Virus record (IMG/VR): IMGVR_UViG_3300032116_000951
Location: 1 to 30,110 of that record
Source of the DNA: a virus
DNA length: 30,110 bases
Reading direction: 5' to 3' (one strand)
The position numbers and the translations under genes are program-made. This document shows positions 1-30,110 of the stretch, piece by piece (within the stretch, counting starts at the first letter, position 1; the number at the start of each line of letters is the position of its first letter). A model generated the notes under the pieces. The model had not been told where the DNA came from and searched no databases. It saw only the letters and a list, made by a program, of their open reading frames with translations.

Positions 1-99
1 GAAGATACTTGTAGATGGGAAGCACCAGTTGCTTATCCTACTGATGGTGGTAAATACAAATGGAACGAAACAAATTTAAACTGGGAAGTTATTGAATAA
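1..99 (+). CDS. C-terminal end of a small tail-fibre/structural protein (partial)
   Basis: An open frame runs from the first base to TAA at 97-99 and gives 32 residues ending NLNWEVIE. The stretch WEAPVAYPTDGG followed by a Y-K-W-N motif is, from memory, a common ending of small structural proteins in cyanophages and pelagiphages, encoded near tail-fibre genes. The stop overlaps the next start as TAATG. The N-terminus lies outside the window, so the full size and function cannot be judged. Confidence 0.6.
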   Translation, partial: EDTCRWEAPVAYPTDGGKYKWNETNLNWEVIE

Positions 100-668
100 T
101 GCCACTAACAAAAATAAAATCACTAGGAATAACTGATGGTACGATTACTTCAGCTGACTTAGCTGCAGGTGTAGGTGGTAAAGTATTACAAGTTGTATCA
201 ACAACTAAGACTGATACATTTTCTGTTGCTGGTACTACATCATTAACAGATATTACTGGCTTATCAGTTTCTATAACTCCTAGTTCTTCATCAAATAAAA
301 TTTTAATTACAGGATTTATTGGTTCTGCTATGGGACCAAGTGGAAACCAAACTTTTTATCATTTAATAAGAGGTTCAACAGAAATTGCTAAAGCAGATAC
401 TTCTGGTTCAAGAAGATTTGCTCATACATCGGCTGTTGGTAATGTTGATGCTTTAGGTGGTGGAAGTCATACTTGGATATTAACTCCTGTACCATTTCAA
501 CATTTAGATTCACCATCAACTACTTCTGCAACAACATATAAAATACAATTAAGTGGAGCAACAACTTCTAACACACATTACATTAATAGATCTATAAGAG
601 ATGAAGCTACTACTTATTATGATGGCAGAATCGTATCAACAATTACAGTAATGGAAATAGCAGGATAA
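99..668 (+). CDS. Tail-fibre/receptor-binding-type beta-structured protein
   Basis: A 189-residue protein. The N-terminus (ITDGTITSADLAAG, about residues 10-24) resembles the short phage tail-fibre repeat that precedes a C-terminal jelly-roll-like domain. The rest is rich in Ser, Thr and Gly with alternating hydrophobic residues (VLQVVSTT, SVSITPSSSSNKILITG, ending ITVMEIAG). This pattern is common in marine phage fibre tips and related adhesion proteins. It lies between a structural protein fragment and a tail-assembly-chaperone-like gene, which fits a place in the tail-fibre complex and a role in host recognition. The start is the ATG of a TAATG overlap with the upstream gene. The family is recognised by composition and layout only; the receptor is unknown. 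Confidence 0.6.
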   Translation: MPLTKIKSLGITDGTITSADLAAGVGGKVLQVVSTTKTDTFSVAGTTSLTDITGLSVSITPSSSSNKILITGFIGSAMGPSGNQTFYHLIRGSTEIAKADTSGSRRFAHTSAVGNVDALGGGSHTWILTPVPFQHLDSPSTTSATTYKIQLSGATTSNTHYINRSIRDEATTYYDGRIVSTITVMEIAG

Positions 669-670
669 TT

Positions 671-1018
671 ATGATTATAGAAGCAATACTAAAATTAAAT
701 CCAACAGCATCAGTTAGTGTTAATGCTGAAGATATAAACCAAATCACATGGTTAAATGGAACTTCACCAATACCTAAGGAACAGATATTAGCTATAATTC
801 CACAGGTAGAATTGGATATTGCGTTAGACAATCTAAGAGCCAAAAGAAATAAACTATTAGCTGATAGCGATTACATTGTACTTGCGGATAGTAATTTTAC
901 CCCTGCCAAAAAATCAGAATGGATGACTTACAGAACTGCATTAAGAAATTTAACACAAGGATTAGATACTATTGAGAAAGTTAATAACGTAGCTTATCCT
1001 TTAAAACCAAGTAAATAA
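671..1018 (+). CDS. Tail-fibre-associated assembly chaperone-like protein
   Basis: 115 residues. The C-terminal half carries a pattern typical of phage tail assembly chaperones (Phage_tail_APC/XkdW-like): LRAKRNKLLADSDY at about residues 55-68, then a Trp and YRTALRNL at about 88-95. In known phages such proteins follow tail-fibre genes and help fibres fold or assemble, and they are not usually part of the virion. The position directly after a fibre-like gene agrees. The start is 2 bases after the upstream stop, without a good Shine-Dalgarno site, suggesting re-initiation. Confidence 0.6.
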   Translation: MIIEAILKLNPTASVSVNAEDINQITWLNGTSPIPKEQILAIIPQVELDIALDNLRAKRNKLLADSDYIVLADSNFTPAKKSEWMTYRTALRNLTQGLDTIEKVNNVAYPLKPSK

Positions 1019-1019
1019 T

Positions 1020-1091
1020 ATGGTTATCTACGATTTAATAATAGTAATAACTTTAATTTTAACTATATATATTGCATCTAAAATCAAATGA
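1020..1091 (+). CDS. 23-residue single-pass membrane microprotein
   Basis: The short frame reads M-V-I-Y-D followed by a hydrophobic run of Leu, Ile, Val and Thr (about residues 5-19) and a basic end (SKIK), the outline of a one-helix membrane peptide. It starts 1 base after the upstream stop and its TGA overlaps the next ATG as ATGA, so it fits the chain of coupled genes. The function is unknown; a lysis or membrane-associated role is possible. Short length keeps the confidence moderate. Confidence 0.4.
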   Translation: MVIYDLIIVITLILTIYIASKIK

Positions 1092-1138
1092 TACCATATA
1101 CATTTGAAGAACTTGAATTTTTAAACAAAGGAGGTTAA
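1088..1138 (+). CDS. 16-codon reading frame, possible leader of the next gene
   Basis: ATG at 1088 overlaps the preceding TGA (ATGA). The frame encodes only 16 residues (MIPYTFEELEFLNKGG). Its last codons contain the AAAGGAGG ribosome-binding site of the gene at 1140. It may simply carry the ribosome to that site and need not yield a functional peptide. Confidence 0.25.
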   Translation: MIPYTFEELEFLNKGG

Positions 1139-1139
1139 T

Positions 1140-1274
1140 ATGTTTAATCTAAATCCTTTTAAACTTCCAACTTACAAAGAAGTTAAAGAATCAGCTGAAA
1201 AGCTTTATAATGATTCTGTTAAGTTTTTTGAAGATTGGTACAAGGATATTGAAAAACATTTCAATAAAAAATAA
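1140..1274 (+). CDS. 44-residue amphipathic helical protein
   Basis: A short, charged, aromatic-rich protein (KEVKESAEKLYNDSVKFF, then DWYKDIEKHF) predicted to be one or two amphipathic helices. The outline is reminiscent of phasin-like helices, but that is only an impression. The start is secured by a near-perfect Shine-Dalgarno sequence, AAAGGAGG at 1127-1134, six bases upstream of ATG 1140. This is one of the strongest such sites among the rightward genes. The function is unknown. Confidence 0.55.
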   Translation: MFNLNPFKLPTYKEVKESAEKLYNDSVKFFEDWYKDIEKHFNKK

Positions 1275-1601
1275 ATGTCTAATACATATAAAAGTACGTT
1301 CTTTGATTTAACTACAACAAATCAAACTACTGTTTATACTGTACCTGCAAATGTAAAAGCAATAGTTAGAACTATACAATGTTCTAATCATACAGGAAAT
1401 ACTAAGATTGAAGTATTTGTAACTGATACTAGTGCTGCTACTACAACAGATATAGCTGAATTAGTAATGTCAGCTAGTACAACAGAAAATTTTGCTAAAG
1501 GCCCAATTGTATTAGATCCAGGCGATATAATTAAAATTACTGCTGATACAGCAAATAGAGTTACTGGTACTATAGCAGCATTAGAAATTACATTTGAATG
1601 A
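1275..1601 (+). CDS. Small beta-sandwich virion protein, probable
   Basis: 108 residues, rich in Thr, Ala, Val and Ile with a strand-like pattern (TTVYTVPANVKAIVRTIQCSN, residues about 18-38; then a GPIVLDPGDIIKITAD turn region at about 75-90). Proteins of this shape occur in marine phages as tail or capsid accessory proteins. The PGD turn followed by ITAD is typical of that group as I remember it. It starts right after the TAA of the upstream gene and overlaps the GNAT-like gene by 4 bases. A structural role is inferred, not proven. Confidence 0.5.
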   Translation: MSNTYKSTFFDLTTTNQTTVYTVPANVKAIVRTIQCSNHTGNTKIEVFVTDTSAATTTDIAELVMSASTTENFAKGPIVLDPGDIIKITADTANRVTGTIAALEITFE

Positions 1602-2032
1602 TTACTTTAGTTTCTATTCCTAAAGATAAAATAGAAGCTTCTTGGTTTAGAGTTGAGCAGCTCGTAACTGAAGCTTTAATTAGATCTGGAGGATATGCAA
1701 ACTCAAATCATTTTAAAGACTGGTGTATTCAAAACAAATGTCAGTTATGGATTCTTTGGGATTCTGAAGAAACTGTAGAAGCAAAGAAATTATATGGTGT
1801 TGTTATAACTGAAGTTATACAAAGACCTTTGCAAAAATGTTGTTATATACGCATAATGACTGGACATCATAGAGAAAAGTGGCAACACTTAATTAAAGAA
1901 CTTGAGAAATTTGCTTATGAAAACGATTGTGATAAGATGGAACTTATTGCAAGACCAGGATGGGAAAAAGTCTTAAGGAACTTTAGATATAAAAAAAGCC
2001 ACATTCTTTTAGAAAAGCAATTAAAAAAATAA
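1598..2032 (+). CDS. GNAT-like phage protein, copy 1
   Basis: 144 residues resembling the GNAT-fold acyltransferase-like proteins carried in structural clusters of many marine podoviruses. It shows WILWDSEE, a strand giving VVITEV, and the end motif KMELIARPGWEKVLRNFRYKKSH (positions about 113-135). It is clearly related to the next gene: GGxAxxxHxKxW, QLWI, TEVxQ/TEIRQ and MEL-ARPGWE line up in the same order. No confident acetyl-CoA-binding RxxGxG/A loop is seen, so enzyme activity is uncertain; the fold may be used structurally. ATGA overlap with the upstream gene and a gap of only 4 bases to its paralogue show tight coupling. Confidence 0.6.
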   Translation: MITLVSIPKDKIEASWFRVEQLVTEALIRSGGYANSNHFKDWCIQNKCQLWILWDSEETVEAKKLYGVVITEVIQRPLQKCCYIRIMTGHHREKWQHLIKELEKFAYENDCDKMELIARPGWEKVLRNFRYKKSHILLEKQLKK

Positions 2033-2036
2033 TTGT

Positions 2037-2516
2037 ATGTTATTAAATCATAAAGACAACATTACTGAATTTCCAGTTAATACTAAAAACAGTAAAACAA
2101 AATTAGATTTAATATTATGTAAACCACATGAAATTAATGAAATGTGGATGTATGTTAGAGATTTAATACAAGCAGCTTGTGATAGAGCTGGTGGTTTTGC
2201 AGATGCTAGTCATGTTAAAGAATGGTTGGAAAAAGCTACTATGCAATTATGGATTGCTTTTGATCCTAACGACAAAGAAATTAAATGCGTTACTGTTACT
2301 GAAATTAGACAATACCCTAAGTATAAAGTTTGTGATTGTAAAATAACTACAGGCACAAGTTATAAAGCTTGGGTAGATTTTATGGACAATGTTGTTAATT
2401 GGGCAAGATCATTAGGTTGTAAAAAAATGGAATTATTTACAAGACCAGGTTGGGAACGAATACTTAAAAATAAACAATTTAAAAAAACACACGTACAATT
2501 AGAAAAAACACTATGA
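2037..2516 (+). CDS. GNAT-like phage protein, copy 2
   Basis: 159 residues, a diverged paralogue of the preceding gene with about 15 extra residues at the N-terminus. Shared landmarks are AGGFADASHVKEW, MQLWIAFD, VTVTEIRQYP, ITTG, KKMELFTRPGWERIL and FKKTHVQLEK. As in copy 1, the canonical GNAT pyrophosphate loop is not evident, which argues for caution about catalysis. The gene ends in an ATGA-type overlap with the first ejection-type gene. Such proteins next to virion genes could modify a virion or host protein or be virion components. Confidence 0.6.
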   Translation: MLLNHKDNITEFPVNTKNSKTKLDLILCKPHEINEMWMYVRDLIQAACDRAGGFADASHVKEWLEKATMQLWIAFDPNDKEIKCVTVTEIRQYPKYKVCDCKITTGTSYKAWVDFMDNVVNWARSLGCKKMELFTRPGWERILKNKQFKKTHVQLEKTL

Positions 2517-3427
2517 TTGATTTAAAAACACTAACACTAAAAGAAAAGATTAAACTCTTTAAAGATCTCTACAAAGAAATATCTAGCAAAGGTATTAATG
2601 GTGATACTGAACTTGCACACATAAATCCTTTTGAAGCTAGACTTCTTAAAATGTATGGTGGTTCTGGAACTATTAATGAAGAAACAGGACTAGAACAATA
2701 CTTTGGTGGTGGCGGAGGAGGTGGTACTACTACTAGTACATCTCAAACAGTAGCTGAACCTTATGGTCCATCTACTACAAATTTAAATCAAATTTTAAGT
2801 GAAGCACAAAATATATATGGTAGAGGCCCATCAAGTTATGTTCCTCAATCTGCATTAACTTTAGAAGGTTTAGCAGCTCAAGAAGCTATGGCTAGACAAG
2901 CCAATACACAATTATCAGATACTGTTGCAGGTAAATACTCTAATCCATTTTTATCACCTATTATTGCACAAGCAGCTCAAGATGTTTACACAGGTGTTAA
3001 TGAAGCCTATTCAGGTGTAGGAAGAACTGCATCCTCTCCAGTAGCTCAATCTCAAGTAGCTAAGAGTGTAGCTCAAACAGCTTTGCCATATGCTTTCAAT
3101 GCTTATGAATCTGAACGTGCTAGACAATTACAAACTGCACAACAAGCAACAAGCTTAACTGGTGTAGGACAAACTTACGAAGATTATATTAGACAAGCAC
3201 AACAAGCTCCTTATCAGTCATTAGTAGAGTATGCTAACATTGTAAATCCTGTAGCTAGAGGTGGTCAAACACAAACTGTATTTGGTCCATCACCTAATAG
3301 ATTAGGTCAAGCAGCAGGAGGATTTTTAGCTGGATCTGCAATTGGTTCTCAATTGCCATCTATTGGAGGATATTCTGGTGCTATGTATGGAGGACTTTTA
3401 GGTAGCATATTTGGCGGATTAAAATAA
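2513..3427 (+). CDS. Ejection-type virion protein with Gly hinge and Gly-rich C-terminus
   Basis: 304 residues. A charged helical head (about 1-45) leads to NPFEARLLKMYGGSG, then a pure glycine run at about residues 65-71. A long Ala/Gln-rich helical middle (about 85-240) contains AQEAMARQA and SQVAKSVAQTA. The end is a Gly/Ala/Ser-rich hydrophobic segment (AAGGFLAGSAIGS ... GGLLGSIFGGL) that could insert in a membrane. This build and the place in front of very large virion genes match internal ejection proteins of podoviruses (P22 gp7/gp20/gp16-like by function, not by visible homology), which leave the capsid with the DNA and form a conduit through the envelope. Confidence 0.55.
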   Translation: MIDLKTLTLKEKIKLFKDLYKEISSKGINGDTELAHINPFEARLLKMYGGSGTINEETGLEQYFGGGGGGGTTTSTSQTVAEPYGPSTTNLNQILSEAQNIYGRGPSSYVPQSALTLEGLAAQEAMARQANTQLSDTVAGKYSNPFLSPIIAQAAQDVYTGVNEAYSGVGRTASSPVAQSQVAKSVAQTALPYAFNAYESERARQLQTAQQATSLTGVGQTYEDYIRQAQQAPYQSLVEYANIVNPVARGGQTQTVFGPSPNRLGQAAGGFLAGSAIGSQLPSIGGYSGAMYGGLLGSIFGGLK

Positions 3428-4320
3428 TGAGTAAAATTTTTGAAGCAGCAGGTGATGTTGTTGATGATACTGTTGACTTTGTTACTGATAATAAAGAAAT
3501 TATAGCAGCAATTACTTTAGCTTATATGACTGGTGGAGCATCTGCTACAGCTACTGCAGGAACAGCAGAAGCAACTGCATTAACAGCTGAAGCAATAGCA
3601 GCAGAAGAAGCAGCTAGAATTGCAGCTATGGAAGCTAGTAAACAAGCAGCTATGGCAGAAACTATAGCCGCTGCTAAAACAAGTGGTGAAATTGCTTTAG
3701 CTAATAGTCCAACTGCAGCTATAAATGCTAATGCTTTCATACCAACTTCTATGCCTGTTACACAAGCTTATCCAGAATTAATAGGACAAATACAACCAAA
3801 CGCATTAGTAACTGGTTCACCAACTAACATTGAAAGTATTTATCCTGAACTTAGAGGACAAGTAGATCCTTCTTCTTCAGTAGTTATGAAAGGAGCCACA
3901 CAACCCAATATAATTGAAAGAGGTTTTACTGGATTAAAAGAAGCAGGAACAGCTTTTATTAATGATCCTATTGGATCTACATCTAGAGCTTTTGAAGAAT
4001 ACAGACCAAAAACTCCTGGTGAATATTTTACAACAGCATTAACTTTATCTGCTGGTGGAAATGTTATTAATGCTTTAAATCCACCTGAACAAGAACAAGC
4101 TAGACCAAGATCTACTACTAATACATATGAAGGACCACAAGCTCCTAAGACATATGTTACACAACCAGCTACATTACCACTACCAACAAGATATGATGTA
4201 GCAAAACAACAAGTTTCTAAAACAGTAGGTACTCCTACTAGTGTTGGATTATTAGCAGTTAATAATAGTCCATTTTATGATTTTTTAAAAACAAACAATT
4301 TAAATAGAGGTATATTATAA
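3427..4320 (+). CDS. Ala-rich ejection/internal virion protein
   Basis: 297 residues starting by a TAATG overlap. It has an acidic N-terminus (AAGDVVDDTVDFVTDNKE), a short hydrophobic patch (IIAAITLAYMTGG, about 24-36), a long Ala/Glu/Thr helical segment (about 40-95, including IAAEEAARIAAMEA) and a Pro/Thr-rich tail. Two similar turns, QAYPELIGQI and SIYPELRGQV (about residues 115-142), form a small internal repeat. The composition and neighbours suggest a virion-internal, membrane-active or DNA-ejection protein. There is no catalytic motif. Confidence 0.5.
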   Translation: MSKIFEAAGDVVDDTVDFVTDNKEIIAAITLAYMTGGASATATAGTAEATALTAEAIAAEEAARIAAMEASKQAAMAETIAAAKTSGEIALANSPTAAINANAFIPTSMPVTQAYPELIGQIQPNALVTGSPTNIESIYPELRGQVDPSSSVVMKGATQPNIIERGFTGLKEAGTAFINDPIGSTSRAFEEYRPKTPGEYFTTALTLSAGGNVINALNPPEQEQARPRSTTNTYEGPQAPKTYVTQPATLPLPTRYDVAKQQVSKTVGTPTSVGLLAVNNSPFYDFLKTNNLNRGIL

Positions 4321-5366
4321 TGGCATCAATATTTGATGATTTAAGAAATAAAGGTTCAGGATTGTTAGGCGATCTAAATAATTTTTTATTTTCTGATACT
4401 AGAACACAAGAGCAAAAAGATGCTTCTTCATATGGTTTTAATGAAGTATCTGAAGGTTTGCAAAATGTATATCAGAACGAATCAAAAACTGCATTTACTC
4501 CTAGACCAGTTGCTCCTGCACCTGTTAATCCAAATGCAAAAACTCCTGTTCCTATGAATAAAGGAGAAAGTACATTTTTAGGAGCTGTTGGAGAATATTT
4601 TAATAATGCTCAAAAAACTTGGAAAGACAAAGGTGGCTTTGATGCTCTTATGTCTAATCCACAATTTGGTATTGGTTTATCTTTATTACAACAAGCTAGT
4701 GAAGGAAAAACTATTGGACAAGCTGGTTTAAAAGCTATGGTTGATGGTGGTATTATATCTTCAGAATATGCAAAAAAAATAGCTGCTCGTGGTTCTGTTA
4801 CAGGACCAGCAACTGCACAACAAATTGAAGCTGTTAAAGCTAAACTTGCTGCATCTGGATTAGCTGGAGAACCTACATACTTTCAAAAAATTAAAGATAT
4901 GTTTAAAGGAGAAAGTACTACAGCTAAACAAGATATGGCTTATGGTGAAATATATAAACTAGCTGAAAAGAAAGCTAAAGCTGTAGCTAAAACTGGTAAA
5001 GAAGCCAACATTGATGATTTCTTAGAAGAAGCTGCTAAAGAATATATTGCAAGTGGTAAAGGTATTGTTGGTAGAACAGGTATTGGTATATCTGGTGAAA
5101 AATCTATTACTAAAAAAGTAGATGAATTTAGAGGCAAAATAACTGGCGAAAGAGAATTAGGTGGGCCAGTAACTAAAGATAAAGCTTACCTAGTAGGTGA
5201 AGTAGGACCAGAAGTATTTATACCTAAAGTATCTGGTAAGATTGTATCTAATGATGACTCTAAAATAATTAATCTATTGCTTGAAGCTAACCCACATTTA
5301 AAAAGTGTTAGCCCAGCTAGAGCTGAAAAAATATTACGTAATAGATTCCCTGACTATTTTGAATAA
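4320..5366 (+). CDS. Virion protein with tape-measure-like C-terminal motif
   Basis: 348 residues, with a TAATG start. The N-terminus (FDDLRNKGSGLLGDLNNFLF) is amphipathic; a Pro-rich linker follows at about 60-78, then helical stretches. At about residues 280-312 is GGPVTKDKAYLVGEVGPEVF, then IPKVSG and IVSND. This closely follows the GGPV-x-x-G-x-x-YLVGE-x-GPE-F-P motif seen near the C-terminus of many siphovirus tape-measure proteins. Finding it in a 348-residue protein of an ejection cluster is unusual. The role is probably internal virion or ejection; a cleavage or docking function of the motif is speculation. Confidence 0.5.
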   Translation: MASIFDDLRNKGSGLLGDLNNFLFSDTRTQEQKDASSYGFNEVSEGLQNVYQNESKTAFTPRPVAPAPVNPNAKTPVPMNKGESTFLGAVGEYFNNAQKTWKDKGGFDALMSNPQFGIGLSLLQQASEGKTIGQAGLKAMVDGGIISSEYAKKIAARGSVTGPATAQQIEAVKAKLAASGLAGEPTYFQKIKDMFKGESTTAKQDMAYGEIYKLAEKKAKAVAKTGKEANIDDFLEEAAKEYIASGKGIVGRTGIGISGEKSITKKVDEFRGKITGERELGGPVTKDKAYLVGEVGPEVFIPKVSGKIVSNDDSKIINLLLEANPHLKSVSPARAEKILRNRFPDYFE

Positions 5367-6013
5367 TGAAAATAATTAAATCTAGATTTCCTGTAACTAA
5401 ATTACCTGCTGGTAAAGTAGTGCGTCAATCAGATGTAGATCTAGCGGCAGAAAAATCTTTTGTTAGAAAATTTGGTGATAGACCTGCATACATGGGTTAT
5501 GGTATGGAAGGTTCTGGATCATTAGCTGCAAGAGACTATGCAGAAAAAGTTGCTAATAGAGTTTACTTTAAAAAACTAAAATCTGAATTAAGCAAAACTA
5601 GAAAGATTACTGCAACAGGTGTTAAGTCATTAAAAGCTTCTGGCAGTAAAGTATCTAAATCAGGACTTAAAATTGGTAAAGCTCGTGGTGCTATGAAAGC
5701 TGACATTATTGCTAGAACAGAAGCAGATGTAGCTATGGATAGAATTATGGAAAGATATACAGCTCGTAAAGCTAAATCTTTTAAAGCAGCTCCAGTTAAA
5801 GTTAGACAAGTTTCTAAAGAAGCAGCAACAGCTATGGGCTTTTCTCCAGAAAGAAAATTTGCACCTAGTGCTAAAGTTGCTACTCAAGAAGATGTTTATA
5901 ATTTAGCTAGATCTGAAAGAAGAATTAAATATAAAAAACCTAAAGTTAAAACTACTAAATCTAATTTTGAAACAGAATTTAAAACATATATAAGTAAAGA
6001 ATTTAAGTTATAA
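5366..6013 (+). CDS. Lys-rich basic virion-associated protein
   Basis: 215 residues, very rich in Lys, Arg, Ala and Ser, with repeated SK/KS pairs (VKSLKASGSKVSKSGLK, about 92-108) and a helical ERYTARKAKSFKA segment. The strong positive charge suggests contact with DNA or with acidic virion proteins. It sits between two ejection-type genes in the TAATG chain, so packaging into the virion is likely. No known domain is recognised. Confidence 0.45.
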   Translation: MKIIKSRFPVTKLPAGKVVRQSDVDLAAEKSFVRKFGDRPAYMGYGMEGSGSLAARDYAEKVANRVYFKKLKSELSKTRKITATGVKSLKASGSKVSKSGLKIGKARGAMKADIIARTEADVAMDRIMERYTARKAKSFKAAPVKVRQVSKEAATAMGFSPERKFAPSAKVATQEDVYNLARSERRIKYKKPKVKTTKSNFETEFKTYISKEFKL

Positions 6014-9000
6014 TGGCTAATCCTTTAAGGACTACTGAGTTAAATCTTAATGATCCTATTAATGATTTAACTGATGGTTTAATTGATCCTTCTCAAAGAC
6101 CACAACAACAAGAACCTCCAGGATTTTTTAGTTCATTACGTAATCCTGTAGAGTTAATATTAGAAGAATCTATACCTGCATCATTATATCAATGGATGAC
6201 TGGTAATACTAAAAAAGTACAAGCTAAAAAAGCTTTACAATTTTTAGAACAATATCCTTATTTACAAAACACACCACGTTATAAAGAAGCTGAACGTATT
6301 TATAAAAAGTTTGGTTATCTTCTAGAAGAAGGAAGCCAAGAATTTAGTGGTGATGAAATGGTAAAAATGGTTAAGCAATATCCATCTGTGTTTGGAGCTG
6401 AGCTTGTAAACATGATGGTTGCTGATCCTTATTTATTTTTATTACCAAGTGTTGCTTATTCTAGATTAGGTAGAGGTATTTCTAATTCTCTTAAACTTAA
6501 ATATTCTAAATCATTTAAACCAATTAAACTTACTGCAGAAGAACAAGCTTTAAAGCAAACAGCTAATGCTGATATTCTTTATGGTGCTATGGGTACAGTA
6601 CTTACTCCATTAGCATTTTCATCTGCTATGCAATTAGGTGAACAAGGTGTTATATCTGGTAGTCGTACTTCTCTTGAAACGACTATAGGTGCTACTGCTG
6701 GTTTGTTACTTAGCGGTGGTATTGGAGCTATATCAGGTCTTGCTTCTAAAATTGGAAATATAAAACCAGATGCTGTTAAACGAGCTACTAATAATATTAT
6801 TTCAAATAGCGATGAAGATCTAACTAAGTTATTTGAATACAATGATAAGACTGGTAATTTTGATTACGTAGATAAACTATTTGATGAAATAGATAATCTA
6901 TCAAAAGATATAGATCCAAAGATTAGAGATGTATCTAGTCAAGAAACAATTAACTTTCATAAACGAAGCATAACTTCTTTAGCTAGACCTATTATTGAAA
7001 ATGGTGTTAATGCTTCTAAAAATAGTGCAGTTAAAAATGCAGCTAGTCTTGGTGGTGTATTAGCAGCAGGATCTTTCTTAACAGCTGATGATGAAAAAAT
7101 TGCAGCAGCAGGGCAAGGATTTTTATTAGGTGCTGGTATTTATGCTGCAGCTAAAACAGTTAACAAGTTTTTAAAATCATCTAAAGATGATATTACTCAA
7201 GTAAGACAACAAGATTTTGAAGATACAATAAACTCTATTGATATTGCTAATCATAAATACTTTAGTCATGTATCTCAATTGTCTGGTAAGATTCAAGAAT
7301 TAATTCCTGATCCAATAAGCTCAAGAAAAATATTTCATTACATACAGCAAACAGAAATAGGTGGTAAAAAGATTAAACTATCTGATTTAAACCCTGATGA
7401 AAAATTAGGTCTTAATGCAATAAGAAATATATTTAAACAATTTGAAGATACTTTACAAGATCTTGATGAACCAATTTTAAAAAACATTAGAGATAATTAT
7501 CTACCTATTATCTGGAGTGAATATAGAGGATTTAATCCTTCTCAATTTGCAGATATGTTTGATACTAAAGTTTATGGTCCAACTAAAAGCTTTAGATTTT
7601 CTAAAAAAAGAATTTACGATACAATTAATGAAGGTTTAAAAAAAGGTTTTAGACTTAAACCTGGCATGGATAATGCTATTGAGTTACTTAAAGTATATGC
7701 TATTGCAGCAGGTAAAGCAGTATCTACACGAGCTTTATTAAAAAATCTTAGAACTAGTAGTGTACCTGGAATTACTAAATCTCCATTTATTGCAGTAACA
7801 GGAGAAGAAGTTTTAAATGTAATGCGTGGTCCATACGCAAAAGAATATGTAGATTTTACACATCCTTACATTAATGCTAATGCACCAGTTAAAGTACATC
7901 AAGCAATAGTTGCACCACTTAAAATGATATTTTCTGCTGAATCAGAAAATCAATTTATAACAGCTATGTTTAATACTAACCTAGTTATGAAACGACTAGC
8001 TGTAGGCTTTTCATTCTTCCATGCTGGTGGTTTAATTGAAAATGCTTTCTTTACTGGATTAAGTTTTAAAGCTATTGGAGCTATATTAAATCCTAGATCT
8101 GCACCTGATATTGTCAAAGCTATTAATAATCCTACATTAGATTTTAAAGACTTTCCATTATCTAAAGTTACTAAAGACTTAATACAGTCTTATGGATTTA
8201 ATGATGTATTTGAATTTGCTAGATCAGCAGGTTTAGTAATTGAACGTGGTACAATTGACCAAGCTCATGACAGATTTTATTCTGTAGTTAATAGAACTAC
8301 ATCTGGTCTTAATAATTTATTAGGTTATCAATTTGGTACTAAAACAATTGGTAAGGCTAAAAAAGTATTTGAATGGTTTGATCGTGTAACTTGGGATAGA
8401 GTATATACATCTGCTAAACTATTTTCGTTTTTAAAAAACTTTGAAAGATTAGCAAAGCCTGGTGATCAAACATTTAATATATATGCCAATGCTCGTATTG
8501 CATCACAAGTAACTAATGATGCTTTTGGTGGATTAAATTGGGTGCAGATTACACAAAAAATACAAAACCCTCTTTATAAAAAATTAGCACAAACTGTATT
8601 TCAACCTGGATCTAAAGGTTATATGCAGTTATTATTATTTGCTCCTGACTGGACAATATCTAATCTTAGAATAGCATTTAAAGCTTTGCCTTTATTTGAA
8701 AGCAATCCTGATGCTAGAAGATTATATCAGTTATATTTTGCACGAACAGCATTGATCTATGCTACTATTGGTAGTGCATTAAACTATATATTCTCAGGAC
8801 ATTCTATATTAGAAAACAAAGATCCAACTAGAATAGACTTAGGTAATGGAGAAGTTCTTACATTCTCTAAACAATTTATGGAACCATTTGATTGGGTAAC
8901 TAATCCTTATGGTACTGGTGTTAAAAAATTAGGATCATTACCTAAATCTGTTGTAGAAGTGTTGACTAATAAACAATACTTAACTAGCAAGTGGTCTCCA

Positions 9001-9270
9001 CGTATTACTGAGTATGATGATAATAATATCACCAAAGCTATTAAATATGGTGGACAAGTAGGCAAAAAGTTTTTACCTATATGGGTACAACAAGCAACAG
9101 AAACAATTGAAAAAGGTTTAATTAAAGATGGTATATCAGCAGATCTCGCAGCTGATGTAGCACTTAGTTGGTTCTTAGGACAAACTGGGCATCCTAAATA
9201 TAAAAAGCCTAGAACAAGCGAGTATAAACTAGAAGGTTTAGTAAGAAATCCTTATGAAACATTATTTTAA
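6013..9270 (+). CDS. Large internal virion (core/ejection) protein
   Basis: 1085 residues, the largest gene in the window. Several hydrophobic Gly/Ala-rich segments are visible: about 135-150 (PYLFLLPSVAY), 190-245 (TVLTPLAFSSAM ... LLLSGGIGAISGLAS), 345-385, 670-700 (VGFSFFHAGGLIENAFFTG) and 915-935 (ALIYATIGSALNYIF). The motif LFAPDWTISNLR at about 875-887 is a landmark I associate with large internal proteins of marine podoviruses. It is the last big gene of the virion cluster, the place of internal core proteins such as T7 gp16. No transglycosylase signature (ES...GxxQ) was spotted. It probably enters the cell envelope during DNA delivery. The start is a TAATG overlap with no Shine-Dalgarno site. 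Confidence 0.6.
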   Translation: MANPLRTTELNLNDPINDLTDGLIDPSQRPQQQEPPGFFSSLRNPVELILEESIPASLYQWMTGNTKKVQAKKALQFLEQYPYLQNTPRYKEAERIYKKFGYLLEEGSQEFSGDEMVKMVKQYPSVFGAELVNMMVADPYLFLLPSVAYSRLGRGISNSLKLKYSKSFKPIKLTAEEQALKQTANADILYGAMGTVLTPLAFSSAMQLGEQGVISGSRTSLETTIGATAGLLLSGGIGAISGLASKIGNIKPDAVKRATNNIISNSDEDLTKLFEYNDKTGNFDYVDKLFDEIDNLSKDIDPKIRDVSSQETINFHKRSITSLARPIIENGVNASKNSAVKNAASLGGVLAAGSFLTADDEKIAAAGQGFLLGAGIYAAAKTVNKFLKSSKDDITQVRQQDFEDTINSIDIANHKYFSHVSQLSGKIQELIPDPISSRKIFHYIQQTEIGGKKIKLSDLNPDEKLGLNAIRNIFKQFEDTLQDLDEPILKNIRDNYLPIIWSEYRGFNPSQFADMFDTKVYGPTKSFRFSKKRIYDTINEGLKKGFRLKPGMDNAIELLKVYAIAAGKAVSTRALLKNLRTSSVPGITKSPFIAVTGEEVLNVMRGPYAKEYVDFTHPYINANAPVKVHQAIVAPLKMIFSAESENQFITAMFNTNLVMKRLAVGFSFFHAGGLIENAFFTGLSFKAIGAILNPRSAPDIVKAINNPTLDFKDFPLSKVTKDLIQSYGFNDVFEFARSAGLVIERGTIDQAHDRFYSVVNRTTSGLNNLLGYQFGTKTIGKAKKVFEWFDRVTWDRVYTSAKLFSFLKNFERLAKPGDQTFNIYANARIASQVTNDAFGGLNWVQITQKIQNPLYKKLAQTVFQPGSKGYMQLLLFAPDWTISNLRIAFKALPLFESNPDARRLYQLYFARTALIYATIGSALNYIFSGHSILENKDPTRIDLGNGEVLTFSKQFMEPFDWVTNPYGTGVKKLGSLPKSVVEVLTNKQYLTSKWSPRITEYDDNNITKAIKYGGQVGKKFLPIWVQQATETIEKGLIKDGISADLAADVALSWFLGQTGHPKYKKPRTSEYKLEGLVRNPYETLF

Positions 9271-9509
9271 TGGATAACAATATTGAAACAAAACTTTTAA
9301 ATATTAATAATAGAGTTGATAAAGTATCTCTAGATATAGAGATTATTAAATCAAATCATTTAGCTCATATAGAAAGTGATATAAATAGTCTTAATTTTAA
9401 AACAGACAGAATTGAAGATAAAGTAGATAAAACTTATTGGATTCTTTTAACTGCAGCTGGTGCATTTATAGGAATCTTATTGGTTAATTTATTTAAACTT
9501 ATAGATTAA
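9270..9509 (+). CDS. XhlA-like membrane protein, possible holin component
   Basis: 79 residues. A heptad-rich N-terminus (about 1-50, with INNRVDKVSLDIEIIK and DINSLNFKTDRIEDKVDK) is followed by one transmembrane helix (YWILLTAAGAFIGILLVNLF, about 56-75) and a short tail. The layout of coiled coil then a single membrane helix matches the haemolysin XhlA family, which works with holins in some phages. It opens the lysis/accessory block and could equally be a membrane-tethered virion component. Confidence 0.5.
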   Translation: MDNNIETKLLNINNRVDKVSLDIEIIKSNHLAHIESDINSLNFKTDRIEDKVDKTYWILLTAAGAFIGILLVNLFKLID

Positions 9510-9553
9510 TTCAATCTATACTTGTTGATTAAATTTAGGTATAAGAACTAACT

Positions 9554-10255
9554 ATGAACAAATCAATTTTAGTAATTAGTGATACTCATATACCTTACCA
9601 TCACAAAGATTTAATACCTTATCTAACAGCAATTAAAAAAGAATATAAACCAGATCGTGTAATACACATTGGTGATGAGTTAGATAAACACGCATTATCA
9701 TTTCATGATAGCGATCCAGATCTTCCAAGTGCTGGAGATGAATTAAGAATATCAATTCCAATCATACAGCAAATAGAAAAAATATTTCCTGTAATGGATT
9801 TATTAGACTCTAATCATGGTAGTCTTGTTTATAGACGTAGTCTTAAATATGGAATACCTAAAGCTTACTTACGTAAGTATAATGAATTTTTAAAGGTTAG
9901 TGATAAATGGAAGTGGCACGATGATTTAGTTGTGCATACTAATAATGGTCCTGTATATTTTTGTCATGGCAAAATGGCAGATGTATTAAAACTAGCTCAG
10001 TCTATGGGTATGTCTTGCGTTCAAGGACATTATCATTCATCTTACTCAATTAAATACTATGGTAATTCGTTAGGATTATATTATGGTTTACAAGTAGGAT
10101 GTTTAATTGACAAAGACTCTTTAGCATTTCGTTATAATAAAACTCAACGCATGAGACCAATTATTGGATGTGCTGTAATTATCAATGGTTTACCTAAACT
10201 AATACCTATGGTATTAAATAAATCTGGAAGATGGATTGGTAAAATCATTATATGA
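9554..10255 (+). CDS. Calcineurin-like metallophosphoesterase
   Basis: 233 residues with the ordered metal-binding motifs of the family: SDTHIP (Asp10, His12), HIGDELD (Asp41), SNHG (Asn87, His88), CHGK (His138) and GHYH (His159, His161). The usual third motif is GNH followed by Asp or Glu; here it is S-N-H-G, so the flanking residues differ while the ligands stay. Predicted to hydrolyse phosphomono- or phosphodiesters with a two-metal centre. The substrate is unknown; phage members are often proposed to act on nucleotides or nucleic acids. There is an ATGA overlap with the DUF3310 gene. Confidence 0.85.
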   Translation: MNKSILVISDTHIPYHHKDLIPYLTAIKKEYKPDRVIHIGDELDKHALSFHDSDPDLPSAGDELRISIPIIQQIEKIFPVMDLLDSNHGSLVYRRSLKYGIPKAYLRKYNEFLKVSDKWKWHDDLVVHTNNGPVYFCHGKMADVLKLAQSMGMSCVQGHYHSSYSIKYYGNSLGLYYGLQVGCLIDKDSLAFRYNKTQRMRPIIGCAVIINGLPKLIPMVLNKSGRWIGKIII

Positions 10256-10482
10256 GTAACAAAACATTCTTTAAACAAATAGGTGGATCACACTATAAAC
10301 GTTTTAAAATTAGCCCAGCTAAATTTATAATGGAAAATAATATCCCTTATGCTGAAGGTAATGTTATTAAATATATTTGCCGCCATTCTTTCAAGGGCAA
10401 GGAATTAGATCTTGCTAAAGCTAAACAATATATAGACTTTATACTTGAAACAAACTATGAAAAAAAAAAGCACAGTAAATAA
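10252..10482 (+). CDS. DUF3310 family protein
   Basis: 76 residues with the complete DUF3310 signature: GGSHYKRFKISPAKFI (about 11-26), EGNVIKYICRHSFKG (about 35-49) and DLAKAKQYIDFIL (about 53-65). The family is widespread in phages and sometimes labelled nucleotide kinase-like, but its biochemical role is not established. It usually lies with early or metabolism genes, so its place between a phosphoesterase and the lysis block in a late unit is notable. It starts by ATGA overlap. Confidence 0.85.
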   Translation: MSNKTFFKQIGGSHYKRFKISPAKFIMENNIPYAEGNVIKYICRHSFKGKELDLAKAKQYIDFILETNYEKKKHSK

Positions 10483-10636
10483 AGCTGGTGTATATACAAA
10501 ACCATCTTTAAGAAAAAAATTATTTCAATCAATTAAATCAAGAGCTGTTATGGGAACTGCTGCTGGACAATGGTCTGCACGTAAAGCTCAATTACTAGCT
10601 AAGACTTACAAAGCTAGAGGTGGTGGTTATAAATAA
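10457..10636 (+). CDS. Small basic protein, marine-phage family (VNKAGVYTKP type)
   Basis: 59 residues from ATG 10457. A TTG further upstream in frame is less likely because it lies deeper inside the DUF3310 gene. The sequence VNKAGVYTKPSLRKKLF, then GQWSARKAQLLAKTYKARG, is a recurring small basic protein of marine phages and metagenomes, sometimes fused to the two modules that follow here as separate genes. Function unknown; the charge (mostly Lys and Arg) suggests nucleic-acid binding. The start lies 26 bases inside the upstream gene. Confidence 0.65.
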   Translation: MKKKSTVNKAGVYTKPSLRKKLFQSIKSRAVMGTAAGQWSARKAQLLAKTYKARGGGYK

Positions 10637-10872
10637 TGTACGCAAAGCGACAACAAAGTTTAGTTGACTGGGGCAAACAAAAGTGGAGAACTAAGTCTGG
10701 TAAAAAATCATCAGTAACTGGTGAAAGATATTTACCTACCAATGCTATTAAAGCATTATCTCCTGCTGAGTATGCTGCTACTACTAAAGCTAAAAGATTA
10801 GCTAAACGTAAAGGCAAACAATTTTCTAAACAACCTAAAAGTATTGCTAAAAAAACTGCGAGATATAGATGA
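10636..10872 (+). CDS. Small basic protein, marine-phage family (SSVTGERYLP type)
   Basis: 78 residues, Lys/Arg-rich, with LVDWGKQKWRTKSG, SSVTGERYLPTNAIKALSPA and a basic tail KSIAKKTARYR. From memory the GERYLP...AIKAL core defines a conserved module of unknown function (DUF5872-like, the name uncertain) in marine viruses. The start is a TAATG overlap with the previous basic protein, and the end overlaps the next one as ATGA, so all three are made together. Confidence 0.65.
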   Translation: MYAKRQQSLVDWGKQKWRTKSGKKSSVTGERYLPTNAIKALSPAEYAATTKAKRLAKRKGKQFSKQPKSIAKKTARYR

Positions 10873-11150
10873 GACGTGAAACTACAATGCCACCCAAGAA
10901 TAAAAAATACTTTAGACCAACTAAGTCTGGTGCTGGTATGACTAGAGCTGGAGTACAAGCTTATAGAAGATTAAATCCAGGTTCTAAATTATCTACTGCT
11001 GTTACTGGTAAAGTTAAACCAGGAAGCAAAGCAGCTAATAGAAGAAAATCTTTTTGTGCTAGATCTGCTGGTCAATTAAAGATGTGGCCAAATGCAGCTA
11101 AAGATCCTAACTCAAGATTACGTCAAGCTAGACGTAGATGGAAGTGTTAA
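10869..11150 (+). CDS. Small basic protein, marine-phage family (RRKSFCARSAGQ type)
   Basis: 93 residues. The core reads GMTRAGVQAYRRLNPGSKL, TGKVKPGSKAANRRKSFCARSAGQ and DPNSRLRQARRRWKC. This motif set is common in small proteins of marine phages (a DUF6321-like family as I remember it) and has no established role. It has two Cys, one in the FCAR core and one as the last residue. The ATG at 10869 overlaps the upstream TGA; a second in-frame ATG at 10887 is an alternative start. Confidence 0.65.
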   Translation: MRRETTMPPKNKKYFRPTKSGAGMTRAGVQAYRRLNPGSKLSTAVTGKVKPGSKAANRRKSFCARSAGQLKMWPNAAKDPNSRLRQARRRWKC

Positions 11151-11151
11151 T

Positions 11152-11577
11152 ATGTTACCTATGATAAATGCAATTGCACCGTTAGCTAAAATACTTTTCA
11201 ATACAATTGATAAAGCTGTACCTGATAAAGATTTACAAGCTAAATTAAAAGCTGATTTACAAACCCAATTAATACAATCTAACACTGATGAGCTTAAAGC
11301 CGCAGCTAGAATTATAGAAGCAGAAGCTAAAGCAGGTTGGTTTGCATCTAGTTGGAGACCATTACTTATGTATGTTCTTATATTTGTATTAGTCTTTAAT
11401 TATATTTTTGCACCAATTGTTAAAATGTTAACTGGTATTGTAGTAGGATTTGAATTGCCAGGAGATGTTTGGACTCTTTTAAATGTTGGACTTGGTGGTT
11501 ATGTTGTAGGCAGAAGTGCTGAATCAGTTGCAAGAACTATTGCTTCAAGACCAATTACAAAAGATATTAGCGAATAA
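11152..11577 (+). CDS. Holin of the GTA-type 3TM family
   Basis: 141 residues from ATG 11152, one base after the upstream stop. An amphipathic, Ala/Lys-rich N-terminal half (about 1-65, ending IIEAEAKAGWFASSWRP) precedes a strong membrane helix (LLMYVLIFVLVFNYIFAPIV, about 71-90) and a second hydrophobic region with LPGDVWTLLNVGLGGYVVGRSAESVA (about 102-127). The SSWRP entry and GGYxxGRSxE end are hallmarks of the holin family named for gene-transfer-agent release. It should permeabilise the inner membrane at lysis. The endolysin lies one small gene downstream. Confidence 0.8.
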   Translation: MLPMINAIAPLAKILFNTIDKAVPDKDLQAKLKADLQTQLIQSNTDELKAAARIIEAEAKAGWFASSWRPLLMYVLIFVLVFNYIFAPIVKMLTGIVVGFELPGDVWTLLNVGLGGYVVGRSAESVARTIASRPITKDISE

Positions 11578-11578
11578 C

Positions 11579-11692
11579 ATGTCAATGTTAGAAGTTTTAA
11601 AAAAAATCCATAACGTACTTACTAAATTACTTTGGACTCTTGAATCAGATAAAAGAGCTAAACGTATTATTAAAAGTAAATTAAAAAAATAA
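11579..11692 (+). CDS. 37-residue basic protein between holin and endolysin
   Basis: The frame starts one base after the holin stop and ends in a TAATG overlap with the endolysin start. It encodes a Leu/Lys-rich amphipathic peptide (MLEVLKKIHNVLTKLLWTLE, then a strongly basic tail). There is no signal peptide or spanin-like lipobox. It may help lysis, but there is no direct evidence of function. Confidence 0.5.
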   Translation: MSMLEVLKKIHNVLTKLLWTLESDKRAKRIIKSKLKK

Positions 11693-12150
11693 TGAAATTA
11701 AGTAAAGACTTTACTTTACAAGAATTAAGTAAATCAGAAATTGCAGATCGTAATAATATAAATAATATTCCAACTGCTGATCATATTACTAATTTAGTAT
11801 TACTATGTCAGTATGTATTACAACCTGTAAGATCACACTTTGATAAGCCAGTTAATATTACTTCTGGTTATAGATCACCAGAACTATGTGTATTAGTAGG
11901 TAGTAAGCCTACATCGCAACATACATTTGGACAAGCAGCAGACTTTAAAATTGCTGGTGTGCCAAACAAAGTAGTATCTGATTGGATAGTTAATACTCTT
12001 GACTTTGATCAATGTATATTAGAATTTTGGAAATCAGAAGAACCCAATAGTGGATGGGTACATTGTAGTTATTCTTTTGATAATAATAGAAAAGAATACT
12101 TACAAGCTACTAAATCTAATGGTAATATTTTATATACCAAGATTTCTTAA
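11692..12150 (+). CDS. Endolysin, M15-type zinc peptidase
   Basis: 152 residues of the Peptidase_M15_3 / D-alanyl-D-alanine carboxypeptidase-like fold. The motifs are ITSGYRSPEL (56-65), SQHTFGQAADF (75-85) and GWVHCSY (121-127), which place the zinc ligands at His77, Asp84 and His124. The N-terminal FTLQELSKSEIA is also typical. The enzyme should cleave peptide cross-links in peptidoglycan. It has no signal peptide, consistent with release through the holin two genes upstream. It is the last gene of the rightward unit before a convergent gene. Confidence 0.88.
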   Translation: MKLSKDFTLQELSKSEIADRNNINNIPTADHITNLVLLCQYVLQPVRSHFDKPVNITSGYRSPELCVLVGSKPTSQHTFGQAADFKIAGVPNKVVSDWIVNTLDFDQCILEFWKSEEPNSGWVHCSYSFDNNRKEYLQATKSNGNILYTKIS

Positions 12151-12230
12151 TCTACTTACAAAGTTTTTATAAAACAATTTAAGTTGTAGCTTCTTAATTA
12201 TAAGACTTTTCTTAATACATTCTTTACAAA
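12151..12230. other. Convergent intergenic gap with weak AT hairpins
   Basis: The rightward endolysin gene and the leftward gene ending at 12231 meet here. Two small AT-rich hairpins are visible: GTTTT-TAT-AAAAC at 12163-12175, and a CTTA/TAAG pair further right, flanked by T-rich DNA. They could end transcription in either direction, but the stems are weak (5 and 4 pairs). Confidence 0.3.
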
Positions 12231-12575
12231 TCATATATCCTCTAAGTTAATTTTAAACTGACGTTGACGATCTTTGTTAATAAATAACAACTCACTTTGT
12301 CTTTCAGTATAGTTCATTAATCCTCTTTCACGTGCTTTAACAAAAGCATCTCTTATACATAAAGGATCAAACCCTGCATAATCACAAGCAGTTCTAAAGT
12401 CTTTACCAAGATCTAAGAACCAATTGATAGCAGTTTCTTTATTACGCATATCAATCATTACAGTTCCTTTATAATCAGCATCTTCTAATGCCTGTGTTAT
12501 TATTGCTCTAAATAATCTTTGTTCAGGTAGTGGGGAATGTTCATTATACTGGCTTAACATCTTTAATAACTTCAT
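12231..12575 (-). CDS. Small phage protein, possible DNA-binding helical domain
   Basis: 114 residues. The pattern LPEQRLFRAIITQALEDA (16-33), a central WFLDLGKDFRTACDYAGFDP and IRDAFVKARERG recurs in alphaproteobacterial phages. It looks like a helical domain in which the DYAGFDP...IRDAF part resembles a helix-turn-helix. It is the last gene of the leftward nuclease operon, overlapping the upstream gene by 32 bases; an internal ATG at 12560 would cut that to 17. The function is inferred only from shape. Confidence 0.5.
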   Translation of the reverse strand: MKLLKMLSQYNEHSPLPEQRLFRAIITQALEDADYKGTVMIDMRNKETAINWFLDLGKDFRTACDYAGFDPLCIRDAFVKARERGLMNYTERQSELLFINKDRQRQFKINLEDI

Positions 12576-12732
12576 AAGTTATTCTATCTTTGTTTAAAGA
12601 ATTAAGTTTCAAATTAATTTCTGTAGGCGATAATGACTTAAATTTATTGTATGCTTCTAAATCATTATCAGCTTCTACAATTGCAGAACCTTCAACGTAA
12701 CAATATCCATATACTTTAAAAGTATATCTCAT
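12544..12732 (-). CDS. 62-residue protein, DpnD/PcfM-like beta-beta-alpha outline
   Basis: The N-terminus alternates hydrophobic and polar residues (YTFKVYGYCYVEGSAIVEA), followed by a helix (DNDLEAYNKFKSL) and a charged tail. This order resembles small DpnD/PcfM-like domains, but the match is weak. It starts by ATGA overlap with the gene upstream. Function unknown. Confidence 0.45.
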   Translation of the reverse strand: MRYTFKVYGYCYVEGSAIVEADNDLEAYNKFKSLSPTEINLKLNSLNKDRITYEVIKDVKPV

Positions 12733-13055
12733 AGATTATTTTTGCGTCTTGATGCTTCTAATGTTCTCCAAACATCAATAACTAAACATTCTTTAGCTCT
12801 TTTGTTTTGAGTAATTCCAACCTTTTCTGCTAAAGCTTGTTTCTGTAATATGTATTCTCCATATACATCTGAAGCATAATAAGCTTGTTCTTTTATAGAA
12901 AAAGATTTGTCATTACTATTGCTAACAATATGTATTGCCTTATCTCGTTTTTGTTTGTCTTTTAAATATTCCAAACCTGCACCTAACTTAGCATCTTCTT
13001 CATCAGTATCTGCTAAGAACTTTAAAGCTTCTTCTAATCTTTTTTCATTAATCAT
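12729..13055 (-). CDS. Conserved helical protein of phage recombination cluster
   Basis: 108 residues, mostly helical and charged. Landmarks are EEDAKLGAGLEYLKDKQKRDKAIHIV, a FSIKEQAYYASDVYGEYI middle and the end LVIDVWRTLEASRRKNN. The same scheme (xxDExxAxLxA, KEREAYARAS, EVWRSLxAxRRxxN) is familiar from a phage family of unknown role that lies beside single-strand annealing and exonuclease genes. Here it follows an OB-fold-like protein and a RecB/Cas4-like nuclease, so a part in phage DNA recombination or replication is plausible. Its leader contains the hairpin at 13071-13122. Confidence 0.55.
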   Translation of the reverse strand: MINEKRLEEALKFLADTDEEDAKLGAGLEYLKDKQKRDKAIHIVSNSNDKSFSIKEQAYYASDVYGEYILQKQALAEKVGITQNKRAKECLVIDVWRTLEASRRKNNL

Positions 13056-13070
13056 AATTTTATTTGTTTA

Positions 13071-13122
13071 CACACCCCTGTACTAACTAACAAAGGGAGA
13101 CCACTTGAAATACAAGGGTGCG
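13071..13122 (-). repeat. Intercistronic inverted repeat; hairpin in leftward RNA
   Basis: Arms 13071-13082 and 13111-13122 pair over 12 positions with a 28-base loop. The two imperfect pairs (C13078 with A13115, A13072 with C13121 on the plus strand) become G-U wobbles only in the leftward RNA, so the structure favours that transcript. It lies 16 bases upstream of the leftward start at 13055. No T-run follows, so it is not a standard terminator. Confidence 0.5.
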
Positions 13123-13133
13123 TATGTTGTTAA

Positions 13134-13619
13134 TTAAAATGGTGCTTTCTCAGAACCATCCTCTTGTGTAGAGAGAATATCTCTAACAACTTTATCACAA
13201 GCTTTATAAACATCGTCATATTCTTGTACACTTCTGTTAGGAAGAATACTTGATAATAAATTTGACATAGTTAATCTGTATTTCTCAGACCAATTAGTAT
13301 TTGGCATTTGTGCTGAAAATGTTTTTACTGCTGGTGCAGCATGTCCATTAGTTTGCATAGTATCTCCTTTATCATTAGTTACATTTAACGGTTCTATTTT
13401 TACACAAGTCTGATTGTTGCTTCCTGGTTTTTTAATTACATAACCAGTAACTCTAACTTTATCATTCTTGCTAATATGACGACAGCTTTGGTCAACGAAT
13501 AATTTTCGTTCAATACCATTTTCCATTTCTACAGCTAACCAGTATTTAACTGGATTTTCTGCATCATGGATATCCTTAACTCCTTTTACTGTTGCGTCAT
13601 ACGTTTCTGTATTTGCCAT
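13134..13619 (-). CDS. Putative OB-fold single-stranded DNA-binding protein
   Basis: 161 residues from ATG 13619, which has an AAGGA site upstream; a longer frame to 13742 would run into the nuclease gene and is unlikely. The N-terminal half is a run of strands (YDATVKGVKDI, KYWLAVEMENG, RKLFVDQSCRHI, DKVRVTGYVIKK, QTCVKIEPLNV; about 5-80), the build of an OB fold. The C-terminal half is polar. The neighbouring nuclease and recombination-type gene support ssDNA binding, but no family signature proves it. Confidence 0.45.
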   Translation of the reverse strand: MANTETYDATVKGVKDIHDAENPVKYWLAVEMENGIERKLFVDQSCRHISKNDKVRVTGYVIKKPGSNNQTCVKIEPLNVTNDKGDTMQTNGHAAPAVKTFSAQMPNTNWSEKYRLTMSNLLSSILPNRSVQEYDDVYKACDKVVRDILSTQEDGSEKAPF

Positions 13620-13686
13620 GTTTTGTTTTCCTTGTTTGTTTATATGTTTAACTATATTACCTATTTTTTGCATAATTAGAATATAC

Positions 13687-14454
13687 TTATTTCCAAGCTT
13701 TTTGCCAGATTTCTTTTGCAAAAATCTTAGCATCGCTATCACCTTTGCCCCATCTAAAGTTTTCTAAATTTAGTGGGAACATTCTAACTACATCTTCTTT
13801 TGTTTTAGCAATAGAAGTTATATGCTCTATAGTTTTAAAAGCATTTATCATCTCATCTAATGATGAATCTAAATGCTCTATTTCTACAGCTTCAGTATCG
13901 TTATAAGAACAATACAATAACATTGTTTGTTTCTTAAAGATTTCCTTGTATAGAAATTGCTGTCTAACGTCTGATGGTTTTGGGTACCAATTTTTATCTA
14001 ATGCACCAGACTTTAATCTTTTAAGATAAGCAGTAGCTTTAGTATCTATAATTATATCTTTAAATTCAAAATCTGTTTTGCAACATATATCATGTTTCAA
14101 ACCATATGGTTTTCCTGGAACTTGAATTTCTTTTTGATATGATAACACATCACCAAATGATATTAATGAATCTTTAAATCGTACAGCAATCTTAGCTGCC
14201 ATTTCTGATTCATCATCATCATCTGATCCACCAAGTTCCCGGAACTTCTTTTGAGTAAACTCATGTATTGTATCTTCATCATATGCTTCTTTTTGTATTG
14301 CGTTCATAGCACCTTCTTCAGCTGCTGAACCCATTATCATTCTAGCATTTGGTTTAGATTCAAATTGATATAGTTCATTAATGATCCAGTATGGTGGCGA
14401 ATCAATAAATGAATTGCCTTTACTGGCAGTATGTCTGTAATCTTTTTCTAACAT
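13687..14454 (-). CDS. PD-(D/E)XK nuclease, RecB/Cas4-like exonuclease
   Basis: 255 residues. Motifs in order: RMIMGSAAEEGA (39-50), corresponding to the GxxxH motif but with Glu46 where His is usual; HDICCKTDF with Asp122; IIIDTKAT with Asp137 and Lys139 as the catalytic core; and Q165...Y169 in DVRQQFLYKE, the QxxxY motif of RecB-family nucleases. Predicted to process DNA ends, probably feeding phage recombination with the downstream genes. ATG 14454 is preceded by AGGAGA. It is the first gene of a leftward operon opposite the regulator gene at 14757. Confidence 0.75.
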   Translation of the reverse strand: MLEKDYRHTASKGNSFIDSPPYWIINELYQFESKPNARMIMGSAAEEGAMNAIQKEAYDEDTIHEFTQKKFRELGGSDDDDESEMAAKIAVRFKDSLISFGDVLSYQKEIQVPGKPYGLKHDICCKTDFEFKDIIIDTKATAYLKRLKSGALDKNWYPKPSDVRQQFLYKEIFKKQTMLLYCSYNDTEAVEIEHLDSSLDEMINAFKTIEHITSIAKTKEDVVRMFPLNLENFRWGKGDSDAKIFAKEIWQKAWK

Positions 14455-14500
14455 TTAGTCTCCTATGGTTAATAATATACAATGTTTCATTTCAAATCAC

Positions 14501-14518
14501 TTTGATATTCCTATCAAA
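14501..14518. promoter_or_regulatory. Operator-like perfect dyad TTTGATA-4-TATCAAA
   Basis: Perfect 7-base arms around a TTCC spacer, centred about 55 bases upstream of the nuclease ATG. The size and symmetry fit the binding site of a dimeric helix-turn-helix repressor; the window encodes an XRE protein at 20569-20889 and a ribbon-helix-helix protein at 16966-17175 that could bind it. Assignment to either is inference. Confidence 0.5.
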
Positions 14519-14594
14519 ATACTTAAAGGACAACAAGAATTTAATAATAATAAACATTATAATTATTATAATATCTCTATCCTTTTATCTTACC

Positions 14595-14627
14595 TTTTAA
14601 ACCCTACTAAAAAGTATGGGGTTAAAA
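14595..14627. repeat. Imperfect inverted repeat TTTTAAACCC/GGGGTTAAAA
   Basis: Ten-base arms with one mismatch. An inner TAC/GTA pair extends the stem around a six-base A-rich loop. It may form a hairpin in the rightward leader RNA or act as a protein site; no T-run follows it. Confidence 0.4.
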
Positions 14628-14649
14628 GTATTATTCACAGATTGCATAA

Positions 14650-14674
14650 TTGCACTTCTACAAATAGAGTGCAA
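14650..14674. repeat. Inverted repeat TTGCACT-11-AGTGCAA
   Basis: Perfect seven-base arms separated by 11 bases, 83 bases upstream of the rightward regulator ATG at 14757. The arm-to-arm spacing places the half-sites about two helical turns apart, which suits a dimeric regulator on one DNA face. No other copy was noticed in the window. Confidence 0.4.
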
Positions 14675-14756
14675 AGACTACATAAACAATATAATAACAA
14701 CTCCGAGTTTAAATTGTTTATTGATAAATTAATCGAATTATTTTATAATAGTAAAT

Positions 14757-15224
14757 ATGCAACGACCAGAATTGATAACTCGAATAGTTGATAAGAAAAC
14801 TGTTCTATACAATATCCGAGAATCAAGACTGGAATATATGTTTCATCGTAAACATATTTCTGAAGCTCAATATATTTCTGGCTCTAGATACAGACGACTA
14901 TGTGAGATATCACAATTAGGATCTGGTGTTTCTAATATGCAACCACGCATAGATGGTTACTATGATGCTATGCTTTCACGTGTTGGTGCTTTATCTGAGC
15001 TTGTTAAAATCTCACAAGAAATAGGACCAGAAGCTGTACACTTCCTTAAATTTTATTGTTGGGAAAATTATTCTATTCTTGAATTATCTAATCTACTTAA
15101 CATTAGTAAGAAAAAGATTTCTTATAGAGTACAAGAATCTTTATCTAGATTAGCTATTTATTTTGGTTACATTAAAGTAAGAAATACTATAAAAGGTATT
15201 GGTGCAAAAAACCACAAAGTTTAA
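14757..15224 (+). CDS. DUF6456/sigma region 4-like regulator
   Basis: 155 residues. The C-terminal part reads GPEAVHFLKFYCWENYSILELSNLLNISKKKISYRVQESLSRLAIYFGY (about 90-138), a helix-turn-helix like sigma region 4 and close in outline to the alphaproteobacterial DUF6456 domain. The middle has a YRRLCEISQLGSG...PRIDGYYDAML pattern also found there. It probably binds DNA and may switch phage promoters. It is first in a short rightward operon; its 3' end overlaps the HNH gene by 23 bases. Start at ATG 14757 without a clear Shine-Dalgarno site. Confidence 0.6.
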   Translation: MQRPELITRIVDKKTVLYNIRESRLEYMFHRKHISEAQYISGSRYRRLCEISQLGSGVSNMQPRIDGYYDAMLSRVGALSELVKISQEIGPEAVHFLKFYCWENYSILELSNLLNISKKKISYRVQESLSRLAIYFGYIKVRNTIKGIGAKNHKV

Positions 15225-15576
15225 ATCTAAGAAGTATTTAAAATGGGTAGCTTCACTACCTTGTTTGCTTTGCCTTTATAATGAGTGCCAAGCACATCAT
15301 ATTACTATTGCTGAAAAGCGAGGCTTTAGTCAAAAAGTATCTGATAAGTTTACTATTCCTTTATGTTATGTTCATCATCATCAATTACATATGTTATCTG
15401 AACGTAAGTTCTGGAATACTTTAGGCTTAAATCCTGTAGATTATGCTAATATTTTGTATGATATCTATACAAAAGATGAGATAAATAACGAAGTTTTAAT
15501 TTATCAACAAATCTATAACAAAGTTTTACCACTTGTTAAAGATCACGTTGACTTTCTATGTCGTCTCAAAGTATAA
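15202..15576 (+). CDS. Ref-like HNH nuclease
   Basis: About 124 residues. There is no usable ATG: the start is GTG 15202 (AAAAGG five bases upstream) or TTG 15199. The sequence KYLKWVASLPCLLCL (about 11-25), QAHHIT (about 30-35), DKFTIPLCYVHHHQLHM (about 48-64) and RKFWNTLG matches the RecA-dependent nuclease Ref / phage HNH recombination family. The Cys pair CxxC and the PLCxxHHxxLH block form the metal site. In P1, Ref cuts DNA inside RecA-made D-loops. A recombination or DNA-processing role is likely here. Confidence 0.75.
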   Translation: MQKTTKFKSKKYLKWVASLPCLLCLYNECQAHHITIAEKRGFSQKVSDKFTIPLCYVHHHQLHMLSERKFWNTLGLNPVDYANILYDIYTKDEINNEVLIYQQIYNKVLPLVKDHVDFLCRLKV

Positions 15577-15610
15577 ACGTAGTTATCCTTCGAATTATTG
15601 TTTTTAAATT

Positions 15611-16018
15611 ATGGCTAAAATTCTAAAATTCAAACGTAAGTCTTTTGCTGAAGATTTTATTAAACACGTTAAACCTGATAAAATAGCAGACTTCGTTCAA
15701 AAAGATAATCCTAAACTGCCTAGCAACATTGTTGATGCTATGGCTCTAGCTATGATTTATACTACTTACTTACAATTGCTTATAGATGAAGAATCTATAC
15801 CAGCATCTGATGTTGTTTTTGGTGGTTCATCATTTCCATTTGAAATGAATGAATTTAAAGAATTAACTCCGTCAATTTGTCATACTCAAGGTTGGATATT
15901 TGAGGAGACTAAAACTTATATAAAAACTTTTAGTACTTACAGTATTGATCCTGAAGATAATTCTATTGAATTTGGAGAGATACTTTGTATTCCAAAAGTT
16001 TGGTTAAAACTCAGGTAG
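15611..16018 (+). CDS. Hypothetical protein, end of the rightward early operon
   Basis: 135 residues with a basic N-terminus (KILKFKRKSF), a helical middle (NIVDAMALAMIYTTYLQLLIDEE, about 39-61) and a C-terminal part rich in Phe, Glu and Ile. No family is recognised. It converges with the leftward gene ending at 16004, overlapping it by 15 bases, so the two transcripts meet inside coding DNA. Confidence 0.5.
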   Translation: MAKILKFKRKSFAEDFIKHVKPDKIADFVQKDNPKLPSNIVDAMALAMIYTTYLQLLIDEESIPASDVVFGGSSFPFEMNEFKELTPSICHTQGWIFEETKTYIKTFSTYSIDPEDNSIEFGEILCIPKVWLKLR

Positions 16019-16264
16019 TTTTTTTAAAGGATCAGTAATATCTTCATCACTAATATATTCTATTCCTTCTAACCAAGCCATTTCTTTTTTTGTTTCTACA
16101 ATTTCTTTTTTAACTAGACTCTTAGCTTCATCAAGTTTGCTTACCAAGACTGGAAAATTCTGTTCGTATATTCCATAAATGTATAAATCACTTATCGCAG
16201 ATGCGACTCTTGATAAGCCTTTGAATCGTTTTTGCAAACGAGTATGCCTTGAGTCATCAAACAT
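16004..16264 (-). CDS. Hypothetical helical protein, last gene of the long leftward operon
   Basis: 86 residues, largely helical: a basic head (RHTRLQKRFKGLSRVASAI), a middle IYEQNFPVLVSKLDEAKSLVKKEIVETKKEM and an acidic tail with DEDITDPLKKLPEF. The start is the ATG of a TAATG overlap with the upstream coiled-coil gene. Function unknown. Confidence 0.5.
   Translation of the reverse strand: MFDDSRHTRLQKRFKGLSRVASAISDLYIYGIYEQNFPVLVSKLDEAKSLVKKEIVETKKEMAWLEGIEYISDEDITDPLKKLPEF
16006..16025 (+). terminator. Weak terminator-like hairpin at convergent gene ends
   Basis: AAAACT-CAGGT-AGTTTT followed by further T's (seven T's in a row at 16019-16025). The stem has six pairs, only one of them G-C, so it is weak, but it sits exactly on the stop codon of the rightward gene, where a terminator is expected. 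Confidence 0.35.
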
Positions 16265-16431
16265 TAATCTGTACCACCAACTTTAATATCTTCATCAGGT
16301 AAATGAGATTCACCTTCTAACTTTGCAATACGATCTTTAAGTTTTTCTATTTTCTTTTTAAGAGTTTCTCTTTCGTTTAATAGTTTATTAATATTTGCTT
16401 GAAGTATTTTCATTTTAGGATCTACGTTCAT
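16264..16431 (-). CDS. 55-residue coiled-coil protein
   Basis: A leucine-zipper-like heptad pattern runs from about residue 10 to 40 (ILQANINKLLNERETLKKKI, then KLKDRIAKLEG), ending in an acidic tail. It is below the usual gene-length cut-off, but both borders are typical of this operon: ATGA overlap with the gene above and TAATG overlap with the gene below. It may be a small dimerising or adaptor protein. Confidence 0.6.
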   Translation of the reverse strand: MNVDPKMKILQANINKLLNERETLKKKIEKLKDRIAKLEGESHLPDEDIKVGGTD

Positions 16432-16622
16432 AGTACATTCACTTTCTCTTGGTTAATTTGATTTTCATTTTTTAATTTATTTGCAATACTTATTAAAGTA
16501 TCTTTATCTTCAGTATGCAAATACCCTTTGTTTATACACATTTCAATACTATTAATTAATATTGATAAAGTATTTATTTTCATTTGCTCTCTATAAAGCA
16601 TTTCTTGAAATGAGTCTTTCAT
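16428..16622 (-). CDS. Hypothetical small helical protein
   Basis: 64 residues from ATG 16622, chosen because it overlaps the upstream stop as ATGA; a longer frame starts at 16658 but runs inside the DUF3846 gene. Helical (SFQEMLYREQMKINTLSILINSIEM) with a charged tail. No family recognised. Confidence 0.5.
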   Translation of the reverse strand: MKDSFQEMLYREQMKINTLSILINSIEMCINKGYLHTEDKDTLISIANKLKNENQINQEKVNVL

Positions 16623-16966
16623 GTTCTTGATCCGAATTGTTTTGTATCTTCCACACATGATTTGCTTTCATCATACACTATAGCTACATTACCTGCAATA
16701 AAATCTCCTGGAATACACATATGTCCAGTTTTTTCTTGCCAGTCATACCATAAATCTGTAGCGATTTCGTTGTATTTTATTGGTTCTTTTAATTTAGATT
16801 CTTCATCACAATACATATCAATGGTCTTACCATTTTCTACTCCTTGTAGAATCTCTATTGTATCACAATTTAATAAAGGGTAGAGTTCTTTAAATGTTGG
16901 CTCTTTGTCAAACATATGTACTGTTTGTGTTCTTGGTTCTGCATTTAGTATAACTACTTTGTACAT
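16619..16966 (-). CDS. DUF3846 family protein
   Basis: 115 residues with the features of DUF3846: FKELYPLLNCDTIEILQG (about 25-42), a MYCDEESKLKEP block (about 51-62), IATDLWYDW (about 68-76) and GDFIAGNVAIVYDE (about 87-100). The family occurs in phages and plasmids and has no established activity. AAGGAG stands upstream of ATG 16966, which also overlaps the stop of the ribbon-helix-helix gene. Confidence 0.75.
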   Translation of the reverse strand: MYKVVILNAEPRTQTVHMFDKEPTFKELYPLLNCDTIEILQGVENGKTIDMYCDEESKLKEPIKYNEIATDLWYDWQEKTGHMCIPGDFIAGNVAIVYDESKSCVEDTKQFGSRT

Positions 16967-17175
16967 TACTTGTTCTCCTTTTGTTTTGTTTCGTTTAAAT
17001 AGTTTCTTATTAAGACTTTAATTACTCCAGACATTGTATAATTTTTTAAATTACAATATTCTCTAAACTCTTTATACAAATCATCTGTTAATGTTATGCC
17101 TAATACTCCGTATCTGTTTACCCATTTACGTTTAGATTTAACATTAAGCTCATTGTTTATTTGTTCTATATCCAT
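16966..17175 (-). CDS. Ribbon-helix-helix DNA-binding protein
   Basis: 69 residues. After a basic N-terminus (VKSKRKWVNRYG) comes GITLTDDLYKEFREYC (strand then helix A), a NYTMSGVIKVLIRNYL helix B, and a charged tail. This is the MetJ/Arc/CopG fold, in which a strand pair reads the DNA major groove. It is probably a dimeric repressor or a small host-directed regulator. The start lies 10 bases inside the gene above. Confidence 0.65.
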   Translation of the reverse strand: MDIEQINNELNVKSKRKWVNRYGVLGITLTDDLYKEFREYCNLKNYTMSGVIKVLIRNYLNETKQKENK

Positions 17176-17354
17176 TCTTCTCTCAATAGTTTAGTTATTA
17201 GTTTTAATGCTGCTTGATCTTTAATAAATTCTTTTCCGTGATAATCACCAAATTCATTACGATCATAGATATGTCTTGAACTCCAGAATATATCATACTT
17301 CCATTCTTCCCATTTATCTAATAACTTTTGTTTATTTTTTATATTAAGTTTCAT
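17166..17354 (-). CDS. Hypothetical 62-residue protein
   Basis: Basic N-terminus (KLNIKNKQKLLDKWEEWKYD), an aromatic middle (IFWSSRHIYDRNEFGDYHG) and a helical end (AALKLITKLLREEW). The start overlaps the stop of the upstream gene as ATGA. No family is recognised. Confidence 0.45.
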   Translation of the reverse strand: MKLNIKNKQKLLDKWEEWKYDIFWSSRHIYDRNEFGDYHGKEFIKDQAALKLITKLLREEWI

Positions 17355-17581
17355 AGTATTAGTTCTTCACTTTCTGGTTCAGGTTTATAATACTTAGATT
17401 TTTTGCTTATTCTTTCATAAGCAGCTAATCTGTATTTTACATATTTATAAGTTCGAATATCTTTTTGACTCGACTGATGTCCAAGCATTTCAGTTGCCAT
17501 TAAATATGATTTAATTATTCTGTAAGCTTGACTAAGATATTCTATATCTACTTTTATTTGTGGTTTTGTTTTTATTCCCAT
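17351..17581 (-). CDS. Hypothetical 76-residue protein
   Basis: From ATG 17581 (a second ATG lies two codons earlier at 17587). Lys/Tyr-rich, with helices IEYLSQAYRIIKSYLMATEML and KDIRTYKYVKYRLAAYERI, and an acidic end. The overlap with its upstream neighbour is 10 to 16 bases depending on the start. No family is recognised. Confidence 0.45.
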   Translation of the reverse strand: MGIKTKPQIKVDIEYLSQAYRIIKSYLMATEMLGHQSSQKDIRTYKYVKYRLAAYERISKKSKYYKPEPESEELIL

Positions 17582-17778
17582 ATACATTGATACATAAAAA
17601 CTTCACTACCTTTATAAAAAGTAGCTTGTTGTTTATTGCCTTTATAGTTTTTAACAGTTTTTGAATAAGTTATTTCAGTAAACTTTTTATCACAATCACT
17701 AAATGATGTTGAATTGTTTACTGGTATTGATAACTGTGATCCATTCATAAATGTTAATATTATAGCTATTGTTTTCAT
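17572..17778 (-). CDS. Hypothetical 68-residue protein, possibly exported
   Basis: The N-terminus is MKTIAIILTF followed by polar residues, a very short hydrophobic stretch that could act as a weak signal but lacks a clear cleavage site. Two Cys (about positions 29 and 65) could form a disulfide if the protein is exported. It starts with TAATG overlap at 17778. Function unknown. Confidence 0.4.
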   Translation of the reverse strand: MKTIAIILTFMNGSQLSIPVNNSTSFSDCDKKFTEITYSKTVKNYKGNKQQATFYKGSEVFMYQCIWE

Positions 17779-17939
17779 TAATCTAAATACTTTCGTATTT
17801 TGCTTTTAACGATATCAACCCAATCGTAAAATTCTTTAAAATAATTACGATACTCTTTACTTCTTTTTTTCTTGATTTCTTCAAAAGCTTCTTTTGTAGC
17901 TTTATCTAGAATCTTTAGTTGTTTTACTGGATTTAACAT
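17778..17939 (-). CDS. 53-residue basic helical protein
   Basis: The frame reads MLNPVKQLKILDKATKEAFE, then EIKKKRSKEYRNYFKEFYDW and a basic tail. It is preceded by AAAGGA five bases before ATG 17939 and ends in a TAATG overlap with the next gene, good signs that it is real despite its length. No family is recognised. Confidence 0.6.
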   Translation of the reverse strand: MLNPVKQLKILDKATKEAFEEIKKKRSKEYRNYFKEFYDWVDIVKSKIRKYLD

Positions 17940-18108
17940 TATTCCTTTCTTGAAGTTCGGTAGTTGCCTGTGGCTCTACAGAACTTGTTAGTTTCTGTCT
18001 GATTTTTTTATGCAAAACTTTTTGCCATTTCTGATTAGTTTTTTTGTCATCAGAAAATGTTAACACTTGCACGTGTTCATTTAACCACTTTTGCAATTGA
18101 TCTTTCAT
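17902..18108 (-). CDS. Hypothetical 68-residue protein
   Basis: Start at ATG 18108, preceded by GGAG at a proper distance; the frame could open at 18120. Lys/Gln-rich with KDQLQKWLNEHVQVLTF at the front and a low-complexity Ser/Lys/Thr tail. The tail overlaps the next gene by 38 bases and may not be under selection. Function unknown. Confidence 0.45.
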   Translation of the reverse strand: MKDQLQKWLNEHVQVLTFSDDKKTNQKWQKVLHKKIRQKLTSSVEPQATTELQERNNVKSSKTTKDSR

Positions 18109-18457
18109 TTTTATCTCCATATAGTTTACTTAAGTTTCTGGCTTTTGACATCCATTCAACTGGAGTTAAGTTACTTAACCAGTCGCTTACGGATGGTATA
18201 TAGCCACAATCTTCTATTACATGCTGTTCAGCAATTAATTTAACTGGAACGTGCTTTCCAGTATTAAGTACTATGTAATCACCAAACTCATTAATACATT
18301 CCTGTATTCCTAATGAGTGGTGTCTTAATGCTCTATGTCTAAAGTCTGGATGAAAAGCTTTAGTGAAATCGAACCAATTATGGATTCGAAGATAATCATC
18401 TAAAGTTCCACCCCATTTACTTACACTTGATTGAGCATGATATACTGGTGTTGCCAT
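18077..18457 (-). CDS. DUF6915 family protein
   Basis: 126 residues. The order HAQSSVSKWGGTLDDYLRIH (7-26), DFTKAFHPDFRHRALRHHSLG (30-50), INEFGDYIV, VPVKLIAEQHVIEDCGYIPSVSDWL (about 70-94) follows the DUF6915 pattern that I know from alphaproteobacterial phages and genomes. The string of conserved His (FHPDFRHRALRHH, EQH) suggests metal binding, but the activity is unknown. AAAGGAA precedes ATG 18457, which also overlaps the upstream TAA. Confidence 0.75.
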   Translation of the reverse strand: MATPVYHAQSSVSKWGGTLDDYLRIHNWFDFTKAFHPDFRHRALRHHSLGIQECINEFGDYIVLNTGKHVPVKLIAEQHVIEDCGYIPSVSDWLSNLTPVEWMSKARNLSKLYGDKNERSIAKVVK

Positions 18458-18639
18458 TATTTATTTCCTTTATGTATTTTGTTTAATAACTTATTTATTA
18501 AACGTTCATAACGTTCATCGTTTAAACCAGTTTCATTGTCTTGCAGATACTTAGGTTGAATTACATCAAACCATTCTTGTAAAGCATCTACAAGATCTTG
18601 AACTTCTTTTTGAGTAAAGTTTATAATCATATTATTCAC
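18457..18639 (-). CDS. Hypothetical 60-residue protein
   Basis: Helical, acidic-to-neutral: FTQKEVQDLVDALQEWFDV, a DNETGLNDERYERLI turn and a basic end. It overlaps the DUF6878-like gene above by 8 bases and its stop touches the next ATG. No family is recognised. Confidence 0.5.
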   Translation of the reverse strand: MNNMIINFTQKEVQDLVDALQEWFDVIQPKYLQDNETGLNDERYERLINKLLNKIHKGNK

Positions 18640-19207
18640 TCAAAGTTACACTTATTCTGCCTGAACTTTTTAAAGGTTGCCATTCTTCTATTGTTTCATT
18701 GCCTTCTAGTTTGTATTCTCCAGTAATTACATTTAGTAATACTGTACCATTTACATTAAACTCACCAGCAAATGAACCAAATTGATCTAATGCACCAAGT
18801 TTCCAAAAAATATCATCTAAGCTGATATTTTCTAATGTTTCATATTTACATTCATCATAGTAAAAAACATCTATTTTTTTTACTCCCTTGTCTGCATCAT
18901 CATATTGTCTTTTAACTAATGTTCTTGTGTAATAAGATTTATTAACACAATCTGTTAATTTAACTTCGTTTTTATTTTTATCTAACCAAACAAAACTATC
19001 ATATCCACCTTCATCATGCCCACCTGAAAATTCAGCTTCAGCATATTGAATGTTTAATCTCTTAAATTCTTCTGCGAATCCTTCAAGATAATTTGATATG
19101 TTTTTTTCGTTTATTTGTTTAGTTAATTGTCTTTGTCTTTCGTAATAATTACCACCACGTTTTGGATTTTTTATAGTTTCTAAAAAATTTATTACTGTAT
19201 ATATCAT
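18632..19207 (-). CDS. DUF6878-like protein
   Basis: 191 residues. The early YAEAEFSGGHDEGGYDSFVW (about 54-73) resembles the FxGGGDSG motif of DUF6878-type proteins, and the gene is followed closely by a DUF6915 gene. The C-terminal half is beta-rich (FAGEFNVNGTVLLNVITGEY, about 143-162, then ISVTLSE). AAGGATAAC precedes ATG 19207. The family name is from memory and the role is unknown. Confidence 0.5.
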   Translation of the reverse strand: MIYTVINFLETIKNPKRGGNYYERQRQLTKQINEKNISNYLEGFAEEFKRLNIQYAEAEFSGGHDEGGYDSFVWLDKNKNEVKLTDCVNKSYYTRTLVKRQYDDADKGVKKIDVFYYDECKYETLENISLDDIFWKLGALDQFGSFAGEFNVNGTVLLNVITGEYKLEGNETIEEWQPLKSSGRISVTLSE

Positions 19208-19253
19208 TGTTATCCTTTTGTTATGGGCATTGTTTATAGAATGTTAATTCATT

Positions 19254-19287
19254 CACCAGGAATAATTTTAATTGGATTTCCTGGATG
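19254..19287 (-). repeat. Intercistronic inverted repeat (CCAGGAA/TTCCTGG)
   Basis: Perfect seven-base arms at 19256-19262 and 19278-19284, extended outward by two pairs with one bulged base. It lies in the 115-base gap between two leftward genes. The same gap holds a direct repeat of AAACCC (19294 and 19308). There is no T-run, so it is probably an RNA structure and not an intrinsic terminator. Confidence 0.5.
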
Positions 19288-19322
19288 GTATTTAAACCCT
19301 TAATCCCAAACCCATTATTAGT

Positions 19323-19928
19323 TTATTTATCTAATTGAAGCATAGCTTTAGGAGCTTGTACTTCAATACTAGCTTTTTTAAATGTATTACCAAGATATTT
19401 CCAAACATCTTGTATGCTTTGTCCAGAATATAAAATATTCTGAGCTTCTTCTTGCATTACATCTAAAATCTTTTTTTCTTTAAACTTATCTGATCTTTCA
19501 ATAAGTTTAGTAGTTTCATCTGCACATTTTTCACGTAAATAATATTTTACGTTGTTTACATTTTGAAACCAATCATCACTTTTAGTACGAAGTCTAGTAT
19601 CTGAATCTTCATTATCCCATCTTCGTAATGATTGCCATTTTTCTAAACTTCTTTTTAACTTTTCACCAGTATCTGCAACAGCTGCACGTAACTTACTTTC
19701 GTAATTATCTTTGCTTTCTTGAAACCTTGTAAGTTTTTCTTTTGCAGCTTCTACAGCTTTTAAGTCTTTTTCAAGACCTAATTTGCTTATAAAAGTTTTA
19801 AAGTTTTTCTCTATAGTTTTATTAGTTTCTAGATGTATTTCAGACTCTATTTTTTTACGTCTTTCAATAAACTTATCTTTGACGTATTTTTCTAAATACT
19901 CTAGTTCATTTTTTCTGATAGGTATCAT
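19323..19928 (-). CDS. Hypothetical coiled-coil protein
   Basis: 201 residues, highly charged and mostly helical. Heptad-like stretches occur at about 5-60 (LEYLEKYVKDKFIERRKKIE) and 60-105 (KAVEAAKEKLTRFQESKDNY); the C-terminal third contains DVWKYLGNTFKKASIEV. AAGGA precedes ATG 19928. It is among the longest products of the leftward operon, flanked by gaps with hairpins on both sides, so it may be expressed as its own unit. Function unknown. Confidence 0.5.
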   Translation of the reverse strand: MIPIRKNELEYLEKYVKDKFIERRKKIESEIHLETNKTIEKNFKTFISKLGLEKDLKAVEAAKEKLTRFQESKDNYESKLRAAVADTGEKLKRSLEKWQSLRRWDNEDSDTRLRTKSDDWFQNVNNVKYYLREKCADETTKLIERSDKFKEKKILDVMQEEAQNILYSGQSIQDVWKYLGNTFKKASIEVQAPKAMLQLDK

Positions 19929-19943
19929 ACATTCCTTTTAGTT

Positions 19944-19981
19944 TAGGGTACTGATCACTTGTAGGTACAATCAATACCCTA
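19944..19981 (-). repeat. Intercistronic inverted repeat (TAGGGTA/TACCCTA)
   Basis: Seven-base perfect arms (19944-19950, 19975-19981) enclose an inner TGAT/ATCA pair (19952-19955, 19970-19973). In the leftward RNA the positions between and inside these pairs become G-U wobbles, giving a nearly continuous stem of about 15 pairs around an eight-base loop. On the plus strand they are C-A mismatches. It sits 16 bases upstream of ATG 19928. Confidence 0.55.
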
Positions 19982-19989
19982 TTGTTTAT

Positions 19990-20271
19990 TTATGCTGACT
20001 CAGATAGATTAGTAATTGACTTTTCAGACAATTTAATCATTTGTTCAGCAGTTTGTTTTGTTGCTTCACTTGCATCCATTCGTGAACATACACGGATGAA
20101 TAACGTAGTTGCAGATGTTTTTTGGCCCATTGGGTCCAACGCAGCTAATATCTTATTGCTCTTTACAGCAGTATGACATGTAGCTAATAAATGTGCGTAA
20201 TAATCACACATTTTGCTATATTTATCTGCCACTCTCTCTTGTTGAGATTTAGTCAGCTTTTCTGTTGACAT
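19990..20271 (-). CDS. Hypothetical 93-residue helical protein
   Basis: A charged head (TEKLTKSQQERVADKYSKMC) leads to YYAHLLATCHTAVKSNKIL, a LDPMGQKTSATTLFIRVCSR middle and a Lys/Glu-rich end. Three Cys are present. A GAGAAAAAAGAAG purine stretch precedes ATG 20271. No family is recognised. Confidence 0.45.
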   Translation of the reverse strand: MSTEKLTKSQQERVADKYSKMCDYYAHLLATCHTAVKSNKILAALDPMGQKTSATTLFIRVCSRMDASEATKQTAEQMIKLSEKSITNLSESA

Positions 20272-20422
20272 CTTCTTTTTTCTCTTTCTTCCTGATTTCG
20301 AATGGTAATTCTACTTCATCAGGCATATTGTTTATTACAGCATTGAATAATCCAATACTGATTCTCACAGGTAGTGTAAGAATTTTTACTGTGTTATTTT
20401 TTATGTTGTCTATGTTTTTCAT
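20249..20422 (-). CDS. 57-residue protein, unrecognised
   Basis: A short gene easily missed because it overlaps both neighbours (29 and 23 bases). It reads MKNIDNIKNNTVKILTLPVR, then ISIGLFNAVINNMPDEVELP and a basic/acidic tail. Without it the 122 bases between 20272 and 20393 would be an unexplained gap in a tightly packed operon. The ISIGLFNAVINN helix may be amphipathic or membrane-associated. Function unknown. Confidence 0.55.
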   Translation of the reverse strand: MKNIDNIKNNTVKILTLPVRISIGLFNAVINNMPDEVELPFEIRKKEKKEDVNRKAD

Positions 20423-20594
20423 ATTTTTTATTTAACCTTTCTAGTTTACTTTGAGTTTCACGATATTCTTGTGCAAACTCCTTCGTTCCTGGAATTGGAT
20501 CGACATCTTTGGTGAGCCAATCCCAGCTCTTTTTAGTTACTATGCCTAATAGAGTGAAACCTACATATTTAACTATGTGGAATAACGGATTCAT
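20394..20594 (-). CDS. Membrane-anchored small coiled-coil protein
   Basis: 66 residues. A hydrophobic segment (HIVKYVGFTLLGIV, about 6-19) is followed by a Trp/Pro linker and a charged helix (EYRETQSKLERLNKKYEKH). AGGGAA lies upstream of ATG 20594. One membrane pass with a cytoplasmic or periplasmic coil is predicted. It overlaps the XRE gene by 26 bases. Confidence 0.5.
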   Translation of the reverse strand: MNPLFHIVKYVGFTLLGIVTKKSWDWLTKDVDPIPGTKEFAQEYRETQSKLERLNKKYEKHRQHKK

Positions 20595-20889
20595 TATTTA
20601 TTTCCCTTTCTATTCTGGCAAATTTTGCGTTAACTCTACTTTGTTCATGCACAGTCAAATCAATAAATTGATTAGGATCTTGCTTGAACTGGTTTAAGTC
20701 TAACCCAAAATGCTTTGCTAGTGTTAACAAATGACCGCATCTCATACGATTCTTAGCAGTCTCGTATTTATCATATTGTTGGTATGCTACCCCCATTATG
20801 TTTGCCATTTGTGTTAATGTTTTTTTCATTTTTTTTCTGATCAGATACAGATGCTTTGCTATCTGAATATCTTCTGTGTTTTTTCTCAT
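20569..20889 (-). CDS. XRE/Cro-CI family transcription regulator
   Basis: 106 residues from ATG 20889 (an earlier start at 20910 would add seven residues). The helix-turn-helix reads IRKKMKKTLTQMANIMGVAYQQYDKYETAKNRMRCGHLLTLAKHFGLD (about 17-64), with LTQMANIMGV as the scaffold and positioning helix and YQQYDKYE as the recognition helix. The YQQxxKYE...NR style is common in alphaproteobacteria. It likely controls the divergent promoters at 22252-22528 and perhaps 14455-14756. The 5' part overlaps the neighbouring gene by 119 bases. Confidence 0.8.
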   Translation of the reverse strand: MRKNTEDIQIAKHLYLIRKKMKKTLTQMANIMGVAYQQYDKYETAKNRMRCGHLLTLAKHFGLDLNQFKQDPNQFIDLTVHEQSRVNAKFARIEREINNESVIPHS

Positions 20890-21199
20890 ATATTTCTTTC
20901 GCTGTACCAAAGAGTGATTTTAATACAAACAGCTCTCTTTTTTCGCTGCTTGTTTTTGATGTAACTACTCTTATGGTGTTTGGCTCTTTTGATTTATGAT
21001 TTAGACGTATAACAACTAAATATCCTTGTTTAGGATATAAGATTGATTGATACGTCATGTGTTCAATATACGGAGTCCACCATTTCATTCTCTCCTGTTG
21101 TATAAAGCCACCAAATGGTAGGCTATATACTATTTCAAGAGATCGTTTTAATGGGACTCTCTTGTTTTTGAACCTGTTCTTTAATGTTATCACGTACAT
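20771..21199 (-). CDS. Hypothetical 142-residue protein
   Basis: Start taken at ATG 21199. The N-terminal 100 residues have a folded look, with YVITLKNRFKNKRVPLKRSL, SLPFGGFIQQERMKWWTPY and PKQGYLVVIRLNHKSKEP. The last 40 are low complexity (SDSKASVSDQKKNEKNINTN) and lie wholly over the 5' end of the XRE gene. The tail may be a read-through extension or a frameshifted remnant. No family is recognised. Confidence 0.45.
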   Translation of the reverse strand: MYVITLKNRFKNKRVPLKRSLEIVYSLPFGGFIQQERMKWWTPYIEHMTYQSILYPKQGYLVVIRLNHKSKEPNTIRVVTSKTSSEKRELFVLKSLFGTAKEIYEKKHRRYSDSKASVSDQKKNEKNINTNGKHNGGSIPTI

Positions 21200-21311
21200 T
21201 GTTTTCAACCCATTTCTGAAGTTCACAGTATAGTCTGTATTTAACTTCGCTATCTGCCATTGAATCTATTAATGCTAATAATTCTTTGGCTTGATTTTCT
21301 TTGTTAAACAT
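21135..21311 (-). CDS. 58-residue helical protein
   Basis: Starts by TAATG overlap with the membrane gene above. It reads FNKENQAKELLALIDSMADS, then EVKYRLYCELQKWVENNVRD and a Lys/Gln tail that overlaps the next gene by 65 bases. Two amphipathic helices are predicted. Function unknown. Confidence 0.5.
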   Translation of the reverse strand: MFNKENQAKELLALIDSMADSEVKYRLYCELQKWVENNVRDNIKEQVQKQESPIKTIS

Positions 21312-21493
21312 TATTTAATCTCCATTTTATAAAGTCGCATATTAATATCTTCTAACTTTTGATTTACTCTCATAAGTGTCATATTAATATTCTGTCTTTC
21401 TTCGGACTCTCTCATAAATTGTACGACTAGTATTAAAAATAATACAGTCTGTATTAGTAATAATGCTATCATCATGATTGTATTTGTTTCCAT
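21311..21493 (-). CDS. Single-pass membrane protein with coiled tail
   Basis: 60 residues. The N-terminal helix (TIMMIALLLIQTVLFLILVV, about 4-23) spans the membrane; the rest (ERQNINMTLMRVNQKLEDIN) is a heptad-like helix. Its leader carries the 21508 hairpin. The layout (N-terminal anchor then coil) recalls spanin-like or i-spanin-shaped proteins, but it lies in the leftward operon away from the lysis genes, so this is only a thought. Confidence 0.55.
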   Translation of the reverse strand: METNTIMMIALLLIQTVLFLILVVQFMRESEERQNINMTLMRVNQKLEDINMRLYKMEIK

Positions 21494-21507
21494 ATATTTA
21501 TTGTTTA

Positions 21508-21536
21508 GTTAACCCCTACGCAAGGCAGGGGCTAAC
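21508..21536 (-). repeat. Intercistronic inverted repeat (GTTAACCCCT/AGGGGCTAAC)
   Basis: Ten-base arms with one imperfect pair, which is A-C on the plus strand and a G-U wobble in the leftward RNA; nine-base loop. It lies 14 bases upstream of ATG 21493. No T-run follows it in the leftward direction. Confidence 0.55.
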
Positions 21537-21546
21537 GATTTCTGAT

Positions 21547-21720
21547 TTATTCAGCAGTTAATCTTACTGCGATATCCTTTAATAGATTCTCTATGCTTTC
21601 AAGTTTTTCATCTTGAGCAATTAATCTATTATGAAGTACTTTAGGTATTAGAATACCAGCTTGTACTTTCTTGACATAATCACTATTCATGTCAATTGGC
21701 TTGTTTGTATAGTCACTCAT
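21547..21720 (-). CDS. 57-residue protein, unrecognised
   Basis: The frame reads MSDYTNKPIDMNSDYVKKVQ, then AGILIPKVLHNRLIAQDEKL and a helical end. ATAGGAG lies upstream of ATG 21720, a good site. Start and stop are each next to a hairpin (21746 and 21508), so it may be on a separately processed RNA. Function unknown. Confidence 0.6.
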   Translation of the reverse strand: MSDYTNKPIDMNSDYVKKVQAGILIPKVLHNRLIAQDEKLESIENLLKDIAVRLTAE

Positions 21721-21745
21721 AGGTTCTCCTATTGTTAGTTATTTT

Positions 21746-21783
21746 GGGTTAATACCCAATCACTTGTGTTGGGTTATTTACCC
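21746..21783 (-). repeat. Intercistronic inverted repeat spanning a stop codon
   Basis: Arms 21746-21759 and 21769-21783 pair as six, three and four pairs interrupted by a bulge and one mismatch, around a nine-base loop. It covers the stop of the gene ending at 21774 and lies 25 bases before ATG 21720. It is similar in place and size to the other leftward hairpins. Confidence 0.5.
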
Positions 21784-21926
21784 TTTCTTTCTTGTTCTTT
21801 TCTATATTCAATATCAAATTCTTTTTCTTCTTTGAATTTTATATAGATGTTATAAGCCGCCATTAAAACGGCAAACAACAGTCCAAGAAATACTATAGTC
21901 ATTACTACTCCATAGAATATACTCAT
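21774..21926 (-). CDS. 50-residue single-pass membrane protein
   Basis: A hydrophobic helix at about residues 4-26 (VVMTIVFLGLLFAVLMAAYN) is followed by a highly charged tail with alternating Lys and Glu. The start overlaps the upstream stop as ATGA and has AGGAG seven bases upstream. It is a phage membrane microprotein of unknown role. Confidence 0.6.
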   Translation of the reverse strand: MSIFYGVVMTIVFLGLLFAVLMAAYNIYIKFKEEKEFDIEYRKEQERKGK

Positions 21927-22090
21927 ATTATACTCCTATCTAAGTTAGGTTTAATCATTCTTTCATAGAAAGTCTGATTGTCATACATCACATGGTATCT
22001 GTTGTATTCTTGCCACGTTAATGATTCTATAGTTTTATCATGGTTTTCTAACAACCATTTTTCAAACTGATTTACTGGATATTTATTCAT
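21923..22090 (-). CDS. 55-residue protein, unrecognised
   Basis: Reads MNKYPVNQFEKWLLENHDKT, then LTWQEYNRYHVMYDNQTFYE and a short tail. It is aromatic-rich and likely a small folded helix pair. It starts two bases after the stop of the gene above and ends in ATGA overlap. Function unknown. Confidence 0.55.
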   Translation of the reverse strand: MNKYPVNQFEKWLLENHDKTIESLTWQEYNRYHVMYDNQTFYERMIKPNLDRSII

Positions 22091-22092
22091 AA

Positions 22093-22251
22093 TTATTTCA
22101 TCCTTTTATATTTAACAACAAATCTAGTTAGATAGTTCTCAAACTTTCTATCATGATTATGTGGTTTTTTCTTAGGAATTGGTACCAATGGTATTTCTGA
22201 TACATTAAATAGCTCTAATTGTATCACCTTTTCATGTGTATTATTATACAT
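22093..22251 (-). CDS. 52-residue protein, first gene of the leftward operon
   Basis: Reads MYNNTHEKVIQLELFNVSEI, a Pro/Lys stretch (PLVPIPKKKPHNHD) and a basic end. AAAGGAGAT stands six bases before ATG 22251, one of the best ribosome sites in the window. Being first after the divergent control region, it should be expressed earliest and strongest. Function unknown. Confidence 0.6.
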   Translation of the reverse strand: MYNNTHEKVIQLELFNVSEIPLVPIPKKKPHNHDRKFENYLTRFVVKYKRMK

Positions 22252-22285
22252 GATATCTCCTTTAGTTAGTTATATCAGGAAGTTA

Positions 22286-22310
22286 ATTGATTATTAACAA
22301 TCAATAATCA
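22286..22310. promoter_or_regulatory. Operator-like nested dyads
   Basis: ATTGATT-6-AATCAAT (22286-22305) is a perfect seven-base inverted repeat; overlapping it, TGATTATT-7-AATAATCA (22288-22310) is a perfect eight-base one. Nested symmetry beside divergent promoters is typical of a repressor site. It shares the TTGAT half-site core with the dyad at 14501. Confidence 0.5.
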
Positions 22311-22345
22311 GTTGCGTTCCCTCACAAAGTGAGGGGAACAGCAAC
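22311..22345. repeat. Strong hairpin next to the operator
   Basis: Fifteen pairs in three blocks (7, 3 and 5) with two single-base bulges and an AAA loop; the tip stem CCCTCAC/GTGAGGG is GC-rich in otherwise AT-rich DNA. No T-run follows on either side, so it is not a simple terminator. Confidence 0.55.
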
Positions 22346-22386
22346 GATACAAACAAGTAAATTATATAGACAGTACAATATAAATT

Positions 22387-22435
22387 CTTTCTAACAAGAA
22401 AGTGAAGTTGGGTGGGTTTTGCTCGAACCCCCAAC
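22387..22435. repeat. Two further hairpins in the late leader
   Basis: CTTTCT-AACA-AGAAAG (22387-22402), then a 10-pair stem with a two-base bulge and seven-base loop (22407-22435; arms GTTGG-GT-GGGTT and AACCCCCAAC). If rightward transcription starts near 22390 or earlier, one or both would be in the 5' leader of the late RNA. Confidence 0.5.
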
Positions 22436-22528
22436 GAGATAGCAGTAGTAAAATAGTAATGAAAGAGGGGGGTTTTGTATTAAACTCCATAACTTTAACA
22501 AAAACAACAATAATAGAAAGGTAAATAT

Positions 22529-22843
22529 ATGGCAGCACCAATATTAGGTGGTATATATTCAGCATTATCCAGATTTGGATATGGTGTAGCTAGATCATTA
22601 AGACCAAGTAAGGTAGGATCAGCTATTAAAAAGATTACCCCTGTAGCCGTCAAAGAAGCCCAATTTTCTCCAATGGTTACAAAAGGTATAGAGGGAGCTA
22701 AGAAAAAGATTTCTAGCGGTTATAGAAGCTTATACGCAGGAACTCTAGGTAGCGAAACTAAACGTAAAGTAACTAGTGGGGTATTAGGAACTTACACAAC
22801 AATGTCATTTCTCAATGGAGATGATGACGAATTAGAGGAGTAA
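22529..22843 (+). CDS. Small late protein, Gly/Ser/Lys-rich
   Basis: 104 residues, first gene of the rightward late unit. The N-terminus (PILGGIYSALSRFGYGVARSL) is amphipathic, the middle basic (SKVGSAIKKITPVAVKEAQF), and the end strongly acidic (NGDDDELEE). AAAGG precedes the ATG. The basic body with an acidic tail recurs in the next gene. A virion or DNA-associated role is possible; no family is recognised. Confidence 0.5.
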   Translation: MAAPILGGIYSALSRFGYGVARSLRPSKVGSAIKKITPVAVKEAQFSPMVTKGIEGAKKKISSGYRSLYAGTLGSETKRKVTSGVLGTYTTMSFLNGDDDELEE

Positions 22844-22847
22844 ACAA

Positions 22848-23084
22848 ATGGTACTTAAGACAAACCTAGCAAATCTAGCCCAAGCTGCAAAAGCAGTGGG
22901 TGCTGATGTAGTAGGCATGGTTAAATCTAAAGCTAAGAAACCTGCAAAAATGGTAAGAGAAGCAGGTAGAACTATTAGACGTAACCCTAAAAAATCTGCG
23001 GCAATAGGTGCGGCAGCAGCTGGAACTGGCTTCTATCTTTATAATGGCAAAAGAAATGCCTATGAAGAAGATGATATGATGTAA
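22848..23084 (+). CDS. Small late protein with basic body and acidic tail
   Basis: 78 residues. It has KSKAKKPAKMVREAGRTIRR followed by a short hydrophobic stretch (AAIGAAAAGTGFYLYNG, about 51-67) and EEDDMM. A similar basic, then Ala/Gly-hydrophobic, then Tyr and Arg-Asn order is found in the gene at 23754, suggesting distant paralogy. It could insert in membranes or bind DNA. The stop overlaps the next start as TAATG. Confidence 0.5.
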   Translation: MVLKTNLANLAQAAKAVGADVVGMVKSKAKKPAKMVREAGRTIRRNPKKSAAIGAAAAGTGFYLYNGKRNAYEEDDMM

Positions 23085-23311
23085 TGGACTTAGAAAAACT
23101 AGCCGACCAAATTATACAATTATCGCCAGAACAATCTCAACAATTACAAGTAATTTTAAAAGCGAAAGTAATGCCTGAAGTTGAAAAGCAAAAAGGCTTA
23201 CTAGATGAGCAAATGCAGAATCCACAAGTAGATCAAATGGCTAGACCAGTTGAACCTACTATGGCTCCACCAACAACTCGAGATGTTGCTTTACGCAGCT
23301 TATTGGGTTAA
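23084..23311 (+). CDS. Hypothetical 75-residue late protein
   Basis: A helical Gln/Glu/Leu-rich N-terminal half (KLADQIIQLSPEQSQQLQVI) is followed by a Pro-rich, Met-containing tail ending TTRDVALRSLLG. It starts by TAATG overlap. No family is recognised. Confidence 0.45.
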   Translation: MDLEKLADQIIQLSPEQSQQLQVILKAKVMPEVEKQKGLLDEQMQNPQVDQMARPVEPTMAPPTTRDVALRSLLG

Positions 23312-23339
23312 TAGGTAATTAGAAAGGAGAAAATCTAAT

Positions 23340-23450
23340 ATGCCAATGGTAGGAAAAAAGAAATTTTCATATACAAAAAAAGGCATGGCAGCTGCTAAAA
23401 AGTTTGCTATGAAAAAAGGTATGAAAATGAAAAAGAAAAAAGGATATTAA
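23340..23450 (+). CDS. 36-residue Lys-rich microprotein
   Basis: Half of the residues are Lys or Met (FSYTKKGMAAAKKFAMKKG and a KMKKKKGY end). AAAGGAG lies before ATG 23340, a strong ribosome site. Its stop is directly followed by the ATG of a strongly acidic protein. It may bind DNA or its acidic neighbour. Confidence 0.6.
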   Translation: MPMVGKKKFSYTKKGMAAAKKFAMKKGMKMKKKKGY

Positions 23451-23585
23451 ATGCCTAGAGAACGATCAGTTCAAGACTTCATTGACCAGTTAAAAGAAAT
23501 TTACGCAGAACAAGAAGAACTGCTAAATGATTTTGAAGCTGAGTTTGGCGAATTGTCAGACGAAGATGATGAAGATGAAGAATAA
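23451..23585 (+). CDS. 44-residue acidic microprotein
   Basis: Reads RSVQDFIDQLKEIYAEQEEL, then NDFEAEFGEL and an Asp/Glu run at the end. It begins at the base after the stop of the Lys-rich protein and overlaps the following gene by 11 bases. Opposite charge and direct coupling suggest that the two bind each other; this is inference. Confidence 0.55.
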   Translation: MPRERSVQDFIDQLKEIYAEQEELLNDFEAEFGELSDEDDEDEE

Positions 23586-23739
23586 ACCAAAGCTTGGATC
23601 AGGCACACGATTTAAACAACTTACAAGTAAGTTAGCTAAACGTGGTGTTAAGAATCCAAAAGCCTTAGCAGCATATATTGGAAGAAAAAAATACGGTAAA
23701 AAAAGATTTCAACAATTAGCCGCTAAAGGAAAACGATAA
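23575..23739 (+). CDS. Small basic protein, marine-phage family (GSGTRFKQL type)
   Basis: 54 residues from ATG 23575; the frame is open upstream but that would lie inside the acidic gene. The motif GSGTRFKQLTSKLAKRGVKN, then ALAAYIGRKKYGKKRFQQLA is a recurring small basic protein in phages of several groups. The GVxxPxALAAYIGRKKYG core is the landmark. Probably binds nucleic acid or the virion; the role is unknown. Confidence 0.65.
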   Translation: MKNKPKLGSGTRFKQLTSKLAKRGVKNPKALAAYIGRKKYGKKRFQQLAAKGKR

Positions 23740-23753
23740 CATAGGGAGACCAC

Positions 23754-24038
23754 ATGAAAAAATTACCAGCAATTATACCAGGCGAAGGAGTTAGAACACA
23801 AAGAGAAACTATCTACAAAAGACCTGTAAACAAAAAAATAGTTGCTCAAAGAGGATTTGGTAGCTCAGTTAAATCTGTAATTAAAAAAGGTGTTAAGTTT
23901 GGTGTAGCAGGTGCAGCTCTAACAGGTGCTGGATATTATGCTTTTGAACCAGAAAGAAATTATGCTAAAGCTCCAAAAACTTACGAGCCAAGAGATTTAA
24001 GAAGTCCAATTATTTATAAACCGTCAGAAGATTTTTAA
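23754..24038 (+). CDS. Small late protein with hydrophobic segment
   Basis: 94 residues. A basic first half (KRPVNKKIVAQRGFGSSVKS) leads to GVKFGVAGAALTGAGYYAF (about 47-65), a Tyr/Arg-Asn turn, and a Pro/Lys/Asp tail. The ATG is preceded by AGGGAGACCAC, an 11-base sequence also found at 13094. It ends in a TAATG overlap with terS. Possible virion or portal-associated protein. Confidence 0.45.
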   Translation: MKKLPAIIPGEGVRTQRETIYKRPVNKKIVAQRGFGSSVKSVIKKGVKFGVAGAALTGAGYYAFEPERNYAKAPKTYEPRDLRSPIIYKPSEDF

Positions 24039-24382
24039 TGACTGAAGAAGTTAAAACAGAAATAGTTGATGTAAAGGTTGTTGAAGAAACATCTTTACCT
24101 GTAGTAAAATCTAATCTAGGAGGTAAAAGACCTGGAGCTGGGAGACCTGTAGGACCACGTAAACAAAAACAATGGAAGATGGTTGAGCAACTTGCAACTA
24201 AGTATCAACAATCACCATTAGATTATATGTTGTCTGTACTTAATTGTCCAAAGACATCACCAGAAAGAAAATTATATGCAGCAGAAAAAGCAGCTCCGTT
24301 TGTACATCCTAAACTTGCTAACTCAACAAGTAGAGTAGGATTTGATGGACAGCTCAATGTTAAAATCAAATGGGAAGAATAA
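24038..24382 (+). CDS. terS: Terminase small subunit
   Basis: 114 residues. After an acidic head comes GGKRPGAGRPVGPRKQK (about 28-44), the basic GAGRPxG entry common to phage small terminases, then a helical SPLDYMLSVLNCPKTSPERKLYAAEKAAPFVHPKLA segment (about 60-94) with the AAPxxHPKLA signature. The protein should recognise the packaging site and pass DNA to the large subunit, whose gene overlaps its 3' end. Confidence 0.8.
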   Translation: MTEEVKTEIVDVKVVEETSLPVVKSNLGGKRPGAGRPVGPRKQKQWKMVEQLATKYQQSPLDYMLSVLNCPKTSPERKLYAAEKAAPFVHPKLANSTSRVGFDGQLNVKIKWEE

Positions 24383-25646
24383 AACCTACGAAGTTTCTGT
24401 AGGCTATAAACCTAGACCATTACAACGACAAGTACACGAATCATTAAAAAGATTTAATGTATTAGTTTGTCATAGACGATTTGGAAAATCTGTACTTGCA
24501 ATTAATGAATTAATTAAAACTGCAACAGATAAACCAAGATCTAAACTTGCATACATAGCTCCAACTTATAGACAAGGTAAAGCTATTGCTTGGGATTATT
24601 TAAAATTTTATACAAGACCACTAATGCAATTTGGTGGTGATCGTAATGAATCTGAACTACGAGTAGATTTATTTAACGAATCACGCATACAAATTTATGG
24701 TGCAGATAATGCCGATTCACTTCGAGGTATGGGATTTAATGGTGTCGTACTAGATGAATATGCAATTATGTCTCCAAGAACTTGGACAGAAATTATTAGA
24801 CCTGCAATCTCAGATACTAATGGTTGGGTTATATTTATTGGAACTCCAATGGGACACAATCAATTCTGGGAAGTTTACGATTATGCAAAACGTGGACAGA
24901 AAGATTGGTTTGGTCAATTATATAGAGCTTCAGAAACTCAAATTATTCCAAGTGAAGAATTAAAAGAAGCTCAGTCTATTATGACTGAGGAGCAATACAA
25001 TCAAGAATTTGAATGTTCATTTACCGCAGCAGTAAGTGGTAGTTACTATGGTAAACTAATTACAGCAGCTGACAATGATAAAAGAATTTGTGAAGTACCT
25101 TACGATACATCTATACCAGTTGAGACTTGGTGGGATTTAGGTATTGGAGATTCAACAGCAATTTGGTTTGTCCAAAGAGTTGGTGAAGAAATACACGTTA
25201 TAGATTATTATGAAACTTCAGGCGAAAGTTTATATCACTATGCTGAAGTTTTAGAGAGTAAAAATTATAACTACAATAGACATGTAGCTCCACATGATAT
25301 AGTAGCTAGAGAACTAGGTACTGGTAAATCAAGATTAGAAGTAGCTAATGAAATCGGAATAGATTTTGAAATTGCTGCTAAACTTGAAGTAGATCACGGA
25401 ATTGAAAGTGTTAGAAATACTTTGCCATATTGTTATTTTGATAGAGAAAAATGTAAGATCGGTTTAGATGCTTTACGTCAATATCGAAAACAATGGGATG
25501 AAAGAAACCAAGTATTTAAAAATAAACCTTTGCATGACTGGTGTTCTCATGCAGCAGACGCATTTAGATATGGGTGTGTGCATAGTCCAATTGATACAAG
25601 TCAATGGACAAAACCAATCTATATAGATACAAAATACGTAATATGA
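24357..25646 (+). CDS. terL: Terminase large subunit
   Basis: 429 residues from ATG 24357; ATG 24345 and TTG 24342 are other in-frame starts, all within terS. The ATPase half has the Walker A-like HRRFGKS (about 39-45), YIAPTYRQGKAIAWDYL and Walker B VVLDEY (about 130-135). The nuclease half has WWDLGIGDSTAIW (Asp260, Asp265), APHDI and HDWCSHAADAFRYG (Asp401), the usual acidic triad of the RNase H-fold nuclease. It pumps and cuts concatemeric DNA at the portal. ATGA links it to the portal gene. Confidence 0.92.
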   Translation: MLKSNGKNKTYEVSVGYKPRPLQRQVHESLKRFNVLVCHRRFGKSVLAINELIKTATDKPRSKLAYIAPTYRQGKAIAWDYLKFYTRPLMQFGGDRNESELRVDLFNESRIQIYGADNADSLRGMGFNGVVLDEYAIMSPRTWTEIIRPAISDTNGWVIFIGTPMGHNQFWEVYDYAKRGQKDWFGQLYRASETQIIPSEELKEAQSIMTEEQYNQEFECSFTAAVSGSYYGKLITAADNDKRICEVPYDTSIPVETWWDLGIGDSTAIWFVQRVGEEIHVIDYYETSGESLYHYAEVLESKNYNYNRHVAPHDIVARELGTGKSRLEVANEIGIDFEIAAKLEVDHGIESVRNTLPYCYFDREKCKIGLDALRQYRKQWDERNQVFKNKPLHDWCSHAADAFRYGCVHSPIDTSQWTKPIYIDTKYVI

Positions 25647-27760
25647 AAACTGAACGAGAAATTATAGCAATATTAAATAAAGAAATTAAATCATCTACTG
25701 GTTTTATCGGTGGTGAAATAGTTAATAGAAGAAAAAAATCATTAGAGTTTTATTTAGGAAAACCTTTTGGTAATGAAGTAGAAGGCAGATCACAAGTCGT
25801 TAGTACAGATGTTTCTGATACTGTTGAAAGTTTATTACCTTCATTAATGAGAATATTTACTGCTGGTGAAAATGTATTTCATTGTGAGCCAGTAGGTGTT
25901 GAAGATTCTGAAACTGCTAGACAATGTTCAGATTATTTAAATTATATTTTCTATAAAGAGAACTCAGGATTTATAAGTTTATATACTGCATTTAAAGATG
26001 CACTTATACAACGTAATGGAATTTTAAAAGTTTATTGGGATAACTCACAAAGAACTACAAGAGAAGAATATAAAAGATTAACAACTGATGAATACAATCT
26101 TTTAATTAATGATAAAGAAATTGAAATTGCAGAACATAGTGAATATCAAGAATCATTACTAGATCAAGACAATAACGAAATAGATAAAATTACTTATCAC
26201 GATATCGTAATTAAAAAGACAGAATCATTTGGTCAAGTTAGAATTGAACCTGTACCGCCAGAAGAATTTTTAATTGAACGTCAAGCCAAATCAATTGATC
26301 AAGCTAACTTTGTTTGTCATAGAACAAACATGACTAGATCTCAATTAATTGAAATGGGATTTGATAAAGATGAAATTAATAAACTTCCTACTGGTAATTC
26401 AATTGATTACTTAGAAGATAATCAAGTAAGATACCAAGAAGATCTTGTTGGAATTAATGATGACGGAGATAAATCATCTGATGAAATTTTAATTCATGAA
26501 TGTTATTCTAGAATAGACATCAATGATGATGGCAAAGCAGAATTAGTAAAAATATTATTAGCAGGAGATTCTACTTACAAAGCACTTAGTATTGAAGAAG
26601 TAGATTCAATGCCATTCGTTTCTATAACTCCTGTAATTATGCCACATAGATTTTATGGCAGATCAGTTTCTGAATTAGTAGAAGATATACAATTAATTAA
26701 ATCAACTGTAATGAGACAGATGTTAGATAATATGTATCTAACAAATAATAATCGTATTGCAGTACAAGACGGACAAGTTTCATTAGACGATCTATTAACT
26801 AATAGACCAGGCGGTATTGTTAGAACTAAACAACCACCAGCTAATGTTATGATGGCTATGAACACCCAACCGATTGGTGATCAAGCTGCAGGACTATTAG
26901 GTTATTTAGATTCAGTTAAAGAATCTAGAACTGGTATTACAAGACAATCACAAGGATTAGATCCAAATACTTTAAACAAAACAGCAACTGGTATTAACCA
27001 GATCTTAACACAATCTCAAATGAGAATGGAGTTAATTGCTAGAATATTTGCTGAAACAGGTATTAAAGATTTAGGATATAAAATGTTTGAGCTAGTTTGT
27101 AAGTATCAACAAAAAGAAAAAATATTAAAAATTCGTGGGAAGTTTATTCCTATGAGACCATTTGAATGGAGAGATAAAGTTAATGTTACTGTATCTGTAG
27201 GACTAGGTACAGGATCTAAAGAACAACAATTAATTTTATTAACTTCAATCCTTGAAAGACAATTACAAGCTATAAACCTTCAACAGAATGTTTATGGTCC
27301 AATGGTTAATTTAAGGAACATTTATAATACATTAAAGAAACTTATAGAGAACGCAGGACTTGGTAATGTAGATCCTTACTTTATGGATCCAGATGTGGGA
27401 CAAGCTCAAATGCCACAATTACCACCTAAACCTCCTACTGAATTTGAAAAAGTTTCATTAGCTCAAGTACAAGGTCAAAACGAAAGAGAAGTTATCAAAA
27501 CTAATGTTGAGTTAAAACGTATTGAAGCTGAAATGAGAGCTAAATTACTTGATTATGAACTTCAAATTAAAGAATTAGAACTTAAATATAATACTAAAAT
27601 AAATGAGATTGATTTAAAGAACAGATCTATGATAGAATCTCAGAAACTTGCTACAACAGGTGATATATTTAAAAAAATAATGGAAGGACAAAAAGAGTTT
27701 TTTAATAATGGACAACAAAATTCCACAATCGAACCTGGATCAACAGATTCTCAAGGGTAA
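25643..27760 (+). CDS. Portal protein, P22-like
   Basis: 705 residues from ATG 25643, which overlaps the terL stop (ATGA). Features of the large podovirus portal family are seen: GRSQVVSTDVSDTVESLLPS (about 47-66), RIFTAGENVFHCEP, PEEFLIERQAKSIDQANF, and a clear GITRQSQGLDPNTLNKTATGI block (about 430-450). The C-terminal 120 residues are a long charged helix (EREVIKTNVELKRIEAEMRA) like a barrel or coiled extension. It forms the dodecameric DNA channel at one capsid vertex. Assignment to the P22-like group is from memory. Confidence 0.88.
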   Translation: MKTEREIIAILNKEIKSSTGFIGGEIVNRRKKSLEFYLGKPFGNEVEGRSQVVSTDVSDTVESLLPSLMRIFTAGENVFHCEPVGVEDSETARQCSDYLNYIFYKENSGFISLYTAFKDALIQRNGILKVYWDNSQRTTREEYKRLTTDEYNLLINDKEIEIAEHSEYQESLLDQDNNEIDKITYHDIVIKKTESFGQVRIEPVPPEEFLIERQAKSIDQANFVCHRTNMTRSQLIEMGFDKDEINKLPTGNSIDYLEDNQVRYQEDLVGINDDGDKSSDEILIHECYSRIDINDDGKAELVKILLAGDSTYKALSIEEVDSMPFVSITPVIMPHRFYGRSVSELVEDIQLIKSTVMRQMLDNMYLTNNNRIAVQDGQVSLDDLLTNRPGGIVRTKQPPANVMMAMNTQPIGDQAAGLLGYLDSVKESRTGITRQSQGLDPNTLNKTATGINQILTQSQMRMELIARIFAETGIKDLGYKMFELVCKYQQKEKILKIRGKFIPMRPFEWRDKVNVTVSVGLGTGSKEQQLILLTSILERQLQAINLQQNVYGPMVNLRNIYNTLKKLIENAGLGNVDPYFMDPDVGQAQMPQLPPKPPTEFEKVSLAQVQGQNEREVIKTNVELKRIEAEMRAKLLDYELQIKELELKYNTKINEIDLKNRSMIESQKLATTGDIFKKIMEGQKEFFNNGQQNSTIEPGSTDSQG

Positions 27761-27989
27761 ACAAGCTTCTATTTTATTAGAAGAACCCTTGCTGAAGGAA
27801 GCTTTTGAATATTTATCTGAATCTTATAGATCAGAAATATTTAAAACTTCATATTCCGACCACGAACAAAGACAAGTTCTTTGGATGGCATTTAATATGC
27901 TAGACAAAATTAAAGGACATCTTGTTAGTGTAATGGAGACTGGCAAACTAGCTGCCCATGAGCTAGATAACCTAAAACGTCAATCGTAA
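27708..27989 (+). CDS. Conserved small protein between portal and scaffold
   Basis: 93 residues, helical. QILKGKQASILLEEPLLKEA (about 13-32), then SESYRSEIFKTSYSD and QRQVLWMAFNMLDKIKGHL follow a pattern often found in podoviruses just after the portal gene. Its first 53 bases overlap the portal gene. Possible head-assembly or packaging accessory; function not established. Confidence 0.6.
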   Translation: MDNKIPQSNLDQQILKGKQASILLEEPLLKEAFEYLSESYRSEIFKTSYSDHEQRQVLWMAFNMLDKIKGHLVSVMETGKLAAHELDNLKRQS

Positions 27990-28022
27990 TAATTACGAAA
28001 CGATAACCCTAAAGGAGCATAT

Positions 28023-29015
28023 ATGGCAGATGATAAATCTGTACAAGGTGCTGCTGAGAAAATACTTGGTTTACTGAATCCTAAAGAAGGACAATCAGCA
28101 CCAGTAGTCAAAGCAGAACCATCAGTAGAGCCTGAAGTTAAAACTCAGGATGTTTCAAATGACAATCAATCACAGTCTGACGAAATTGTTGAAGAAGCCG
28201 TAGCTACTGAAAACACAACCGAAGAAAATACAGAACAACCAACACAACAAGAAGAAGTTGAGAAACCAAATCTCCACCGAGTAAAAGTACAAGGTCAAGA
28301 GCTTGAGGTTACTCTCGATGAACTTAAGTCTGGTTATTCTAGAGATTCAGATTATAGACAAAAAACTCATCAATTATCACTTGAAAAGAAAAATCTTGAA
28401 AGTGAAAAAGAAAGTTTACGTCAGACTTATGATTCTCGAATTAAAGAACTAAATAATGCAATTCAATCTGCAGATTTACTCTTTAAAGAACAGTTAGGTG
28501 CTACAGATCTTAATCGATTATACGAAGAAGATCCTAGTCATGCGGCTAAGTTAGAGTTTAAAATTAGACAACAACAAACTCGCATTAATGATTTACGTAA
28601 AAAAGCTGATGAAGCTTTTCAAAGTGAATTTACTAACTATCTTAAAAAAGAAATAAAACTTGCAGAAGAACGCATACCTGAGTTTGCAGATCCAGTAAAA
28701 TCTACTGAGTTTAAACATAATGCTAAAAAAGTTTTAGCTGATTATGGATTTAAAGATAATGAAATATCTTCATTAACAGATCATAGATTCTTATTGGTTC
28801 TTAAAGATGCTATGCAATTTAAAAACTCTAAAGCACCTAAAGACCTTTCTCCAAAAAAGGTAGTTACTGCTCCAAAAGTTATTAAAGCTGGTGTTGCTAA
28901 AACAGATAGTTCAGTTCGTGATGTCATAAAACAAAAAATTGGGAAAGTAAGAAAGACTGGTCGCATGGAAGATGCACAGTCTGCCATACTTCAAATGATA
29001 ACACAAAAAAAATAA
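28023..29015 (+). CDS. Capsid scaffolding protein
   Basis: 330 residues directly before the major capsid gene. An acidic, Glu/Gln/Thr-rich and probably disordered N-terminal third (about 1-85) is followed by VKVQGQELEVTLDELKSGYS (about 88-107), a pattern common in phage scaffolds. Long charged helices (LEKKNLESEKESLRQTYDSR, about 120-139) come next, then a basic C-terminus (SVRDVIKQKIGKVRKTGRME) suited to bind the shell. AAAGGAG precedes ATG 28023. Its job is to guide capsid assembly and then leave. Confidence 0.75.
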   Translation: MADDKSVQGAAEKILGLLNPKEGQSAPVVKAEPSVEPEVKTQDVSNDNQSQSDEIVEEAVATENTTEENTEQPTQQEEVEKPNLHRVKVQGQELEVTLDELKSGYSRDSDYRQKTHQLSLEKKNLESEKESLRQTYDSRIKELNNAIQSADLLFKEQLGATDLNRLYEEDPSHAAKLEFKIRQQQTRINDLRKKADEAFQSEFTNYLKKEIKLAEERIPEFADPVKSTEFKHNAKKVLADYGFKDNEISSLTDHRFLLVLKDAMQFKNSKAPKDLSPKKVVTAPKVIKAGVAKTDSSVRDVIKQKIGKVRKTGRMEDAQSAILQMITQKK

Positions 29016-29025
29016 GGAAAAATAA

Positions 29026-29970
29026 ATGGCACAACCATCAAATACTTTCGATACTTACGATGCAGTAGGTATTAGAGAGGACTTACAAGATGTGATTTAT
29101 TCTATTTCTCCAACTGACACTCCTTTTATGAGTGCAGCTGCTAGAGAACAAGTTAAATCAACAACACACGAATGGCAAACAGACGCACTTGCTGCAGCAT
29201 CAACATCTAATGCTGTAATCGAGGGCGATGAAGCTACTCTTGATGCAGTAACAGCTACTTCTAGACTTGCAAACAAAACGCAAATCATGGATAAAACTGT
29301 AGTTATTACAGGTACTCAAGAAGCCGTTGATAAAGCTGGTAGAGCAAGTGAATTAGCTTATCAAATTGCTAAAAAATCAAAAGAACTAAAACGAGACATC
29401 GAAGCTACTTTACTTGCTAACCAAGCTAAAGTAACTGGTGATGCTTCAACTGCAAGAAAATTTGCATCTCTTGGAGCATGGGTGTTTTCGAATGACTCAT
29501 TAGGATCTGGCGGTGCATCACCAACTGGTGATGGTACTGATGCTAGAACTGATGGAACACAAAGAGCTTTCACAGAAGATCAGTTAAAAACTGTTATCAA
29601 ATCTGTATGGAACGCAGGTGGAAATCCTTCAGTACTAATGGTTGGTCCTTTCAACAAACAAAAAGTATCTGGATTCACAGGTGGATCTACTAGATTTGAT
29701 GCTTCAGAAGATAAAACATTATACGCAAGTATTGATGTTTATTCATCTGACTTCGGTGATCTAGAAGTTGTACCTAACAGATTCTCTAGAGATAGAGATG
29801 CGTGGGTTCTGGATATGGACTACTGGTCAGTAGGTTTCTTAAGAGACTTCACTATGTTTGAATTATCAAAAACAGGTGATAGCGAGAAAAGACAGCTTTT
29901 AGTTGAGCTTACTTTAATCTCTAGAAACGAAGGTGCTAGTGGACTTGTTGCAGACTTAACAACGTCATAG
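29026..29970 (+). CDS. Major capsid protein, SU10/DUF5309 type
   Basis: 314 residues. The N-terminus TFDTYDAVGIREDLQDVIYS followed by SPTDTPFMSAAAREQ (about 28-42), then HEWQTDAL and a VITGTQEAVDKAGRASELAYQ helix (about 93-113) are typical of the SU10-like major capsid family (DUF5309), an HK97-fold shell protein. The second half carries VLMVGPFNKQKVSGF and DMDYWSVGFLRDF. AAGGA stands before ATG 29026. It is followed by a strong terminator, suiting a highly expressed gene. Confidence 0.88.
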   Translation: MAQPSNTFDTYDAVGIREDLQDVIYSISPTDTPFMSAAAREQVKSTTHEWQTDALAAASTSNAVIEGDEATLDAVTATSRLANKTQIMDKTVVITGTQEAVDKAGRASELAYQIAKKSKELKRDIEATLLANQAKVTGDASTARKFASLGAWVFSNDSLGSGGASPTGDGTDARTDGTQRAFTEDQLKTVIKSVWNAGGNPSVLMVGPFNKQKVSGFTGGSTRFDASEDKTLYASIDVYSSDFGDLEVVPNRFSRDRDAWVLDMDYWSVGFLRDFTMFELSKTGDSEKRQLLVELTLISRNEGASGLVADLTTS

Positions 29971-29983
29971 TATATAACTTGAG

Positions 29984-30013
29984 GGGGAGAGCAATCTCCC
30001 CTTCTTTAACTTT
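29984..30013 (+). terminator. Intrinsic terminator after the major capsid gene
   Basis: GGGGAGA-GCAA-TCTCCCC is a seven-pair GC-rich stem with a GCAA tetraloop (29984-30001), followed by a T-rich run. It begins 14 bases after the capsid stop codon. Partial termination would lower expression of genes after the capsid gene. Confidence 0.8.
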
Positions 30014-30014
30014 T

Positions 30015-30052
30015 GTTTGGTCTTTGAAGTCTAAAGACGGAACGAAGCAAAC
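30015..30052 (+). ncRNA. Structured RNA element before the next late gene
   Basis: GTTTG (30015-30019) pairs with CAAAC (30048-30052) and encloses a GTCTTT/AAAGAC hairpin (30020-30025 with 30033-30038, seven-base loop), leaving a one-sided internal loop GGAACGAAG. It ends 13 bases before ATG 30066. The shape suggests a regulatory or processing site, but it matches no element I can name. Confidence 0.35.
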
Positions 30053-30065
30053 ATAGGAAAACAAA

Positions 30066-30110
30066 ATGAGAACATTAAACGACTACTTTTTAACTGCTAG
30101 ATTAGCCGAT
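30066..30110 (+). CDS. Head-decoration/structural protein (partial, 5' end)
   Basis: Fifteen codons to the window end: MRTLNDYFLTARLAD. This start is, from memory, typical of small proteins encoded right after SU10-type capsid genes in pelagiphages and relatives, thought to be head-decoration or virion proteins. AGGAAA lies before the ATG. Only the N-terminus is visible. Confidence 0.55.
   Translation, partial: MRTLNDYFLTARLAD

Follow-up and report, generated by a model that had tools for sequence, protein, structure and literature searches.

What function is served by the inverted repeats that lie in five gaps between the leftward genes of a marine phage, and to which of the flanking genes do they belong? 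Few regulatory signals have so far been recognised in the streamlined phages that infect the most abundant bacteria of the ocean. The window, meaning the whole stretch of DNA analysed (30,110 nucleotides), comes from an uncultured phage; this 30.1-kb fragment encodes terminase, portal, scaffold and major capsid proteins, and its portal protein shares 50% identity with that of Pelagibacter phage HTVC106P. The phage group comprises uncultured viruses infecting the ocean bacterium SAR11 (pelagiphages). Structural genes are oriented rightward, and the leftward block consists of small, mostly overlapping genes; more than half of the early junctions surveyed (255/482) overlap. Most of the leftward genes tested gave no family match, and two early proteins compared with isolated phages had no match there. 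Within gene 15611-16018, about 95 nt found in close relatives are missing at 15846-15848, possibly owing to a deletion in this contig. A search of the literature returned no transcriptome for this phage group, the pelagiphage RNA-seq study concerning other phage types (PMC12753301).

Genes were called with our own gene finder and families were built by BLAST clustering. Distant relatives were collected through scans with a 93-aa and a 108-aa protein and were mostly 30-70% identical. For z-scores, the leftward RNA was folded and compared with 200 dinucleotide shuffles. The window and seven relatives were also compared with Rfam, and nothing reached gathering score.

Table 1. Hairpins and the genes preceding them in the window (z, folding z-score).
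Feature	Position	Strand	Context	z
Hairpin, 16-bp stem, large loop	13069..13124	-	3' of stop of gene 13134-13742, before gene 12729-13055	-3.9
Branched RNA domain (closing helix and three hairpins)	19208..19322	-	3' of stop of gene 19323-19928	
Hairpin, 2-nt 5' bulge, CUACAA loop	19944..19981	-	3' of stop of gene 19990-20271	-3.3
Hairpin, 12 bp	21508..21536	-	3' of stop of 57-aa gene 21547-21720	-5.3
Hairpin spanning a stop codon	21746..21783	-	End of holin-like gene 21774-21926; whole repeat folded, stop codon included	-3.3
Gene upstream of hairpin 13071	13134..13742	-	Start possibly 13673; no Pfam or PHROG match	
Gene upstream of domain 19254, 201 aa	19323..19928	-	Trailing hairpin in 14/14 of family	
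Gene upstream of hairpin 19944, 93 aa	19990..20271	-	Trailing hairpin in 19/20 of family	
Gene upstream of hairpin 21508, 57 aa	21547..21720	-	Trailing hairpin in 11/11 of family	
Gene upstream of hairpin 21746, 50 aa	21774..21926	-	Weak holin match; stop codon inside hairpin	
Hairpin A, GCAA tetraloop	29981..30004	+	3' of major capsid gene	
Hairpin B, conserved AA/GGAA internal loop	30015..30052	+	Just 5' of 115-aa head-protein gene (start 30066)	

All five inverted repeats listed in a preliminary description of this DNA were recovered at their places (Table 1). As leftward RNA, those at 13071, 19944, 21508 and 21746 were more stable than every one, or almost every one, of the 200 shuffles. 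The hairpin described at 19254-19287 is weak by itself (gap z -1.1 to -1.5) and proved to be one helix within a branched domain (19208-19322, about 100-115 nt), the stability of which is not unusual in itself. Among the rightward intergenic gaps of the window, comparable structure was found only 3' of the capsid gene. Consistent with the same description, no T-run follows any of the five hairpins, and the arms differ in sequence among all five, so that the shared sequence expected among copies of a REP-like dispersed repeat is missing; the 9-mer ACAAGTGAT is common to hairpins 19944 and 21746. A candidate loop motif, CAAGTGRT, occurs eight times in the window (1.85 expected), with only three occurrences within these hairpins, and was rejected, also because relatives do not retain it at every position. 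For hairpin 13071, a pseudoknot between loop and tail was considered and likewise discarded, as it is broken in relative L155. Strong hairpins were additionally observed at 22286-22345 and 22405-22440, where the leftward and rightward blocks of genes diverge; few 60-nt stretches of the window are more stable than the former (-26.8 kcal/mol as leftward RNA).

The two strands of a repeat fold differently where G-U pairs of one RNA correspond to A-C mismatches in the other. The claim that hairpins 13071, 19944 and 21508 carry such positions in favour of the leftward RNA was borne out: this RNA is 4-10 kcal/mol stabler through its G-U pairs (-23.7 vs -13.8, -16.7 vs -12.7 and -19.8 vs -12.1 kcal/mol, leftward vs rightward). 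The strands do not differ at 19254 (-9.5/-10.5) or 21746 (-14.7/-15.0), for which no such claim had been made. In a survey of early gaps (25-170 nt, 78 independent cases), 62% of those measuring 45-80 nt folded at z < -2, and the gene-sense RNA was stabler in 35 of 39 structured gaps (binomial p = 3e-7). The same was true of 24/29 gaps between structural genes (p 5e-4), and unstructured gaps displayed no sense bias (12 vs 21). An initial run on a mixed gap set had not reached significance for early gaps (p 0.16), with 14 of 17 folded gaps favouring the sense strand. Since the sense strand is stabler in 35/39 structured gaps and unstructured gaps are unbiased, selection acts on the coding-strand RNA and not on double-stranded DNA alone, as had been proposed; compensatory changes lend this further support.

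In close relatives, the five gaps are nearly unchanged, with that at 21746 invariant and the 21508 stem showing only pair-keeping changes (G-U to G-C, C-G to U-G). In the 19254 domain of L138, each of two flanking helices has undergone a double change from A-U to G-C; in contig 27804 the domain shows two such changes, in two different helices. GC-rich hairpins occupy the corresponding place in distant relatives. Nearly all distant homologues of the 93-aa gene are followed by a hairpin with a different stem, such as GGGUAUUGAU..AUCAGUACCC, GGGUAGUUGCC..GGCGACUACCC, GGGUGAUG..CAUCACCC and others. Homologues of gene 13134 are trailed by hairpins in L164, L165, L170, L171, L161 and L121, the stems at this place including GUGCCUUUUAGA/UCUAAGAGGCAC, GUGCCACCUAGA/UCUAGGUGGUAC, AUGCCUCCUAGA/UCUAGGAGGUAU and GUACCUCUUAGA/UCUAGGAGGUAC; no hairpin was present there in L117, L184 and L187. 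The homologues of the 57-aa and 201-aa genes possess trailing hairpins of other sequence too, and the holin-like gene ends in an unrelated stop-spanning hairpin (GCAAUCA..UGAUUGC) in the distant phages L141, L142, L151 and L153. All five hairpin places are thus conserved, and their sequences are not.

The alignment of relatives called for in the preliminary description revealed covariation in the stems at 13071 and 19944 and in the two flanking helices of the 19254 domain. In the 13071-type alignment, 48/48 cells were paired, with double changes at 4 of 12 pairs, and compensatory changes were found at 4/13 pairs of the 19944-type positions. An automated covariation count agreed with the count by hand (94.5% paired vs 38-56% when slid). 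For the 19944 family, an indel was misplaced by MAFFT and the arms were therefore aligned by hand; with only six rows of hand-aligned arms, the double-change count was not above shuffles (P 0.26) and the paired fraction was (P < 0.001). The hairpins are, in short, folded coding-strand RNA whose place is conserved with compensatory changes. The 19944-type loops keep CUAC(A/C)A and the 2-nt bulge while the stems change. Similarly, a UCCCC-like core is kept in 13071-type loops of L161, L164, L165, L170, L171 and L188 with changing stems, which suggests that this core may be a recognised loop. In L085 (8256-8443; contig 3300027804_000279, identical in 3300018050_000523), a 188-nt insert lies directly 3' of the 21508-type hairpin. 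It is absent from the window and the other close relatives, has no Rfam match and folds into an RNA of several helices (z -5.75 when taken together with the hairpin).

Ownership of the hairpins was determined by a neighbour-swap test, in which, at junctions of the relatives, diverged members of one family (<=85% identity) with different genes on the other side were compared, pairs being counted rather than independent events. With the same upstream family and different downstream genes, 237 pairs shared a hairpin, 157 differed and 1106 lacked one; with the same downstream family and different upstream genes, the respective numbers were 2, 183 and 1203. Accordingly, the probability that the other copy has a hairpin was 0.75 by upstream family (base 0.21) and 0.02 by downstream family (base 0.07), from which it follows that hairpins travel with the preceding gene. 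The hairpin belongs to the upstream gene and is kept when the downstream neighbour is swapped. Presence per family amounted to 19/20, 14/14, 12/15 and 11/11, the 93-aa family (19/20) being followed by four downstream families and the 57-aa family (11/11) by seven. Among structural genes, a hairpin lies 3' of the gene in 16/16 members of the capsid family and in 15/15 of the 115-aa head-protein family, both of whose products are needed in bulk. The placement reported earlier is correct as to position, with the preceding stop codon and not the following start as the relevant anchor. The association with the downstream gene expected of a leader, attenuator or riboswitch was not seen (0.02 vs base 0.07).

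The median distance is 8 nt from the stop codon to the stem and 16 nt from the stem to the next start, so that the hairpins sit between the spaces of terminating and initiating ribosomes. Stems have a median length of 13 bp (10th-90th percentile 9-19; 12-16 bp at 13071, 19944 and 21508). Two features of a 3' stabiliser, a stable hairpin just 3' of the stop and ownership by the upstream gene, were found. The explanation that fits best, which we consider an even call, is that the hairpins mark the 3' ends of certain genes within long polycistronic phage messages and, by analogy with galE and puf, may be 3' exonuclease barriers that give each cistron its own mRNA stability. The phage message would be cut or ended downstream of the hairpin, by RNase E cleavage or Rho termination, and 3'-to-5' exonucleases would halt at the hairpin. 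The mRNA of the upstream cistron would then outlive its neighbours, and its product would be made in larger amounts; a need for higher expression of the early upstream genes is assumed here. An A-rich, U-poor tail would avoid intrinsic termination and leave the next ribosome site open. Of the functions previously suggested (processing, stabilisation or attenuation), stabilisation is still the best reading; attenuation, or any other role for the downstream gene, is disfavoured in that hairpin status follows the upstream family.

Other roles would also suit hairpins at these positions. In translational punctuation, the hairpin would hold back the terminating ribosome so that it does not slide on to the ribosome site that follows, keep that site unpaired and uncouple the genes. 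The spacing matches ribosome footprints on both sides (about 8 nt after the stop, about 16 nt before the start), the overlapping early junctions (255/482) may be coupled, and most gaps of 45-80 nt are structured. This reading is nevertheless rather unlikely, as an insulator would be expected wherever the same downstream gene needs uncoupling, yet hairpin status tracks the upstream gene only, and terminating ribosomes would melt the stop-spanning hairpin 21746. Conserved RNA helices in intergenic positions on one long message could equally be endonuclease processing sites that cut the message into units, like the RNase III sites between T7 early genes. A T7-type site has a helix of about 20 bp or more; the short stems found here (median 13 bp, 10th-90th percentile 9-19), with no internal loop or cleavage motif common to different positions, weaken the T7 analogy drawn earlier and make processing improbable. 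Recognition by an RNA-binding protein, encoded by phage or host and exerting joint control over the upstream cistrons, would account for the kept CUAC(A/C)A loop and 2-nt bulge of the 19944 type and the UCCCC-like core of the 13071 type. It is quite improbable nonetheless, given that loops differ between positions, no motif is common to all five and no candidate protein was identified.

Two further explanations, both very improbable, invoke transcription or the DNA itself. Transcription terminators or attenuators would be GC-rich intergenic hairpins like these, and a short U-rich tail does follow the hairpin of the capsid gene. The 8-nt sense tail of early hairpins, however, averages 1.2 T and contains at least five in 0/32 cases, below base composition, so that no U-tract follows the stem and ordinary intrinsic terminators are excluded; the antisense tail shows no clear enrichment, and in antisense the hairpin is less stable. 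Boundary sequences promoting gene exchange by recombination at the DNA level would agree with the frequent swapping of the downstream gene (9/10 for 13134, 8/8 for 21547) and with the 188-nt insert directly 3' of the 21508 hairpin in one lineage. Against this stand G-U pairs that favour the sense RNA strand, diverged stems that leave little shared sequence to recombine, and swaps that are also common at the overlap junctions in 16000-18600; hairpin-driven exchange was rejected, swapping being common elsewhere in the operon. If gene-specific 3' hairpins do set cistron dosage as exonuclease barriers, operon order and coupling would cease to predict expression, and the hairpins would offer a sequence-level guide to those uncharacterised early genes that have to be expressed strongly or separately. 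Both the neighbour-swap test and the test for strand asymmetry are applicable to any phage group without culture.

Among known systems, the RNase III sites of the T7 early genes are longer, irregular helices that separate the genes on a polycistronic message; the stems of the present group share this setting but are shorter (median 13 bp) and known from sequence alone. Phage T4 has stable C(UUCG)G intercistronic hairpins. Those described here are likewise stable and lie between phage genes, whereas the early region has no shared tetraloop and GNRA loops are confined to some structural-region hairpins. At the end of galE in E. coli, an 8-bp hairpin has been shown experimentally to block exonucleases (PMC11925234). 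This short hairpin at the galE-galT boundary also belongs to the cistron that precedes it and does not serve as a terminator (PMC11925234), but it is a single host case established via 3' RACE, while the phage hairpins are many, unrelated, keyed to gene families and seen only as sequence. In the puf operon of an alphaproteobacterium (Rhodobacter), an intercistronic hairpin has been tied to segmental mRNA stability, as far as the papers citing this work convey (Klug et al. 1987, cited in PMC6238624 and PMC11354728). On that account, the likeness lies in the alphaproteobacterial host, the intercistronic hairpin and the differing stability of adjoining mRNA segments; the difference lies in the lack of any sequence relation and in phage operons with hairpins after several genes of one operon.

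The rightward region 29971-30066 contains a two-hairpin RNA that is kept in about 40 distinct relatives, HTVC106P included. It had no Rfam match and possibly represents a new RNA family. The pairs of hairpin B covary; a model of this hairpin gave at most one match per contig, the window's own type being weak (E 0.12). In 25 relatives, the tetraloop of hairpin A is replaced by a larger loop that is complementary to loop B and covaries with it (ACCCUA:UAGGGU, AAUCCCA:UGGGAUU, ACCUC:GAGGU and UCUCCUU:AAGGAGA, read from the alignment as loop A:loop B). Phages with a different next gene have hairpin A only, which suggests that A is an element of the capsid gene and B one of the head protein. On a tentative and rather doubtful broader reading, the trailing hairpins could form a coordinated, group-specific post-transcriptional layer. 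The capsid/head element, with its invariant AA/GGAA internal loop and, in many phages, a covarying kissing loop between hairpins A and B, would then be a new RNA family that serves as an operator of translation and so fixes the ratio in which both head proteins are made. Short G-run/C-run hairpins, often with GNRA tetraloops (GCAA, GAAA), were also observed 3' of the 115-aa head-protein gene in relatives (15/15 members), for instance at 6504-6555 in L016 and 5114-5161 in L074.
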